Positions 1 through 64,000 of a stretch of 64,000 nt of DNA are shown one piece after another (the first letter of the stretch is position 1; each line of letters opens with the position of its first letter). The position numbers and the translations under genes were made by a program. Under the pieces are notes generated by a model. The model searched no databases, was not told the origin of the DNA, and saw nothing but the letters and a program-made list of their open reading frames with translations. This DNA comes from Selenobaculum gibii (GTDB taxonomy: Bacteria > Bacillota > Negativicutes > ICN-92133): NCBI RefSeq assembly GCF_030273445.1, contig NZ_CP120678.1:2085501-2149500 (forward strand). Direction: 5' to 3'.

Positions 1-161
1 TAATAAAATCAAATTTCCTTTTAATTTCAAAATTTAAACCTTCTTCCTATTCTTAATTGATTTTATTTAGCAAATATTTTCATAATAACATCTTTATAAT
101 GATTTATGCAAATATTACTTTAAATTTATTTGCAAATTAATTTATCTAGGAATTAATATGT

Positions 162-190
162 TTGCCATCAAACAAAATAGTCTATACTAT
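162..190 (+). promoter_or_regulatory. Predicted sigma-A promoter of the M20 peptidase gene
   Basis: A TTGCCA box (162-167) and a TACTAT box (185-190) are separated by 17 bp, about 60 bp upstream of the peptidase start. Bases 1-160 are AT-rich and I see no gene in them. Confidence 0.45.
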
Positions 191-253
191 TGGCAGGATA
201 AATCTATAATATTGTCAAAAAATATATAAAAATAACTAAAGGACGGTGATTTC

Positions 254-1384
254 ATGATAAATAAAATACGTATATTAGAAGAATTCTTGACTTTAGTAAA
301 AATATCTTCGCCTACAGGAAATGAACGCCAAATAGCAGATTATTTAAAAAATCTCTTAACGGATATTGGGCTAACCGTAACTGAAGATAAAACGGGCGAG
401 TCTTTTGGCGGCAATTGTGGTAACGTAATCGCCTATTTGAATAGCACTAAAGCAAATACACCCACTTTGTTATTATCCGCTCATATGGACTGCGTTAACC
501 CTTGTGAAAACGTAAAACCCCGTTTAAAAAATGGAATGATTACCTCTGATGGCACGACCATTCTTGGCGGTGATGATAAAGCGGGTATCGCCAGTATTCT
601 CGAAGCTATTCGTATCGTTGAAGAAAAAGAAATTCCCCATGGCGGCATTCAAGTGATTTTTACTGTAGCCGAAGAAGGCGGACTCAACGGCTCAAAATAC
701 CTAGATAAAGAATGGATTAAATCAGATTTTGGCTTTTGCCTAGATTCTAGCGGCAATCCAGGTAAAGTTATTATCAAAGCGCCAGGGCAGGATAATATCA
801 CTGCTAAAATCAAAGGAAAATCTGCTCATGCTGGTATTGCTCCTGAAAGTGGCATAAATGCAATTACCATCGCCAGCAAAGCAATTGCCACTATGAAATC
901 TGGAAGAATTGATGAAGAAACAACAGCGAATATCGGTATTATTCATGGCGGTATTGCAACAAATATTGTTCCAGAATATGTAGAAATATTCTGTGAAGCC
1001 CGTAGTTGTTCTCCGCAAAAATTAGCGAATCAAACAAAGCATATGTCAGATACATTTTCCAAAGTAGCGATAGAGAATAAAGCCAGCATAGATATTATTT
1101 TAGAGCATGAATATTCCTCTTACGAACTTGATACCAGCAGTCAATTAATCCAAATTGCAACAGAAGCAATAAAAAATGCACATATTGATTTAGAGCTTGC
1201 TGCAACTGGAGGAGGCAGTGATGCCAACTATTTTAATGCTAAAGGTCTTCCATGTGCTGTACTAGGTGTAGGAATGAGCAAAGTCCATACAACAGAAGAG
1301 TTTATCCTTGAAGAAGATCTTTATAAAACGGCCACCATCGTTTTAGAATTAATTAAATCCTGTGCCAACAAAGTAAAATTATAA
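254..1384 (+). CDS. M20-family metallopeptidase, peptidase T-like
   Basis: This is a 376-residue cytoplasmic zinc aminopeptidase of the M20 clan, in the peptidase T-like branch that trims short peptides. Visible metal-site motifs are SAHMDCV (about residue 76), GGDDKAG (about 103), EEGG (about 138) and LDSSG (about 162). A dimerisation domain follows, then a C-terminal GGGSDAN segment and a late HTTEE motif. The start is an ATG behind AAAGGACGGTG. It has no signal peptide and appears monocistronic. Its stop codon overlaps the stop of the convergent cardiolipin synthase gene by a few bases. Family assignment is firm; the exact peptide substrate is not known. Confidence 0.88.
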   Translation: MINKIRILEEFLTLVKISSPTGNERQIADYLKNLLTDIGLTVTEDKTGESFGGNCGNVIAYLNSTKANTPTLLLSAHMDCVNPCENVKPRLKNGMITSDGTTILGGDDKAGIASILEAIRIVEEKEIPHGGIQVIFTVAEEGGLNGSKYLDKEWIKSDFGFCLDSSGNPGKVIIKAPGQDNITAKIKGKSAHAGIAPESGINAITIASKAIATMKSGRIDEETTANIGIIHGGIATNIVPEYVEIFCEARSCSPQKLANQTKHMSDTFSKVAIENKASIDIILEHEYSSYELDTSSQLIQIATEAIKNAHIDLELAATGGGSDANYFNAKGLPCAVLGVGMSKVHTTEEFILEEDLYKTATIVLELIKSCANKVKL

Positions 1385-2839
1385 CAACGGCGCTAATAAC
1401 CGAAAAACACCTTCGATCATCCGCTCGCCCCAATTGCGATTGTTATATTCTTGCAATGTAAAGGGGCGAGCCTCTTTCATATCGTCAGAAAAAATTCTTT
1501 TACAGCGTTTTGCAAATTCTTCATTGTAAAAAAACGCATTCACTTCAAAATTCAAAGAAAAACTGCGCATATCCATATTTGCCGATCCAATTGTTGCAAC
1601 AGTTTCGTCAATTACCATCATCTTTGCATGCAAAAAACCTGGATATAAGAAAACCTCAACTCCATAGTCAAGAAGCTCACCTAGATAAGATAAACTTACC
1701 TTATGCACGACCATATTATCCGTTTTATGCGGAATCATAATCATAACTTTAATTCCTGATAAAACAGTTATTTTTATTGCTTCAATAAATGATTCATCTG
1801 GTACAAAGTAAGGTGTCTGAATACATACCGTGGATTTTGCCGAATTTAATAAATTCATTAAGTTCCATTTTATTTCTTCCTCAGCCGTATCTGGTCCACT
1901 AGAAACAATTTGCATGGGTATAATACATTCTTGATTCACCGGTGGAAAAAACTTTTCGCTATCAGAAAACTGTTCTACATTACGATAATTACATGCAAAT
2001 AACCAGTCCTCAATAAATCTAGATTGAAGAAAATAAACACTTTCGCCTTGGATTCTTAAATGCGTATCCCGCCAAGGAGAATGTTCGGGACTAAGCCCCA
2101 TATACTCATCCCCGATATTCATTCCACCTAAATACCCGATTTTACTATCTATAACAGCAATCTTTCGATGATTACGAAAATTCACCCTTAAATAATTGCT
2201 TATACTAATAGGGAAAAAACGTTTCACTTCTCCACCACAGTCAATAATAGGTGCAAAAGTTCTACTTGGTGTCAAAATACAACCAGCATGGTCATAAAGA
2301 AGCCTTACCTTCACTCCTTCTTTTGCTTTCTTAGCCAAAGCTGCAATAATTTTTCTGCCAATTTTATCATCACGAATAATAAAATATAGTAAATGAATAC
2401 TCTCCTTAGCTTGTTTTATATCATGTAAAAGTTGAAAATATTTCTCTTGGGCATCAATAAAAATTTGTACATCATTATGAAACGTACAGGGACATGTGCC
2501 AACATTGTAATTAAAATTTAGTAGCTTCTGGTAAGTAAATAATTCTTTATGCTGTAATGCTAAAGAATCACCTTTTAGCTTTATTCTTGTAATAGTACTT
2601 AGATGATAAAAAAGATCTTGTTGTCTTTTCATTTCCAAAGTTTTCTTCTTCCGAATCACAATATTAGTACCAAATAATAAATACAAAATAAACCCGATAA
2701 TCGGTAAGAACACTAACGCTAAAATCCAACTTAAGGCTAAAGAAGGATTCTTTCTTTCAATACATAAAATAAATAAAACAAATAAAAAATTGGCCAATAA
2801 AATGAAGATCATAATAAAATTGCCCGCAATATTCTCCAT
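1379..2839 (-). CDS. cls: Cardiolipin synthase (phospholipase D family)
   Basis: This 486-residue membrane enzyme condenses two phosphatidylglycerol molecules into cardiolipin. Two N-terminal membrane helices (about residues 8-26 and 36-57) precede two phospholipase D domains. The catalytic HxKxxxxD motifs are intact at H224/K226/D231 and H404/K406/D411, each followed by the usual GG/GS-N segment (LGGMN, IGSANMD). Length and layout match bacterial Cls. The start ATG sits behind AAAGGATAAG. It is convergent with the peptidase gene, with a 6-bp overlap of the two 3' ends, so the two transcripts are antisense to each other at their ends. Confidence 0.93.
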   Translation of the reverse strand: MENIAGNFIMIFILLANFLFVLFILCIERKNPSLALSWILALVFLPIIGFILYLLFGTNIVIRKKKTLEMKRQQDLFYHLSTITRIKLKGDSLALQHKELFTYQKLLNFNYNVGTCPCTFHNDVQIFIDAQEKYFQLLHDIKQAKESIHLLYFIIRDDKIGRKIIAALAKKAKEGVKVRLLYDHAGCILTPSRTFAPIIDCGGEVKRFFPISISNYLRVNFRNHRKIAVIDSKIGYLGGMNIGDEYMGLSPEHSPWRDTHLRIQGESVYFLQSRFIEDWLFACNYRNVEQFSDSEKFFPPVNQECIIPMQIVSSGPDTAEEEIKWNLMNLLNSAKSTVCIQTPYFVPDESFIEAIKITVLSGIKVMIMIPHKTDNMVVHKVSLSYLGELLDYGVEVFLYPGFLHAKMMVIDETVATIGSANMDMRSFSLNFEVNAFFYNEEFAKRCKRIFSDDMKEARPFTLQEYNNRNWGERMIEGVFRLLAPLL

Positions 2840-2942
2840 ACACTTATCCTTTATCCACTGTTAACAGTGTCTTTATTTTCACACTACCTATCAAAAACTT
2901 CCCCCTAATAAAAAAAAATATGTATGGATATTATCCCCAACG

Positions 2943-2976
2943 AAAAAAAGACTTTTCATTTTAGAAAAGTCTTTTT
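2943..2976 (-). terminator. Rho-independent terminator of the DUF445 pair
   Basis: A 13-bp perfect stem (2945-2957 with 2964-2976) with a 6-nt loop has an A-run on the plus strand that becomes a T-run for minus-strand transcription. It lies just after the stop of the downstream DUF445 gene. Confidence 0.8.
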
Positions 2977-2980
2977 AAAA

Positions 2981-4273
2981 CTATCCAACCAAGTGTAGCC
3001 CAATAAAAATAATACAGCCAATAGATGCCCCAACTATACACCCATTCATTCGAATCCAAATTAAATCTTCTTCAACTTTTTCATAAATTAATCGATTAAG
3101 TTCTTCTTTTGTTAACCCTTCTAATACATCGCGAATAATTACCGCCATCATATTGCGCCCTTCAAGTAATGCTCTCCCCACAACATCTTGGAGATAAGAT
3201 TCTAAATTACGCTTCAATACAATATCATTCTTTAATGTATATAAAGCATTCTCAACATTTGTTGTAATAATTTCAACTAAAGGAGCCTGCCTCACGAGTG
3301 CATTTCCCTCAGAGTCGGGACGTTTTAAGGATATTATTATAGATTCAATTAATTCCTTTAATAACTGTTTGGTTTGTAATCCGCTAAAAACGCTCATCTT
3401 TAAAGATTCAAAGCTTTGACATAATTCAATATTGTCTGGTAAACGGTGCAGACTATTTTTAAGCTCATCTATCAAAGCTCTTCGCATCTGATGGTTATGG
3501 TTTTCACGCATCTCTGTAAGGGTATAAATAAGTTGCGCCTGTACAGTTTGGGCAATTTCATCAACATTTAAAACATTGCTTTGCTTTGCCACAAACATCA
3601 TCATCATCGACAATAGCCCTTGACTCTTTTCCTCCAGATACTCTTCTAAATAAGCTTTGACTTTATCGTTAATCGCGCCTTCTTCTACCTTTTGGATCGC
3701 CCGTTTAAGCAAAATATCTATTTGTGTAGACCCTTTCTCAGAATTTATAAAGTCTATCATCATATTCTTTACTTGGGGCAATAACTTCGTGTTCTGCACT
3801 TTTTCATGAATTAACATGTCAAGCTGCATTGCCAACGCTTCTGCGTTCAGAGAAGATAATAGCTGCTCAAAATAATCTAGAATTCTTCTGCTGATTTCCT
3901 TTTGAAAATTATTTTTTTCTACATAGGCCAATATATAGTCGATAAATCCTCCTTCTTTAGACCATAACAACATTTGCTTTTTCGTAAAAAATTCCTTTTG
4001 TACGAGCTTAATACACCCTTCAATGACTTGCTCACGTTTACGCGGAATAATTTCCGTATGATAAGGGAAACCAAGCGGTTTTTTGAACAACGCTGTAACA
4101 GCAAACCAGTCGGCTATCCCGCCAATCAACGCAGCTTCTGCACAAAATAACAATCCTTTAATATAAATAGATTGCGGATAATAAATTTTTAATAGCAGAC
4201 AAATAACAAATAAAATTGCAGCAACCCCTAAAGCTTTGTCTGCTTGATTAAGCCTTCTTTGCATCTTAAACAA
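2981..4273 (-). CDS. DUF445 family membrane protein (second of a tandem pair)
   Basis: This 430-residue protein has N-terminal membrane helices (about residues 16-60) carrying the family signature GGIADWFAVTALFKKPLGFPY, and a final C-terminal helix after the conserved VEEDLIWIRMNGCIVGASIG segment. The long middle region is helical and charged. This matches DUF445 (YheB-like) proteins, whose biochemical role is not established. Its start overlaps the end of the upstream DUF445 gene by 8 bp, so the two are translationally coupled and may form a heteromeric complex (inference). Topology suggests membrane anchors at both ends. Confidence 0.85.
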   Translation of the reverse strand: MFKMQRRLNQADKALGVAAILFVICLLLKIYYPQSIYIKGLLFCAEAALIGGIADWFAVTALFKKPLGFPYHTEIIPRKREQVIEGCIKLVQKEFFTKKQMLLWSKEGGFIDYILAYVEKNNFQKEISRRILDYFEQLLSSLNAEALAMQLDMLIHEKVQNTKLLPQVKNMMIDFINSEKGSTQIDILLKRAIQKVEEGAINDKVKAYLEEYLEEKSQGLLSMMMMFVAKQSNVLNVDEIAQTVQAQLIYTLTEMRENHNHQMRRALIDELKNSLHRLPDNIELCQSFESLKMSVFSGLQTKQLLKELIESIIISLKRPDSEGNALVRQAPLVEIITTNVENALYTLKNDIVLKRNLESYLQDVVGRALLEGRNMMAVIIRDVLEGLTKEELNRLIYEKVEEDLIWIRMNGCIVGASIGCIIFIGLHLVG

Positions 4274-5498
4274 ACCTTTCTACAAGAAATGTAAGGACAT
4301 AAAGCATCATACCAGCTATTGCGCCTACAACAGAACCATTAATACGAATCATCTGCAAGTCGTCCCCCACCCGATTTTCCACAAGATTCTTCAAATCATC
4401 ATTAGACAATCCATCTAATTTTTCTCGTATTTTCGTCTCTAAAACAATATGTTTTTCAGAAATAACATGCATAACGATTTCTTTCATAAATTGCTCGCAT
4501 TTCTCCTGCAATTTATCATCACTACGCAATCGTTGAATTTGATTATCAACAATTTGATCAATTAAGCGTCTTAAATTCATTTTTTGCTCTTCCAAAAGAA
4601 CGTTTAAAAAATTTACAATCGCATTACTTACATTTAGTTTTTCGTTAATCATATATTCTAAGAATTGGTTTAAACTTTCTTCAAGTTGTTTATTTTCCTT
4701 CTGATTAAGTAACCATTCAATGATGCGAACTTTCAAATCAATTCTTAGTGGATGTGTACGAAATTGTAAGTCACGCAAATATTGAATAATTTCTCTCTGT
4801 ACCATTTTTGCAATTTTTTCTTCTGATAAATCTAAGAAACGACTTGCCATTTCACGCATTTCTGCCTGACCAGTATATTGCTGCTTAATCTGCGTTACAA
4901 TTTGCTCAATTACGCCTACAACAGCAGGATGGTGAACATATACTTCCAATTCTACGAGTAATTCTTTAATGAAAGCATCTTCTTCATCACGCTCAAGCGT
5001 ATGAATCAAAGCTTCAATCACCGGTTTAATTGTATTCATTTCTTTTACTTTTTCTTGCAATAAATTTTCTAAAATTTTAGCTAACTGCTCTTTATTTGAT
5101 TCTTTAAGAAAAAGGGTAACCATCTGATAAAGAAATTGTTTGATTTTTTCATCACCTTTTGATTCATCAACATAGGTAAGCGCTAGCTTCATTAATGAAT
5201 AACGATCTAAAACCCTTATGATGTTTTCTTTTCCAAGTAAATCTTTACTAATAAACGTAATCATATCGCAAAAAATCTGTTCGCGATTACGTGGGATTAC
5301 TTCTGTTCGATAACCTATTCCCAATGGCTTCTCAAACAATGCTCGCACAGCAAACCAATCAGCTAAGCCACCAATAACAGCCGCAAGCATCCCAGCATTG
5401 AATAAGCCGCCCCAAAAACCATCGCGATATGGATAGCTGAGTATAAATAAAATCATCATTAAAAACAATAAAAACGTTGCTTTATTCTTTTGTAACAT
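4266..5498 (-). CDS. DUF445 family membrane protein (first of a tandem pair)
   Basis: This 410-residue paralogue of the next gene has N-terminal helices with GGLADWFAVRALFEKPLGIGYRTEVIPR and a C-terminal VGDDLQMIRINGSVVGAIAG segment leading into a last membrane helix. The two copies share the same architecture, including the Trp-Phe motif and the ending, but are clearly diverged in the middle. This argues for an old duplication with separate roles. It is first in a two-gene operon. No enzymatic motif is visible and I do not assign a function. Confidence 0.85.
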   Translation of the reverse strand: MLQKNKATFLLFLMMILFILSYPYRDGFWGGLFNAGMLAAVIGGLADWFAVRALFEKPLGIGYRTEVIPRNREQIFCDMITFISKDLLGKENIIRVLDRYSLMKLALTYVDESKGDEKIKQFLYQMVTLFLKESNKEQLAKILENLLQEKVKEMNTIKPVIEALIHTLERDEEDAFIKELLVELEVYVHHPAVVGVIEQIVTQIKQQYTGQAEMREMASRFLDLSEEKIAKMVQREIIQYLRDLQFRTHPLRIDLKVRIIEWLLNQKENKQLEESLNQFLEYMINEKLNVSNAIVNFLNVLLEEQKMNLRRLIDQIVDNQIQRLRSDDKLQEKCEQFMKEIVMHVISEKHIVLETKIREKLDGLSNDDLKNLVENRVGDDLQMIRINGSVVGAIAGMMLYVLTFLVERFV

Positions 5499-5584
5499 CT
5501 AAAATCTCCCTCACTTGCTTTCACTTATTCCGACTTAAAAATTCTCCCCCAATCGCGAAAATCCTTTTTCTATGGAAACGCTAC

Positions 5585-5628
5585 AAAAAAATGATGTGCA
5601 AAGAAAGAAAAATCTCTCTACACATCAT
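5585..5628 (-). terminator. Terminator of the symporter gene
   Basis: An ATGATGTG/CACATCAT stem (5591-5598 with 5621-5628) encloses a 22-nt loop. A run of six T follows on the minus strand. Confidence 0.6.
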
Positions 5629-5657
5629 CTCACTTATCATCGTATGATGAAATTATC

Positions 5658-6854
5658 TTATTTATTTTCTTCCGTTTTGTTAATTACAACTGCTGCTGCC
5701 GCATCACCTGTAATATTTAGAGTTGTACGACACATATCAAGTACACGATCAATACCAGCAACTAACGCGATTCCCTCTAGTGGAAGGTTAACTGCTTGTA
5801 ATACCATAGCTAGCATAATCATCCCAGCACCTGGGACACCAGCTGTACCAATAGAAGCCAAAGTACCAGTTAGCACTACGATTAACATTTGTGCTGCAGT
5901 TAAGTCAACACCATATACATTCGCAATAAATAATGTACAAACACTCATATAGATTGCTGTACCATCCATATTGATGGTAGCCCCCAATGGTAATACGAAA
6001 CTAGAAACTTCTTTAGATACACCAAGCTTTTCTTGACAGTTCTTCATATTAACTGGAAGCGTACCTGCACTGCTACAAGTAGTAAATGCAATCATCATCG
6101 CTTCAGCCATACCCTTAAAGAATTTAATCGGACTCATTTTCCCTACAACTTGTATTACACTTGCATAAGTAATAACAGCATGAATAATGCTAGCAACAAA
6201 TGCCGCAATAATTACAGATAATAAAGGCAATAAAACTTTTGGTCCGTTTGCCGCAACAACTGGTAATAATAACGCAAATACGCCATATGGAGCAAGTTCC
6301 ATGATAAGAGTAATAATTTTATAACTCACTTCCGCTAACGCTTCAAAGACATTTTGTAATGGCAATGCTTTTTGTCCAACATGCGTAATTCCAATACCAA
6401 TAATCAATGAAAATACGATAATCGGTAACATGTCCACATTTGTCATCGCTTTTAACGGATTCGCTGGAACCATGTTAACAATTACTTCCATAATTGTCGG
6501 AGCAGCTTTTACATCTGTTTTTGCTGCCTCTGCTGCAATGCTGATACCATCACCAGGATGAACTACACCAGCAACACCCAAACCAATAATCATCGCAATG
6601 GCTGTAGTAATTAAGTAAAATGCCATAACCTTTACGCCAATTCTACCTAACTTTCTCGTATCACCTAAGCTAGCTGCACCTACGATAATTGATGCCATAA
6701 CAACTGGAACGATCATCATTTTGATTAAATTGATAAACATTGTCCCAATTGGTGCAATCCACAGCTTAATCCAAGGTAGATTTTCCGCCCCAGCGATTAA
6801 TCCGGCAATAATTGCTAGAATCAATGAAATTAAGATTTTTACGGATAAATTCAA
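5658..6854 (-). CDS. Dicarboxylate/amino acid:cation symporter (DAACS family)
   Basis: A secondary transporter of the GltP/DctA family, about 398 residues with eight or so hydrophobic helices and two re-entrant loops. Family signatures are the serine-rich hairpin TTCSSAGTLPVN and the NMDGTAIY motif in helix 7 (cation and substrate site), followed by GIPGAG-like GTAGVPGAGM. The substrate is probably glutamate, aspartate or a C4-dicarboxylate; I cannot separate these. A longer frame begins with ATG at 6872, but AGGAGG lies inside it and sits 8 nt before a TTG at 6854, so TTG is the likely start. It is monocistronic with its own promoter and terminator. Confidence 0.9.
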   Translation of the reverse strand: MNLSVKILISLILAIIAGLIAGAENLPWIKLWIAPIGTMFINLIKMMIVPVVMASIIVGAASLGDTRKLGRIGVKVMAFYLITTAIAMIIGLGVAGVVHPGDGISIAAEAAKTDVKAAPTIMEVIVNMVPANPLKAMTNVDMLPIIVFSLIIGIGITHVGQKALPLQNVFEALAEVSYKIITLIMELAPYGVFALLLPVVAANGPKVLLPLLSVIIAAFVASIIHAVITYASVIQVVGKMSPIKFFKGMAEAMMIAFTTCSSAGTLPVNMKNCQEKLGVSKEVSSFVLPLGATINMDGTAIYMSVCTLFIANVYGVDLTAAQMLIVVLTGTLASIGTAGVPGAGMIMLAMVLQAVNLPLEGIALVAGIDRVLDMCRTTLNITGDAAAAVVINKTEENK

Positions 6855-6901
6855 ATTTCTTCCTCCTATCATTACCTTTATTTATTAAATTCTACATATT
6901 A

Positions 6902-6930
6902 ATTATACATAAAAATATTCTAATATGCAA
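6902..6930 (-). promoter_or_regulatory. Sigma-A promoter of the symporter gene
   Basis: Reading the minus strand, TTGCAT (6925-6930) and TATAAT (6902-6907) are spaced by 17 bp, with a TG extension before the -10 box. It sits about 50 bp upstream of the TTG start. Confidence 0.6.
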
Positions 6931-6968
6931 AATATTTTGTATATTTTGTACAATTTCTTTTTTTCTAC

Positions 6969-7005
6969 AAAAAAAGACAAAAGTATATCAGCTATACCTT
7001 TGCCT
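6969..7005 (-). terminator. Terminator of the DUF134 gene
   Basis: An imperfect ~10-bp stem (6978-6987 with 6993-7002) is followed on the minus strand by a run of seven T. Confidence 0.55.
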
Positions 7006-7027
7006 TTTCTTAGATTTTTATCTATTC

Positions 7028-7510
7028 TTAGTGATGCCCACCGCAGCATCCATGACCATTTTGCCCGTGATGCCCACCACCGCAAACATGGCGTTCACCA
7101 TTCATCAATTTAATCTTTTTTAAGCTGCCGCATTTTGGGCACTCAATTTCATATCCATGTTTACCACCTTCACTACAAGGTGCTACTTCCCATACATGTT
7201 TACAATCCTGACACTCAAATTTTCTGTTTGCCATTTTAAAAAATCCCCCTTCAATCGATATATTGCAGCCTTTAACTAAAGCTTCTGCAACTTTTTGTTT
7301 TGCCGACTGCAATACCCTTTGAAAAGTTGCTCTTGAAAGCCCCATTATTTTTGCGGCTTCATTTTGCTCCAGACCTTCATAATCTTTCAATCGAATCGCC
7401 TCATACTCTTCCACCTGCAAAAGTATTGTTTCCGCATTCTCTGCTTCCGCTAAAAATCTCTTGCATCTAGGAAGGTCATCGACAATACCACAACAACGTA
7501 TTCTCACCAT
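7028..7510 (-). CDS. DUF134 HTH protein fused to a zinc ribbon and His/Cys/Gly-rich tail
   Basis: A 160-residue protein. Residues about 1-85 match DUF134: a CCG-CKRF cysteine region, then a sigma-70 region-4-like helix-turn-helix (EGLEQNEAAKIMGLSRATFQRVL). A CxxC...CxxC zinc ribbon follows (ECQDCKHVW ... IECPKCGS). The end is a tail rich in His, Gly and Cys (HVCGGGHHGQNGHGCCGGHH), likely a metal-binding segment. The frame opens upstream at 7534, but GGAGGT sits 8 nt before ATG 7510, which fits the family start. It is probably a metal- or redox-responsive DNA-binding protein (inference); no target is visible. Confidence 0.82.
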   Translation of the reverse strand: MVRIRCCGIVDDLPRCKRFLAEAENAETILLQVEEYEAIRLKDYEGLEQNEAAKIMGLSRATFQRVLQSAKQKVAEALVKGCNISIEGGFFKMANRKFECQDCKHVWEVAPCSEGGKHGYEIECPKCGSLKKIKLMNGERHVCGGGHHGQNGHGCCGGHH

Positions 7511-7576
7511 TACAGTCGACCTCCAATTGAGCATATGCTCATTTATATTATAGCGCCTATAGTAATTTTAAGCAAG

Positions 7577-7597
7577 AAAAAAACCGCCCAAAGGCGG
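7577..7597 (-). terminator. Terminator of the DEAD-box helicase gene
   Basis: CCGCC/GGCGG stem (7584-7588 with 7593-7597) with a 4-nt loop and a T7 run on the minus strand, 12 bp past the helicase stop. Confidence 0.75.
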
Positions 7598-7608
7598 CTT
7601 TATCTAAA

Positions 7609-8937
7609 TTATCGTCGTTTCTTCGGTCTGCGCGATGCAGTTTCGCGACTTTGTTGCCCTGTTGGCTTTGGTTTACGGCGACTGCGCTGATTCACTCCAC
7701 CATGGCCACTGCCTTTGCGATTTGCATATTTGCTTAATGGCGCACGTTTTTGCTGTTCAGGTTTTTCATTTTTCTTTTCATTTCCTTCTTTTGAAGATTT
7801 CGCCACCTGCTCTTTGTTTGCTTTTACTGTTGCCTTTTCCTTCTGAATTCTAGTTTGAATTCCCTGCTCAATCGTGCGAAGATAATCGTATTGACGAGCA
7901 TTAACAAAAGTAATCGCTTTGCCAATTTCACCAGCGCGTCCAGTTCTACCGATCCGATGAATATATGTTTCCACATCATGTGGAATATCATAATTAAATA
8001 CATGGGTCACACCTTCAATGTCTAGCCCACGGCAAGCAATATCCGTAGCTACAAGAACCTGCAATTTCGCAGTAGCAAATCTCCGCATAACAAGGGTACG
8101 CTTCGCTTGCGTAAGATCTCCGTGCAATTCATCAACTAAATACCCACGTTTTGCAAGTTCCGCAGTCACTTGTATAACACGTTGTTTTGTATGACAAAAT
8201 ACCATTGCTAGATATGGCTGATATTGATTAATCATCGCACATAATTGATCTAGTTTTGATGCTTCATTTGTATCAATAATAATTTGCTCTATACCCTCTA
8301 ATGTAATCGTCTCTGACTTAATATTAATATCTTGCGGCATTCGCATGTAGTGGCGAGATAATCCACGAATCCTATCAGGAATCGTCGCCGAGAAAAACAT
8401 CAACTGACGATCTCCAGCAGTTTCTTTCAAAATTCCTTCAACTTCTTCAATGAATCCCATATGCATCATTTGGTCCGCTTCATCTAAAACCACTTTGTTT
8501 ACACTAGATAAATCCAGCGTTTTACGACGTAAATGGTCAAGAATCCTCCCTGGCGTTCCAATAATAATATGTGGATTCTGTCCTAGCTTTTGTACTTGCC
8601 TATCTACTGCCTGTCCACCATAAACAGTAAGGGAACGCACACCTATTGGCGCACCAATCTTTTGTGCAACGGCTGTAATCTGAAGTGCTAATTCTCGTGT
8701 TGGTGCAACAATTAGAGATTGTGCAACTGGCACATTCACTTTTATTTTTTCCATAATTGGCAATAAAAAAGCCAGTGTTTTCCCTGTTCCCGTTTGTGCT
8801 TGCACAACAACATCATTCCCACTTCTTATCGCTGGAATAGCCGCTGTCTGGACAGGTGTCGCCTCTGTAATTCCATTTTCTTTTAAAACTTTGCACAAAT
8901 TCTCACTAATTTTTAATTCTTGAAAAAATTTTTTCAT
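7609..8937 (-). CDS. DEAD-box ATP-dependent RNA helicase
   Basis: A 442-residue RNA helicase. All core motifs are present in order: Q-motif region (NGITEATPVQ), Walker A AQTGTGKT (about residue 47), PTRELA, TPGR, DEAD (VLDEADQM), SAT (FFSATIP), a second RecA domain with ATDIACRGLD, and HRIGRTGRAG. The last ~70 residues are a basic, low-complexity tail rich in Lys, Arg, Gly and Gln, typical of RhlE/CshA-type helicases that bind rRNA or work with the degradosome. The start ATG is behind AAAGGGG. It stands alone between a terminator and the divergent two-component operon. Confidence 0.93.
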   Translation of the reverse strand: MKKFFQELKISENLCKVLKENGITEATPVQTAAIPAIRSGNDVVVQAQTGTGKTLAFLLPIMEKIKVNVPVAQSLIVAPTRELALQITAVAQKIGAPIGVRSLTVYGGQAVDRQVQKLGQNPHIIIGTPGRILDHLRRKTLDLSSVNKVVLDEADQMMHMGFIEEVEGILKETAGDRQLMFFSATIPDRIRGLSRHYMRMPQDINIKSETITLEGIEQIIIDTNEASKLDQLCAMINQYQPYLAMVFCHTKQRVIQVTAELAKRGYLVDELHGDLTQAKRTLVMRRFATAKLQVLVATDIACRGLDIEGVTHVFNYDIPHDVETYIHRIGRTGRAGEIGKAITFVNARQYDYLRTIEQGIQTRIQKEKATVKANKEQVAKSSKEGNEKKNEKPEQQKRAPLSKYANRKGSGHGGVNQRSRRKPKPTGQQSRETASRRPKKRR

Positions 8938-9133
8938 TCTCTATCCCCTTTAAATTTTAAATAATTACTTTATTGACGTTTTTCTTTCAATAGATTATGA
9001 CTATTCTATTACTTCTTTATACTTTATACTTTATACTATATATTAGATGAATTTTTCATAAAAAACAAATTTTCTTCAAAGAATTATGCGATATAGTAAA
9101 AACGCTATAGAATGCAAATGAAAGGATTTTATC

Positions 9134-9805
9134 ATGAAATTACTTTTAATTGAAGATGAAGTTAAGTTAAGCGAAGCATTAACTGTCCTGTTGAGGCGAG
9201 CCGGTTATACAGTCGATACAGCTTTAGACGGATTAACAGGATTAAATATGGCTTGTACAAATCCCTATGATGTAATTATTCTCGACCGCATGTTGCCACA
9301 TTTAGACGGTTTATCTGTATTAAAAGAAATACGAAAATTAAAACTTACTATCCCTATACTTTTTTTAACAGCAAAAGATGCTCCTAGTGACCGAGTGGAA
9401 GGTTTAGAGTGTGGAGCAGATGATTATCTAATCAAACCATTTTTTACAGAAGAACTTCTTGCACGTATTAAAGCATTGTTACGCCGTACAAATAAAAAAA
9501 CAACAGACAATACCATTTCTATTGGTGATCTTACGCTTCACATTCTGCACGGAGAAGCGATCAAAGGTAATGAAAAAATTCAATTAACAGCAAAAGAAGC
9601 CGCTCTCTTATCACTGCTTATGCATAATGTCGGACAAGTGATTACCAAAGAGCGAATCATGGAGAAAATCTGGGGCTACGACAGTGATGCTAATATTTCC
9701 AATGTGGATCTTTATATCTATTACCTGCGCAAAAAGCTTAACATTCCTAATATAAAAACAATCCGTGGTATTGGGTACTCATTTGAGGAGGATATTGATG
9801 TTTAA
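9134..9805 (+). CDS. OmpR-family response regulator
   Basis: A 223-residue two-domain regulator. The receiver domain has the acidic pair in LIEDE, the phospho-acceptor Asp in ILDRMLP (about residue 53), a switch Thr in FLTAKD, and Lys in YLIKPF (about 104). The C-terminal winged helix (about 130-220) carries the usual LTAKEAALLSLL and RGIGYSF signatures. The start is behind AAAGGA. The stop codon overlaps the start of the histidine kinase gene, so the pair is co-translated. The stimulus and regulon are unknown; no transporter or other obvious target is adjacent. Confidence 0.92.
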   Translation: MKLLLIEDEVKLSEALTVLLRRAGYTVDTALDGLTGLNMACTNPYDVIILDRMLPHLDGLSVLKEIRKLKLTIPILFLTAKDAPSDRVEGLECGADDYLIKPFFTEELLARIKALLRRTNKKTTDNTISIGDLTLHILHGEAIKGNEKIQLTAKEAALLSLLMHNVGQVITKERIMEKIWGYDSDANISNVDLYIYYLRKKLNIPNIKTIRGIGYSFEEDIDV

Positions 9806-11051
9806 CAAGTTGCGTTTAAAATTAACTTTTATTAACGTCGCTATTATTATGGCATTATTTACAGTTCTTATCACAGGTACCTTTATGTTAACAAACTATG
9901 GCGTAAATCAAGGTTCTTATCACGTGATGAGTAAATTAAGTGAGGAAATTAGGTCTGGCCAGCTTACAGATATTCCAGAACGCAAGCGTCAGCATCCCCC
10001 AACAATCATTGGTATGATTCCCCCACCAGAACCCAGTTTTTTTTATTTAAAGGTAAAAGATCAAAAAATTATCGCTTGTTCCTCAGGGATTACTATTAAA
10101 GATGATTTAATCCCTGCCTTTGTTGAAAAGATTTTAACACTTCCTCAAACTGAAGGAAAAATTTCTTTTGTTAATACGGACATTATCTACACCAAAACAA
10201 TGTTAACCGATTCCGAAACGCTAATCGTATGTAATGATTTATCTAGACAAAATGAGTTGTTACAATCTCAGCTCTACATATTTCTTCTCGTTGGACTCTG
10301 CTGTGCACTTCTTTCCTTTGCTGCAAGCTTCTTCATGGCAAACAAAGCAATAGCACCAATTCGTAAGGCTTTAAAAAATCAAAAGAATTTCGTATCTGAT
10401 GCTTCGCATGAATTAAGAACGCCATTAACAATTATTCAAACCAATTTAGATATTTTAAAAGGAGCAAACAGCAAAGAAACTATCGATGAAAACACTCATT
10501 GGATTCATAATATTCAAGAAGAAACAACTCGCATGTCACAGCTTATTAACTCTCTGTTATTTTTGGCACGCGCCGATGCTAAACAACAGCTACTAAGCAT
10601 GAAAAAAATTCGAATTGATGAATTAATTATCGATACATTGAAATCCATTCAATTATTAGCCGAGAAAAAATCCTTACGACTTAACTATTCATCATTCACT
10701 CCGGCAACGATACTTGCTGATGAACCTAAAATTCGTCAAGTCCTCACCATCATTTTAGACAATGCAATACGTCATACAGATACTAATGGCATAATTACAA
10801 CCAAGCTTACTATTTCTTATGATAAATGTATTATTACAATTAACGATACAGGAGAAGGTATTGCCAAACATCACCTGCCTAAATTATTTGACAGGTTCTA
10901 TCAAGTAGACGAATCTCGTCATAAAGGCGGCAGTGGTCTCGGCCTCTCCTTAGCCAAATGGATTATCGAACAGCATAACGGAAGTATTACAATTGACAGC
11001 CAATTAAAGGAGGGAACTACCGTAACAATCAAATTGCCATTATCAAAATGA
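9798..11051 (+). CDS. Sensor histidine kinase partner of the preceding regulator
   Basis: A kinase of about 417 residues with two membrane helices (about 10-32 and 155-180) flanking a ~120-residue extracytoplasmic sensor domain. A short linker leads to the H-box SDASHELRTPLTII. The ATPase domain has an N-box (ILDNAIRHT), a G1 box (DTGEGI), an F box (LFDRFYQ) and a G2 box (GGSGLGLSLAKW). The frame extends upstream to 9765, but GAGGAGG precedes ATG 9798, which overlaps the regulator stop codon (ATGTTTAA arrangement). The sensor domain has no motif I recognise. Confidence 0.9.
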   Translation: MFNKLRLKLTFINVAIIMALFTVLITGTFMLTNYGVNQGSYHVMSKLSEEIRSGQLTDIPERKRQHPPTIIGMIPPPEPSFFYLKVKDQKIIACSSGITIKDDLIPAFVEKILTLPQTEGKISFVNTDIIYTKTMLTDSETLIVCNDLSRQNELLQSQLYIFLLVGLCCALLSFAASFFMANKAIAPIRKALKNQKNFVSDASHELRTPLTIIQTNLDILKGANSKETIDENTHWIHNIQEETTRMSQLINSLLFLARADAKQQLLSMKKIRIDELIIDTLKSIQLLAEKKSLRLNYSSFTPATILADEPKIRQVLTIILDNAIRHTDTNGIITTKLTISYDKCIITINDTGEGIAKHHLPKLFDRFYQVDESRHKGGSGLGLSLAKWIIEQHNGSITIDSQLKEGTTVTIKLPLSK

Positions 11052-11104
11052 AGTAGTCTTGATTTAAGTGGCGTTTTCAATTTATCTGAATCCTATCTCT
11101 GGAC

Positions 11105-11132
11105 AAAAAGTGCCATTGCAGGCACTTTTTTC
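11105..11132 (+). terminator. Terminator of the two-component operon
   Basis: AAAAAGTGCC (11105-11114) pairs with GGCACTTTTT (11121-11130), with a short loop and a T-run. Confidence 0.75.
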
Positions 11133-11149
11133 ATGACTATACAGACAAA

Positions 11150-11177
11150 AATAATCAGAGCCAAAGCTCTGATTATT
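11150..11177. terminator. Bidirectional terminator between the kinase and htpG
   Basis: A 12-bp perfect stem (11150-11161 with 11166-11177) with a CAAA loop has A-rich and T-rich flanks. It can serve htpG on the minus strand and back up the plus-strand operon. Confidence 0.65.
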
Positions 11178-11182
11178 TTCGA

Positions 11183-11269
11183 ATAAGATAAAATGGATGT
11201 GTGTACTTAGTGAGGTAAGTACATTTGTGATGAAGTAAATGGGTTCATCTACATCTTCTATTATCTTAT
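11183..11269. ncRNA. Candidate three-way-junction RNA structure, strand unknown
   Basis: An outer stem, 9 bp perfect (11183-11191 with 11261-11269), continues as GATGT/ACATC (11196-11200 with 11251-11255). Inside are two hairpins: an 8-bp stem (11202-11209 with 11216-11223, 6-nt loop) and a 6-bp stem (11229-11234 with 11244-11249, 9-nt loop). The joining segments are 1, 5 and 1 nt. Such a compact junction is unlikely by chance. It could be a small RNA, or a structured 3' UTR of htpG when read on the minus strand. I recognise no family. Confidence 0.4.
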
Positions 11270-11312
11270 AGTTTTCTTTGAAAATTCTTTGAAAAACTAA
11301 CCTTACCTAAAA

Positions 11313-13250
11313 TTACTTGTCCGCCATCAATTTTGCAATTTTATTTGCAAAACCAATTGGATCTTCTGGCAAGAGGCCTTCAATCAATAAAGCTTGTGCA
11401 TAAAGCATTTCACAGTAATCTTTAAAGGTATCGTTCTGCTCGCCATTATGAAGTGATTGTAGCCTGCTAAATACTTCATGATGTGGATTGATTTCTAAAA
11501 TACGACTTGCTTTAAACATTGGATTATTTGCTTCAGCAAAAACCTGTTCCATTGACAAGCTGATGCCGTTATCGCCGCTGACTAAACAAACAGCACTTGA
11601 TTTTAGACGGTTACTAATTTTCACATCAGCAATTTTGCCTTCTAAATTTTCTTTCACTGCCTTGATTAAATCTTCGTTATCTTTCGCAATTGTTTCTGTT
11701 TCTTTCTTAACTTCTTGTGATTCTACATCATCGAGATTTAAATCACCACGACTTACAGAATGGAATTTCTTATCACCATATTCACGTAATGCTTCAATAG
11801 CAAATTCATCTACATTATCATATAAGTATAGAACTTCAATGCCCTTTTCTTTCAATAATTCCATTTGCGGTAATCTTTCAATAGTAGCTGCATCTTTACC
11901 AGTTGCATAGTAAATTAAATTTTGACTTTCCGGCATTCTTTCTATATATTCTTTTAATGTTGTAAGGGCTGTGCCTTCTTTAGATGTAGCAAATAGCAAT
12001 AAGTCTTTTAATTTGCTGCTATCTTGAGGAGCAGTGTAGACGCCAATTTTAAAAGATTTTCCGAACTCATTCCAGAACGTTTCGTATCTTTCACGTTCAT
12101 TTTTAAGCATTTTTTCTAAAGTCTTCAATACGTTCTTTTCAAGATTTTTTCCAATTAATTTTAATTCACGACTTTGTTGTAAAAGTTCACGAGAAATGTT
12201 CAAAGAAAAATCTGGCGAATCTACAAGCCCACGCACGAACCGTAAGTAATCTGGCAATAATTCTTTACATTTATCCATGATAAATACATGACGAGAATAT
12301 AATTGAATGCCAGGTTCATAATCCGTATGATATAAATTATATGGTGCACGTTTTGGCAGGAATAACATCGTCGTATATTCCACTGTACCTTCTGCTTTGG
12401 AGTGAATCACTTCAAACGGGTCTTCCCACTCATGGAACAAATTTTTATAAAACTCAGTGTACTCTTCCGGTTTTATTTCGCTCTTATTCTTTGTCCAAAG
12501 TGGACGCATAGAGTTCAATGTACGTACTTCAATACGTTTTACTTTTTCAGCCCCTTCAATTTCTTTTCCTTCATCATCTTTTGGGGTTTCCTCTACTTCA
12601 AAATTCATTTTAATTGGGAAGCGAACGTAATCGGAATATTTTTTTACTAATGCTTCTAAAGCATATTCATTCGTAAAGTCTTCCTCTGCTTTGTCACCAT
12701 AGAATTCTTCACCAAGCGTTAAAATGATGCTTGTCCCACGCGTTTCTTTTTCCGTTTCTTCAATACTGTAACTACCGTCACCTGTGGATTCCCATTTTAC
12801 TGCTTTCGTCTCGCCGGCTTTGCGTGTGATTAAAGTTACTTTTTCTGCTACCATAAATGCAGAATAAAAACCTACGCCAAATTGTCCAATTAAATCTTTA
12901 TCTGTTGTAGATTCTTTTTCTTCTTTTAGTTTTTCTAAAAATGCTTTTGTGCCTGATTTTGCAATCGTTCCAACATTTTCAATCACTTCATCATAAGTCA
13001 TCCCAATTCCATTATCAGAAATCGTTAATGTATGACTATCTTTATCTGGGACTAAGAAAATTTCAAAATCTTCTTTGCCTTCTAGTAATTCTCTATTCGT
13101 CAATGATTCAAAACGAAGTTTATCAATCGCATCTGACGCATTAGATATCAATTCCCTCAAAAATATTTCACGATTCGTATAAATAGAATGAACCATCAAG
13201 TCCAGTAATTGTTTCGTTTCAGCTTGAAACTCGCGCATTTCTTTTGCCAT
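11313..13250 (-). CDS. htpG: HtpG, Hsp90-family molecular chaperone
   Basis: A 645-residue cytoplasmic ATP-dependent chaperone. The N-terminal GHKL ATPase domain has ELISNASDAIDKLRF (residues about 34-48), DNGIGM, an FGVGFYSAF lid segment and GTSIILTL. The middle domain starts near residue 230 with the LWTKN motif and holds the catalytic-loop region SRELLQQ. The C-terminal dimerisation domain ends without the eukaryotic MEEVD tail. Length is normal for bacterial HtpG. The start ATG is followed upstream by AAAGGGG. It is monocistronic, transcribed from a promoter directly followed by a CIRCE operator, so HrcA control is predicted. Confidence 0.97.
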   Translation of the reverse strand: MAKEMREFQAETKQLLDLMVHSIYTNREIFLRELISNASDAIDKLRFESLTNRELLEGKEDFEIFLVPDKDSHTLTISDNGIGMTYDEVIENVGTIAKSGTKAFLEKLKEEKESTTDKDLIGQFGVGFYSAFMVAEKVTLITRKAGETKAVKWESTGDGSYSIEETEKETRGTSIILTLGEEFYGDKAEEDFTNEYALEALVKKYSDYVRFPIKMNFEVEETPKDDEGKEIEGAEKVKRIEVRTLNSMRPLWTKNKSEIKPEEYTEFYKNLFHEWEDPFEVIHSKAEGTVEYTTMLFLPKRAPYNLYHTDYEPGIQLYSRHVFIMDKCKELLPDYLRFVRGLVDSPDFSLNISRELLQQSRELKLIGKNLEKNVLKTLEKMLKNERERYETFWNEFGKSFKIGVYTAPQDSSKLKDLLLFATSKEGTALTTLKEYIERMPESQNLIYYATGKDAATIERLPQMELLKEKGIEVLYLYDNVDEFAIEALREYGDKKFHSVSRGDLNLDDVESQEVKKETETIAKDNEDLIKAVKENLEGKIADVKISNRLKSSAVCLVSGDNGISLSMEQVFAEANNPMFKASRILEINPHHEVFSRLQSLHNGEQNDTFKDYCEMLYAQALLIEGLLPEDPIGFANKIAKLMADK

Positions 13251-13278
13251 TATTCAAACCCCTTTTTCAGTATTATTG

Positions 13279-13305
13279 TTAGCACTCTAACGTCGTGAGT
13301 GCTAA
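13279..13305 (-). promoter_or_regulatory. CIRCE operator (HrcA binding site) of htpG
   Basis: TTAGCACTC, nine spacer bases, GAGTGCTAA: a perfect match to the 9-9-9 CIRCE inverted repeat. It lies between the promoter and the start codon of htpG, in the position where HrcA represses groE and dnaK operons in other bacteria. Confidence 0.95.
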
Positions 13306-13314
13306 TCTATTGAT

Positions 13315-13343
13315 ATAATACCGCGATTTGGCGTTGAAATCAA
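13315..13343 (-). promoter_or_regulatory. Sigma-A promoter of htpG
   Basis: On the minus strand TTGATT (13338-13343) and TATTAT (13315-13320) are exactly 17 bp apart. The predicted transcription start falls at or just before the CIRCE element. Confidence 0.75.
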
Positions 13344-13539
13344 TATCTGATAAAAAAATTATGCTAAATCCTCAAGAAATTTTAGCAATAATTTAACCGC
13401 TTATCATTTATCCCTTTTTATTGAAATTACCCCACCAAAATTTCACGACAAAAATGTGACAAAATCATTCTATCTAATGGATTTTCAAGCAAAATATATC
13501 TTATCGGAAAGCATATCTTTATATAACCATTCTATAAAA

Positions 13540-13569
13540 TAAAGGTTGCAGTAAAAACTACAACCTTTA
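13540..13569 (-). terminator. Terminator of the Cache chemoreceptor gene
   Basis: An AAAGGTTG/CAACCTTT stem is extended by AGT/ACT around an AAAA loop, 15 bp beyond the chemoreceptor stop. The rest of 13344-13584 is AT-rich and holds nothing else I can identify. Confidence 0.6.
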
Positions 13570-13584
13570 CCCATAATTATTTAT

Positions 13585-15360
13585 CTAAATTTTAAATTTA
13601 TTTACTTCTACTCGTAATTCTTGTGCCATTGTCGCTAAGGACTGACTAGCTGTAGCAATTTCATTGACAGATGCGGTTTGTTCTTCTGTTGCTGCAGATA
13701 CCGTTTCTGATTCTTCAGCTACTCTTTTTGTCCTTTCATCGATTGACTGTACAGAAATTACAATTTGTTCTGTTCCCGTAGCCATTTCATGAATCGTCGC
13801 AGCAATTCCTCTAGATTGTTGCGCAACACTTTCTACTAAATTTACAATTGCCTTAAACGATTCTCCCGCACTGATCACTACTTTTGTTCCATCTTGGACT
13901 TCTTTTGTCCCTTTATCCATAGAAAGCACAGCATTATCTGTATCACCTTGAATTTCATGAATTAAATTTGCAATTTGTTTTGCTGCATCTTGTGATTGCT
14001 CTGCAAGTTTTCTTACTTCTTCAGCAACAACTGCAAAGCCACGTCCATGTTCTCCCGCACGTGCCGCTTCTATTGCTGCATTTAGTGCTAATAAATTAGT
14101 TTGTCCAGCAATGCCTGAAATCGTATCAACGATCATTTCGATTTCTTTTGACCGTTCTCCTAATTTTCTTACTACTTGTGCTGAATCATTCACGGCAGCT
14201 TCAATTAAATTCATTTGATTAATCGCATTATCTACATCCGCACCACCCGTTTTAGCAGTCTCAGCGGCTTGAGAAGCTTTATCTGCTGACAGAGATGCAT
14301 TTGCAGATGCTTCTTCAATGCTTGCAGATAATTGCTGAACAACAGAAGAGACCGAGTTTATCGCATCTACCTGTTGATTTGAGGAAGCTGCTACGTCTGT
14401 AATAGATGTTGCAATTTGTCCACTAACTAAAGCCGATTGGTCCGCACTTGCTGTGAGTTCTTCTGATGCAGATGCTACATGCTCAGAAGAGCTTGAAATT
14501 GACTTTAATAAATTTCGCATATTTGAATCTAAAAGATAGAGTGCTTTAATCATCGTGCCAATTTCATCTTTTCGCTGAAAAACTGCTAAACTTCCATCAT
14601 GGGAATAATCGCCTTTTGAATACTTATCAATTTTATTCGTCGCAGCAATAATTGGTGCAGCAAAATATCGTCCAATATAAACTGAAATAAATAAAACAAT
14701 CATTTGAATTACAATCAGAATACCTATAGCAAGTAAAATATCTTTTTTCAAATTTTCATTAAGGCTCTCATTATAGATTGCTGATTTTTTATCGATTTCA
14801 TCCACCCAGTTCCCTGTGCCAATTATCCAATTATAAGGCTTGTACGCTATACTATATGCACGTTTTTTTAATGGCTCACTTTCACCAGGCTTTGGAAAAG
14901 AATATTCCGAATAGCCACCACCATCTTTTTGTCCATTTTGAAGGATTTCTTTTATGTAGTATACACCATTCGGGTCAACATCATTAATTCTAGATTTTCC
15001 TTCTGCCGGGCGTCCTAATAAAACAACATTTATCCCCTCTGCTGTATCAATCCAAAAATATCCTTTTCCATCATCATAACGCAGCTCTCTTACTAAATCT
15101 GCTGCTTGTTTTTTCGCTTGTTCTTCTGTTAGCAATCCTTTTTCCTGATCCTGATGAAATTTTTCTACTAAACTAACTACATTTTGCACTTGTAATCGAA
15201 ACTCATCATTATACTTTTCTTCAAGCTGTGTACGATAAATTTCTCTTGCATTCATATTAGCACTAATCGTCTGATAAATGAAGAATCCACCTATACAAAA
15301 AATAGAGATAATACTGATAAGATTCATTGTTAAGATTATTTGTGTTTTTATTGACTTCAT
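13585..15360 (-). CDS. Methyl-accepting chemotaxis protein with a single Cache sensor domain
   Basis: A 591-residue transmembrane chemoreceptor. Helix 1 is at about residues 8-30. The extracytoplasmic domain (about 35-205) carries the sCache_2 pattern: [16 protein letters not shown], a DPNG segment, and [17 protein letters not shown]. Helix 2 is at about 208-230, followed by a HAMP domain (to about 285). The signalling hairpin (300-591) has the strictly conserved tip [20 protein letters not shown] and [16 protein letters not shown]. It ends without the NWETF methyltransferase tether. The ligand is probably a small organic acid, as for many sCache_2 receptors (inference). Start ATG behind AGGGGGA. 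Confidence 0.92.
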
Positions 15361-15455
15361 TCTACATTTCCCCCTATCTTTTCCCTAATAGTTTAATTAT
15401 ACTAAATATTCAGAAAAAGAAAAGTAGCCTAAAGTCTTTTCTTATGGATTCCTTG

Positions 15456-16244
15456 TTATTGCATAACATTTTCACCATAAAGAGGCGCTGGAAGACCATA
15501 ACCACCTGCAACAGGAAGGGTTTCTCCTGTAATAAATGCAGATTGATCACTGGCAAAAAATAAAACTGCATTTGCAATATCCTCTGGTTTACCAAATCGT
15601 TTTATTGGAACGTGTTTTAAAAAATTCTCAATAAAATCTTTGCTCATATTGTTCATTGCTGAATTCGTTGCAATTAAGCCTGGCATAATTGCATTACACC
15701 TTACATTTTCACGTGCATATTGTACCGCGATATTTTGCGTTAAAAAATTAATTCCTGCTTTTGAAACACCATAAGCCAACCTTGACACATCAGGTAAAAT
15801 TGCACCTATACTTGAAATATTGACAATGCTACCGCCATTATTTTTTATCATATACGGAATTGCAAATTTGCTAGGCAAATAAACACTTTGAATGTTATCT
15901 TGCAAAATTTCGAAAAAAGTTTCAGTATCTCCTTTTAATAAATCAAAATCCTTTTTCACATTTGTGCGACCATAATTATTAACTAAAATATCAATTTTTC
16001 CTTCAGTAGTTACAGTTTCCTCTACAATTGATTGATAAGTATCAATTTGTGTTGCTTCAAAAAAAAGCGCTTTTGCTCGTCCACCGTTTTTTTCAATCTC
16101 CTTTACTACCTCTTCCCCTGATTCAATCGTTTGCCCCCCAATATATACACTAGCTCCATGTTTCGCTAGTATAATAGCTGAAGCTCTACCAATTCCTTGT
16201 GTTGCCGCTGTAACTAATGCTACTTTTCCATCTAAAATCCCCAT
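15456..16244 (-). CDS. Short-chain dehydrogenase, resembles clostridial 7-alpha-hydroxysteroid dehydrogenase
   Basis: A 262-residue classical SDR. The Rossmann motif is TAATQGIG (about residue 12), with NNYG in place of the common NNAG. The catalytic Ser lies in NISSIG and the Tyr/Lys in YGVSK (about 153-157). From memory, the stretch LVNNYGRTNV, DNIQSVYLPSK, GGSIVNISSIG and IAVQYARENVRCNA closely follows clostridial NADP-dependent 7-alpha-hydroxysteroid dehydrogenases, which oxidise primary bile acids. The frame extends 21 codons upstream, but AGAAGGAG precedes the ATG at 16244 and matches the family N-terminus. Bile-acid activity is inference; other alcohols are possible. Confidence 0.85.
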   Translation of the reverse strand: MGILDGKVALVTAATQGIGRASAIILAKHGASVYIGGQTIESGEEVVKEIEKNGGRAKALFFEATQIDTYQSIVEETVTTEGKIDILVNNYGRTNVKKDFDLLKGDTETFFEILQDNIQSVYLPSKFAIPYMIKNNGGSIVNISSIGAILPDVSRLAYGVSKAGINFLTQNIAVQYARENVRCNAIMPGLIATNSAMNNMSKDFIENFLKHVPIKRFGKPEDIANAVLFFASDQSAFITGETLPVAGGYGLPAPLYGENVMQ

Positions 16245-16324
16245 TCTAACACTCCTTCTCACAAAACAAAGCTTCTTTTTTATAAATTTTATAATTATCT
16301 TGTTCAAAAAAGTAGGATTTATAC

Positions 16325-16363
16325 AAAAAGGGATGCTAACTAATATTAGTTAACATCCCTTTT
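16325..16363 (-). terminator. Terminator of the 16.4-kb secreted protein gene
   Basis: A long stem, AAAAGGGATG...CATCCCTTTT continued by TAACTAAT/ATTAGTTA with one mismatch, lies between the stop at 16412 and the SDR start. Confidence 0.75.
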
Positions 16364-16411
16364 ATCTTACTGATTTCCCGTGCCCGAAAGCCTTTTAATA
16401 ACAAAAATAAT

Positions 16412-16954
16412 TTATTTTGATTTAAAGCTAATTAATCCTTCTTGATATGGATTAATTCTTTCTTTAAATTTATCCATTGGTGAAATTAAAGTTACCATAT
16501 AGTTACGTTTACTTTGAATATATGTAACGGCTTCCTTTTTTTCACCTTTATTAATTGTGTAAAGTGCGGGTTCTTCTTCAATTGGCACTACAGCTACAAC
16601 TTCATTTGCCCCATTATGAAGTAAAAGTTGCATATAGGCATCCAACTCCTGCGTTGGCATATCTTTCAATTTTGGCATATCTTTATCCGTAAAAGCATCA
16701 ACTAAAATTAGCCAACCATACTTCACTTCATTCGCATCTCCCTCAAATACTAAGAGGACCCCTTTTTCATCCTGTGTTCGATTTAAAGAAATAATGCCTT
16801 GCGGTTTATCTGGGCAAGTAATAGAAAAACCATATTCCGTATTCGTATATGTATATGGAGCTGCCTCAGTTCTAAGTGGTAGCACGATTATTGCAAAAAG
16901 AGTTACTGCAAAAATAAATAAATGTTTCTTACTTTGATAAAATAGTTTTTTCAT
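16412..16954 (-). CDS. Secreted protein of unknown function
   Basis: A 180-residue protein with a clear signal peptide: basic start, a hydrophobic core at about residues 12-27, and a likely signal peptidase cut after TEA-A near residue 32. The mature part begins YTYTNTEYGFSITCPDKP, a pattern common in small exported proteins that resemble PsbP/MOG1-like folds ('YGFSI..P' opening). No catalytic motif or cysteine pair is visible. It has its own terminator and stands alone downstream of the RND operon. I do not assign a function. Confidence 0.75.
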   Translation of the reverse strand: MKKLFYQSKKHLFIFAVTLFAIIVLPLRTEAAPYTYTNTEYGFSITCPDKPQGIISLNRTQDEKGVLLVFEGDANEVKYGWLILVDAFTDKDMPKLKDMPTQELDAYMQLLLHNGANEVVAVVPIEEEPALYTINKGEKKEAVTYIQSKRNYMVTLISPMDKFKERINPYQEGLISFKSK

Positions 16955-17114
16955 TCGTTTATTCCTCCTACTTTATTTATTCAATGATCAATCTGCTTAA
17001 AAAAGCTATTATTTCATTGAATGTTTCAACTGTCCATAGAGATTTCTAATCGTTTTCTATAGCAGTCTACTTATCTTAGTTTTACCATTATACTACAGTT
17101 TTGAGGATTTTAAA

Positions 17115-17147
17115 AGAAATGCGTTTGGCTATGCCAAACGCATTTCT
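17115..17147 (-). terminator. Terminator of the RND efflux operon
   Basis: A 15-bp perfect stem (17115-17129 with 17133-17147) with a 3-nt loop, 24 bp past the RND pump stop codon. Confidence 0.75.
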
Positions 17148-17171
17148 AAAATAAAGCCTATTGAAAATATT

Positions 17172-20100
17172 TTATTTAGTTATTGTAACATCTTTTTGCA
17201 CGTTTTTCTTTTTCCGTGTATTAAATTTAGCTGCTAGTTTTTCAACAACAACAAACATAACCGGAATTAGATAAATTCCCATTATCGTTGCTACTAACAT
17301 ACCACCAACAACGGCAGTCCCCATTGCATTTCTTGATGCCGCCCCTGCACCAGTTGCCACAGCCAATGGAAGACATCCAATAATAAAGGCAAGTGACGTC
17401 ATGATAATTGGACGTAAACGAAGCTTCGCAGCTTCAATTGCAGCTTCAACTGGTTCCATGCCACGGTCAACACGAACTTTTGCATATTCTACAATTAGAA
17501 TTGCATTTTTCGCCGCTAAACCAATCAGCATGACAAGCCCAATTTGCATATAAACACTATTTTGAAGATTTCTTGAGTACTCTGCTAAAAGAGCCCCAAA
17601 GATACCTGTCGGTACGCAAAGCAATACCGCATACGGGACACTCCAGCTTTCGTAAAGAGCTGCCAAACAGAGGAATACAAAGATGATTGCTAACGCAAAG
17701 ATGATCATCGTACTGCTACCTGCTTTTGATTCTTCACGACTTTGCCCTGACCACTCGTATTTAAATCCATCTGGCAAAGTTTGTTCTGCAACTTCTTGCA
17801 TTGCTTTCAATGCTTGTCCAGAGCTATAGCCTGGAGCTGCTGCACCATTAATTTGAATGCTGCGTGCTGCATTAAAACGACTAATACTTGATGCCGCAGT
17901 AATCGTTTTCGGTTTTAAAAGAGTATCGACAGGAACCATCATCCCCGTTGAAGATCTAACATATAAGAACCGTGTCATATCCGCTTCATTTCTAAATTGT
18001 GTATCCGCCTGCATCATAACTTTATAAGTACGACCAAAGCGATTAAAGTCATTGACTTGTGTACCACCAAAGTTTACTTGCAGAGCAGTAAATACATCAT
18101 CAAGATTTACTCCAAGATTTTTTACTTTTTCACGGTCAACTTCAAATTCAATTCCTGGAGAATTAATTTTAAACGTTGAATATGCTTTGGCAATTTCTGG
18201 ACGCTGATTTGCCGCCATAACAAATTGTTTTGTAATCGCATCTAACTCTTCATCTGTATGTCCAGACATATCTTGAAGCATCATTGTGAAACCACCAACC
18301 ATGCCAAGACCAGGCAATGCTGGCATATTCATTGCCATAATACTAGCTTCACCAAATTGAGCAGTAGCACCGTAAGCGCGTTTTACTTGCGCATCAATTT
18401 TTAAGTCCTCAGTAGTTCTTTGACTCCAAGGAGTTAACCCAACGAACATCGTTCCCGCATTAGATTTAGAAGAACCGGATAAAATATCATAACCGACAAT
18501 CTCTAAAGTATCTCTTACGCCTGGTTGAGCTCGTAATACTTCACCAACATTTTTTACTGTCTCTTTTGTATGATTTAAGCTCGTACCTTCTGGTAAAGAA
18601 ATTGATACTAGATAAAATCCTTGGTCTTCATCTGGAATAAATGTACTTGGTACAATTTTAAACATTCCATATGTGCCAATAATAACAATCAGCAAAAATA
18701 AACATGCATATTTTGCTTTCTTAATTACTGCATGAACAGCTTTACCGTAGCTTTCGGTTTTTGCTTCAAACCATTCATTAAATTTATCAAAGAACCTTCC
18801 TAAAAAGCCTTTATGAGCATTAGGATCATGTGGTTTTAACATCATCGCACAAAGTGCTGGCGTTAATGACAATGCCACGAAAGCAGATAAAGCCATTGAT
18901 ACCGCAATTGTGAGCGCGAATTGTTTATACAGAATTCCTGTCATTCCACTGAAAAATGCAACTGGAATAAATACGCAGGCAAGTACGAATGCAATAGCAA
19001 CTACCGGGCCTGATACTTCATCCATGGCAAGTTTTGTTGCTTCTTTTGGAGATAAACCTTTATAACGCATATTGTGCTCAACGGCTTCAATAACGACAAT
19101 TGCATCGTCAACTACAAGCCCAATCGCAAGAACCATTGCAAATAACGTTAGCGTATTGATTGAGAATCCTAATACGAGGAACGCACCGAAGGTCGCAACT
19201 AACGATACTGGAATCGCAAGCATTGGAATAAGCGTTGCGCGCCAGCTTTGTAAAAAGAGGAATACTACTAATAACACAAGTAATAAAGCTTCAAAGAAAG
19301 TCTTAACAACTTCATGAATGGATTCCCTTACATACTCTGTATTATCAACAATCTCTTTAATTTCCATATCTGGTGGGAAGCTCTTTTTCGCATCCTCAAT
19401 AACTGCTTTTACAGCATCAACAGATTCAAGCGCATTAGCATCATTTGTTAATTGAATACCAAAGCCAACTGAATTCATATTATTTAAAGTACTATTAATA
19501 TTTGTAGTTTTCGCACCTGTTTCTACTCGAGCTATATCTTTTAAATAGATAAAAGAACCATTAGGCTCTGCACGAACAATTACGTTTCCAAAATCCTCTG
19601 CTGTTGTAAGACGTCCTTGAACTTTACCCGTATATTGAAACTCTTGTGTGTCGGGAGCTGGCATCTGACCAATTGTACCTGCCGGAGCTTGAATATTTTG
19701 TTCTTGAATTGCTTTAGAAACTTCGGCAATCGTTAATCCTAGCTCTGCCATTTTATCCGGATTAATCCATACACGCATGGAAAAGTCCGGACCGAATACC
19801 ATAATATCACCGACACCTTTAACGCGTTTCAATGCATCAAAGATATAAATATCCGCATAGTTTTTTAAGAAAACTTCATCGTATGTTCCATTTGGCGAAT
19901 ATAAAGCAACCATATAGGACATATCCGTTGAAGCTTTTTTCGTCGTAATTCCGACTTGTTTTACTTCACTTGGCAAACTCGCATTTGCCTGTGCTACTTT
20001 ATTTTGTGTTTGTACTGATGCGATATCCCCATCAGTATCAGAAGAAAATGTTACACTAAGGCTATAACGACCACTATCATCACTTGTAGATGACATATAG

Positions 20101-20327
20101 TCCATACCCTCAACACCATTAATCTGCTGCTCAATTACCTGAGCAACCGTCTGGTTAACTACATCAGCATTCGCTCCTGTATAAGAAGTCGATACACTAA
20201 CTGTTGGGGGCTGAATCTGTGGATACTGTGCAATCGGTAAACTGAAAGCTGAAATCGTACCTAAAAGTACCATCATCACAGAAACTACGATTGCAAAAAT
20301 CGGACGTTCAATAAAAAATTTTGCCAC
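17172..20327 (-). CDS. RND efflux pump permease, HAE1 (AcrB/MexB) family
   Basis: A 1051-residue inner-membrane proton-driven multidrug exporter of full AcrB length, with 12 predicted membrane helices and two large periplasmic loops. The start MAKFFIERPIFAIVVSVMM is canonical. Helix 4 carries the proton-relay acidic pair in GLVVDDAIVVIEAVEHN, and helix 10 the Lys in GLAAKNAILIVEYAK. The QTxxQVIEQQINGVEGMDYM segment is the family's porter-domain signature. It lies 15 bp downstream of the adaptor gene in a two-gene operon. No TolC-type outer-membrane channel gene is nearby, so it presumably uses one encoded elsewhere. An RND pump of this class implies a diderm envelope. Confidence 0.96.
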   Translation of the reverse strand: MAKFFIERPIFAIVVSVMMVLLGTISAFSLPIAQYPQIQPPTVSVSTSYTGANADVVNQTVAQVIEQQINGVEGMDYMSSTSDDSGRYSLSVTFSSDTDGDIASVQTQNKVAQANASLPSEVKQVGITTKKASTDMSYMVALYSPNGTYDEVFLKNYADIYIFDALKRVKGVGDIMVFGPDFSMRVWINPDKMAELGLTIAEVSKAIQEQNIQAPAGTIGQMPAPDTQEFQYTGKVQGRLTTAEDFGNVIVRAEPNGSFIYLKDIARVETGAKTTNINSTLNNMNSVGFGIQLTNDANALESVDAVKAVIEDAKKSFPPDMEIKEIVDNTEYVRESIHEVVKTFFEALLLVLLVVFLFLQSWRATLIPMLAIPVSLVATFGAFLVLGFSINTLTLFAMVLAIGLVVDDAIVVIEAVEHNMRYKGLSPKEATKLAMDEVSGPVVAIAFVLACVFIPVAFFSGMTGILYKQFALTIAVSMALSAFVALSLTPALCAMMLKPHDPNAHKGFLGRFFDKFNEWFEAKTESYGKAVHAVIKKAKYACLFLLIVIIGTYGMFKIVPSTFIPDEDQGFYLVSISLPEGTSLNHTKETVKNVGEVLRAQPGVRDTLEIVGYDILSGSSKSNAGTMFVGLTPWSQRTTEDLKIDAQVKRAYGATAQFGEASIMAMNMPALPGLGMVGGFTMMLQDMSGHTDEELDAITKQFVMAANQRPEIAKAYSTFKINSPGIEFEVDREKVKNLGVNLDDVFTALQVNFGGTQVNDFNRFGRTYKVMMQADTQFRNEADMTRFLYVRSSTGMMVPVDTLLKPKTITAASSISRFNAARSIQINGAAAPGYSSGQALKAMQEVAEQTLPDGFKYEWSGQSREESKAGSSTMIIFALAIIFVFLCLAALYESWSVPYAVLLCVPTGIFGALLAEYSRNLQNSVYMQIGLVMLIGLAAKNAILIVEYAKVRVDRGMEPVEAAIEAAKLRLRPIIMTSLAFIIGCLPLAVATGAGAASRNAMGTAVVGGMLVATIMGIYLIPVMFVVVEKLAAKFNTRKKKNVQKDVTITK

Positions 20328-20342
20328 TATTTATTCGCCCCC

Positions 20343-21482
20343 TTAATTCAAGGACAATTGCAACTCTTCTGGAGTTACTAAAGTCACATCTAGGGCTACA
20401 CCACTTTGAATTTTTGTTAAACCTTCAACAACAACTTGATCAGCCGCTGTTAAACCGGATTCGACAATATAGTAACTACCCACTTTAGAACCAAGTTTTA
20501 CCTCACGTGATTCTGCTTTATTATCCGCACCAACTACAGTTACGAAACTCTTTTCCAACAACTGTTGAACAGCACGTTGCGGAACCAAGATGGCATTTGG
20601 AATTGTTTCCCCGCTAATTTTTACTCTAGCAAACATACCAGGGATTAAAATTGCATTTGGATTTTCAAAAGTTGCTTTAAAAGTTAATGTCCCACTATTT
20701 TGTGCTAAGCCCCTATCGACTTGCGTTACTTTACCTGTAATAGGGTATTGTGTTCCATCACTAAGTGTGATCGCAACAGTTTCCCCCCATTGTTCTGTCA
20801 TTCCATTTTTGTGTAATGAGGCCAATTTTAAGTATTCATTTTCACTCATGCTAAATTGAACGAATACAGGGTTCGTTGATGATACAGTAGCCATAGTAGT
20901 AGAACCTGCTGTAACATACGTACCAACACTTAAATCATTAACGTCCATACGACCATCAATTGGAGAAACAATTACAGTATCTGCAAGGTCATCCGCTGCT
21001 TTTTGCACATTTGCACGATTAAATTCTACAACAGCTGCATTTTGTTCTTCTACAGATTGTTGTGTATTTAAAGTTTGCTCTGCAATTGCATCAGCGGCCG
21101 CTAATTGACGATAGCGATCTGTATCTAGACGTGCATTACTCAAATTCGCTTCTGCCTGTGCTAAACTTGCCTGTGCAGAATTTAATGCACTTTCATATTG
21201 ACGAGGGTCTATTCTAAATAAAGGTTGCCCTTTATGTACGCTATCCCCACCATTGACTAGCTTTTCAATAATATTACCAGATACTCTTGCTTGAATTTTA
21301 ATTTCATTTTTTGCCTGAATTTGCCCAGCATATTCAGAAGTCATCGGTGTATCTTTTTGAATGACCTGAACAGCTTTTACTTTAACTGGTTGTCCACTTT
21401 GTGATGCTTGTTTCGTACTGCCACACCCTAAAACAGCCGAAAGTGCAAATACAGCAACCAGGCTTAAACAACAGGCTTTCAT
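20343..21482 (-). CDS. RND efflux periplasmic adaptor subunit (AcrA/MexA type)
   Basis: A 379-residue membrane-fusion protein linking the pump to an outer-membrane channel. The N-terminus is a lipoprotein-type signal with cysteine at about residue 20 (AVLGCGS). A biotinyl-lipoyl half follows (IKIQARVSGNIIEKLVNGGDSVHKGQPLFRIDP), then an alpha-helical hairpin (about 95-165), the second lipoyl half (DTVIVSPIDGRMD) and beta-barrel and membrane-proximal domains (GMFARVKI, ILVPQRAVQ). It is the first gene of the operon, divergent from the marR-type gene, whose product is the likely repressor. Confidence 0.94.
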   Translation of the reverse strand: MKACCLSLVAVFALSAVLGCGSTKQASQSGQPVKVKAVQVIQKDTPMTSEYAGQIQAKNEIKIQARVSGNIIEKLVNGGDSVHKGQPLFRIDPRQYESALNSAQASLAQAEANLSNARLDTDRYRQLAAADAIAEQTLNTQQSVEEQNAAVVEFNRANVQKAADDLADTVIVSPIDGRMDVNDLSVGTYVTAGSTTMATVSSTNPVFVQFSMSENEYLKLASLHKNGMTEQWGETVAITLSDGTQYPITGKVTQVDRGLAQNSGTLTFKATFENPNAILIPGMFARVKISGETIPNAILVPQRAVQQLLEKSFVTVVGADNKAESREVKLGSKVGSYYIVESGLTAADQVVVEGLTKIQSGVALDVTLVTPEELQLSLN

Positions 21483-21606
21483 TTTTTTTCTTGAAAGTAC
21501 TATTTTCCTCTACCTCCCTTTAATATTTAAAACCTACAACAATTGCATGACTGTTCATGTAAAAGTTTATGAAAATCACCACAAAATTTAGGTTTTCCCC
21601 ATTACA

Positions 21607-21628
21607 ATAGTAAATAGTTATTTACTAT
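21607..21628. promoter_or_regulatory. Inverted repeat, candidate MarR operator 1
   Basis: ATAGTAAAT and ATTTACTAT flank a 4-bp spacer (22 bp in total). The repeat lies in the divergent promoter region between the adaptor and marR-type genes. MarR proteins bind such palindromes. Confidence 0.55.
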
Positions 21629-21638
21629 TCACGGATTC

Positions 21639-21658
21639 TATAGTATAGTAATACTATA
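21639..21658. promoter_or_regulatory. Inverted repeat, candidate MarR operator 2
   Basis: TATAGTAT and ATACTATA around AGTA. The right arm overlaps a TATAAT hexamer (21655-21660) that could be the -10 box of the marR-type gene, so bound protein would block its own promoter. Confidence 0.5.
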
Positions 21659-21704
21659 ATTTTGTCAATGGATTTTCATTAAAAACAGAACGGAGTTTAT
21701 ACCA

Positions 21705-22139
21705 ATGTCGACTGTTAGAAATAAAGAAATTGCAGAAAATTTCTCACATTTACTTACTATTTTTCATCAAAAATTCATTCAACCTCTTTCGATTCCTTTG
21801 CCATTAAACCATTTTGGAACGCTGATCTGCCTCGGTAATAACGGTACACAAACGATTGGCGAATTATCATCTAAGTTGAAAATTTCCAAGCAACAAATGT
21901 CTCCTATTATTGACAAATTACATAAGTCTGGATATATCACGCGTGAACAAGATAAAACTGATCGCCGTAGTGTAAATATATCCATTACTTCTGAGGGCTA
22001 TGATCTGCTTTCTGCCCATCATGATAATATTGTACATTTATTTGAACAAAGATTAGAAACAATATCAAATATAAATAATCTCGAAGAAATAAGACAAGCA
22101 CAAATTGCGTTAATACGCTTAATTAATAAGTATTTTTAA
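21705..22139 (+). CDS. MarR-family transcriptional regulator of the RND operon
   Basis: A 144-residue winged-helix regulator. The DNA-binding core spans about residues 35-100: TIGELSSKLKISKQQMSPIIDKLHKSGYITREQDKTDRRSVNISIT, which contains the recognition helix and the conserved DRR wing. Flanking helices provide dimerisation and, in the family, a ligand pocket. It is divergent from the efflux operon and separated by 222 bp holding two palindromes, so local autoregulation and pump repression are likely (inference). Start ATG behind ACGGAG. Its stop codon abuts a terminator. Confidence 0.9.
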   Translation: MSTVRNKEIAENFSHLLTIFHQKFIQPLSIPLPLNHFGTLICLGNNGTQTIGELSSKLKISKQQMSPIIDKLHKSGYITREQDKTDRRSVNISITSEGYDLLSAHHDNIVHLFEQRLETISNINNLEEIRQAQIALIRLINKYF

Positions 22140-22163
22140 CAGAGGATTTTCCTCTGTTTTTTA
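22139..22163 (+). terminator. Terminator of the marR-type gene
   Basis: ACAGAGGA/TCCTCTGT stem (22139-22146 with 22150-22157) followed by T6. It starts at the last base of the stop codon. Confidence 0.85.
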
Positions 22164-22192
22164 TTGACTCATTTATTGTAAAGTTGTAAACT
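22164..22192 (+). promoter_or_regulatory. Promoter of the lactate dehydrogenase-like gene
   Basis: TTGACT and TAAACT are separated by 17 bp, 43 bp upstream of the predicted start codon. Confidence 0.5.
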
Positions 22193-22235
22193 TAATTTCA
22201 TTGATTGATAAGATTTATATAAGGAGTTGTTGTTT

Positions 22236-23195
22236 ATGAAGTCTCTTAAAAGTAAACTGGTAATTATCGGCGTCGGCCATGTCGGCTCTGCCGTTTTGAA
22301 TAGAGCAATTGCGTTTCAATTAGCAAATGAAATTGTTTTAATTGATATGGATGAAAAAAAAGCCTTTGGTGAAGCACTTGATTCAAGTCATGCTACACCT
22401 TGTAACTATAGCCAAAACATCAATGTCCACATTGGCGATTATTCGGAGTGTAAAGATGCAGGCGTTATTATTATCGCTGCTGGGCCAAGTATAATGCCTG
22501 GAGAAAATTTAGACAGACTTGTACTTGCAGAGCGCAACATTGCCGTAATTCATGACATTATGCCACAAATTACCCACTATACAAAAGATGCTGTAATCAT
22601 TATGATTACAAATCCATTAGATGTTACAACTTATTGCGCAGCCAAATGTTTTGACTATCCAGAGAATCGTTTATTTGGAACAGGTACAACATTAGAAACA
22701 TTACGGTTTAAACGCATTATTGCAAATCACTATAACGTAGATGCTAAAGATGTACAAGGGTATATGTTAGGTGAGCATGGAAATTCAGCATTTCCCGCTT
22801 GGAGTTTACTTAATATTGGTGGAATTCCAGCTGATCAACTTGATAATTTTTTTAATAAATCGGAATCACTCGACCGTCAGGAAGTTGCAAAAGCAGTTGT
22901 TCAAGTTGCTTACGACGTTCTCAATTGCAAAGGCTATACTAATACAGGTATTGCGATGGGGGCTTGTCGACTTGCAAAGGCAGTTTTAGGAAATGAGAGA
23001 AGTATCCTTCCTGTATCTACACCATTAAAGGGCGAGTATGGCTTAACAAATGTCGCGTTAAGTCTTCCTTCATTAATTAGCGAAAACGGTATTGAACGTC
23101 GTTTTGAAGTCAACCTTCCAACTGACGAATTAGAAAAATTACATTTTAGTGCAAATAGCATAAAGGGTGTTCTACTAGCAAACAAGTTAATTTAA
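22236..23195 (+). CDS. Lactate/malate dehydrogenase superfamily, probable L-2-hydroxyacid dehydrogenase
   Basis: A 319-residue NAD-dependent dehydrogenase. The Rossmann motif is GVGHVG (residues 12-17) with an acidic LIDMD strand end that favours NAD. TNPLD (125-129), R157 and the catalytic His in GEHGNS (H181) are present. Two features differ from ordinary L-lactate dehydrogenase. The Asp that pairs with the catalytic His is Glu (E154 in TTLETLRF). The mobile substrate loop (AAGPSIMPGENLDRLVL) lacks the usual NQKPGETR pattern and appears about two residues longer before its Arg. It may act on a 2-oxoacid other than pyruvate. AAGGAG lies 9 nt before ATG 22236; an upstream TTG in frame is not used. 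Confidence 0.82.
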   Translation: MKSLKSKLVIIGVGHVGSAVLNRAIAFQLANEIVLIDMDEKKAFGEALDSSHATPCNYSQNINVHIGDYSECKDAGVIIIAAGPSIMPGENLDRLVLAERNIAVIHDIMPQITHYTKDAVIIMITNPLDVTTYCAAKCFDYPENRLFGTGTTLETLRFKRIIANHYNVDAKDVQGYMLGEHGNSAFPAWSLLNIGGIPADQLDNFFNKSESLDRQEVAKAVVQVAYDVLNCKGYTNTGIAMGACRLAKAVLGNERSILPVSTPLKGEYGLTNVALSLPSLISENGIERRFEVNLPTDELEKLHFSANSIKGVLLANKLI

Positions 23196-23263
23196 TTCAT
23201 ATTATATAAAATAGACTAGGAGTAAGGTAGAATTTTAAACCATTATTGTCCTAGCTATTAAAT

Positions 23264-23307
23264 AAAAAAGCGAACAAATTCTAAATTTGAATTTGTTCGC
23301 TTTTTTT
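23264..23307. terminator. Bidirectional terminator between the dehydrogenase and panD
   Basis: An approximately 17-bp stem reading GCGAACAAATTC/GAATTTGTTCGC, with flanking A and T runs, serves the convergent genes. Confidence 0.85.
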
Positions 23308-23359
23308 ATCTTTGGATAACGATTTCTAAAATTCGGATGGAGTTAAAACTCTATCTGAG

Positions 23360-23755
23360 TTAAGAACTCTGTTTATCTATTTGACGTTCTGTTTCTTTAC
23401 TGCGTATTTCACGCATTTTATTCTTCTCATCTACCATAACGACGATCGGCTGATATTCTTGCGCTTCTCTTTCTTCCATCCAAGCATACGCCATAATAAT
23501 AACAACATCCTCTGGTTGCACAAGTCTTGCTGCTGATCCATTTAAACAAATGACACCTGAATCAGCTTTACCCGGAATGACATAAGTTTCAAGTCTGGCT
23601 CCATTATTATTATTCACCACTTGTACACGTTCATTTGGTAATATGTTTGCCGCTTTCATTAGCGTTTCATCAATTGTAATACTGCCCATATATTTTAAAT
23701 TTGCCTCTGTAACAGTTGCACAATGAATTTTTGACTTCAATAAATTAAGTAACAT
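23360..23755 (-). CDS. panD: Aspartate 1-decarboxylase precursor
   Basis: A 131-residue pyruvoyl enzyme that makes beta-alanine from L-aspartate for pantothenate synthesis. The self-cleavage site is visible as YMGSITID: cleavage before the Ser (about residue 25) generates the pyruvoyl group. The substrate-binding region ([17 protein letters not shown]) and the NGSAARLV...GDxVIIMAY-type core are present. Length is normal, with a slightly longer charged C-terminus. It is last in panBCD. Its ATG overlaps the panC stop codon (TAATG), and the ribosome site AGGAGG lies inside the end of panC, so the two are coupled. Confidence 0.96.
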
Positions 23756-24612
23756 TATTCTCCTCCTAGGATTGTATTGTCAATTAAGCGAGTCGTACCG
23801 AACTTAACTGCTAATGCAACCAGCGCTTCTTTCGCTATCATTTCACATTCTTCTAAGTCAGGGAAAGTATAAATATCTATATAATCAATTTGTGCTAACG
23901 GTTCTGCTTGAATTTTTTCCGTTATTAACGCTTTCAATTCCGTTACGGATTTTTTGCCGCTTTTAAAAGCTTTTTGTGCTTCTTTCAAACTTTTCGATAA
24001 AACGAGAGCGGCTTTTTTTTCTTTATCGGATAAATATTTATTTCGCGAACTAAGCGCTAAACCATCTTCGGCGCGAACAATCGGCACCATATTCACTTCA
24101 ACATTCATATTTAAGTCACGCACAAACCTTTTAATCACAACGACTTGTTGTGCATCTTTTTGTCCAAAGAAAGCTTTGTCGGCCTCCGTAATATTAAATA
24201 GTTTTGTAACAACTGTTGCTACGCCACGAAAATGTCCTGGACGCTTTGCACCGCATAATTTATTTGTAATATCTCCATCTACAGTTACATAAGCTGTATA
24301 TCCCTTTGGATACATTTCTTCTGCACTCGGATGGAAAACCGCATCAACACCAACGGAGTCTAGTTTTTCACAATCACGGGAAAATCCACGCGGATATGCA
24401 TCAAAATCTTCATTCGGACCAAATTGTGTCGGATTTACAAATACACTTGCAATAACAACATCCGCATTTTTTTTCGCATGACGCATTAACGTTAAATGTC
24501 CCTCATGTAGCGCTCCCATTGTCGGAACTAGCCCAATCGTTTTTCCTGCTTTTTTCACTGCTCTAACAAATGATTTAACTTCTGCTACCGTAGTTAACAC
24601 TTTAATTTTCAT
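23755..24612 (-). CDS. panC: Pantothenate synthetase (pantoate--beta-alanine ligase)
   Basis: A 285-residue cytoplasmic ligase that joins pantoate and beta-alanine with ATP. The nucleotidyltransferase-fold motifs are [14 protein letters not shown] (residues about 30-43, HxGH) and the KMSKS-like [27 protein letters not shown] binds pantoate, and GQKDAQQ is in the active-site loop. Length and order fit the family well. It lies 16 bp after panB and overlaps panD by one base. Confidence 0.97.
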
Positions 24613-24628
24613 TTATTTAACCTCGCAA

Positions 24629-25459
24629 TTAATACAATTTTTCTAAAACCTCATCCGACATTGTAAACGTATGCTCCTTTGCAGGAAACTCGCGATTTAT
24701 AACTTCTTGTTTATATTCCTCAATTGCTTCTTGCATTAATTTACTCAAATCAGCAAACTTTTTAACAAATTTCGGTGTAAAGTCACTATACATACCAAGC
24801 ATATCATTCACTACCAAAACCTGACCATCACAGACATTACCAGCACCAATTCCAATCGTCGGTACATGAATTGTATCTGTAATCTTCTGCGCCAACTTTT
24901 CTGGGACGCATTCAAGAACCAAAGCGCACACACCAGCATCCGCAAGCAATTTAGCATCATCAATCATCTTTTGTGCCGTTTCCATATCTTTTCCCTGTAC
25001 TTTAAATCCACCCAATTGATGAATAGATTGCGGTGTAAGCCCTAAGTGTCCAACGACAGGAATCCCCGCGTCAACCATTGCTCGCACTACTTCAATAATT
25101 TCTTTTCCACCTTCAACTTTTACCGCTTGTGCACCAGATTCCTTCATGATGCGCCCAGCATTACGCAGTGCATCTACAACACTTATTTGATATGACATAA
25201 ATGGCATATCAACGACCACCATCGCCTGATTTACCCCACGGCATACTGCTTTTGCATGATGAATCATATCATCAACAGTTACAGGAATCGTTGATTCATA
25301 CCCTAATACAACATTTCCTAAAGAGTCGCCTACTAATATCATATCTATGCCAGCATTATCAACCATTCTTGCCATCGCATAATCATAGGAAGTAAGCATT
25401 GTAATTGGTGTTTTCCTTTGCTTTCTTTCCTTTAATGTTGCTACCGTTATTTTTGCCAT
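24629..25459 (-). CDS. panB: 3-methyl-2-oxobutanoate hydroxymethyltransferase
   Basis: A 276-residue TIM-barrel enzyme that transfers a hydroxymethyl group from methylene-tetrahydrofolate to 2-oxoisovalerate, giving ketopantoate. Diagnostic motifs are MLTSYDYAMARMVDNAGIDMILVGDSLGNV, the active-site VKVEGG, GHLGLTPQSIHQLGGFKVQG and IGIGAGNVCDGQVLV. It is first of panBCD, preceded by GGAGGATGG and by an approximately 230-nt leader that holds a terminator and a competing stem. Ketopantoate reductase (panE) is not in the window. Confidence 0.97.
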   Translation of the reverse strand: MAKITVATLKERKQRKTPITMLTSYDYAMARMVDNAGIDMILVGDSLGNVVLGYESTIPVTVDDMIHHAKAVCRGVNQAMVVVDMPFMSYQISVVDALRNAGRIMKESGAQAVKVEGGKEIIEVVRAMVDAGIPVVGHLGLTPQSIHQLGGFKVQGKDMETAQKMIDDAKLLADAGVCALVLECVPEKLAQKITDTIHVPTIGIGAGNVCDGQVLVVNDMLGMYSDFTPKFVKKFADLSKLMQEAIEEYKQEVINREFPAKEHTFTMSDEVLEKLY

Positions 25460-25523
25460 TTTCCATCCTCCAACACCGCAGACCTCAATTGGAGTTTCGA
25501 GATTTTTGCTGCTTCAGGCAAAT

Positions 25524-25553
25524 AAAAAAGCCTTTCGGCAGACTCCGAAAGGC
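25524..25553 (-). terminator. Intrinsic terminator inside the panBCD leader
   Basis: On the minus strand a 9-bp stem (GCCTTTCGG/CCGAAAGGC) with a 6-nt loop is followed by six T. It lies about 65 bp upstream of the panB start codon and within the same transcription unit, so it is an attenuator rather than an end-of-gene terminator. Confidence 0.75.
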
Positions 25554-25594
25554 ATAGTTATCCTATAAAAAATTCGCCTTCCGTCTCAGTCTAC
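25538..25594 (-). promoter_or_regulatory. Antiterminator-like stem in the panB leader (possible pan RNA motif)
   Basis: On the minus strand GTAGACT (25588-25594) can pair with AGTCTGC (25538-25544). GGAAGGC (25576-25582) can pair with GCCTTTC (25547-25553), and a small ATAG/CTAT hairpin caps the structure. The 3' arms are the same bases that form the terminator, so the two folds are mutually exclusive. A structured 'pan' RNA motif upstream of panB is known from comparative genomics; whether this is that family I cannot verify. Confidence 0.5.
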
Positions 25595-25698
25595 TATAGA
25601 TCTAAGCGGGTAAATTTTCTTTTAATTTATGAATATAATTTCTAGCAAGCCACAGTACAACTCCAACAAGGATGTTATCTACTACCTGCCACAAATGG

Positions 25699-25727
25699 AT
25701 AATAGCACACTCATAAATGAAATACAA
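25699..25727 (-). promoter_or_regulatory. Promoter of the panBCD operon
   Basis: On the minus strand TTGTAT (25722-25727) and TATTAT (25699-25704) are 17 bp apart. A transcript from here would have a leader of about 230 nt before panB. Confidence 0.6.
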
Positions 25728-25787
25728 GCATTTCATTTATTTAAATTTTAGAAGTAAAAGAAGTTGTAATTTTCATAAAATTGTCAC

Positions 25788-25827
25788 AAAAAAAAGTTAT
25801 TTCTCCAATTAATTATGAGAAATAACC
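25788..25827 (-). terminator. Terminator of the 25.8-kb secreted protein gene
   Basis: A perfect 10-bp stem GTTATTTCTC/GAGAAATAAC (25796-25805 with 25817-25826) with eight T following on the minus strand. Confidence 0.85.
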
Positions 25828-25833
25828 TTTTTA

Positions 25834-26472
25834 TTATATTTCTTTTCCATCTACATATACGAGATATGGATATAAATATTTCCCCGTATATGAGAACCAT
25901 TGTGCATCTTCATCCCAATAAATAATCGCAGTTTCCATTTTTAAATAATCGTTTGCTAAATGTTTTTCGACAACAAGCACCGGTTCTGGGTTAAATACAC
26001 CATTTGCCGTTTGTTTTCGGTAAGCTTGTGCAGGCATAATATAAATAGAATCGTATGTATCAACATCACCAAATATTTTCTCAGTTGCATAGGGAACAAT
26101 TTTCCCATTACATTCTCCAATTAACCAAAACTGCGTATTAATTGCAACTGCCTCTTTTCCACTCCAACTACTTTTCACATACCAAAAAGATTTACCAGCA
26201 ACATCCATGCGACGCAGTGTCAAAATCCGCTTGTCATGAATTGTATTCGGAGAATTCTTTAACTTCAAAATAATATCAATTGGCTTGCTTTTTGTAGATT
26301 TGTTTTTTACAACAATTTGCGAAGATCCTTCTTCATGATCAAAAGACAGTTTTTCTCCATTAATCCCAGTATAATTCACATTAAATTTTTGATCTTGTGA
26401 CAACTCGGCAAAACATGTTCCTATCATAAATAGAAATATTCCAGCAAAAATTAAAACGACTTTTTGTAACAC
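25834..26472 (-). CDS. Secreted protein of unknown function
   Basis: A 212-residue protein with a signal peptide (hydrophobic core at about residues 4-20, probable cut after CFA near residue 22). The mature region is beta-rich with no cysteines outside the leader. Notable segments are WYVKSSWSGKEAVAINTQFWLIG and a late WDEDAQWFSYTGKYLYPYLVYV. No enzymatic motif is evident and the neighbours (pan operon, chemoreceptor) give no clue. It is monocistronic with a strong terminator. Confidence 0.72.
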   Translation of the reverse strand: MLQKVVLIFAGIFLFMIGTCFAELSQDQKFNVNYTGINGEKLSFDHEEGSSQIVVKNKSTKSKPIDIILKLKNSPNTIHDKRILTLRRMDVAGKSFWYVKSSWSGKEAVAINTQFWLIGECNGKIVPYATEKIFGDVDTYDSIYIMPAQAYRKQTANGVFNPEPVLVVEKHLANDYLKMETAIIYWDEDAQWFSYTGKYLYPYLVYVDGKEI

Positions 26473-26610
26473 TTCTCTTCACCTCTTTTACAGATTTAAA
26501 CTAATCTTACCTTTAAAATATCATAAATCCTTCTCCAGGGCAATAAATGGTAGGATTTTTGGCGTTATTCAAATTCTCGTTACATTTATCTAATGGGTAA
26601 GTTATCAGAT

Positions 26611-26655
26611 TAAATAAACCATAACGCAAAAATATTATGCGTTATGGTTTATTTA
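26611..26655 (-). terminator. Terminator-like hairpin after the second chemoreceptor gene
   Basis: An 18-bp perfect stem (26611-26628 with 26638-26655) with a 9-nt loop, just beyond the chemoreceptor stop. Its lower part is U-rich. Confidence 0.65.
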
Positions 26656-26665
26656 AAAGTAGTTT

Positions 26666-28387
26666 TTATAACTTAAATTTAGCACTTTCCTCATTTAATT
26701 CTTGCGCGAGAACTGCTAGACTTCGACTTGCAGAGGCAATTTCTTGCATAGCCGCTGACTGCTCTTCAGTCGATGCAGATACAGTCTGCGTTTCATCAGA
26801 CATCTTCTTACATGATTTATCTATATCTTCTACAGAAGTAACAATATGCTGTGTTCCATTTGCCATTTCTTCCATCGTCGTTGCAATTTCCTTCGACTGA
26901 CGATTCACATGATTAACCATTTCTAATATTTTTTCAAAAGCACTACCTGCCGCACTAACAACTTCAGCTCCAACTTTAACTTCAGCAGTTCCTTCATTCA
27001 TTACAACGACTGCTTCTTCTGTATCTTTTTGAATGCCTTCAATTAAATTTGCAATACGTTCTGCTGCTGCTTTCGATTGTTCTGCAAGCTTTCTAACCTC
27101 TTCTGCAACTACAGCAAAACCTTTTCCTTGTTCACCTGCACGCGCTGCTTCGATTGCCGCATTTAAAGCCAGAAGATTTGTCTGCCCTGCGATCCCTGAT
27201 ATCGTTTCTACAATCTGTCCAATTTCTTTGGAATTTTCCCCAAGTTTAGTAACAACCTGTGCTGAACGACTTACAGTCATCTCAATATTATTCATCTGCA
27301 TTACAGCATTTTTAATAGATTCATTGCCGTCTTGTGCTGCCTTTACCGCTTCGCTAGTTTGATCAGCTGTCATACTAATTGTTGCAGAGGTTTCTTCTAT
27401 TCCTGCCGACATTTGTTGCACGACATCAGTCGTCACATTTACCGCATCTACTTGATTTTCTGAGAATTCAGATACATGCGTAATAGATTGTGCTATTTGT
27501 TGAGTAACTTGAGCTGACTGATCCGCACTAGCTGTCAATTCTTCTGATGCGGCTGCCACCTGACTAGAGGTTTTTTGAATTTGTGAAATCAGCGCCTTAA
27601 TGCTGCCAATCATACCATTATATTCAGTAGATAATTTTCCTAATTCATCATTAGAATACACTTCTGCCTGTACATTTAAGTCGCCTTTACTCACTGCCTC
27701 TGAAACTCGCATAAGCTCCAGAATAGATTTTCTAATATCCCGAACCATAAAATAAGCAACTGCAACCGCAATAATAAATGCAACTACCATAATAATATTT
27801 GAATATAAACTATTCGATTTATAAATTTCGTTACTTTCCAGTTTTGCGGCTTTTGCACCATCATTATTAAATGATACCAATCCCTGTACTTTATTTGCTA
27901 AGGCAGCATATACCTCAAATGAACGCCCTCTTACCAAATCACCACCTTGAATTTGATCACCAGCTCGACTAAACTTTATTACCTCTTTAGAAATCCCATA
28001 ATAATCTTGATATAATTTTTCAATTTCATTGATAGCTGTTATATCTTTCTCTTTTTCTTCTTGGCTATTATACTCCATATTATCTATCAGTTTTCTATAC
28101 TCTTCAAATTCATTATTGACAGACAAAACATCTTTTTCAATATCTTTTTCAATCGCTGTCATTTTATTTGTATCTCGTTCAATCAAATGATTTAGTTCTT
28201 CTCTGCGTATTTTATCTAAATTTGTGCCAATATTATTTAATATACGTGTTCCTTCCATCCAACTATCAGTAATTTCAACGGTTTTACTATTCACTTCTGA
28301 TAATGAATAGTTTGCAAATGAACCTAACCCAATAAGTAAACAGACTAATACTGTAAAACTAGTAATTAACTTTGCTTTAATTGACAT
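26666..28387 (-). CDS. Methyl-accepting chemotaxis protein with a four-helix-bundle sensor
   Basis: A 573-residue chemoreceptor. Membrane helices lie at about residues 8-29 and 193-213. The extracytoplasmic part (about 30-190) is all-helical and charged, as in 4HB_MCP domains, unlike the Cache domain of the receptor at 13.6 kb. A HAMP domain (about 214-268) precedes the signalling hairpin, whose tip reads [20 protein letters not shown] and continues [16 protein letters not shown]. The C-terminus ([10 protein letters not shown]) closely matches the other receptor's, so the two probably feed the same CheA array. The ligand is unknown. Confidence 0.91.
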
Positions 28388-28594
28388 TTTTATCCTCCTT
28401 TTAATTCATCGTCTTGCAAATAAATTAATCTATCCTCCTTAGTCTAATGAAAATATAAATATGTTACTTTATTTATATTCTCTTCTTTCCTCTTCTCCCC
28501 TCTCAAAATTCGACATATTTTCCCCAATTTTTTTTATCTATTGTACTTTTCTACAGTTCAAAAAATTTTTTTGAATTTTGTTTATTATACAAAA

Positions 28595-28628
28595 ATAATC
28601 CCCAAAACAACATTGTTTTGGGGATTAT
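28595..28628 (-). terminator. Terminator of the diguanylate cyclase gene
   Basis: A 16-bp perfect stem with a CA apex (ATAATCCCC... paired with ...GGGGATTAT). The minus-strand 3' side is T-rich. Confidence 0.8.
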
Positions 28629-28651
28629 AAAATAAGAGCAACCTTTGTATC

Positions 28652-30373
28652 TTATATTTCATCTTCAACAATAACTTTGTTTCTTCCACGATTTTTCGCG
28701 GCATATAATGCTAAATCTGACCGTTTTAAAAAGTTACCATTATTCGTTCCCGTATTACGCCATTGGCTTACACCTATGCTACACGTAATCTTTTCATCTT
28801 CAAGCAATATACTATCCTCAACTGTTCTTCTTATTAATTCAGCTAGCTGGGAAGCTTCCTCCTTATCCGAATCTCGGCATAAAATAATGAACTCTTCTCC
28901 CCCATAACGAATAAAAATATGTCGTTTATCCAGCTTAGTTCGAATAACTTCAGTAAATCTAATCAATACTTCATCACCTATATCATGTCCGTAAGTATCA
29001 TTAATTCTTTTAAAAAAATCTATATCTATCATAAGCATAGACAATGGAGATGCATTATGACTACTGAGAGCAACTTCTTTTTCCAATGCTTCGTTAAATT
29101 TATTACGATTATAACATTTCGTTAAAGCATCAATCTGCGATTTTTGTGTAACAACGGCAATTTCATCTTGTAGGTTTAAAGCTAAGTCAGTCAATTCTTG
29201 TTCTTTTCTTACATTATAACTAAGGATTCTCAAAATAAAAAATGCAAATGCAAAAATCCCCAAAGGCGTTACATGCGTAACCCACGGAACAATTCTAAAA
29301 TGGGCACCTAAACCATCATACAAAGCAGCTAATGGTAATCCCATTAATCCAATAAGTAACACTTTGCTGTCTTCGTTTCCACGATAAGCCGATACCGCCA
29401 ATTGGTATGCTACATAGCTTTGTACAATTCCTCCACTAATATAAAATGGCGATAATAAGTAATTCATCGTACTTAATCCGATACATTCACCTATAATGGC
29501 AATTAAGGCTAACACTATGTAATATGCTACAACAAGTTTTATTTTTTTCTTCTTATTATCTTCAATGACTTCATAGACTGTTAAATTTAAAAAAATGGGC
29601 ATACTATAGACAGAAAGAAGTAATAAATACCACCATATTACTGGAAAGTTAAGAAAAAGCAGCTTTGTATTTGATGCCGCGACGAGCCATAATGCAAAAA
29701 ATGAGAAAAATATCATCGCATATACATGTAATTTATAATGTTTATGCATACTAAGGTAGTAACATATCATAATTAAAATCATAAAAATTGTTACCGGAAA
29801 AGCAACGACATACATAGCATCGTATTGAAATAGCCTTATTGTCTGACGAACGCTATCGTCCAACATCATTCTATCAAAAATCCCCAAACGATCAGGATAA
29901 TTTGAATACATTTGAAATGTTAAATTTTTTCCTTCATATTCCTCTGGCAATGCGACCATATGCCAGCTCATTCCATAAGAAAAGCGTTTATACTGGAGAT
30001 CTCCATATTGATAGATCATTTTTTTATCTAAATAAACACGAAAAGATTGTTCGGTTGTCGTAAAAAATAATAAGGGGCTAATATACTGCCCTTTGGGCAA
30101 AGTAGTCGTTAACCATACGACATTCGTATTTACAGACAGCGGGGGTTGATGAGGAAAGTCAAAAGATTTCCATTCTTGATCATTGGCGATTGCAGATTGA
30201 AGCCATAATTCTGCTTTGTCTTCTGCTACAAGCAAATCGCCTTCATGGTATTTCCATTCGCCATTTAGCTCTGAACACAATGCGACGCTATAATCACTTA
30301 ATAAAAAAACTAAAAGCATAATTTTTGCGATTAAAAAAAATTTTTTTCCCCTCATAACTTTCACCACAGTCAT
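28652..30373 (-). CDS. Membrane diguanylate cyclase with 7TM-DISM-like sensor
   Basis: A 573-residue protein predicted to make cyclic di-GMP. It has a signal-type helix (about residues 13-32), an extracytoplasmic beta-rich domain (about 35-185), seven or so membrane helices (about 190-385) as in 7TMR-DISM receptors, and a GGDEF domain (about 405-573). The active-site loop is GGEEF (491-495) with a preceding IDIDFFKRINDTYGHDIGD substrate loop, so it should be active. The inhibitory RxxD site is absent: KLDKRH occupies that place, so product feedback is not expected. ATG 30373 or ATG 30355 could be the start; neither has a strong ribosome site. Confidence 0.87.
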   Translation of the reverse strand: MTVVKVMRGKKFFLIAKIMLLVFLLSDYSVALCSELNGEWKYHEGDLLVAEDKAELWLQSAIANDQEWKSFDFPHQPPLSVNTNVVWLTTTLPKGQYISPLLFFTTTEQSFRVYLDKKMIYQYGDLQYKRFSYGMSWHMVALPEEYEGKNLTFQMYSNYPDRLGIFDRMMLDDSVRQTIRLFQYDAMYVVAFPVTIFMILIMICYYLSMHKHYKLHVYAMIFFSFFALWLVAASNTKLLFLNFPVIWWYLLLLSVYSMPIFLNLTVYEVIEDNKKKKIKLVVAYYIVLALIAIIGECIGLSTMNYLLSPFYISGGIVQSYVAYQLAVSAYRGNEDSKVLLIGLMGLPLAALYDGLGAHFRIVPWVTHVTPLGIFAFAFFILRILSYNVRKEQELTDLALNLQDEIAVVTQKSQIDALTKCYNRNKFNEALEKEVALSSHNASPLSMLMIDIDFFKRINDTYGHDIGDEVLIRFTEVIRTKLDKRHIFIRYGGEEFIILCRDSDKEEASQLAELIRRTVEDSILLEDEKITCSIGVSQWRNTGTNNGNFLKRSDLALYAAKNRGRNKVIVEDEI

Positions 30374-30549
30374 TTTCTCTAAATTTTATTTTCTTATTTA
30401 TATCATATCATTTTTTTTCTTCGTGGAAAATGAAAGAATTGAGGAAATCAGTTTTAAATTTAGGTAAAACTATTTATTTCTAGCTAAATATAAAAATTAA
30501 GGGAATTTACTTTAATTTTAGAAAAATATAAATAATTTATGCTTTTCGT

Positions 30550-30579
30550 TTGAATTTATAACCATAACTATGATACAAT
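30550..30579 (+). promoter_or_regulatory. Promoter of the RNase J gene
   Basis: TTGAAT (30550-30555) and TACAAT (30574-30579) with an 18-bp spacer. A transcript starting near 30586 would carry a leader of about 310 nt. Confidence 0.5.
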
Positions 30580-30585
30580 CAAGGT

Positions 30586-30896
30586 AATGATTTTGAGCGG
30601 ATTTTTATTATGTAGGAAAGTTTGATTAGTAGGCTATAATCTATTCGTTTGCTTTATCTGGCAATTAGTCTATTTTAAGACTCCCAACTTCTATAATCTA
30701 GAGTTAAGAGTAGATTGTTCCTGAAACAAGTGCGATTAGAATTCAAGGAAGTTAGAACTTCACTTGAATTAAGTCTTACTTTATTTATATTGATAAAAAA
30801 ATAATAAGCATCATGAATTAAACTTTTAGTCTTAAATGAGCTATTAAATGAAAGAATGCTCATCAGATAAATATCAAAATATTGGAGGTACTATTC
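30586..30896 (+). promoter_or_regulatory. Long 5' leader of the RNase J gene with a strong hairpin
   Basis: I see no credible gene between the promoter and RNase J. The leader holds a 14-bp hairpin with one bulged A (30740-30770: AATTCAAG-GAAGTT paired with AACTTC-CTTGAATT). RNases are often autoregulated through their own 5' UTR, so this may be a processing site; that is inference. Confidence 0.4.
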
Positions 30897-32558
30897 TTGG
30901 AAGATCAAAACAAATTATTAGTAATTCCCCTAGGAGGATTGGGGGAAATAGGAAAAAATATGACCGTGTTTCAATATGGTGACGATATCGTCATCTTAGA
31001 TGCCGGTCTAGCATTCCCAGATGACGATATGTATGGAATTGATTTAGTAATTCCTGATATAACGTATCTAAAAAACAATATCGATAAAGTTCGTGGAGTT
31101 GTCTTGACACATGGGCACGAAGATCATATTGGTTCATTATCCTACTTACTCAGAGAAATCAATGTTCCTGTATATGGGACAAGATTAGCACTTGGCTTAG
31201 TAGAAGGTCGTTTAAAAGAAAATAATGTCGGGGCTTGCAAACTTGTTCCAGTACAAGCTGGTGATATTATTCAGCTAGGAATATTTAAAGTCGGATTTAT
31301 TCAAGGCAGCCATTCTATTCCAGATGCTTGCGGCATCTATTTCAATACTCCAGTCGGTACAGTTGTCCATACAGGGGACTTTAAAATTGACCAAACACCT
31401 GTTGACGGTAAGTTAATTGATATTCATAAATTTGCTGAACTTGGAAATAAAGGTGTTTTACTGCTAATGTCAGATAGTACAAATGCTGAACGTCCAGGAT
31501 ATACTGGTTCTGAAATGGAAGTATCCATCACCCTTGATGATGCATTCCAACAATCACGCGGACGTATCATACTTGCAACCTTTGCATCTAATGTATCGCG
31601 AATTCAACAGGCAATTCATTCTGCTTGCAAATATAAACGTAAAGTAATTATTTTTGGACGCAGTATGGTAAATGTCGTAAATATTGCTACACAACTCGGT
31701 TATTTAGAAATGCCGGAAGGCACCTTAATTGAACCGGAAGAAATGAATAATTATCGTGAAGATCAGGTTTTAATTTTAACAACTGGCAGCCAAGGTGAGC
31801 CGATGTCCGGTCTTAGCCGTATGGCTACAAATAATCATCGTACTGTTTCAGTAAATCCTGGTGACACCGTTCTTATTGCAGCAACGCCAATTCCAGGAAA
31901 CGAAACATCCGTATCAAAAACAATTGATAACTTACTTCGCTTAGGTGCACATGTCGTATACGAAAAAATTTCGGGAATTCACGTTTCTGGACATGCCAGC
32001 CAAGAAGAATTGAAATTGATGCTTAACCTTGTCCGTCCGAAATTCTTTATCCCAGTTCACGGCGAATATCGTATGTTAAAACAACATGGTAAAATCGCTG
32101 AACGTTTAGGAATTCCTAAAGAAAATATTTTAATCGGTGAAAATGGCTGCGTATTTGAATTTACGTCAGACAGCGCGAAAATTAACGGAAAAGTTCCATC
32201 TGGTAAAGTATTTGTCGATGGTCTTGGTGTTGGCGATGTCGGCAATATCGTTTTACGTGATCGTCAACAATTCTCTCAAGAAGGCGTTGTTATCGTCGTT
32301 GTTACCTTACAAAAAGAAGGAAATATCATTCTTGCCGGTCCAGATTTAGTATCACGTGGATTTGTCTATGTTCGTGATTCAGAAGAACTCATGAACGAGG
32401 CACAATTTAGAGTGCAAACCGCCCTTGAAAATTGTTTGGGAAACAATATTATGGAATGGGCAACATTAAAACAACAAATTCGTGAAGCACTAGGAAAATA
32501 TCTATATGAAAAAACAGGACGCCGTCCGATGATTCTACCAATCATCATGGAAGTCTAA
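30897..32558 (+). CDS. rnj: Ribonuclease J
   Basis: A 553-residue metallo-beta-lactamase/beta-CASP ribonuclease with combined endonuclease and 5'-3' exonuclease activity in mRNA decay and rRNA maturation. The metal site is THGHEDHIGSL (HxHxDH), with the later ligand His in HTGDFKID. The beta-CASP domain contains ATFASNVSRIQQ and GSQGEPMSGLSRMA. The closing metal/substrate region is ISGIHVSGHASQEEL and PVHGEYRML. GGAGG at 30884-30888 lies 8 nt before TTG 30897, which is the likely start; an earlier in-frame TTG overlaps the ribosome site. The C-terminus is normal for the family. Confidence 0.95.
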   Translation: MEDQNKLLVIPLGGLGEIGKNMTVFQYGDDIVILDAGLAFPDDDMYGIDLVIPDITYLKNNIDKVRGVVLTHGHEDHIGSLSYLLREINVPVYGTRLALGLVEGRLKENNVGACKLVPVQAGDIIQLGIFKVGFIQGSHSIPDACGIYFNTPVGTVVHTGDFKIDQTPVDGKLIDIHKFAELGNKGVLLLMSDSTNAERPGYTGSEMEVSITLDDAFQQSRGRIILATFASNVSRIQQAIHSACKYKRKVIIFGRSMVNVVNIATQLGYLEMPEGTLIEPEEMNNYREDQVLILTTGSQGEPMSGLSRMATNNHRTVSVNPGDTVLIAATPIPGNETSVSKTIDNLLRLGAHVVYEKISGIHVSGHASQEELKLMLNLVRPKFFIPVHGEYRMLKQHGKIAERLGIPKENILIGENGCVFEFTSDSAKINGKVPSGKVFVDGLGVGDVGNIVLRDRQQFSQEGVVIVVVTLQKEGNIILAGPDLVSRGFVYVRDSEELMNEAQFRVQTALENCLGNNIMEWATLKQQIREALGKYLYEKTGRRPMILPIIMEV

Positions 32559-32568
32559 TGCTAAACAT

Positions 32569-32602
32569 AAAAAGTGCAGTTCATTTCGAACTGCACTTTT
32601 TT
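32569..32602. terminator. Bidirectional terminator after RNase J
   Basis: AAAAAGTGCAGTTC pairs with GAACTGCACTTTTT across a 5-nt loop. It serves RNase J and, in the other direction, the ACT-domain gene. Confidence 0.88.
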
Positions 32603-32610
32603 ACGTTTAT

Positions 32611-33033
32611 TTAGATATTTTCAATATCTCCAGCATTCCAAATACCGATATTATGTTTTTTGATCAACTCTGCAGCTTTTTCTGGCTCAGAGAACTTGAT
32701 AACATTCAATGCTTCTTTGCCAATCGAAAATGCATACATATATTCAATTCCGACTTCCGTAATAATATCTTTCATCGCCTTATGTAGTGATCCAGCCGCA
32801 TGATCAATACGAACACAAATGACATCCGTAAGCATTGCCGACATTCCTTCTTCTTTTAGCGCCTTGATTGCAGCCTCAGCATCGGATACAACCATTCGCA
32901 TCATTCCGTATTCCGCTGTATCAGCCAAACTAAGCGCGATTAAATTCACGTTATTTCTTGCTAGAACTTCTAATAAATCAGCCAATCTTCCCGCACGATT
33001 TTCAATAAAAACTGACACTTGTTTAATAAACAT
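32611..33033 (-). CDS. Tandem ACT-domain protein of the ior/paaK operon
   Basis: A 140-residue cytoplasmic protein made of two ACT domains (about residues 1-68 and 70-140). The first opens KQVSVFIENRAGRLADLLEVLARNNVNLIALSL, the typical amino-acid-binding edge; the second contains AAELIKKHNIGIW. It is last in an operon with phenylacetate-CoA ligase and indolepyruvate oxidoreductase genes, a conserved arrangement. It probably senses an aromatic amino acid and regulates the pathway allosterically (inference). An 18-bp gap separates it from paaK. Confidence 0.88.
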   Translation of the reverse strand: MFIKQVSVFIENRAGRLADLLEVLARNNVNLIALSLADTAEYGMMRMVVSDAEAAIKALKEEGMSAMLTDVICVRIDHAAGSLHKAMKDIITEVGIEYMYAFSIGKEALNVIKFSEPEKAAELIKKHNIGIWNAGDIENI

Positions 33034-33051
33034 AAGAACTCCCCCCCTCTC

Positions 33052-34359
33052 TTAGTATAGATGTCTCTTGTCGATTACGCGTTTTGCTTTACCTTCGCTA
33101 CGTGTTAAAGTTTTCGGTTCCACCAATTTTACTTTCGCAACGATGTTCAGTGCGCTTTTTAATACGCCGCTGATCTTTTTCGTCAATGCATCTAAATGTC
33201 TGATTTCATCGGAGAAGAAACGATCTTCTACTTCTACCTGTACTTCTAATGTATCAAGATTATCTACACGATCGACAATTAACATATACTGCGGTAAAAT
33301 TCCATCCACTTCAAGTAACGCACTTTCTACTTGTGAAGGAAACACGTTAATTCCACGGATTATAAGCATATCATCTGAACGCCCTTTAAATCGTGAAATG
33401 CGCGCTGACGTTCTGCCACATTCACATTTTTCATAAGAAATGCTCGTTAAATCTTTCGTCCGATATCTAAAGAGCGGCAATGCTTCTTTTGTAACCGTAG
33501 TGAATACAAGCTCACCCGTTTCACCTTCCGCTACCGGTTTTAATGTATTCGGGTCAATAATCTCAGGTACAAAATGATCTTCACACACATGAAGTCCTTT
33601 ATGATAAATACAGTCGCCTGCAACACCAGGTCCCATAATTTCACTAAGCCCATAAATATCAAAAGCATTAATTCCTAGTTTATTTTCCAATTGAAGACGC
33701 ATATTTTCTGTCCAAGGTTCAGCACCTAAAATGGCTGATTTCAATTTTATTTTATCAATCTTCCCGGCTTCCTCTAATGCTTCTGCTAAATGTACCGCAT
33801 ACGAAGGTGTACATGCAAGAGCTGTAGCTCCGAAGTCCTCCATCATTGTAATTTGCTTTTTCGTATTCCCAGAAGACATAGGAAGTGCCGTTCCCCCAAG
33901 GTATTCAACACCGTAATGAAGACCTAGTCCACCTGTAAAAATTCCATAACCATAAGCAACGTGCACCATATCTTCTGCTGTAATATTTGCCATAGTTAAA
34001 ACTCTAGCTACGCATTCTGACCATATATCAATATCGCGACGAGTATAAGCAACAACTGTCGCTTTGCCCGTTGTACCTGATGATGCATGAATACGGGCAA
34101 CTTGTGAGCGCGGTACTGCAACTAATCCAAACGGATAATTTTCCCTTAAATCATCTTTCGTTGTAAATGGAAGTTTATCTAAATCTTCAATGCTTTGAAT
34201 ATCTCCAGGCTCAATTCCTAACTCTTGCATCTTACGACGATAAAATGGCACTTGACGATATACACGATCCACCATTTTCACTAGTCTTGCACTTTGCAAT
34301 ACCTTCAACTGGTCACGGCTCATGCATTCTTTTGCTTCATTCCAAATCATGTTTTTCAT
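33052..34359 (-). CDS. paaK: Phenylacetate--CoA ligase
   Basis: A 435-residue adenylate-forming ligase that activates arylacetates (phenylacetate, indoleacetate or relatives) to CoA thioesters. Motifs are the P-loop [15 protein letters not shown] (about residues 90-104), the [10 protein letters not shown] motif, a YRTKD segment, and a C-terminal [20 protein letters not shown] region ending in [13 protein letters not shown], where Lys is the catalytic lysine. Length matches the compact anaerobe type. It sits between iorB and the ACT gene. With IorAB it can form aryl-CoA by either oxidation or ligation, linking aromatic amino acid breakdown to ATP or biosynthesis. Confidence 0.93.
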
Positions 34360-34371
34360 CCCTCTACTTCA

Positions 34372-34947
34372 TTATTTACTGAATTCATAGCCGATATCAA
34401 AGGCTTTTTTATTTAACTCCACTGTTTTCGGCGGTACGATTTTTTCAATAATATCATACCACTGAGCTTTGCTGAAGTTCATATTCTTTGCAGCAATCCC
34501 AAGGACAATCATATTGGATACCTTCGGATTACCTAATTTTTTTGCTTCCAAGCCAGCATCAATTGCATAAACTTGATATTTTTTTTCTAACTGCTCAAAA
34601 ATATTTTGAGGATACTCGGCCATTCCTAATAGAACTGGCATTGGATCAATCCGTTGATCGTTGGCGATAATTACACCATCTTTTTTCAAGAAATGGGCGA
34701 AGCGCATTGCTTCTAAACGTTCAAACGCAATCAAAATATCTGCCATGCCTTCTTCAACAATTGGTTCAGCAACTTCCTGACCATATCGCACATAGGTAAC
34801 AACACTACCGCCGCGTTGTGCCATACCATGAACTTCTGATAATTTTACATCATAGCCGGCTTCTAATGCCAAACCACCTAAAATACGACTTGTTAATAAT
34901 GTCCCCTGCCCGCCAACGCCGGCAATAATAATATTTTTTACTGACAT
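34372..34947 (-). CDS. iorB: Indolepyruvate ferredoxin oxidoreductase, beta subunit
   Basis: A 191-residue gamma-type 2-oxoacid:ferredoxin oxidoreductase subunit. GVGGQGTLLTSRILGGLALEAGYDVKLSEVHGMAQRGG near the N-terminus is diagnostic for IorB, and SNMIVLGIAAKNMNF lies in the second half. It partners the alpha subunit encoded directly upstream. The ATG at 34947 overlaps the end of iorA's stop region, with AGGTGA in the last iorA codons as ribosome site; an in-frame TTG lies one codon earlier. Confidence 0.93.
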   Translation of the reverse strand: MSVKNIIIAGVGGQGTLLTSRILGGLALEAGYDVKLSEVHGMAQRGGSVVTYVRYGQEVAEPIVEEGMADILIAFERLEAMRFAHFLKKDGVIIANDQRIDPMPVLLGMAEYPQNIFEQLEKKYQVYAIDAGLEAKKLGNPKVSNMIVLGIAAKNMNFSKAQWYDIIEKIVPPKTVELNKKAFDIGYEFSK

Positions 34948-34950
34948 CAA

Positions 34951-36687
34951 TTATTCACCTGCTTTCCGGATTGCTGAAAATTTACATAAATCCTGACACA
35001 GACCACAGCCAGTACAAAGTGTATCATCAATATGAATTGTGCCATCTGCGTTCTTCGACATCGCCGGACAGCCCGGTTTTAAACACATTCCACATTTACG
35101 GCATTTATCCGCAAGGGCAATATACGGTATGCGTTTGCGTTTATCTAATAGTACACAAGGCGACTTCGCTATAATAACCGTAATTTCGTCTTTTACTACA
35201 GCTTCTTTTACTGCTGCTGCCATCGCAACCAAATCAAATGCATCAATTTCCATAACATTTGGGATGCCCATCGCTTTGCACAGCGCCATAAGATTTATCA
35301 TATACGTCGTTTCACCTTTTAGCGTTTTACCTGTTGCAGGATGATCTTGATGCCCCGTCATTCCCGTTGTAGAGTTATCAAGAATAATTACCGTACCTGT
35401 CGCTTTATTATAAACCATATTCATTAAAGAATTGATCCCTGTATGTAAAAACGTTGAATCACCGATAACGGCAACCCAATCTTTTGCAAACTCTTTCCCT
35501 CTGCCTTTTTCTATTCCATGCATTGTACTAATACTTGCACCCATGCAAATAAATTCATCAATTACATTAAGCGGTGCCAGTGCGCCCAGCGTATAACAAC
35601 CAATATCACCTGCCGCATGTATTTTTAATTTATTTAATACCGTGAACACGCTACGATGCGGACATCCCGGACATAATACCGGTGGACGAGGCGATACCGT
35701 CGCTGGATTTTCTAACGGCAACTCTTCTTTCGCAATCGCTTTGCGAATCATATTTGCACTATATTCGCCTTGTAAAGTAAAAATCTCCTTACCGATAACT
35801 TCTATCCCCCATGATTTCACTTGTTCCTCAATCACAGGATCTAATTCTTCCACGACATAAAGCGTGTCTACTTTTGCAGCAAAAGCTTCAATTAACGGAC
35901 GCGGGAGTGGATTCACAATTCCAAGTTTTAATACCGAAGCTGTCGGTAAAGCTTCTTTTACATATTGATACGGAATCCCACTCGTGATAATGCCAATTTT
36001 CGAATCGTTCATCTCTACACAATTCACAGGAAAATTCGCCCCATCTTCCGCAAGACGTTTATCTCTCTCTTCTACAACTGGATGACGAAATTTTGCATGC
36101 CCCGGAATCATTACATTTTTTTTGATGTCACGTACATATTCCTTATCGGAAACATCTTCTCGATCACATAATTCAACAATTCCTTGCGAATGAGACAATC
36201 TAGTCGTCGTTCGTACAATCACAGGAGTATCATATTTTTCACTTAATTCATAAGCAATTTTGACAAAGTCTTTCGCTTCTTGGCTATCTGACGGTTCAAG
36301 TACCGGTACGTGAGCAGCTCTCGCAACTGCTCTTGTATCCTGTTCATTTTGTGAACTATATAAGCCAGGATCATCAGCAACTGCAAGTACCATTCCACCA
36401 TTTACCCCCATATAAGAAAACGTATAGAGTGGATCTGCCGCTACATTTAGTCCAACCTGCTTCATTGATGCCAATGCACGCACTCCTGCAATAGATGCTC
36501 CCATCGCCACTTCTGCGGCAACTTTTTCATTTGGCGACCATTCTGCATAAATTTCATCATATTTTGCAATGCTTTCACTAATTTCTGTACTCGGTGTACC
36601 TGGATAAGCTGCAGATACCTTAACACCAGCCTCGTATGCCCCACGGGCAATCGCTTCATTTCCTAATAAAATTACTTTTTTCTTCAT
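34951..36687 (-). CDS. iorA: Indolepyruvate ferredoxin oxidoreductase, alpha subunit
   Basis: A 578-residue thiamine-diphosphate enzyme that oxidises indolepyruvate, phenylpyruvate and similar aryl pyruvates to aryl-acetyl-CoA, reducing ferredoxin. The N-terminal domain has GNEAIARGAYEAGVKVSAAYPGTPSTEI. The TPP motif is GDSTFLHTGINSL...DNSTTGMTGHQDHP (about residues 405-445). Two C-terminal clusters, CRKCGMCLKPGC and CTGCGLCQDLC, bind 4Fe-4S centres. It is first in the operon iorA-iorB-paaK-ACT. Start is ATG 36687, or TTG 36690 one codon upstream; GAGAGG spacing slightly favours the TTG. Oxygen-sensitive chemistry points to an anaerobic host. Confidence 0.94.
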   Translation of the reverse strand: MKKKVILLGNEAIARGAYEAGVKVSAAYPGTPSTEISESIAKYDEIYAEWSPNEKVAAEVAMGASIAGVRALASMKQVGLNVAADPLYTFSYMGVNGGMVLAVADDPGLYSSQNEQDTRAVARAAHVPVLEPSDSQEAKDFVKIAYELSEKYDTPVIVRTTTRLSHSQGIVELCDREDVSDKEYVRDIKKNVMIPGHAKFRHPVVEERDKRLAEDGANFPVNCVEMNDSKIGIITSGIPYQYVKEALPTASVLKLGIVNPLPRPLIEAFAAKVDTLYVVEELDPVIEEQVKSWGIEVIGKEIFTLQGEYSANMIRKAIAKEELPLENPATVSPRPPVLCPGCPHRSVFTVLNKLKIHAAGDIGCYTLGALAPLNVIDEFICMGASISTMHGIEKGRGKEFAKDWVAVIGDSTFLHTGINSLMNMVYNKATGTVIILDNSTTGMTGHQDHPATGKTLKGETTYMINLMALCKAMGIPNVMEIDAFDLVAMAAAVKEAVVKDEITVIIAKSPCVLLDKRKRIPYIALADKCRKCGMCLKPGCPAMSKNADGTIHIDDTLCTGCGLCQDLCKFSAIRKAGE

Positions 36688-36863
36688 CAAAACAGAATCC
36701 TCTCATTCCATTATCTAAATCTAATATTTTTAGGAATAAAATAATCATTATACCATCCCATAAATCCATTTGTATTTCTTATCAAAATACATACATATTT
36801 TATTATATAATAAATCCTTCATATCGTCTAAATATTTTTGTAAGTTTGTAAACTTTATATGTT

Positions 36864-37334
36864 TTATCTAAATTCTTTTTCCATTTGCAATAATTTTTCT
36901 TTTATATCCAGACCAGCTGCATATCCTGTCAATGCACCATTACTTCCGATCACTCGATGGCAAGGAACCATAAACAAAATAGGATTACGATTGTTTGCCA
37001 TCCCTACAGCCCTTGCAGCTTTTTGATTGCCGATTGAAGTTGCCAGCTGTCCATAAGTGTAGGTTTGTCCATAAGGAATTTCTCTAAGTTTCTGCCATAC
37101 CTTCATTTGGAAATCTGTACCGTGTAAGCTGAGGGGAACATCAAAACTTTTTCGTTTTCCCGTAAAAAATTCTCTTAATTCTAGTTTTGCCTGTGCTAAT
37201 AAGGGTGTCTCTTGCTCTACTATTTTCCCGCATAAAAAGCCATTATTTTTTAAGGCAATTTGACTGATTCCATCTCCATCATCCACAATAATGAACTCAC
37301 CATAATCATTTTTATCAAAAGAAAAAAATTGCAT
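36864..37334 (-). CDS. ogt: Methylated-DNA--protein-cysteine methyltransferase
   Basis: A 156-residue suicide repair protein that removes O6-alkyl groups from guanine. The active-site motif MVPCHRVIGSNGALTGYAAG (Cys about residue 125) is intact. The HTH DNA-binding segment (FQMKVWQKLREIPYGQTYTYGQLA) and the N-terminal RNase H-like domain are typical of the Ogt type without an Ada domain. It stands alone, divergent from the next gene. Confidence 0.95.
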   Translation of the reverse strand: MQFFSFDKNDYGEFIIVDDGDGISQIALKNNGFLCGKIVEQETPLLAQAKLELREFFTGKRKSFDVPLSLHGTDFQMKVWQKLREIPYGQTYTYGQLATSIGNQKAARAVGMANNRNPILFMVPCHRVIGSNGALTGYAAGLDIKEKLLQMEKEFR

Positions 37335-37491
37335 AGTACTCCCCCGCTTCCGTCATTTTCTCGTTTCATTATAACGCATCTATAAATTTTCAGTAATACC
37401 GCCCATCTAATTCACTAACAACTTATTTTTTTTATAAAAAATACGATATATTTTATATAAGGATATATTTTTTTCTAAGGAGGGAACCCAA

Positions 37492-38139
37492 ATGGAAATA
37501 TCGTCATCAATACAAAACACATATGTAAATCAATCTTATACCCAAGCAGCAAAGGAAACAACTCAAAAATTAACAAGTAAAGATAGCCAAAAGGATGCTG
37601 ATACAATTCTTACTCTTGGCAAATCTACCGAAAAAGTTACTTATGACCGTCCTAAAGGATTAAGCAGTGAACAAACACGAGCACTGCAAGAATATCAAGC
37701 AACCTCACAACAACAAATGTTGCAATCTATGATGCAAAACATTCTGCAAAGCCATAATCAAGAATATCAAAATGGTGTACAACTAAATTTTAATGGTGTA
37801 TTTATAAACGCTAGTGAATTTAATCTTCCACCCGTTGGAACAACTCCAGAAGAAGCTGCTTCTGCAATCGCAGAAGGCGGCAATTACTCAGTGGACGCGG
37901 TGGCTACCCGTATCTTTTCTTTAGCTGAAAAAATTGCAAACGGAGATCCAGAAAGACTTGCAACCATGAAATCAGCCGTTGAAGCAGGGTTTAAACAAGC
38001 TGGTACAGCTTTTAATTCCATGACAAAATCAGCTTTACCTCAAATCTGCAGCGATACATATGATGAAATTATGAAACGCTTTTCAGACTTAGAACAAAAG
38101 CTCGCAGGCTCCACGGAAAGCACGATAGTTGAATCATAA
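37492..38139 (+). CDS. Conserved-looking hypothetical protein, soluble
   Basis: A 215-residue protein with no signal peptide or membrane helix. The first 90 residues are polar and Gln/Thr/Ser-rich and look disordered. A folded part follows: FNGVFINASEFNLPP, then a helical segment YSVDAVATRIFSLAEKIANGDPERLATMKSAVEAGFKQAG and a helical C-terminus (TYDEIMKRFSDLEQKL). The 'VDAVATRI...FA..G' pattern resembles domains seen in several uncharacterised bacterial proteins, but I cannot name the family with confidence. The strong AAGGAGGG site supports expression. Monocistronic. Confidence 0.7.
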   Translation: MEISSSIQNTYVNQSYTQAAKETTQKLTSKDSQKDADTILTLGKSTEKVTYDRPKGLSSEQTRALQEYQATSQQQMLQSMMQNILQSHNQEYQNGVQLNFNGVFINASEFNLPPVGTTPEEAASAIAEGGNYSVDAVATRIFSLAEKIANGDPERLATMKSAVEAGFKQAGTAFNSMTKSALPQICSDTYDEIMKRFSDLEQKLAGSTESTIVES

Positions 38140-38151
38140 ACCAATGAATAG

Positions 38152-38198
38152 AAATATCCTATTTATTTCATTATGCTAAATAGATAGGATATTTTTTA
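38152..38198 (+). terminator. Terminator of the 37.5-kb gene
   Basis: AAATATCCTAT pairs with ATAGGATATTT with extension toward the loop; a T-run follows. Confidence 0.7.
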
Positions 38199-38282
38199 TT
38201 TTGAATTTATTTGAAATTGATAGAAAATTTTGCTACAATATGGTGATATAGTTAAAAATACCATTATAATGAGGTGAAACGA

Positions 38283-39818
38283 TTGCCATCATCCACAAAT
38301 AAAAAACCTCAAAGCTTTGAACATAGCTTTGATCGCAAACGTCATACTTTAGGCTTATTTATCGCTCCTCTATTCGCACTTATTATTTTTTTCTTACCGA
38401 TACCAGGGTTAACATTGTCGGCCCATAAACTCCTTGCAATTATGACCTTAGTTTCTTTATGGTGGATTACTGAGCCTGTCCCGATCGCAGTTACCTCTTT
38501 ATTAGGACCAACTTTAGCAGTTATTTTTGGTGTTATTTCTGTAAAAGATGGATTTGCCCCTTTCGCAAATCCAATTATTTTCTTGTTTATGGGGGGTTTT
38601 ATCCTCGCTAAAGCAATGATGGTTCATGGATTAGATAAAAGGTTCGCTTTTGGACTTTTGTCAATGAAATGGGTTGGCTCAAGTCCAACAAGAATATTTT
38701 TGGCAATTGGAATTGCCTCTATGCTCTGTTCCGGTTGGGTAAGCAACACCGCAACAGCAGCTATGATGATGCCGATTGCCTTAGGTTTATTAACCGCAAT
38801 CAAAGATATGTTTGCCGCCAATGGAAGGAATATTCATTTGCACGAATACAAATATGCTACTGGATTAATGCTAATGACCGCATATGCGGCGTCTATCGGT
38901 GGGGTTTTAACACCAATTGGTACTCCACCAAATTTAATTATGTTAGGATTTCTTGATCAAATGGCGAATATCAAGATTTCTTTTTTTGAATGGATGACAT
39001 GGGGCTCCATTGCAATGATTTTTTATTTTATTATCACTTATCTGCTTTTAAAAAAGCTATTTCCAGCTGACGTTTCCTCTATCAATGGTGCAAAAGAACT
39101 GATTGATAAAAAAGTACAAGAACTGGGCAGTTGGACACAAGGGCAAAAAAATACGGCATTTGCTTTTGGACTAGCTGTCTGTCTCTGGATATTCCCTGGG
39201 ATTCTTAATATATTTTTAGGTAGTGATTCTCCTGTATTAAAACTGTACGATCAACTATTACCTGAATCAATTGTCGCAATGCTTGCCGCATTATTGCTTT
39301 TTCTGCTCCCTGTAAATTGGGAAAAACGCACGTTCACATTAAAATGGAAAGACGCGGTAGATGGAATTGAATGGGGCACACTTATTCTTTTTGGTGGTGG
39401 CTTATCCTTAGGGCACATGATGTACACAACAGGTTTATCAAAATGGATTGGCGATGGCATTGCCAATTCTTTAGGCGAGCCAAATTTACTTATGATAGTT
39501 ACCGTGTTTTCTTTACTTGCATTAATCATGTCTGAACTAACTTCGCATACAGCCGCAACCAATATGGTTGGCCCCCTTGGAATTACAGCGGCTCTTTCTG
39601 CTGGTTTTGATCCTACACCAGTAGCCGTTGCAATTGCGTTATCCGCGTCACTCGGCTTTATGCTTCCAGTTTCTACTCCACCAAATGCAATCGTATATGC
39701 TAGCGGCTATGTACCTATTACAAAAATGATTTCTACTGGTTTTATTATAGATTTAATCGGGATTTTTTTAATTACGATTCCAATTGTAATCTATTTTGTC
39801 ACTTGGATATTAAGCTAA
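38283..39818 (+). CDS. DASS-family anion:sodium symporter (SLC13-like)
   Basis: An approximately 511-residue permease of the divalent anion:Na+ symporter family (C4-dicarboxylates, citrate or sulfate). About 11-12 membrane segments are predicted. The family's two clamshell Asn-Thr motifs are present: SNTATAAMMMPIA (about residue 155) and the second TSHTAATNMVGPLG, plus GTPPNLIML and the late STPPNAIVYASGYV signature. A GTG at 38274 opens the frame, but GAGGTG at 38271-38276 fits as a ribosome site for TTG 38283, which I choose. Substrate not determined; a dicarboxylate is most likely. Confidence 0.9.
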   Translation: MPSSTNKKPQSFEHSFDRKRHTLGLFIAPLFALIIFFLPIPGLTLSAHKLLAIMTLVSLWWITEPVPIAVTSLLGPTLAVIFGVISVKDGFAPFANPIIFLFMGGFILAKAMMVHGLDKRFAFGLLSMKWVGSSPTRIFLAIGIASMLCSGWVSNTATAAMMMPIALGLLTAIKDMFAANGRNIHLHEYKYATGLMLMTAYAASIGGVLTPIGTPPNLIMLGFLDQMANIKISFFEWMTWGSIAMIFYFIITYLLLKKLFPADVSSINGAKELIDKKVQELGSWTQGQKNTAFAFGLAVCLWIFPGILNIFLGSDSPVLKLYDQLLPESIVAMLAALLLFLLPVNWEKRTFTLKWKDAVDGIEWGTLILFGGGLSLGHMMYTTGLSKWIGDGIANSLGEPNLLMIVTVFSLLALIMSELTSHTAATNMVGPLGITAALSAGFDPTPVAVAIALSASLGFMLPVSTPPNAIVYASGYVPITKMISTGFIIDLIGIFLITIPIVIYFVTWILS

Positions 39819-39846
39819 AATATATTCTAAAAAAATACTTCAAATT

Positions 39847-39900
39847 AAAAGGTAGCCTATAGGCGACAGTTTTTAGTGTCTCTCCTATAGGCTACCTTTA
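39847..39900 (+). terminator. Terminator of the DASS gene
   Basis: A 16-bp stem (AAAGGTAGCCTATAGG with CCTATAGGCTACCTTT) has an internal GACA/TGTC element in its 20-nt loop. Confidence 0.75.
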
Positions 39901-39982
39901 TATTCCAAGTTAAACTTTCCTTTTGCTTTTTATTGCAAAATCACCTAAAATAACAATGAAAGAAAACGCAATGGAGGTATTT

Positions 39983-40672
39983 ATGAAAATTACATATCTA
40001 GGACATGCCAGCCTACTTGTTCAGTCAAAAAATTATTCTGTAATTATTGATCCATATTTAAGTAAAAATCCCCTCATTGACATTGATCCAAAAACAATAA
40101 ACGTTGATGCTGTCATCGTAAGCCATGGACATCATGATCATATCGGAGATAGTATCACAATTGCTAAAAATAATCATTGCCCAATCGTCGCCAGCCGTCA
40201 ACTATGTAATCATTTTCTACTAAGCGATCATAGTGTATCCACAATTTCTGCACAAATAGGCGTAAGAACGCAACTTGCTTGGGGCGAAATAGAATTAACC
40301 CCAGCAATTCATGGGGATAAAGTCGATATTATAAATAATCTCAAAGATACTGCTCCACCGACAGGCATACTTCTTACAATGAACGGCAAAACACTTTATC
40401 ACCTAGGCGACACATATTTATTTGATGAAATGAAAACGATTGGCGATACACATACAATTGCCATTGCAGCTCTTCCAATTGGCGGTATTTATACCACCGA
40501 CATTGATGAATCTATTATCGTCGCCAAAAAAATCAAAGCTAAGCAGTATATACCAATACATTATGATACATTTGAAGATATACAAGCAAATCCAAAAGAA
40601 TGGCAAGAAAAAATGCAGTCAAATGGATTTAACACTACACTCATCAATTATAAAGAAACGATATCTATTTAA
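39983..40672 (+). CDS. UPF0173-type metal-dependent hydrolase (metallo-beta-lactamase fold)
   Basis: A 229-residue MBL-fold protein. It begins MKITYLGHASLLVQS, then has SHGHHDHIGDS (HxHxDH metal site, about residues 52-58), a histidine in AIHGDK, HLGDTYLF and a final PIHYDTF. This is the UPF0173/UlaG-like layout; the natural substrate is unknown. The frame runs 20 codons further upstream, but GGAGG at 39973-39977 places the start at ATG 39983, which matches the family N-terminus. Confidence 0.9.
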   Translation: MKITYLGHASLLVQSKNYSVIIDPYLSKNPLIDIDPKTINVDAVIVSHGHHDHIGDSITIAKNNHCPIVASRQLCNHFLLSDHSVSTISAQIGVRTQLAWGEIELTPAIHGDKVDIINNLKDTAPPTGILLTMNGKTLYHLGDTYLFDEMKTIGDTHTIAIAALPIGGIYTTDIDESIIVAKKIKAKQYIPIHYDTFEDIQANPKEWQEKMQSNGFNTTLINYKETISI

Positions 40673-40674
40673 AT

Positions 40675-40714
40675 AAAAAAACTCTACAAAGGACGTATCC
40701 TTTGTAGAGTTTTT
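40675..40714. terminator. Bidirectional terminator between the MBL and cupin genes
   Basis: An approximately 18-bp stem ACTCTACAAAGGA/TCCTTTGTAGAGT with a CGTA loop, flanked by A and T runs. Confidence 0.88.
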
Positions 40715-41206
40715 TTATTTAGTTATTTTAGCAAAAGCCATTTTTTCTATTATATTACGATACTCCGGATATTTTTTAAGTAATGCATCTTGCGTAAAAA
40801 GTTCAAATCCATCAAAAGTAAATTGTGGCGTCGTTACACAACTAATTAAAGTAAATTCATCCCGCTTTATATTTTCCGCAGCAAAAATAGCTCCTTTAGG
40901 TATAATCACCATTGGTTTTTCTCCTTTAGTGAAATCTATTCCCAAAACCTCTTCTTGCAATCGTCCATCTGGATAAATCAAATATACCTTTAACCCGCAG
41001 CCTTTATGATAATACCAAATTTCGTCACAATCAATTTGATGGAAATGTGAAACTTCTTCTCGGTCTAATAAAAAATAAATGCTCCCTGATATTGCTCGAT
41101 CAACATCTTGCAAACGATTTGGAGCACTATATACTCGAGAAAACCAACCGCCCTCTGGATGTTTCTTTAAATTAAGTCCTTCAATCAACTGCTTTGTAGC
41201 TCTCAT
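40715..41206 (-). CDS. DUF985 cupin-like protein
   Basis: A 163-residue protein with the DUF985 layout: KKHPEGGWFSRVY at the N-terminus, a SIYFLL strand, a metal-site-like HFHQIDCDEIWYYHKG, and a late ISCVTTPQFTFDGFELF. This is a double-stranded beta-helix (cupin) fold. Related proteins are uncharacterised or act on sugars or small metabolites. It is monocistronic, so context does not narrow the role. Confidence 0.88.
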   Translation of the reverse strand: MRATKQLIEGLNLKKHPEGGWFSRVYSAPNRLQDVDRAISGSIYFLLDREEVSHFHQIDCDEIWYYHKGCGLKVYLIYPDGRLQEEVLGIDFTKGEKPMVIIPKGAIFAAENIKRDEFTLISCVTTPQFTFDGFELFTQDALLKKYPEYRNIIEKMAFAKITK

Positions 41207-41433
41207 TCAAATTACACTCCATTCATTTAAATAACGTATATCCATTGCATATTATTACTAAGCTTTTCTATTTAGACTATCAAAATTCATTCAAAAATAC
41301 AACGTAATAATATTTGCGTCCCAATAATTTATTTAATTAACTATAACTTATCCACAAAATATAAGTAAATAAGAACAATGTGGTGTGAATAAGTTTATTT
41401 TTTAGAAAGTTTTCTTTATCAACTCTCAAAAAG

Positions 41434-41473
41434 AAAAAATCCAAGCAGCTTATTAAACCACTTGGATTTTTTT
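41434..41473 (-). terminator. Terminator of the alanine symporter gene
   Basis: AAAAAATCCAAG pairs with CTTGGATTTTTT. The stem sits beside the symporter stop codon at 41473. Confidence 0.7.
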
Positions 41474-42882
41474 TATTCTTTATCGTGCCAGACTTCTATT
41501 CCTTTTTGACTTGGTAGAATGTCCGCGTCAAAAACAGGCTCTTTTATGCCTTTACGTTTTTGCGCTGTATAATCTTTCAATGCAATTAAAGCATACTTCG
41601 CTAAAAAAGCTATAGCAATTAAATTAGTAATCGCCATAAGTCCCATAAATAAATCTGCCAGATCCCACACTAACGAAATCTTCGCAACTGAACCAAATAA
41701 AACCATTCCTACTACAGCAATCCGAAAAATCATTAACCAAATTGGGCTAGAATGTAGAAATTCAATATTACTTTCTCCATAATAATAGTTTCCAATAATA
41801 GAACTAAAGGCAAACAACAATACGAAAATCGCCAATAAGCTTGGTGCAAATACACCGATATGCGAAGCTAACGAAGCTTGTACTAGCTCAATTCCTGTTA
41901 AATTTGTCATATTATAATCGACAGTTAACAAAACAATAAACGCGGAAGATGAGCATACGATTAACGTATCAACAAATACTCCCAAAGCCTGAATCAACCC
42001 CTGCTGCACTGGATGAGAAACATCTGCTGTCGCTGCTGCATTCGGTACCGACCCCATCCCAGCTTCATTAGAAAAAAGACCGCGTTTAATACCTGCCATC
42101 ATTGCAGCTCCAAGTCCACCACCTAATGCAGCATCCGCACTAAATGCAGTTGAGAAAATCTCTTCAAAGACAAGTGGCAACATCGATAAATTCGTAACAA
42201 TAATATACAAAGCAACTAAAATATAAATGCTCGCCATAATCGGTACTAACCACTCAGTTACTTTTGCAATTCGTGTAACACCACCAAAAATAACGATGGC
42301 CGTTAAAATTGCCAAGCCAATCCCCATCATCATCCGCTCAATACCAAATGCCGATTGAACGGCAAGCGTAATTGTATTGGCTTGTACAGAATTAAAAATC
42401 AATCCAAACGTAATACTAATCAGCACGGCAAAAAATATCGCAATCCCACGCTGTCCAAGTGCATTTTTAATATAATACGCTGGACCACCACGATATCCAC
42501 CCCTACCATCATTAATCTTATAAACTTGCGCTAATGTACTTTCGATAAAACCAGTTGCCGAACCAATCATTGCAATAATCCACATCCAAAGAATCGCACC
42601 CGGACCACCACTAACGATTGCTATTGCAACCCCGGCAATATTTCCTACACCAACACGTGACGCCGTACTAATACAAAAAGCCTGAAATGAAGAAACTCTA
42701 TTTTCTCCAACCTTACTGCCAACTCCTTGTGTAAGTAAGCGAAACATTTCTCCAATCATTCGTATTTGCACAAATTTCGTTGCAAATGAAAAATATGCAC
42801 CTAGTACCAACAACATAAAAATCAAAATATATGACCATATAATATCATTGATGCTATTCACAAAAGAATCCAATAATTCCAT
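41473..42882 (-). CDS. Sodium:alanine symporter (AGCS family)
   Basis: An approximately 469-residue amino acid:cation symporter with about 10-11 membrane helices. Family signatures are FQAFCISTASRVGVGNIAGVAIAI, the GPGAILWMWIIAMIG segment with ALGGGLGAAMMAGIKRGLFSNEAGMGS, and PNAAATADVSHPVQQG. It most likely takes up L-alanine, D-alanine or glycine with Na+. The frame starts at 42912, but the 10 extra residues are polar and the first ATG lacks a ribosome site. ATG 42882 behind AGAGGG fits the family better. Monocistronic. Confidence 0.92.
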   Translation of the reverse strand: MELLDSFVNSINDIIWSYILIFMLLVLGAYFSFATKFVQIRMIGEMFRLLTQGVGSKVGENRVSSFQAFCISTASRVGVGNIAGVAIAIVSGGPGAILWMWIIAMIGSATGFIESTLAQVYKINDGRGGYRGGPAYYIKNALGQRGIAIFFAVLISITFGLIFNSVQANTITLAVQSAFGIERMMMGIGLAILTAIVIFGGVTRIAKVTEWLVPIMASIYILVALYIIVTNLSMLPLVFEEIFSTAFSADAALGGGLGAAMMAGIKRGLFSNEAGMGSVPNAAATADVSHPVQQGLIQALGVFVDTLIVCSSSAFIVLLTVDYNMTNLTGIELVQASLASHIGVFAPSLLAIFVLLFAFSSIIGNYYYGESNIEFLHSSPIWLMIFRIAVVGMVLFGSVAKISLVWDLADLFMGLMAITNLIAIAFLAKYALIALKDYTAQKRKGIKEPVFDADILPSQKGIEVWHDKE

Positions 42883-43023
42883 AAATCCCTCTTCAACCCT
42901 TTCTATATCCATACTGATTCAATAAAAACCCAACACGAACAAATTACGTTTTTACATAACCGCTATTATATCATAAACAAGGTGTTTTCAAAAATAGTTT
43001 TAATACTACTGAAATCAAAATAA

Positions 43024-43374
43024 GGTAAACTTCAGTTTAATCTCAGCAAAACGATAGCTAAAACTCGTCATTTATTATATAAAATCCTTATTTTATATAA
43101 TATTATCCTATCTTCATTTGAATCATACGTTATAGAAATATTTTTATTTAATTCGAAAATAATTCAATATCTATATTGCGCAGAGATTTTACTAATCGAT
43201 CAGAAACTCTATCTCCCTCTACTAAATGGCCATATAATAATGAAGAATATGGATTATGCAACCGCATCTTGCTTTCAATATATACCAACTTTACCCTTGA
43301 CATTAGATGAATCTATTGCTAAATTAACGCCAAAAAACATGTTTGAAACTCAAAAAAATGCTAGTGAATCATAA
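43024..43374 (+). other. Start-less open frame, possible gene remnant
   Basis: A plus-strand frame stays open for 117 codons but has no start codon before an ATG at 43240, and no ribosome site. The last 45 codons read with plausible composition, including YIPTLPLTLDESIAKLTPKN. It runs straight into the palindrome at 43352. I recognise no family. The rest of the 42.9-43.5 kb intergenic stretch is AT-rich with nothing else I can support. Confidence 0.2.
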
Positions 43375-43438
43375 ACTGCCCCCAGAAGTTAGACCTAAAT
43401 CTAACTTTTGTGGGCAGTTCAATTTACTAGCATTTTTT
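43352..43438. repeat. 87-bp palindrome resembling two abutted IS3-type ends
   Basis: An outer inverted repeat (AAAAATGCTAGTGAAT-like, 43352-43369 with 43422-43438) surrounds an inner one: AACTGCCCCCAGAAGTTAGAC against its near-complement ending GTGGGCAGTTC. From memory, the inner arms look like terminal repeats of IS150-group IS3 elements, which often begin TGAACTGCCCC..AAGTTAGAC. They face each other with only a few bases between them. The T-rich flanks also let the hairpin act as a terminator, including for dtd on the minus strand. Confidence 0.6.
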
Positions 43439-43523
43439 AAACGATTCTATCCTATGATTAACCTGCTCTATCAATTAAGAGCGACTAAATCCCCAGGTAA
43501 CAAAATTTTTATTCTCATCATGA

Positions 43524-43967
43524 CTATAGTTCCGCTGTATCAAAAAGTAATGTCACTGGACCATCGTTGATTGATACAACTTGCATATCCGCTCCAAACT
43601 CACCATGTTCTACGCTAAAGCCACGATTTTTACACTCCTCCATAAACTTTTCATACAATGGAATTGCAATTGATGGTTTTGCCGCATTTGAAAAGCCCGG
43701 ACGCCTACTTTTTAAATCTGCAAATAACGTAAACTGTGATACAACTAGAAGCTGTCCGCCTACTGTTTCTAGATTCAAATTCATCTTTCCGTTTTCATCT
43801 TCAAAAACGCGTGCTCCACAAATTTTATCTGCCAGTTTGACTGCCTCAAATTCTGTATCCTCAGGCGCAATTCCTAAAAGGACAAGAAACCCTTGTTCAA
43901 TACTCCCCTTTACTTTCCCCTCAATTTGAACTGATGCACGCTTTACTCTAGTTACTACTGCTCGCAT
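43524..43967 (-). CDS. dtd: D-aminoacyl-tRNA deacylase
   Basis: A 147-residue enzyme that hydrolyses D-amino acids from mischarged tRNA. Its signature motifs are present: an N-terminal MRAVVTRVKRASVQIEGK strand pair, the SQFTLFAD active-site segment (about residue 77), and the C-terminal NDGPVTLLF motif (cross-subunit GP). Length is normal. AAGGAG lies 8 nt before ATG 43967; two upstream codons in frame (TTG, TAC) are part of the leader. Monocistronic here, without the relA/spoT gene often found beside dtd. Confidence 0.96.
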   Translation of the reverse strand: MRAVVTRVKRASVQIEGKVKGSIEQGFLVLLGIAPEDTEFEAVKLADKICGARVFEDENGKMNLNLETVGGQLLVVSQFTLFADLKSRRPGFSNAAKPSIAIPLYEKFMEECKNRGFSVEHGEFGADMQVVSINDGPVTLLFDTAEL

Positions 43968-44200
43968 GTACAAATCTCCTTTTAAATATAAAGCGACCCT
44001 AATGCCTCAAAAATATTAGAACCGTAGAATTATATCCAATCGTTGATAAATATCAAAATATTTGGTACTCCCATTAATATCTTTAAGCCCAAATAATTAC
44101 TCTCATTATCTTATGCGGGCTTTGTATAAAATGAACTGCTCTATAAATTCTATTGTTGATTATTTTATTCTATTTTAAATATAGCATAAAATAGTTAATA

Positions 44201-44473
44201 TCAGGTATTATCTTTTTGCCAACGTTTTAATTTTGGAAAATATTCTCCCATCATTTTTCTAGCTGAAGCTTCAGATATTTCTTTATGTGCAGCTGCCATA
44301 TGCGGAACACAAAATTCTATCATTTCTTCCATAGAGCAATTAGCGACGAATTTTCCATTTTCATAGCAATATTTACAATACTCCTTACTTTTAGCCCCAT
44401 CAGCTTCCGTACCATACATTTCTTCTGAATTCCCCATTGGCATACCACAACTTTGGCAATATTTTTCTTCCAT
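44201..44473 (-). CDS. Small zinc-ribbon protein
   Basis: A 90-residue protein opening MEEKYCQSCGMPMG, with a second cysteine pair in EYCKYCYENGKF and a further Cys in VANCSMEEMIEFCVPHM. This matches a putative zinc-ribbon domain (often annotated as 'zinc ribbon domain', PF12674-like) found alone or attached to AraC-type effector domains. Two CxxC knuckles probably bind one zinc ion. Function unknown. Good ribosome site AAAGGGAGA upstream. Confidence 0.85.
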   Translation of the reverse strand: MEEKYCQSCGMPMGNSEEMYGTEADGAKSKEYCKYCYENGKFVANCSMEEMIEFCVPHMAAAHKEISEASARKMMGEYFPKLKRWQKDNT

Positions 44474-44566
44474 TTAAATTCTCCCTTTTATTTTTTATTC
44501 TTAATATGTCGTATATAATTAAACAATTTCGATTATAAAAACACCATAAACTTTTTCTAGTATAAA

Positions 44567-45412
44567 TTAATTCTGCTTACGTTTTTCTTCAAGATTTCGT
44601 AAGATATGTTGCTCAAATCCTCGAATATTTCTTACTATGTCAATTGCCTCAATAAGGGAACGATATTCTTCCCCTATATTAGTCTTGATATTTTTCGCTA
44701 TATCAATATCTAAAATTTTAAACTCCTCTTTGCATGAAGAAAATCTTTCTCCTAAATACTTAATTAAAGTAATTTCATCTTCTTCAAAAATACTATTAAT
44801 AATTAATATATCCTTTGCTTCCAAGAATCTATAGATAACTATATCAATAGGTGCCCATTTTATCTTTTTATACAAATTAGAAAATTTTCCTGCAAAATTT
44901 TCGGCACTCTCTCCAGTATTAAAATTTAATTTGTTCCATAAACTCCAGTCACATTTTTCTAAAAATAAGCTTTCATACCTTATTGCATACAAAATAATGT
45001 CATTTATCGAATTTCCCTTACAACATGGCATATCCTCTATTACGTTATAATTTTGATTCAATTCAATAATTTTACTTTGCCTTTTCTCACATTCTAGCAA
45101 AAAATCAGCTAATTCAGTGAATAGATGAACAGCATAACTGTTTCTCAACTGGTTATGTTTTCTCCACTCTGGATAACGGGCCGTTACAAAATAAAATATC
45201 ACACTGCAAATTATCGTTAAAGCAATTGCTAATAAAACTTCGCTCTGCACTCTAAATAATTGATAATTCTCATTTATATAAATTGTCCATATACTTAATC
45301 CTAATAAGATAAAAAAAATCTTTTCTATAAATTTAAAGCTCTCAAAATAAAAATTCATCTTGCAAAAAAAACCATGTAAAAATCTCCCATTATTTTTAAA
45401 ACCAATATTCAA
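44567..45412 (-). CDS. Membrane-anchored protein of unknown function
   Basis: A 281-residue protein. Two membrane helices near the N-terminus (about residues 30-47 and 55-76) are followed by an approximately 200-residue cytoplasmic, largely helical domain with clusters of Lys, Glu and Asn. No catalytic motif is visible. The start is probably TTG at 45412, supported by AAGGGGTG upstream; ATG 45358 is an alternative. Codon use is more AT-rich than in the housekeeping genes nearby and the flanks are degenerate, so it may be acquired. I do not assign a function. Confidence 0.6.
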   Translation of the reverse strand: MNIGFKNNGRFLHGFFCKMNFYFESFKFIEKIFFILLGLSIWTIYINENYQLFRVQSEVLLAIALTIICSVIFYFVTARYPEWRKHNQLRNSYAVHLFTELADFLLECEKRQSKIIELNQNYNVIEDMPCCKGNSINDIILYAIRYESLFLEKCDWSLWNKLNFNTGESAENFAGKFSNLYKKIKWAPIDIVIYRFLEAKDILIINSIFEEDEITLIKYLGERFSSCKEEFKILDIDIAKNIKTNIGEEYRSLIEAIDIVRNIRGFEQHILRNLEEKRKQN

Positions 45413-45763
45413 ATTTTACACCCCTTCCATTAAAGTTAAATTTAGCCAGGTATAGATTTTACCAAACTTCATTTTACTAAGAAAATAATATCTAATTTAA
45501 ATTAGAATTAGAGAATCAAACTTTTTCCTTTATTGCTTGCTACTATCATATTTTCTCCCCCAATTAATTATCGTACATTTATTCTATCTTCTTAATAAAA
45601 ATGTAGAAATTTGTTGTAATTAGTCGTTTTTATATTGATTATCCATTTCGATAATCGGTAATAATTCTCCTCTATAAAAGGTTCTTTAAAAAATCTATAG
45701 TCTTAATTTTTCTCCGAGGTCTCTTTAATTTGATAATTCCCTGCTCTATAGTAGCTACTTTTT

Positions 45764-45799
45764 AAAATAAAACTTTATCTTACGATAAAGTTTTATTTT
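45764..45799. terminator. Perfect 16-bp hairpin upstream of the Eis-type pseudogene
   Basis: Stem 45764-45779 with 45784-45799 and a TTAC loop, AT-rich and T-ended in both directions. A second small hairpin (GAAATACT/AGTATTTC) follows at 45811-45831. The rest of 45413-45857 shows no gene. Confidence 0.55.
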
Positions 45800-45857
45800 A
45801 ATATTGCTGTGAAATACTATTAAAGTATTTCATGTATTTTATCATAGGAGTAATAGA

Positions 45858-47070
45858 ATGAAGAAAAAGAATTTAAAAATGAAAAGAGTCAGTATCGAAC
45901 ATCTTGATCAATACAATCAATTACTACGATATGTTTTTCAAGTTACGGAAAATGATCTTAATAAAATAGGCTGGGAAGAAAAGGACATACAACTGGCCAA
46001 ATTCCCCACATTGGAAAAAGCAAACGTTTTAGGCTGGTTTGATAGAGATACCCTCATCTCTCAAGTCGCGGTATATCCTATGAAAGTTCGTATTTTTAAT
46101 CGCACTTATGACATGGGTGGATTAACAGGCGTGGGTACTTATCCTGAATATTCTAATCAAGGCTTAATGCATAAATTGTTATATCAAGTCTTAAATGAAA
46201 TGAGAAATAAAAAACAATTTATTTCTTATTTATATCCATATTCTATCCCATATTATCGAAGAAAAGGCTGGGAAATTATCTCTGATAAAATCACTTATGA
46301 AATCTGCGATTACCAGCTTCCCAAAAGACAACAAGTCGGCGGAGATGTCCGTCGTGTCTCCACAGATAGCGACAGCTTAAAAGAAGCTTATCATAGATTT
46401 GCTTATCAAACTCACGGTGCTTTCTTTATTAAGAGACGACCTGGCTTGGAATGAGTATTGGTTATGGGATTCTGACGACTTAATGGCAGCAATATACTAT
46501 AATGAAGATGAAAAACCAGACGGGTATGTAATCTATTGGATTGCCGACGATATATTTCATATCAAAGATATTATTTTTCTAAATGAAGATGCTCGATTAG
46601 GTTTATGGAACTTTATTGGTGCACATTTCTCAATGATTTCTAAAGTTATAGGAAACACCTTTACAGATGAACCTTTAGCTTTTTTGTTAGAAGATGCAAA
46701 TATCAAGGAAACGATTTCTCCTTATTTTATGGCAAGAATCGTTGACTTTGAACAATTCATTCAACTTTATCCCTTCAAAACCTCCATTATAGATAGAGAA
46801 TGGACTTTTACACTACACGATCCATTGCTTTCATGGAATCAAGGAACCTTCACACTTAAAATTTCAAAAAATGGTGAGGGATCTACTAGTCGTTCATTGA
46901 AAAAGTGTCATGATAAAATTGATATTCAAACTTTAACAACTATGCTATTAGGATATAAACGACCAGATTATCTGCACAAAATTGGTCGAATCGAGTGTAC
47001 GCCTCAAACAATAGATATGCTAGAAGATGCAATAGAACAGCAAACTCCGTACTTCTCGGATTATTTTTAA
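45858..47070 (+). pseudogene. Frameshifted Eis-type GNAT N-acetyltransferase
   Basis: Two overlapping frames together form one protein of about 400 residues. The first (45858-46454) has the GNAT acetyl-CoA region with MGGLTGVGTYPEYSNQGLMHKLL and ends abruptly. The second frame (+1) carries on from about 46430 with RDDLAWNEYWLWDSDD through an SCP2-like C-terminal half ending in QTPYFSDYF. The junction is in TTTATTAAGAGACGACC: removing one base near 46430 restores GAFFI-RDDLAW. Both halves look otherwise intact, so the lesion is recent or a sequencing error. Eis-type enzymes acetylate amines, including aminoglycosides in some species; the role here is unknown. Confidence 0.8.
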
Positions 47071-47137
47071 TAATGTTTTTAGTATTAGGTCGATTAAAAT
47101 TCCCCAACCTCTTGTTTCATTTTAAATATTCTCCAAA

Positions 47138-47186
47138 ATAGTAAAATCCGTTAAGAGTTTCATCTTAACGGATTTTACTATTTTAT
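47138..47186. terminator. Terminator after the Eis-type pseudogene
   Basis: A stem of about 22 bp (around TAAAATCCGTTAAGA and TCTTAACGGATTTTA) with a GTTTCA loop and U-rich ends. Confidence 0.8.
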
Positions 47187-47255
47187 CATAACTTTTTTAC
47201 TATCCTCTATAATAAGCATACTGAATTCAACCTATTATTTCTATGGGATTTTTCA

Positions 47256-47632
47256 TTACTTATTAAAAAAACGACCTACTTCTTCATACTGTGGTTCTAT
47301 AACCATATTTCCTGTCTTATCTATAAATCCCCATTTATTATCTTTCTTTGCAGAAATAAAACCATTATAACCATCTGGAACTTCATCAAATTCTATTGGT
47401 AATACACCTGTTCCATCTATATTACAATAACCTTCTTTCTTATCTTTTTTCACGCCAAAAACATTACCCCGAAGTTTCATAAATTGCAGGAACTATTTCT
47501 TTTCTGCTTTTATCAAATCATGCTAGCTGTAGAATTAACAAGTTGATTTAATTCAGCACCATAAGCAATATGCCCATATATTGCTATCATCACCCCAAGC
47601 AATACCGCTGCAAATTTTGGCCTAACTTTCAT
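47256..47632 (-). pseudogene. Decayed secreted WG-repeat protein
   Basis: On the minus strand an ATG at 47632 behind AAAAGGAG encodes a signal peptide (MKVRPKFAAVLLGVMIAIYG... to AYGAELNQ) and stops after about 39 codons. In a second frame FDKSRKEIVPAIYETSG follows. In a third frame comes GYCNIDGTGVLPIEFDEV and KWGFIDKTGNMVIEPQYEEV, the hallmark of WG (beta-propeller-like) repeats. Family members are much longer, so internal deletion plus at least two frameshifts have occurred. The 74-codon frame at the 3' end is not a real stand-alone gene. Confidence 0.75.
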
Positions 47633-47784
47633 TTAGCCATCTCCTTTTAATTATCTAAAATAATTTTATTTCAAAATCCAAAGCTCCCTGCATTGCATCT
47701 CGTATAATAAAATGATACAATCTATCCGTTAACCAAAATTTAATACAAGTTAACTGATAAATTATATTTTTGTGGAGGATTTTT

Positions 47785-48489
47785 ATGGTTTTATTTATTA
47801 ACGGTTGGGCAACAAATAAAACAATCTGGTCTAAGCTTCACTTAAGACAAAATAGTAATTTTTATGATGTCTCTTTGCACAAAAGTTTTTCCGACTTAGA
47901 ACATCAGCTTTATCATCTTTACAAAAAATCTTCTCATCCGCTAACATTAATTGGTTGGTCTCTAGGAGGGATGCTCGCTTTAGAACTTGCGCATCAACAT
48001 CCAAGAAAAATAAAAAAACTTATTCTAATATCATCAACTGCAAAATTTGTTCAAGACGAAACATATCCTTGTGGCCTAAATGAAATTATCGTAAAAAACT
48101 TGTCTAGAAAAATACATAGAAATTCCATCGCTGCACAAAAAGAATTTTATAAGTTAATGTTTTCGATCGAAGAACAATCTTTTCAACAAGAATTTATCCA
48201 AGAGCAATTCCCAGCAATGCTCGTAAGCAATATAGATAACCTACAAGAAAATTTACAATATTTATTGCAAAAAGATTTACGGAATATTTTAAAGGAGATA
48301 AAAATTCCTACGCAAATTATTCACGGAACCTCTGATAAAATATGTCCTGTCGACGCAGGTAAATATTTATATGAACATTTATTTAATGCTGAGCTTACCT
48401 TACTACCCACTTGCGGTCATATTCCATTTCTGACACAGCAAAAAGCTTGCGAGAAAATATTTTTTTCGCAAGGCAAGGAGGATGTTTAA
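47785..48489 (+). CDS. bioH: Pimeloyl-ACP methyl ester esterase (BioH-like alpha/beta hydrolase)
   Basis: A 234-residue alpha/beta hydrolase. The nucleophile elbow is LIGWSLGGMLALEL (Ser about residue 65), Asp is in IIHGTSDKICP and the catalytic His in TCGHIPFL. In biotin synthesis BioH removes the methyl ester from pimeloyl-ACP after chain building. The gene ends one base before bioC starts, which supports the role. GGAGG precedes ATG 47785; the frame extends five codons upstream without a ribosome site. Confidence 0.85.
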   Translation: MVLFINGWATNKTIWSKLHLRQNSNFYDVSLHKSFSDLEHQLYHLYKKSSHPLTLIGWSLGGMLALELAHQHPRKIKKLILISSTAKFVQDETYPCGLNEIIVKNLSRKIHRNSIAAQKEFYKLMFSIEEQSFQQEFIQEQFPAMLVSNIDNLQENLQYLLQKDLRNILKEIKIPTQIIHGTSDKICPVDAGKYLYEHLFNAELTLLPTCGHIPFLTQQKACEKIFFSQGKEDV

Positions 48490-49284
48490 ATGTTAAACAA
48501 AAATATGATTACCAAACATTTTTCAAAAGCTGCTAAAGAATATGATGAATATGCAAAAGTACAAAAGAAAATGGCGTTGGTCCTAAATGATTTGTTAGAA
48601 GAGAAATCAAATTACGAAATTTTAGAAATTGGGTGTGGAACTGGATATTTAACAAAAATTCTTGCTGATAAATTTCCAGATGCGAATATTTTAGCCACAG
48701 ATATTTCTCCCGATATGATTGAATCAGCCAAATACAAATTATCTAACTATCAAAATATTACTTACGCTATTTTAGATGGCGAAAAAATTTCAACCGATAA
48801 AAAATATGATCTAATTATCTCTAACGCAGTTTTTCAATGGTTTTCAGATTATAATCAAACATTTCAACGTTTTTTCGAATGTTTAAATCCCAATGGGTAC
48901 TTAATCTATTCTACCTTTGGGCCTAAAACTTTTATCGAGCTCAGTCAATCTTTTACCTATGCATATCAAAAAAATCAGATAAAACAAAACTATATTATCG
49001 GACCTTCTTTTTCCAAAATGAATGAACTCATTAATATTTCCACTAGCATAGGTTTCATTTCCACGCATCAAGAAAAATTCTATACAGAATATTTTCCTTC
49101 TCCTAAAGATTTTTTACGAAGCATAAAAAAAATTGGTGCAAATAATTCTTCACAAGCAGACCATGTTCTTGTTAATAAAAAAGTTATGACAGATATGCTC
49201 ACTTATTATGAAGATACGTTCTCTAAAGATGATCAAGTATACACAACCTATCATGCTATTTACGGAAAAAATCAAAAAGTTTAG
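48490..49284 (+). CDS. bioC: Malonyl-ACP O-methyltransferase
   Basis: A 264-residue SAM-dependent methyltransferase that methylates malonyl-ACP to start pimelate synthesis. It opens MITKHFSKAAKEYDEYAKVQKKMA, the BioC N-terminal signature. The SAM motif is ILEIGCGTGYLT (about residues 40-51), with ATDISPDMIE and ISNAVFQWFSD. It is coupled to bioH (stop and start adjacent; AAGGAGG inside bioH). The other biotin genes (bioF, A, D, B) are not in the window. Confidence 0.92.
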   Translation: MLNKNMITKHFSKAAKEYDEYAKVQKKMALVLNDLLEEKSNYEILEIGCGTGYLTKILADKFPDANILATDISPDMIESAKYKLSNYQNITYAILDGEKISTDKKYDLIISNAVFQWFSDYNQTFQRFFECLNPNGYLIYSTFGPKTFIELSQSFTYAYQKNQIKQNYIIGPSFSKMNELINISTSIGFISTHQEKFYTEYFPSPKDFLRSIKKIGANNSSQADHVLVNKKVMTDMLTYYEDTFSKDDQVYTTYHAIYGKNQKV

Positions 49285-49405
49285 AGTGATTTTTGAATAA
49301 AGTACCGTTGATCTTCATTAAGACGAACTTAACTTATTCATTTACATACATAATAAATATTTCTTTATTAAAAATTAAAATAAAAATATTATTTCTACAG
49401 CAAAT

Positions 49406-49441
49406 AAAATATCCTGTCCTCATACAAGAACAGGATATTTT
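49406..49441 (+). terminator. Terminator of bioHC
   Basis: AAAATATCCTGT pairs with ACAGGATATTTT. It lies about 120 bp after the bioC stop; an overlapping role for the convergent HAD gene is possible. Confidence 0.75.
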
Positions 49442-49512
49442 ATCGAACTCAACCTTCTCAAATTCAGAATAAGTTCTCTTTTCTACTAAGATTTATTACC
49501 TTTTTATTTTTA

Positions 49513-50592
49513 TTATTGAGCAGCAGCTCTTTTAACTTCAGGTCCATAAATTGTTTTGAAGTCATTTTTCATAGAAATAGCTACCCATCCATTTTCCTTT
49601 GCACTCTTTGCCATTGAATCAGCTTTCTTTTGGTTGCCAAGTTCGCGATCAAGATCATCACAAAGAAGTGTAAATGCATCACTCTTATATTTATTGTTTA
49701 TTATCGTATATTGGAACATACTAGCATCACCACTGCTATTACCAAATGCTAATACTGGCTGTTTACCAATTTCTTGTGCGATATTAGAGACTTTATTCAT
49801 TTTTACATTTTTGCGTAAGAACTCACCACGGATAATTCGATCGTCTTTTGCATAAACATAATCAAGTCCATCTTTTCCATTTTGATGCGATGCAAGAATA
49901 TCAGCATCCGTTCCAATTACATTATTTGGCGCAATCTTCATAATACCATCAACTAAAATACGTAACGCAGGTCTATCACTACCAGATACGATATAAACAG
50001 TGAAGTCGTTTGCCTGGAGATAGGAAACAACTTCTACCATTGGTAAATAGAAAGATTCTCCACGTTTTAAATTGGTCAATCCTTCAGCAGGAGTTTCCAT
50101 GAATTTTTTCACATAATTTTCATATTCGGGGAAAGTCATTCCTGCAAATGCTTTTGATTGTGCAATAGCTTCTTTAAGTTCCATATCTTCTGGAAGATGT
50201 CTTGCATCAATTGCAGCTTTTACAACTTTAGCATAATCTTTATCTTCCGGAGAAGCATTATATGTAGGATCATCTAATACACGGTCCAAGTACATCATCC
50301 ATTCAAAATAAGACGGTGTAGTTTCACAGATTAGTGTACCATCCAAATCGAATACTGCAATTCGGTCTTCAACAGGAATAAAATTAGCACTTTTTTTGTT
50401 TGTAACATCTTTAACATAGTTAACAAGAGTCTGCTTTGCTGGAGAATTATCCGCCCAATACTTAAAATCTCCGGCTTTTGATACATGAATATTAGCGATT
50501 TCTTCACGAGATGCTGCCTGTGTACAAGTGGCAATGCCTATCGCCATGGCAAATACAAGGATAAATGAAACCAGTTTTTTCGTTTTATTCAT
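49513..50592 (-). CDS. Exported HAD-superfamily phosphatase
   Basis: A 359-residue protein with a signal peptide (hydrophobic core at about residues 8-22, cut after TQA near 27). HAD motif I is IAVFDLDGTLICETTPSYFEW (about residues 79-99), motif II is YIVSGSDRPALR, the Lys is in the following region, and motif III is LAFGNSSGDASMF. The large cap domain between motifs I and II is helical. Likely a periplasmic phosphomonoesterase or phosphonate-type hydrolase, related to exported HADs of proteobacteria. Substrate unknown. Monocistronic with AGGCAGA upstream. Confidence 0.87.
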   Translation of the reverse strand: MNKTKKLVSFILVFAMAIGIATCTQAASREEIANIHVSKAGDFKYWADNSPAKQTLVNYVKDVTNKKSANFIPVEDRIAVFDLDGTLICETTPSYFEWMMYLDRVLDDPTYNASPEDKDYAKVVKAAIDARHLPEDMELKEAIAQSKAFAGMTFPEYENYVKKFMETPAEGLTNLKRGESFYLPMVEVVSYLQANDFTVYIVSGSDRPALRILVDGIMKIAPNNVIGTDADILASHQNGKDGLDYVYAKDDRIIRGEFLRKNVKMNKVSNIAQEIGKQPVLAFGNSSGDASMFQYTIINNKYKSDAFTLLCDDLDRELGNQKKADSMAKSAKENGWVAISMKNDFKTIYGPEVKRAAAQ

Positions 50593-50764
50593 TTTTCTGC
50601 CTCCCTAAGAAATATTTTGTTACAACTCCAATATACTCCTTTTAAATTAAAAATTTTGTCATAATTTGTACTTAATATTTATTTAATGGTATTTTGCGCT
50701 AAAAAATACCCATTTCACTTTATTGTCAGACATATATCACATCGCAATTAACAATATAGAGTTG

Positions 50765-50793
50765 TTGACAACTAAAATTTATTATGATACTAT
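50765..50793 (+). promoter_or_regulatory. Strong promoter of the MATE gene
   Basis: Consensus TTGACA (50765-50770) and TACTAT (50788-50793) spaced by 17 bp; transcription should start near 50800, just at the structured leader. Confidence 0.7.
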
Positions 50794-50803
50794 TTTCTAC
50801 GTT

Positions 50804-50846
50804 CATCGGAGACTTGTAATCGCAATTACAACGGTCGGATAAGATG
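50804..50846 (+). promoter_or_regulatory. Candidate aptamer-like fold in the MATE leader
   Basis: CATC (50804-50807) pairs with GATG (50843-50846) and GAC (50811-50813) with GTC (50834-50836). TTGTAAT pairs with ATTACAA (50814-50820 with 50825-50831). GGA and GGATAA form a purine-rich internal loop. The 3' strand shares bases with the 5' arm of the terminator that follows, so the folds exclude each other. I recognise no riboswitch class. Confidence 0.45.
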
Positions 50847-50886
50847 TCGGGGGATCGCCCGGTATTTTATCCGGCTTTTTTTGTTT
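50834..50886 (+). terminator. Intrinsic terminator in the MATE leader
   Basis: GTCGGATAA (50834-50842) pairs with TTATCCGGC (50867-50875), and CGGG with CCCG in the upper stem. A run of eight T follows. It lies between promoter and gene, 15 bp before the start codon, so it must be read through or prevented for expression. Confidence 0.85.
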
Positions 50887-50901
50887 TTAGGAGGATAAGA
50901 A

Positions 50902-52239
50902 TTGGAACAAAAAAATACTTTTACTGAAGGTGCTATTCTTGTACCTTTGCTTAAATTTTCTTTACCGATTTTGTTCGCCATATTTCTTCAGGCTATGTAT
51001 GGCGCTGTTGATCTAATAATTGTAGGCCAGTTTGGCGATGCTTCTGGCGTGTCTGCAGTTGCTACTGGCGGTCAAATTATGCAAACTATTACAGGAATTA
51101 TCACAGGCTTAACAATGGGCACTACTGTATTGCTTGGGCAAAAAATAGGTGCTCAAAATAAATCTGGCGCCGCAAAAACGATGGGAGCATCCATTTGTAT
51201 TTTTACAGCAATCGCAATAATCTTGACTATACTATTATTAATTTTCGCCCGTCCTCTAGCCACACTTCTTAATACGCCTGTTGAAGCATTTGAAAAAACT
51301 GTTCAATATACAATGATCTGCTCATCAGGTTTAATTTTTATTGTAGCGTATAATGTCATTAGTGGTATTTTTAGAGGCCTTGGCAATTCCAAACTTCCAT
51401 TAATTTTTGTTATTATCGCATGCATAGTAAACATCTTAGGAGATTTACTTTTAATTGGTTTTTTTAAACTTGATGCAGTCGGAGCCGCTATAGCTACTGT
51501 GCTTGCACAAGCACTAAGTGTTATTTTATCTATTATGATAATTAAAAGAAAAAAACTCCCCTTTAATTTTTCCAAAAAGCATATTAGCTTTCATAAAAAT
51601 GAAACAAAAAAAATATTATTACTTGGTTCTCCAATAGCACTACAAGACGCACTCACCAATCTTTCCTTCTTGATTATTACCGCAATTGTAAACGTGCTAG
51701 GTCTCGTTGCATCGGCCGCCGTAGGAGTAAGTGAAAAAATTGTAATCTTTATCATGTTGATTCCTATAGCCTACATGTCTGCCATTTCAGCATTTTCAGC
51801 GCAAAATATCGGAGCAAGAAAACCAAATCGAGCTAGGCTTGCTATGTTTTACGGCATGGCAACTTCTCTAATTTTCGGCTTTATTATGTTTTATATTGCT
51901 TTCTTCCACGGAAATTTGATAGCGGAAATTTTTTCAACTGACAATGACGTAATTGAAGCATGTGCCGATTATATGAAATCGTATGCTATTGACTGCATTC
52001 TCGTTTCGATCCTATTTTGTTTTATGGGATATTTCAATGGTTGTGGCAGAACAATGTTTGTCATGATACAAGGTCTGCTTGCCGCATTTTTAATTCGTAT
52101 CCCATTTTCTTATTTTATGAGTAAAGTAGAGGGTGCCACAATGTTCGAAATAGGGCTTGCATCCCCTATTGCAACAACTTTGTCTATCATTCTTTGCATT
52201 ATGTATTACATTTTTAGTAATCGAAACGAGAAGCTTTAA
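50902..52239 (+). CDS. MATE-family multidrug/Na+ antiporter
   Basis: A 445-residue, 12-helix exporter of the MATE family (NorM/DinF superfamily). The opening TEGAILVPLLKFSLPILFAIFLQAMYGAVDLIIVGQFGDASGVSAVATGGQIMQ is typical, and both six-helix halves are present (second begins near residue 232, with GSPIALQDALTNLSFLIITAIVN). Likely exports cationic drugs or metabolites by Na+ or H+ antiport. Start TTG 50902 behind AGGAGG. Expression is probably controlled by the terminator-containing leader immediately upstream, which suggests that its substrate or a related stress is sensed by RNA or protein (inference). Confidence 0.92.
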   Translation: MEQKNTFTEGAILVPLLKFSLPILFAIFLQAMYGAVDLIIVGQFGDASGVSAVATGGQIMQTITGIITGLTMGTTVLLGQKIGAQNKSGAAKTMGASICIFTAIAIILTILLLIFARPLATLLNTPVEAFEKTVQYTMICSSGLIFIVAYNVISGIFRGLGNSKLPLIFVIIACIVNILGDLLLIGFFKLDAVGAAIATVLAQALSVILSIMIIKRKKLPFNFSKKHISFHKNETKKILLLGSPIALQDALTNLSFLIITAIVNVLGLVASAAVGVSEKIVIFIMLIPIAYMSAISAFSAQNIGARKPNRARLAMFYGMATSLIFGFIMFYIAFFHGNLIAEIFSTDNDVIEACADYMKSYAIDCILVSILFCFMGYFNGCGRTMFVMIQGLLAAFLIRIPFSYFMSKVEGATMFEIGLASPIATTLSIILCIMYYIFSNRNEKL

Positions 52240-52286
52240 ATTTATGTTCTAATTAGTCTTTACTAATCTTAATAATACTCATCATT

Positions 52287-52329
52287 ACTATATAGGCGTT
52301 AAGACCAAAAGTCTTAACGCCTATATAGT
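52287..52329. repeat. 19-bp perfect inverted repeat after the MATE gene
   Basis: ACTATATAGGCGTTAAGAC and its complement flank a CAAAA loop. It can form a very stable hairpin but lacks a T-run. The stretch from about 52300 to 52375 resembles one at about 56966-57035 (shared TTAAGACCA, AAGTCTTAAC and downstream AT-rich pattern, roughly 70% by eye), so it may be a dispersed repeat. Confidence 0.6.
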
Positions 52330-52444
52330 ATTTTAAGTAAATTTCCAAAATTGCATCTTTGTTACATATATTAAAATATCATATTTAAATAATTTTTATT
52401 TATAAAAATTTCAATTTAAATTTAGATTATACAAGAGAAGCATT

Positions 52445-53245
52445 TTATCTTTTCCCAACAAAAAGAGTCCCACCTCTTCCCCCCTTAACAATTTCATAAA
52501 TTCCTAATGGATTTTTCCCATTCATAATAATTGTATCAATTCCCTGCGAAGTTGCCATTTCTGCTGCTTGCACTTTCGTTTTCATGCCACCTGTACCACG
52601 CCGCGAACCAGCACCTCCAGCTAGAGATAAGATATGTTCATCTATCTTTGTGATGCATTCTATTAATTTTGCCTTTGGATAAAGGCGTGGATCACTATCA
52701 TAAAAACCGTTGATATCAGATAAAATAATAAGTTTTTTCGCCCTGCACAGTACTGCAACCACAGCCGAAAGCATATCATTGTCTCCAAACAATCTATCCT
52801 CTGACTCAATTTCAGTATAACTTACTGAATCATTTTCATTTACAACTGGAATAATTCCCATTTCAAGTAATGTGTTAAAGGTATTAATTAAATTTTCCTT
52901 TTTCTCCTCATTTTCCATATCTTCCGCATTCAACAAAATCTGTGCAATCGTTTTATCATAATTATTAAAAAATTTATCATATAAGTACATAATACTACAT
53001 TGTCCAACTGCTGCCGCCGCTTGTTTTAACCTCATACTCGTTGGCCGTTTTTTCATTTGTAACTTATTCGCTCCTATAGCAATCGCACCAGATGATACTA
53101 GAATAACTTCATACCCCATATTTTGAATGTCAGACAACACACAAGCAAGACGATCAAAAATTCTTAAGTCGCTTTTTCCTATATCATTGGTCAATGTAGA
53201 AGTACCAACTTTAACAACCATTCTATTGTTATACAAACTCATCAT
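52445..53245 (-). CDS. proB: Glutamate 5-kinase (short form without PUA domain)
   Basis: A 266-residue amino-acid kinase that phosphorylates glutamate, the first step in proline synthesis. Motifs are VKVGTSTLTND at the start, SSGAIAIGANKL, VNENDSVS with the following FGDNDMLSAVVAVL, and the GTGGMKTKVQAAEMA segment. The usual C-terminal PUA domain of longer ProB proteins is absent; the protein ends just after the kinase fold. No proA or proC is adjacent. Either of two adjacent ATG codons behind GAGG can be the start. Confidence 0.93.
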   Translation of the reverse strand: MMSLYNNRMVVKVGTSTLTNDIGKSDLRIFDRLACVLSDIQNMGYEVILVSSGAIAIGANKLQMKKRPTSMRLKQAAAAVGQCSIMYLYDKFFNNYDKTIAQILLNAEDMENEEKKENLINTFNTLLEMGIIPVVNENDSVSYTEIESEDRLFGDNDMLSAVVAVLCRAKKLIILSDINGFYDSDPRLYPKAKLIECITKIDEHILSLAGGAGSRRGTGGMKTKVQAAEMATSQGIDTIIMNGKNPLGIYEIVKGGRGGTLFVGKR

Positions 53246-53455
53246 ACTTACCTCATCTTTACAAATTATTTTCTTTCAAAAAACATCAAACTCATGAAAA
53301 TTTTTCAGCAATATCCCTGATTAAACTCTTGCTTTATCCAATTTATAAAACTTGAAATCTCACTAAAGGAAGTGTATCATAGTAAAATAAATCACAAAAG
53401 TGAATGTTTATCATGTTAACAATGATAAAATCAGATGAATATGAGGTAATATAAG

Positions 53456-54325
53456 ATGGATATGAACATCCAAAAATATATGGCATTTGTTCAAACTGTT
53501 GAATATGGGAGTTTCACCAAAGCGGCGGAAATATTGAATTATTCTCAATCTGGGATTAGTCGAATGATTAACGATTTAGAAAAAGAATGGAATGTATCCC
53601 TGCTCGAACGTAGTCGCTTAGGTGTAAAACTAACCTCTGATGGATTGAAACTATTGCCCTTTGCAAAAAATGTTTGCAACGAATATCAAAAACTCCAAAC
53701 ACAAGTAGACGAGTTGAATGGATTACAATCCGGACTTATCCGAATAGGCACATTTTCAAGTGTGGCAACGCATTGGCTCCCAAATATTATAAAGAGATTC
53801 CAAGGTAATTACCCTAATATTGAATACGAACTCTTATTAGGTGACTACTTAGAAATAGAAAATTGGATTTTAGAAGGACGCGTCGATTGCGGATTCACAC
53901 GCCTTCCTACACATCCCGGTCTTGAAACAATTTTTCTAGAGCAAGATAAGTTTCTTGTCGTCTTACCCGAGAATCACCCCTTAGCCTCTTGCGAAATTTT
54001 CCCGGTTAAAGAGTTATGTAATTCCCCTTTTATGCTTTTAGAAAAAGGAGTAAAATCTGAAATCTCAGAAATATTTGAACGTAGCAATCTTTCGCCTAGG
54101 ATACGTTTTACAACTTGGGATGATTATGCCATCATGTCTATGGTGGAAAGCGGTTTAGGAATCAGTATTCTACCACAATTAATATTAAAGCGGATTCCCT
54201 ATAAGATCATTCTAAAAGAACTCGATATTCCTGCATATAGAAATATCGCAATCGCTCTACGCAATAAAAAAACTGCCTCATTGGCAGTTAAAAAATTTTT
54301 AGACTATTTAAAATATAGATACTAA
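53456..54325 (+). CDS. LysR-family transcriptional regulator
   Basis: A 289-residue regulator. An N-terminal winged HTH (MNIQKYMAFVQTVEYGSFTKAAEILNYSQSGISRMINDLEKEW, about residues 3-46) is followed by a linker helix and two periplasmic-binding-protein-like subdomains for an inducer (about 90-289). The start is behind GAGG. It is divergent from proB across 210 bp, so proB or an unlinked gene could be its target. Its 3' end contains an embedded terminator for the opposite strand. Confidence 0.92.
   Translation: MDMNIQKYMAFVQTVEYGSFTKAAEILNYSQSGISRMINDLEKEWNVSLLERSRLGVKLTSDGLKLLPFAKNVCNEYQKLQTQVDELNGLQSGLIRIGTFSSVATHWLPNIIKRFQGNYPNIEYELLLGDYLEIENWILEGRVDCGFTRLPTHPGLETIFLEQDKFLVVLPENHPLASCEIFPVKELCNSPFMLLEKGVKSEISEIFERSNLSPRIRFTTWDDYAIMSMVESGLGISILPQLILKRIPYKIILKELDIPAYRNIAIALRNKKTASLAVKKFLDYLKYRY
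54266..54289 (-). terminator. Terminator of the second two-component operon, inside the LysR gene
   Basis: Read on the minus strand, AACTGCC-AATGA-GGCAGTT is followed by seven T. The 24 bp lie within the last 20 codons of the LysR coding region (KKTASLAVKKFL). Confidence 0.7.
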
Positions 54326-54331
54326 TCTACT

Positions 54332-55435
54332 TTATATATCAGTTGAAACTGGCAAATAGATAATAAACCTACTACCTTGTCCCACTACACTAGTTGCCTG
54401 TATCGATCCATTATGAATCTCTAGCAATTGTTTGACGATTGCTAGTCCAATCCCAGAACCACCACTTTTTTTATCTCGCGATTTATCAGCTCGATAAAAA
54501 TGTTCAAAAATAAATGGCAAATCTTTTTGAGAAATACCACACCCCGTATCTTCAATAATAATTTGTACCCAGCTTTCATTGTTTTTTTCCACCAATGCAC
54601 TATATACAGTAATTATCCCCTGATCAGGAGTGTAACGCAAAGCATTTACCAATAGGTTATAAAGTACCTGATTTATGCGATTGACATCAACAAAAACATC
54701 CGGAACCGGTTGCAATTTTTTCACAAATAGAATCCCTTGATCATCTGCGATTGCCTCCAGCATATTCAATGCTCGACCAATAAGAATATTGATATCCGTA
54801 GCTTTTTTTTCCAAAGTCAGCTGATTAGTTTCGGCTAACGTTAAATCCTTCAAATCATTAATCATTCGATTCAAATGTAAAGTTTCTTCATATAGTGATT
54901 GAATTTGTTCATCACTACGCTTAATCACATTTTCTAACATACCTTCTAAATTCCCCTGTATTACAGACAATGGCGTTTTTAATTCATGAGCAATATCAGC
55001 CAATAGTTGTTTTCTTAGAGTAATACTATCTGCTAAGGATTTTGACATATCATTAAAAGCAACAGCTAATTCACCTATTTCATCATTAGCTATAACATCT
55101 ACTTTCTCTCCATAATTTCCTTTTTTTAAAGAATCTACACCTTTACCTAACTTACGAATCGGAATAGTAATACTTTGTGCAACTAGAAAACTAGCAATAA
55201 GCCCCAATATTAAAAGAATAGCACCTACCCAATATAGAGAATGATGAATCGACTGTAAAAAAATTTGTTCCGGTGTATCCATACCGATTTTATTTATCAT
55301 ATCAATACTCTGCGCATTTAAGTATGTGTTAAAATGTAGTTCCATTTGGTGATTAGCTAAATACACCAGTAAAAATACAGTTATCAAAATCGTTAAAAAC
55401 ATCAGTCCAGTAATTCGCCAAGTAATATTAAACAT
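54332..55435 (-). CDS. Sensor histidine kinase (HAMP type)
   Basis: A kinase of about 367 residues. Two membrane helices (about residues 8-28 and 65-88) flank a very short extracytoplasmic loop, so it may sense the membrane or a partner protein. HAMP (about 88-140) contains the ADSITLRKQLLADIAHELKTPLSVI junction with the phospho-accepting His. The N, G1, F and G2 boxes (YNLLVNALRYTP, EDTGCGIS, FIFEHFYRADKS, GGSGIGLAIVK) are intact. ATG 55435 overlaps the regulator's stop codon; a GTG three codons earlier is also possible. Confidence 0.9.
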   Translation of the reverse strand: MFNITWRITGLMFLTILITVFLLVYLANHQMELHFNTYLNAQSIDMINKIGMDTPEQIFLQSIHHSLYWVGAILLILGLIASFLVAQSITIPIRKLGKGVDSLKKGNYGEKVDVIANDEIGELAVAFNDMSKSLADSITLRKQLLADIAHELKTPLSVIQGNLEGMLENVIKRSDEQIQSLYEETLHLNRMINDLKDLTLAETNQLTLEKKATDINILIGRALNMLEAIADDQGILFVKKLQPVPDVFVDVNRINQVLYNLLVNALRYTPDQGIITVYSALVEKNNESWVQIIIEDTGCGISQKDLPFIFEHFYRADKSRDKKSGGSGIGLAIVKQLLEIHNGSIQATSVVGQGSRFIIYLPVSTDI

Positions 55436-56120
55436 TATAATCACTGGCTAATTTATAGCCTATTCCATAAACTGTCTGTATATAAGTTGACTCTTGTTGA
55501 CTATCTTTTAGCTTTCGACGAAGATTTTTAATATGCGCGTCTATCGTACGTTCATATCCATCAAAAGCATAGCCTTGTACTTGTTCAACAATTTGTAACC
55601 GTGTAAATACTTGATTAGGATTCGCCGCTAATAACTCAAGTATTTTAAATTCCGTTGGTGTCAACTCTATAGTAATTTTGCCTTTACTTACAATATGTTT
55701 AGCAATATCAATAGATATATTGCCAACGCGAATCAGCTCATCAGCATTCGATACATTTTTTGAGCGTCGTAAAATAACTTTAGCTCTAGTAACAACTTCA
55801 CGCGGGCTGAACGGTTTGGTAACATAGTCATCAGCACCTATTTCTAATCCAATCAACTTATCGGCTTCTTCATCTCTAGCCGTGAGCATTATAATCGGCA
55901 CATTGCTTTCCGTACGTATTTGCCGACAAATTTCTAACCCACTTATTTGTGGCAACATTAAATCTAATATAACAATATCCGGATGTTTCTCACGGATCCA
56001 TAGCAAAGCTTCCTGCCCATCATAAGATGCACTGGTTATAAAATTCTCCAATTGAAAATAAGCTTCTAGCAATTTTACAATTTTCTTATCATCATCTACA
56101 ATCAATACAGTGTGTTGCAT
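55428..56120 (-). CDS. OmpR-family response regulator
   Basis: A regulator of about 230 residues: receiver domain (VLIVDDD, phospho-acceptor in VILDLMLP, IMLTARDEE, YVTKPFSP) and a winged-helix DNA-binding domain (ELTPTEFKILELL ... YIQTVYGIGYKL). It is co-translated with the downstream kinase. The frame extends seven codons upstream to 56141, but an ATG at 56120 gives the usual spacing before the first beta strand. The upstream membrane-protein gene (56207-56701) lies on the same strand behind a hairpin and could be its target or co-transcribed partner. Confidence 0.9.
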   Translation of the reverse strand: MQHTVLIVDDDKKIVKLLEAYFQLENFITSASYDGQEALLWIREKHPDIVILDLMLPQISGLEICRQIRTESNVPIIMLTARDEEADKLIGLEIGADDYVTKPFSPREVVTRAKVILRRSKNVSNADELIRVGNISIDIAKHIVSKGKITIELTPTEFKILELLAANPNQVFTRLQIVEQVQGYAFDGYERTIDAHIKNLRRKLKDSQQESTYIQTVYGIGYKLASDYNV

Positions 56121-56157
56121 GGTTACTTCATTCCCTTGCATATTTTTTATCTATTTA

Positions 56158-56194
56158 GTATTAAAAGGGTACCCTAAAGTACCCTTTTAATACT
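56158..56194 (-). terminator. Hairpin between the membrane-protein gene and the regulator
   Basis: GTATTAAAAGGGTAC pairs perfectly with GTACCCTTTTAATAC (15 bp, CCTAAA loop). There is no long T-run beyond it, so it may be a partial terminator or a processing site within the operon. Confidence 0.6.
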
Positions 56195-56206
56195 AATATT
56201 ATAATA

Positions 56207-56701
56207 TTACTTCATATGATGATGTATTTCCATAGTATTAGACTGCCAACCAAGCAATGTTGGATCTGACATGCCAAATACCATAGCAATATGTGAAACA
56301 ATCAGAAACGCTATCAATAAAAGAAAATGCAATTTCATCTTTTCATCCTCAGACTTATTGGGAGCAATAATGCCTAGTTCTAAAAAGGAAATTCCCATCA
56401 GAGGAATTACACCACTAACATAAGAACCAACTGCTAATACGTCTAAAATACCCCGCCATTGGATAGATGGAATAACATTAACACATAATTGCAATGCTAT
56501 CCCCAAAAAGTAAAATCCTAATACTATGCCTAAGCGCTTATTCCATTTTTTCCAGTTACCAGGATGAGAATTTTTAAGATAAACTGTAAAAAATTCAGTA
56601 GCAACTAAAGCTTCTGCTAAAAATACTGGTATTACCATATAGAAAATTAAGTTCCAAGGCTGATTAACCGCCAACAATTCCATATAATGTGTCATATTCA
56701 T
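56207..56701 (-). CDS. Small four-helix membrane protein of unknown function
   Basis: A 164-residue integral membrane protein with about four hydrophobic helices (about residues 17-40, 55-78, 88-112, 125-145). It ends in a His-rich tail, NTMEIHHHMK, which might bind a metal. Residues VAVNQPWN and HPGNWKKWNKRLG lie in loops. I do not recognise a characterised family. It is directly upstream of, and on the same strand as, a two-component system with a short sensor loop, so the kinase may monitor this protein or its substrate (inference). The ribosome site AAGGAG fits ATG 56701. Confidence 0.65.
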   Translation of the reverse strand: MNMTHYMELLAVNQPWNLIFYMVIPVFLAEALVATEFFTVYLKNSHPGNWKKWNKRLGIVLGFYFLGIALQLCVNVIPSIQWRGILDVLAVGSYVSGVIPLMGISFLELGIIAPNKSEDEKMKLHFLLLIAFLIVSHIAMVFGMSDPTLLGWQSNTMEIHHHMK

Positions 56702-56734
56702 AATTCAAAACTCCTTCATTTATTTTAACTAAAA

Positions 56735-56748
56735 AAATGATATCATTT
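56735..56748. promoter_or_regulatory. 14-bp palindrome upstream of the membrane-protein gene
   Basis: AAATGATATCATTT, a perfect palindrome 34 bp before the start codon, could be an operator for a dimeric regulator. Confidence 0.35.
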
Positions 56749-56788
56749 AAATTTGAAGAAATTATGAACCTTTTGTGAAACATATATG

Positions 56789-56965
56789 TTAAATTAAAAC
56801 TATAATTTTCTTTTCATTTTTTTGTGAATGCATTAATCCTTCATTACCAAATACATGACATGCTTTCGCCCAGTGCTGTATCATACATTCATTTGTTACT
56901 TTATATTTTGGGGCTAGATAACTATATCCACCTTCTCCAGCGATGTAAGATTGAACGATTTTTTC
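56789..56965 (-). pseudogene. IS3-family OrfA remnant
   Basis: On the minus strand a start-less frame of 58 codons encodes IVQSYIAGEGGYSYLAPKYKV, then MIQHWAKACHVFGNEGLMHS. This is the HTH N-terminal region of IS3/IS150-group OrfA transposases (pattern 'Y..GEGSY..LAKKY.I.....I..W...Y...G.EGL'). The start region, the rest of OrfA and all of OrfB are missing. It shows that an insertion sequence once occupied this spot. The remaining 56.7-57.3 kb is AT-rich; a 132-codon plus-strand frame over it is not convincing. Confidence 0.6.
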
Positions 56966-57314
56966 TTAAGACCACAAGTCTTAACACCAATTCTATATTT
57001 AAATCAATTTTCGTAAATTGCGTTTTTTCTGGGGAATACGACTCTCATACAATCTATAAATACAGAGTAATAAAATTTTTCTTAAAAATTCTAATACCAA
57101 CCTTAATGGTATTAGAATTCAAAAACTTCTCTCATAGTTTATTAACACATATCCATGCAACTCATAAATATTTTCATATTCAATCTTATCTATTCAATCT
57201 TAAACTTCGGATAAACCTTTAATTATATGATAAAACTAAGAAAAATCATAATGGATTCAAGAAAATGTACTTTACTGCTACTTTTCTATCTATAATCGTA
57301 AAGGTGATAATATA

Positions 57315-57587
57315 ATGTTTATTCCTAAATTAGTTATATTTGAAGAAAAAGCATTAACCTATCCGAAAGGTAAAGCCTTACAAAAATTTTTCGAAGAAAA
57401 ATCTATTCCTATTCATTATCAAAAAACTACTCGTATTATTTTAAAAGGTGATGCTCCAACAAAATATCAACAGGGTAAAAACACCTTGGTTATTGGTGTT
57501 AGAAAAATCAGCGAATTTCAATCATGCAAGCCTTCTGCCCATTATCAACTTCCTTTAGTTAGTGGATGCATGGGGATTGTTTACTAA
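57315..57587 (+). pseudogene. splB: 5' fragment of a spore photoproduct lyase gene, cut at the radical-SAM motif
   Basis: Ninety codons. MFIPKLVIFEEKALTYPKGKAL and TLVIGVRKISEFQSCKPSAHYQLPLVSGCMG align, from memory of Bacillus SplB, with its residues 5-90. The intact family member continues HCxYCY, giving the CxxxCxxC iron-sulfur site; here the frame runs IVY-stop right after CMG. Full-length lyases have about 340 residues, so three quarters are missing and the fragment cannot be active. The cut point coincides with the left end of a recombinase-bearing element, so insertion is the best explanation. The 3' part may lie beyond the window. Confidence 0.8.
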
Positions 57588-57591
57588 ATGA

Positions 57592-57634
57592 TGACATTAA
57601 ATAAATTGACATTAAATAAATTGACATTAAATAA
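57592..57634 (+). repeat. Three 15-bp direct repeats at the element's left end
   Basis: TGACATTAAATAAAT occurs at 57592-57606 and 57607-57621, with a 13-bp third copy from 57622. They begin within a few bases of the truncated lyase frame. Position and regular phase suggest binding sites for a recombinase. Confidence 0.75.
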
Positions 57635-57721
57635 TACTTGAATATGCTATTAAAACATAAACAAACTCTTACAATAAAAGGGGTTGTTTTTTTTATATAG
57701 AATAACATATTTATACATAAT

Positions 57722-57778
57722 TTGGCATTAATCATTTGCACTGATTTATCTCAAGGAGAGTATTGGCATAAATCATTT
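57722..57778 (+). repeat. Pair of 16-bp direct repeats upstream of the first recombinase
   Basis: TTGGCATTAATCATTT (57722-57737) and TTGGCATAAATCATTT (57763-57778) differ by one base and are offset by 41 bp. They lie just ahead of the first recombinase's ribosome site, so they could be operators or accessory recombination sites. Confidence 0.55.
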
Positions 57779-57791
57779 AGGAGTTGAATAT

Positions 57792-59036
57792 GTGGGCGAG
57801 TTAATCTCAATAAATGAAATTGGCTATAAATTTATAATTAGAGCTGCTTATCATAGAAAAGTTACTAATAGTAAAGATGAGTTAGAACAGATTTGTCTAA
57901 TTGCTGTTCAACACAATACGCTTAACAGACATTTTATTCATCCTTTTTCGGAATTTGTATTACTATTAAAAAAACAAAGTTATAGTTCGATGAAGAACAG
58001 AGCAGAAACAGTTGTCCGATTTTTAAATTTTATCTTAAAGAATAATAACAAGTATAAATTAAAGACTTTTTCGGATTTAGATGTCAGACATGGAACTGAT
58101 TATATAAATAATCTAGTTTATAACAAGCGTACTATTTCATATAGGAAAACAGAAGAAAATAACCTTACCAAATTTTATTACTTTTTAGCGTGCAAAAACC
58201 TCTTGAATTTAGTGAATAAGGATGATTTTAAATTCATTATGAATAACGAAAACAAACACCCCAAAACACAATATTTAGAATCATTTTTTCCAGAAGCAGA
58301 GCATTCGAGTAGAAAAAGAACGAATCGACACTTACATACAATGGAATCTGAATTATTAGTTCTATTTTTAGAGACCGCTAAAGTGGTTACTCCTAGAATT
58401 GCTTTAGGTGTATATTTTCAGGTTATGGGTGGACTAAGAGCTTCCGAAGTGTGTAATTGCACAAGAACAGGAAATACGCTTTATGGCATGTATGGTGAGT
58501 TTGGTGTAGATGTGCGTTTACAAAATCAAAACTTTAGTAAAAAACCACAACGTAATGCAACGCACGTAAAAAAACCAAGAATGCAAAGTATTGAAGTTTT
58601 CCACGATTATCTTCCTAAATTATATAAAAAACATATTGAAAATTATCTACCTTCCGATGGTACACTAGCTTTGTTTGCGGATAGAAATGGACAAGCAATG
58701 ACTTTTAGAAATTATGTATACTATTTCGGAAAGCTAAAAGAAGCCTTTATTAAAAATTTAGAGAAATCTCTTAACCCAAAACTTCAGGCTTATGCTATCA
58801 CTCTAAAAGCGATTAAATGGGGTACCCACATCGGTAGAGGAATATTTAGTAATATAGTATCTGAAATAACCCAAAGTCCAATAATAACCAAAATAAAACG
58901 CGGCGACAGCAATATTAAGTCTCAAGAGCCTTATATGGAAAATACGGCAACCAGAAAAAGGCAAAGCGCAGAAGCACTGGATAAAATGTACGAAGAAGGT
59001 TATCGTTTATTGAAAGGAGACAATAATCTTGACTAA
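57792..59036 (+). CDS. Tyrosine recombinase A of a three-recombinase element
   Basis: A 414-residue phage-integrase-type recombinase. An N-terminal SAM-like core-binding region (about residues 45-155, LKKQSYSSMKNRAETVVRFLNFIL) precedes the catalytic domain (about 175-400). Catalytic positions are Arg I in GGLRASEV (R216), HxxR as H346/R349 in GTHIGRG, and the nucleophile Y381 in SNIKSQEPYMENT. At the position of the second His/Trp is Asp (RGDSN). It probably binds the element ends and cuts one strand. The GTG start is behind TTAGGAG. Its last 8 bp overlap the next gene. Resembles TnpA of Tn554-like transposons (inference). Confidence 0.85.
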   Translation: MGELISINEIGYKFIIRAAYHRKVTNSKDELEQICLIAVQHNTLNRHFIHPFSEFVLLLKKQSYSSMKNRAETVVRFLNFILKNNNKYKLKTFSDLDVRHGTDYINNLVYNKRTISYRKTEENNLTKFYYFLACKNLLNLVNKDDFKFIMNNENKHPKTQYLESFFPEAEHSSRKRTNRHLHTMESELLVLFLETAKVVTPRIALGVYFQVMGGLRASEVCNCTRTGNTLYGMYGEFGVDVRLQNQNFSKKPQRNATHVKKPRMQSIEVFHDYLPKLYKKHIENYLPSDGTLALFADRNGQAMTFRNYVYYFGKLKEAFIKNLEKSLNPKLQAYAITLKAIKWGTHIGRGIFSNIVSEITQSPIITKIKRGDSNIKSQEPYMENTATRKRQSAEALDKMYEEGYRLLKGDNNLD

Positions 59037-61443
59037 GAACGCTGAAATTATTGTAGATGGTCAAAAATATATTACTATAAAAAAAGCAGCTATATATTTA
59101 GAGCTTAATTGTGGAAGAATTAGAGAACTTTTAAAAAATAAAAGGGTTAAATATCATAAAGCCCCCTCTCGCATTTATATACTTAAAAAAGATATTTTTG
59201 AATATAAAGCAAAATGTGATAATATTCGTGATAATTATTATCCATTGCTCAAAGCAAGCCAATTGGCAAATATGGATACAAAATATTTTTATAAGATTGT
59301 AAAAAAATACTTTAAATCCTACATCCTTTTTGGTGGTAAATATTATGTATCTAAAGAAGAATTCGAAAATTACATTCAAAAAGAGAATGATCTCAATAAA
59401 AACTATTACACCCTTGAAGAAAGTGCAACTCTTTTGGATCGTCATAGCTCATCTGTTTTCGCATTAGTAAAAAAGAAACAGTTTAAGGGTACGCTTCTCT
59501 TTAAAAATAAGTACTATATCCCCAAAAGTGAAGTTGAGTTATTTATTACAGAAAATTTTATTAATAACGATGAATATATAGTTATTACTGAAGCAAACAA
59601 TTTATATGGCATTGACTTAAGGACGTTAAAAAAACTACCAAACACTCGCATGGTGAAGCAACCTAGATTTAAAGCCCTCATCTATAAAAAAGATATCGAG
59701 GCATATCTTCATCGACAAAAATACTTAAATACAGATCCAATTCTCGAAGATTCAAAAGCTGCTTATGAGTTTTTTATCATTGAGAGTACAAATTTATTTG
59801 AAAACTCTTTATACAAAGAAACAAGTACCCTATATAAAAATTTTGTATTTCTTCAACTAAAAAAATCAGAGGAAAAAAATAAAAGAAAGGCTATCAGACG
59901 ATATATCCGATGTTCTAGACGTTTACTTAAACTGATACATAAAGATATTTTTTTATTTGATGATAATGAAATTAAATTATTTTTAAGTGAAGAAAGTATT
60001 ACGACTAACGACAGTGCCCTTATTTGTAGATTTCTACTTTATTGTAAATCTATAAAAAAAAACAAGTGTCGATTTACTGTAATTCCTGTCATACAACGCA
60101 AATATGATAATAGTGAGCAAAGAGAAACAATCCCCGAAAAAACGTTCGTTCAATATCATCAAAATGTAATTGATTTGAATTTCCATATACAAAAAGCTGT
60201 AAAGAAATCAAAGCACACACAAATTTGGATATATATTATGATGCACTTATTTGAAGCGTGGAGAGCTGGTGATATAAAATCTATTCCAAATATAGATTTA
60301 GATCAAGTAAATATTGTTGATTTCAGTTATTTCAATAACAATTTGAATGGTCTCTCTAAGCTCCAGGCAGAAATAATTCTTCAGCAATACTATATGCACG
60401 AACTTATAGTTAATAAAACAGGTGCATGTAATAGTTTTAATGTACCTAAATCACTTATTATCCCTTTTGCAACCGCCTTAACTATTGCTGAAATTCATCG
60501 GCGGAAAAATAATAAAAAATGTATAATGTATCATTTCCAGAATAGTTATCCTAAGAAATCGGACTATTTGAGATTTTTTAATGGGCAATCAGAACTTGCC
60601 GCGTTTTCTAATTTAAAAGCATGTAGAACTTTTTTAACTCTTTTTTATGAATATGTATCTGAAAAATCAAACTTACAGAGTATCGCAAATGAAGTAACAC
60701 GGAGATTGCGGAGTCATAAATTGCAAGAGAATGATATGTTGCTAACCAATACTACATCTATTTATATCCAAGAGATGAATAATAATGAAAAAGAAGTAAA
60801 TTTTTCAGTCCATTTATTTGAAAGAGGGAGCTTTGGTTGGCTCTATCATACTTTATTACTCTTTATCGCTGGTGATAAAACATGGAATCGATTATCACTA
60901 CAAGATAAAACTAATTTAATTGTTGGAATTGAATCTAAACAAAGTCCTCTTCAGATAGAAGGATTAGGTAAGTTTTTATTACGGCAGCAAGAAAAGAAGA
61001 AAATACTTATTGATGAAATACGTAATTTTCCCAAAGAAAAATTATTAGATAAAATCCAAGGAATATATGAAGGGATAATGCCAGCAAGAGTTCCAGAAGC
61101 TCAATGTTTTGTTTATGGAAATTGTAAGCACCCAAAGCCACAAAAGATTTGTTATCAATGTGAATATCTTATTCCTAATAAATATTTTCTTGTATCTCTA
61201 AAAAACGAATTATTTAACTTGCTAAAAGCTTTTCAAGACTTGATCAATAGAGAAGAAAAAGCAATAAAAAGCGGGTATTTCTTAAGTTTAGACGCAGAAA
61301 AAATGAAATTAAGATGGATTTTATTAGAATATATGAATTTATTAGGCGAAGCATTAGATGAAGAGTGTGGCTTAGGGAGAGAAACAGTATCAGCTTTTAT
61401 TGATTTGAATTTGTTATATAAGAGTCTTGAAATAGTGCGTTAA
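59029..61443 (+). CDS. Large tyrosine recombinase B with four excisionase-like repeats
   Basis: An 804-residue protein in a TnpB-like position. Residues about 14-60, 70-117, 126-175 and 183-229 are four repeats of a winged-HTH excisionase-type domain: each opens Y-[IYV]-x-[ILV], has an A-x-x-L region, and closes with Y-x-[VI]-x-K-x-[DE]. A divergent recombinase core follows: Arg I in EAWRAGDI (R412), Arg II in KACRTF (R533; Lys where His is usual), His in LRSHK (H563) and Tyr in TTSIYIQE (Y579). A CFVYGNC...CYQC cluster (C693, C699, C708, C711) may bind zinc. TTG start behind GGAG; 8-bp overlap with gene A. Confidence 0.8.
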   Translation: MTKNAEIIVDGQKYITIKKAAIYLELNCGRIRELLKNKRVKYHKAPSRIYILKKDIFEYKAKCDNIRDNYYPLLKASQLANMDTKYFYKIVKKYFKSYILFGGKYYVSKEEFENYIQKENDLNKNYYTLEESATLLDRHSSSVFALVKKKQFKGTLLFKNKYYIPKSEVELFITENFINNDEYIVITEANNLYGIDLRTLKKLPNTRMVKQPRFKALIYKKDIEAYLHRQKYLNTDPILEDSKAAYEFFIIESTNLFENSLYKETSTLYKNFVFLQLKKSEEKNKRKAIRRYIRCSRRLLKLIHKDIFLFDDNEIKLFLSEESITTNDSALICRFLLYCKSIKKNKCRFTVIPVIQRKYDNSEQRETIPEKTFVQYHQNVIDLNFHIQKAVKKSKHTQIWIYIMMHLFEAWRAGDIKSIPNIDLDQVNIVDFSYFNNNLNGLSKLQAEIILQQYYMHELIVNKTGACNSFNVPKSLIIPFATALTIAEIHRRKNNKKCIMYHFQNSYPKKSDYLRFFNGQSELAAFSNLKACRTFLTLFYEYVSEKSNLQSIANEVTRRLRSHKLQENDMLLTNTTSIYIQEMNNNEKEVNFSVHLFERGSFGWLYHTLLLFIAGDKTWNRLSLQDKTNLIVGIESKQSPLQIEGLGKFLLRQQEKKKILIDEIRNFPKEKLLDKIQGIYEGIMPARVPEAQCFVYGNCKHPKPQKICYQCEYLIPNKYFLVSLKNELFNLLKAFQDLINREEKAIKSGYFLSLDAEKMKLRWILLEYMNLLGEALDEECGLGRETVSAFIDLNLLYKSLEIVR

Positions 61444-61453
61444 GGGAAGTGCT

Positions 61454-63160
61454 TTGAAAATGGATCAATTTGTATTAAAAGAGAGTGAAAAAGGAAAAAC
61501 TCAATTAGTTATTAAAAATGATAATGTTATTTTTAATTCTTCGGAAATTACCGATTACATAAATCGTTTTGAAAAACTAAAAGAACTTGGGAAAATATCT
61601 GTAAATACTAATTTCAACGACATTACCTGGATTGCCTGTTATAAGAACGGAAAGATTCGTAATATTAATTTTAAGGTAAATAAATTAAAATTAAATAATG
61701 TTTTGAAATGTCTTGTCATTATAAAACTAGAACAAGGTATAAGGCCGTATACCTTACCCCCACTTATTAATGCTTTACAAGAAGTTTTAATTTTAACAAA
61801 ATGTTTCTCTAAAGATAAAGTTGAGGATCTTGAAGATTTTTTTTATACAAAACCAAAGAATACTGTAAGGAGAGCATATTTAATAATTGATAACTTTTTA
61901 TCTTTTTATCCTATTTCTAATTTAGACGACTATGAAGATATCTTAGATAAAAACGTTGCTTTGAGTAACAGTAATGTAAGAAAGTTACCGAATTATAAAA
62001 GCATATTAACTTTTGATTATATTATTAATAAAACTATTTTAGAAAGACAAAATAATGATTTATTGAAATATTATCCATTATTTCTTTGGTGGAGGATCAC
62101 TTCTATTATCCCTTTGCGCCCATCGGAATTTTTAGAAATAGAATTTGAGTGTTGCTGGAAGGATGTAAAAGATCGTTATTGGATAAAAATTCCACGAGAG
62201 AAAATTAAAGAAACTACTGCAAAACGCAGAATTGAAAGAGTTGATATTTTAGAAACAACTTCAGACATTTATGGCTTTATTGAAGAGTATAAATCTTTAT
62301 TAAAACCAGAGTTTCGGTCTCCTTATCTTATTTCTTGGAAAGCATTTAACAGTTTCTGCGTTACTCCTGATAACAACTTGAATAATAAATTAGATCAAGA
62401 AATTATGTGTCTAAGTAGTATTAGTCACCTTTTTAACAATTTTTATAAATGTAAAATAACTGATACTGATATAGTACCATTAAAGCCAGGTGATTCTCGA
62501 CACTTAGCTTTTTGCAACATGATATTGCAAGGATTTAACCCAATCGCAATAGCACGGATCGGTGGACATGTTAGTTTAGAATCGCAGTTACATTATTACA
62601 ATCATTTAGAAACTTACGCTGAGAGCTATGTCTACACTATGTCAAGAAAACTTAAGATTGAAAACCACCTAAATACAAGAAACGCTTCGGGAAAATATGA
62701 TGCAATCAAAAGAACAGGGCTTCTATGCACGTATTCTTTAGACCAAATTAGAGGATTCTTGGAAATCGAAAAAGGGTATTGCACTATAAAATCAAAAGAT
62801 TGTAATGAGTTTTTTAATTGTGTAACGGAGTGTTGGTCATGTTTATACCACATTTTAGATGTAGATCGATATCCAGAAGTACAAAAAGAACTTCATGAAA
62901 AATCCGATAATCTTGCAAAAATAATTAAGGAGCAAATAGATTTATTAAAAAATATATCTAAAAACATGTTTATTGATTTAGCTATAGAAAAAGGTTCAGT
63001 TGGTACAAATTCAAAAATTAAATCTACCGCTGAGCAATTACAAAATCTCATGGCACAAAAAATAGTAATTGATTCTAAATTATTGGACTATGTAAAGGAG
63101 GAGAATTTTGTTGAAAAACAACGAGATAATTCGGCACAGAAAACGAGGCAAACCCGCTAA
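61454..63160 (+). CDS. Tyrosine recombinase C of a three-recombinase element
   Basis: A 568-residue recombinase. The catalytic domain lies at about residues 180-400: Arg I in PLRPSEFLEIE (R222), Arg II in GDSRHLAF (R349, preceded by Asp rather than His), His in RIGGHVSLE (H372) and Tyr in HYYNH (Y381 or Y382). A five-cysteine cluster follows (C443, C450, C456, C460, C463), then a coiled-coil C-terminus (about 475-560). It begins 10 bp after gene B at TTG 61454 or ATG 61460; spacing from AGGGAAG favours TTG. Its end overlaps gene D by 53 bp. Of the three, its catalytic set is nearest to the canonical form. Confidence 0.85.
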   Translation: MKMDQFVLKESEKGKTQLVIKNDNVIFNSSEITDYINRFEKLKELGKISVNTNFNDITWIACYKNGKIRNINFKVNKLKLNNVLKCLVIIKLEQGIRPYTLPPLINALQEVLILTKCFSKDKVEDLEDFFYTKPKNTVRRAYLIIDNFLSFYPISNLDDYEDILDKNVALSNSNVRKLPNYKSILTFDYIINKTILERQNNDLLKYYPLFLWWRITSIIPLRPSEFLEIEFECCWKDVKDRYWIKIPREKIKETTAKRRIERVDILETTSDIYGFIEEYKSLLKPEFRSPYLISWKAFNSFCVTPDNNLNNKLDQEIMCLSSISHLFNNFYKCKITDTDIVPLKPGDSRHLAFCNMILQGFNPIAIARIGGHVSLESQLHYYNHLETYAESYVYTMSRKLKIENHLNTRNASGKYDAIKRTGLLCTYSLDQIRGFLEIEKGYCTIKSKDCNEFFNCVTECWSCLYHILDVDRYPEVQKELHEKSDNLAKIIKEQIDLLKNISKNMFIDLAIEKGSVGTNSKIKSTAEQLQNLMAQKIVIDSKLLDYVKEENFVEKQRDNSAQKTRQTR

Positions 63161-63776
63161 TGAAAGTTTTAATAGAGAAAATCTTTTAGTTAAGCTTCGT
63201 GAAATTTCATTAGTTACGGATGAAACATTGAACGCGAATAAATTAGAAAAACTAACTGGAATTAAGCGCCGAAACTGGAACAAAGTAAAAGAAGAAATAG
63301 ATTACATCAATCACTCTCGTCAAACAGGAATGGTAGACACTAACACGATAAGGTCCTTCCCATTACCAAATATTGAGGAAATTTTTGAATTATATTTTCC
63401 TCAAAATCCCAAAAAATTAAAAGAAATTTTTCAATCATTAATTGATATGGTAAGTAAGATGTATGAAAAAGTGCTAATCTTTGAAAAGACAAAAGAAAAT
63501 GCTATAACGGCATCGGCTGAGCAAGCTAGAGAAATAGAAAGATTAAGAAATGAACTCAAACAAGCAAAGGCTGATATAGAATATTATAAAACTAAGTATG
63601 ATGAAGTATGCGGAGATAGTACATATCATAGTAAGAGAGAAATTCTCAACATCCCCAAAAATGTAATCCATATACCAAAAGGACAAAAAAAACTTTTAAC
63701 TCTTGATTTTCAAGAACAATTTGGTAAGATCTTACTAGACTCAAATAAAGAGATTTTCATAAAAAAGAATGATTAA
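63108..63776 (+). CDS. Small coiled-coil accessory protein D of the element
   Basis: A 222-residue protein. The N-terminus is basic (RHRKRGKPANESF), then a helical segment with an HTH-like NKLEKLTGIKRRNWNKVKEEI (about residues 44-64). A long coiled coil spans about 105-175 (EQAREIERLRNELKQAKADIEYYKTKYDEV), then a basic tail. Position, size range and coiled coil recall TnpC, the accessory protein of Tn554-type elements, which helps orient transposition; homology is not shown. It starts at TTG 63108 behind AAGGAGG, inside gene C, so it is translationally coupled. Confidence 0.75.
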   Translation: MLKNNEIIRHRKRGKPANESFNRENLLVKLREISLVTDETLNANKLEKLTGIKRRNWNKVKEEIDYINHSRQTGMVDTNTIRSFPLPNIEEIFELYFPQNPKKLKEIFQSLIDMVSKMYEKVLIFEKTKENAITASAEQAREIERLRNELKQAKADIEYYKTKYDEVCGDSTYHSKREILNIPKNVIHIPKGQKKLLTLDFQEQFGKILLDSNKEIFIKKND

Positions 63777-63803
63777 CAAGCTTCATAGAATTATTTTAAA
63801 AAG

Positions 63804-63832
63804 CTTGTCAATACTGAGTTAGACAAGTTTTT
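63804..63832 (+). terminator. Terminator of the recombinase operon
   Basis: CTTGTC (63804-63809) pairs with GACAAG (63822-63827), followed by T5. An overlapping ACAAGCTT/AAGCTTGT stem (63776-63783 with 63801-63808) could form instead. Confidence 0.65.
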
Positions 63833-63886
63833 ATAAATTAGATTACAAAAATATTATGTTAGTTTGATCACATGATCCAAAAAAGT

Positions 63887-63923
63887 GAATAAGCCATCAA
63901 ACTTTTAGTTTGGTGGCTTATTC
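63887..63923. repeat. 16-bp hairpin near the right edge
   Basis: GAATAAGCCATCAAAC pairs with GTTTGGTGGCTTATTC (one mismatch) across a 5-nt loop. It could be a second terminator or a separator between the recombinase module and downstream cargo. Bases 63924-64000 show no gene. Confidence 0.6.
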
Positions 63924-64000
63924 GTATAGTTAATATATGAATTTTATAATAGTTCAGCGATAATTTGAAGAACTCTCAATATATTAGGAAATCATACTTA

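Follow-up and report, generated by a model that had tools for sequence, protein, structure and literature searches.

A probable four-gene tyrosine-recombinase transposon in a spore photoproduct lyase gene, with relatives in other target genes

Tn554 inserts in radC, a DNA-repair-named gene. For two other groups of elements, the strand-biased circularizing integrative elements (SE) and the genomic islands with three integrases (GInt, Tn6571 family), the requirement for four genes and the 6-bp footprints have been shown experimentally (PMC10214605, PMC5385486). SE elements have been reported in Gammaproteobacteria only (PMC10214605). The four-gene GInt operon is essential for integration and excision, which involve 6-nt staggered cuts, and has ssb among its insertion targets; Firmicutes examples are mentioned (PMC5385486, PMC10121019). 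Tsy elements have the gene content YRec-HTH-TnsF-nuclease with no inverted repeats reported, and their TnsF selects a conserved 10 bp in the Walker B motif of the recombination gene comM (PMC10293859). Three-integrase islands of E. coli are known to carry defence cargo (PMC10121019). Among the papers searched, none mentions spore photoproduct lyase together with a tyrosine recombinase. Here we describe a 17,586-bp element in the spore photoproduct lyase gene (spl) of Selenobaculum gibii. It is very probably an integrative transposon that moves by tyrosine recombination through four co-oriented genes and, by analogy, would work like the SE, GInt, Tn554 and Tsy elements.

The stretch of DNA analysed, here called the window, comprises 64,000 nucleotides (positions 2085501-2149500, forward strand) of a single-contig 2.68-Mb genome. 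The 5' part of spl runs on the plus strand from its start codon at 57315 to the GCMG codons at 57576, and 57315-57587 matches Pfam SPL (1.3e-20) and positions 1-90 of TIGR04070 (3.2e-26), in agreement with the earlier note, which had the lyase frame cease to be recognisable at GCMG. A genome search with TIGR04070 returned exactly two spl pieces, both on the same strand. The first covers model positions 1-95 at genome 2142818-2143084, and the second, outside the window, covers positions 89-338 (E 3.5e-105) at genome 2160665-2161405, 17.6 kb to the right of the break. The note had proposed a recombinase element inside spl with the 3' half within the size of an element; this half is present, and since the genome holds two same-strand pieces the objection that there is no 3' lyase fragment falls away. 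The break lies directly after GCMG, in the radical-SAM cysteine motif, and splits the gene in frame; the 3' part begins at the Met preceding the second Cys and is without the first Cys. No second spl copy was found in the genome by the TIGR04070 search, no spl N-terminus was read at the element's right end, and no replacement spl was found inside the element. Judged by its sequence, Spl is lost in this host, which has an spl of the sporulation type and clusters with other genomes in which spore photoproduct lyase is intact.

In silico excision of the 17,586 bp (window 57577 to genome 2160662, window-equivalent 75162) together with one copy of the 6-bp end gives an in-frame Spl of 333 aa with the sequence GCMGMCEYC, and the identical nine residues are present in an intact homologue from the class. 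The earlier suggestion that the insertion sits on a highly conserved codon run also held. When about 20 intact spl genes from the class were compared, nucleotide conservation along the gene reached the 97th percentile in the 24 bp centred on the insertion site and the 99.8th in the segment directly right of the spacer. Within a 300-genome sample of the class, spl exceeded the family cut-off in 45 genomes and two genomes (G044 and G050) gave partial 3' matches, while the two-piece split was seen in none of the other genomes; the host's family has a single representative in the genome sample, the host itself.

The ends of the element form inverted repeats. The first 8 bp, TTGTTTAC at 57577-57584 on the plus strand, match genome 2160655-2160662 on the reverse strand perfectly, and over 24 bp the two ends are identical at 15 positions. 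The left junction reads GGATGCA TGGGGA followed by TTGTTTACTAA, and the right junction reads TTGGTAAACAA followed by TTCGTA TGTGCGAATATTGC. The left spacer, TGGGGA (57571-57576, plus strand), would represent the attB bases of the host, and the right spacer, TTCGTA, differs from it. We infer this 6-bp partition: a spacer of 4 to 8 bp fits equally well because AT flanks both spacers, and we settled on 6 bp as the length documented in SE, GInt and Tn554 elements (PMC10214605, PMC5385486). Inside the left end, on the plus strand, are the direct repeats pointed out previously, a tandem array of the 15-bp iteron TGACATTAAATAAAT at 57592-57634 (2.9 copies, 100% match), and two more iterons, TTGGCATTAAT and TTGGCATAAAT, at 57722-57773. 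The 15-bp repeat belongs to a set of TTGRCATWAAT-like iterons that are present at both ends and mostly face inward; allowing at most one mismatch, seven sites fall in the terminal 300 bp versus ten in the other 59.7 kb.

The left end of the element carries the four same-strand genes that had been listed before, all on the plus strand and overlapping or closely spaced. ORF1 (57792-59036, 414 aa) is an IntA-like tyrosine recombinase with R216, K260, H346, R349, R370 and Y381. Its catalytic residues are kept in 14 homologues with one exception at K260, and its model (pLDDT 80) matches Tn1549 Int and XerH in Foldseek (E 4.6e-8 to 3.7e-7). ORF3 (61454-63160, 568 aa) is an IntB-like large tyrosine recombinase in which R222, K250, R349, H350, H372 and Y381 are invariant in 15 homologues. 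ORF4 (63108-63776, 222 aa) is a coiled-coil-like auxiliary protein of the Srap/GinD/TnpC kind whose position is conserved in relatives. The earlier note counted three tyrosine recombinases. On sequence criteria the clear ones are ORF1 and ORF3, whereas ORF2 (59029-61443, 804 aa), in the position of SE Tfp, is a less certain case. Its N-terminus contains four tandem winged HTH repeats of the HTH_17, Xis-like type (59065-59706, residues 13-226), and these match the excisionases Pukovnik Xis and Tn916 Xis. The non-canonical C-terminal part keeps R412, K530, H563 and Y579 in 13 of 13 homologues and also has a Cys cluster; a second Arg is found in 10 of 13 and the canonical HxxR is absent. As this region has low pLDDT in the model and weak matches to recombinase-like folds, we treat it as a putative recombinase-like domain, with uncertainty.

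Similar to SE elements, the module is a left-end operon of overlapping genes with cargo to the right, in the same order of ordinary recombinase, non-canonical large protein, large recombinase and small coiled-coil protein. Further likenesses to SE are IntA and IntB with recombinase catalytic residues, short terminal inverted repeats, and a 6-bp spacer or fingerprint logic in which the attL and attR spacers differ (PMC10214605). The size of 17.6 kb compares with an SE median of 15.7 kb. The inverted repeats of SE are 13-19 bp and imperfect, in contrast to the 8-bp core seen here; SE Tfp is without the RHRY motif, which ORF2, with R412, H563 and Y579 in all 13 homologues and the second Arg in 10, may in part retain; and no HTH array has been reported for Tfp, whereas ORF2 has four HTH domains. 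An hhalign comparison of the four proteins with those of SE-Pda04Ya311 (pAQU1) gave probabilities below 2% throughout, with one reference and low power. SE hosts are Gammaproteobacteria, whereas the host of the spl element is non-gammaproteobacterial and the module's named relatives are Bacillota. Because homology to SE proteins was undetected and the survey reported Gammaproteobacteria only, the element is not filed as SE.

GInt elements, likened here by description, share the four-gene operon, site-specific insertion in genes and defence cargo, and ginABCD has its non-canonical protein third where the spl element has it second. The earlier comparison with Tn554 is fair, but Tn554 is not the closest system, as SE and GInt are the elements with this four-gene layout. 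Tn554 has three genes, tnpABC, with no Tfp counterpart and a radC target, in contrast to four genes and spl; the large and ordinary tyrosine recombinases, the small TnpC and the 6-bp left-flank carry-over are held in common (PMC10214605). RIT elements also have three adjacent genes of the tyrosine-recombinase type, but all three are 315-410 aa with a catalytic tyrosine and the inverted repeats are 34 bp (PMC10214605), as against 414, 804 and 568 aa, a fourth gene and 8-bp repeats. For targeting, Tsy offers by analogy the best precedent. TnsF is likewise a recombinase-like second protein with N-terminal DNA-binding domains that is directed at a conserved codon run in a catalytic motif; it differs from ORF2 in having zinc fingers rather than an HTH array, and its target is proteobacterial comM rather than spl. 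Drawing on these systems, IntA and IntB would join a circular form to the spl codons for C-M-G-M-C by exchanging strands within the 6-bp spacer. The ORF2 protein would help in target finding with its HTH array and/or bind the end iterons, ORF4 would act as an accessory factor, and TTCGTA at the right end would be carried over from a previous host site.

The cargo begins at 63777, continues through the end of the window at 64000, and extends within the element to genome 2160662; to the right of ORF4 it lies on the opposite strand to the four-gene module. Its genes encode a protein with a caspase domain (Peptidase_C14; PDC-S65 model), an SF1 helicase that has a nuclease-like domain at its C-terminus and resembles the MkoA, MkoC and Hhe helicases, and, as a two-gene unit, a HEAT-repeat protein and a protein with an LmuA/OloB-like C-terminus. 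Matches to defence models suggest that the cargo probably serves anti-phage defence. In the two-gene unit (L004:12447-16534, genome 2151947-2156034) the HEAT-repeat gene overlaps its partner, making it a candidate two-gene defence unit. In Enterococcus faecalis, too, a caspase gene follows the related module, and its product shares the NCBIfam type of the caspase in the spl element.

Among plasmids, and in one scan of 84,980 species genomes, we identified about 18 other loci with the module in complete or partial form; these are not tied to spl. The hosts are Paenibacillus, Cytobacillus, Filobacillus, Gracilibacillus, Domibacillus, Sporosarcina, Clostridium magnum, Bacillus and an Enterococcus faecalis plasmid, and the gene order intA-tfp-intB-srap recurs in every relative with a complete module. 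The spl target therefore holds for the spl element alone and not, as the idea of a family always aimed at spl would have it, for the whole family: relatives lie in a pol IV-like gene, topo III, RarA and an ATP-dependent ligase, and beside an isochorismatase-like gene. The pol IV-like gene is broken in five loci (L034, L038, L039, L040 and L042), all at residue ~283, and both halves were found in L034 and L039. These elements have CCAACA at attL and CCAGTA at attR with VLLEL in frame, the same 6-bp logic. Topo III is broken at its catalytic YPRTDS in L041 and L044, with both halves found in L044, split YPR/TDS; thus spl, pol IV and topo III are the targets for which both halves were recovered. 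The left terminal sequence GTATCTAT is common to the pol IV elements and the topo III element L041. RarA is broken in two loci at two sites, at QKSIRGSD in L046 and at the Walker B motif LLLDEV in L048. The ligase is broken in L035 and L045, with one half seen; its N-terminal half was absent from the three downstream ORFs of L035. Collectively, the roughly six target sites are suggestive of a broader preference for conserved codons in DNA-maintenance genes, although the bias is not absolute because L043 abuts the end of the isochorismatase-like gene. The notion that the elements aim at codons hosts cannot change fits part of the set, namely spl, topo III (YPRTDS) and RarA (Walker B; KSIRGSD). 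Tsy/TnsF provides an experimental precedent for it (PMC10293859).

Several relatives carry further copies or rearrangements of these genes. Intact pol IV genes lie inside two of the pol IV-breaking elements (L034:15999-17246 and L039:18594-19805), as if replacing the broken gene; that of L034 is 82% identical to the broken N-terminal part and has a YolD-like gene adjacent. On the right side of the element that interrupts rarA at Walker B, L048:14264-15607 encodes a complete RarA homologue, which may be a rescue copy or a repaired chimera, the contig ending nearby. In L036 and L049 the module neighbours topo III. On the E. faecalis plasmid (L036:13824-18624) this topo III is split by a large reverse-transcriptase/maturase-like ORF, likely a group II intron, and adjoins the four-gene module and the caspase gene, with vat(A)/vgb(A) and van genes in the vicinity. 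L049 and L050, from Sporosarcina sp. D27 and Paenibacillus sp. J45TS6, agree exactly in their module coordinates and profile scores, which suggests recent cross-genus transfer or contamination. A 5.1-kb circular Campylobacter jejuni plasmid record (L037) holds ORF1-like pieces and an ORF2-like protein with ~8 HTH repeats, with no matches to ORF3 or ORF4, and is possibly a circular form or an assembly fragment of an element.

The HTH array varies among relatives in both number and sequence. Counted by best matches, there are five HTH in three pol IV elements, eight in the topo III element L041 and eight in the Campylobacter plasmid protein, more than ten in L052, and 0-1 in the ligase elements. 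Between the spl element and the pol IV elements the array is 17-22% identical compared with 31-32% for the remaining ORF2; between pol IV and topo III elements the values are 26-29% and 43-44%, and among pol IV elements 67-77% and 78-87%. Between elements with different targets, the aligned sequences indicate that the array is less conserved than the remaining ORF2. We offer as a tentative hypothesis, which we think possible but on balance unlikely, that ORF2 is a modular target reader that re-aims these four-gene transposons. Such a reader would consist of winged HTH units, from ~0-1 to >10 per element, fused to a recombinase-like domain, and would be directed at different stretches of codons in DNA-maintenance genes where the encoded protein is strongly constrained. 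The Bacillota family would then comprise separate lineages for spl, pol IV, topo III, RarA and ligase, and its selector would be guided by protein, in analogy to TnsD/TnsF, yet built from repeat units.

A competing account, to which we give a substantial but less than even chance, is that the HTH array plays an architectural part like that of an excisionase, by binding to the subterminal iterons of its own element, with target choice arising from IntA/IntB core binding alone. The Xis-type character of the HTH domains and the inward-facing iterons at both ends are consistent with this, as is the finding that relatives with 0-1 recognisable HTH still sit in a specific gene, the ligase. It accords less well with the difference of five and eight HTH between pol IV elements and L041 despite their common GTATCTAT, and with the greater divergence of the array across targets, though general divergence could explain the latter. 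The bias towards repair and replication genes could itself be a sampling effect, given few lineages and genes of this kind that are conserved and common on plasmids. We consider this plausible while leaning against it: about six target sites are identified, targets are assigned for part of the loci and one is the isochorismatase-like gene end, yet nearly all assignable targets are DNA-maintenance genes, several hit at catalytic motifs. Tn554 in radC is a precedent from outside the family. GInt in ssb (PMC5385486) and Tsy in comM (PMC10293859) are independent precedents as well.

As to the nature of the element, ordinary phage or ICE integration that struck spl by chance seems highly improbable. 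Tyrosine recombinases drive phages and ICEs too, but no phage, conjugation or replication genes were recognised among the cargo, ORF1 had no match in 50,697 phage records and ORF3 no relative in IMG/VR. That the element is an old, degenerate island fixed and immobile in spl is unlikely, though less so. It is present in a single copy in the genome, an ORF3 homologue was found in 1 of 300 genomes of the class (the host itself, with none in the other 299) and 2 of 398 of the phylum, and the modules of its relatives L042 and L044 are clearly broken; against this stand four open genes with conserved active sites, and terminal repeats and target halves that are intact.

An integrative transposon of the SE/GInt-like kind in spl, as we favour, would bring to Bacillota, a phylum without examples in the SE survey, a complete four-gene family whose ends and targets are defined. 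Should target choice lie with the HTH array, the members of the family would be natural integrases for different conserved gene motifs and could lead to tools for site-specific insertion. The family also raises the question of why Tn554 (radC), Tsy (comM), GInt (ssb) and the present family settle in DNA-repair and recombination genes, and of why some elements bring along an unbroken version of the very gene that they interrupt.
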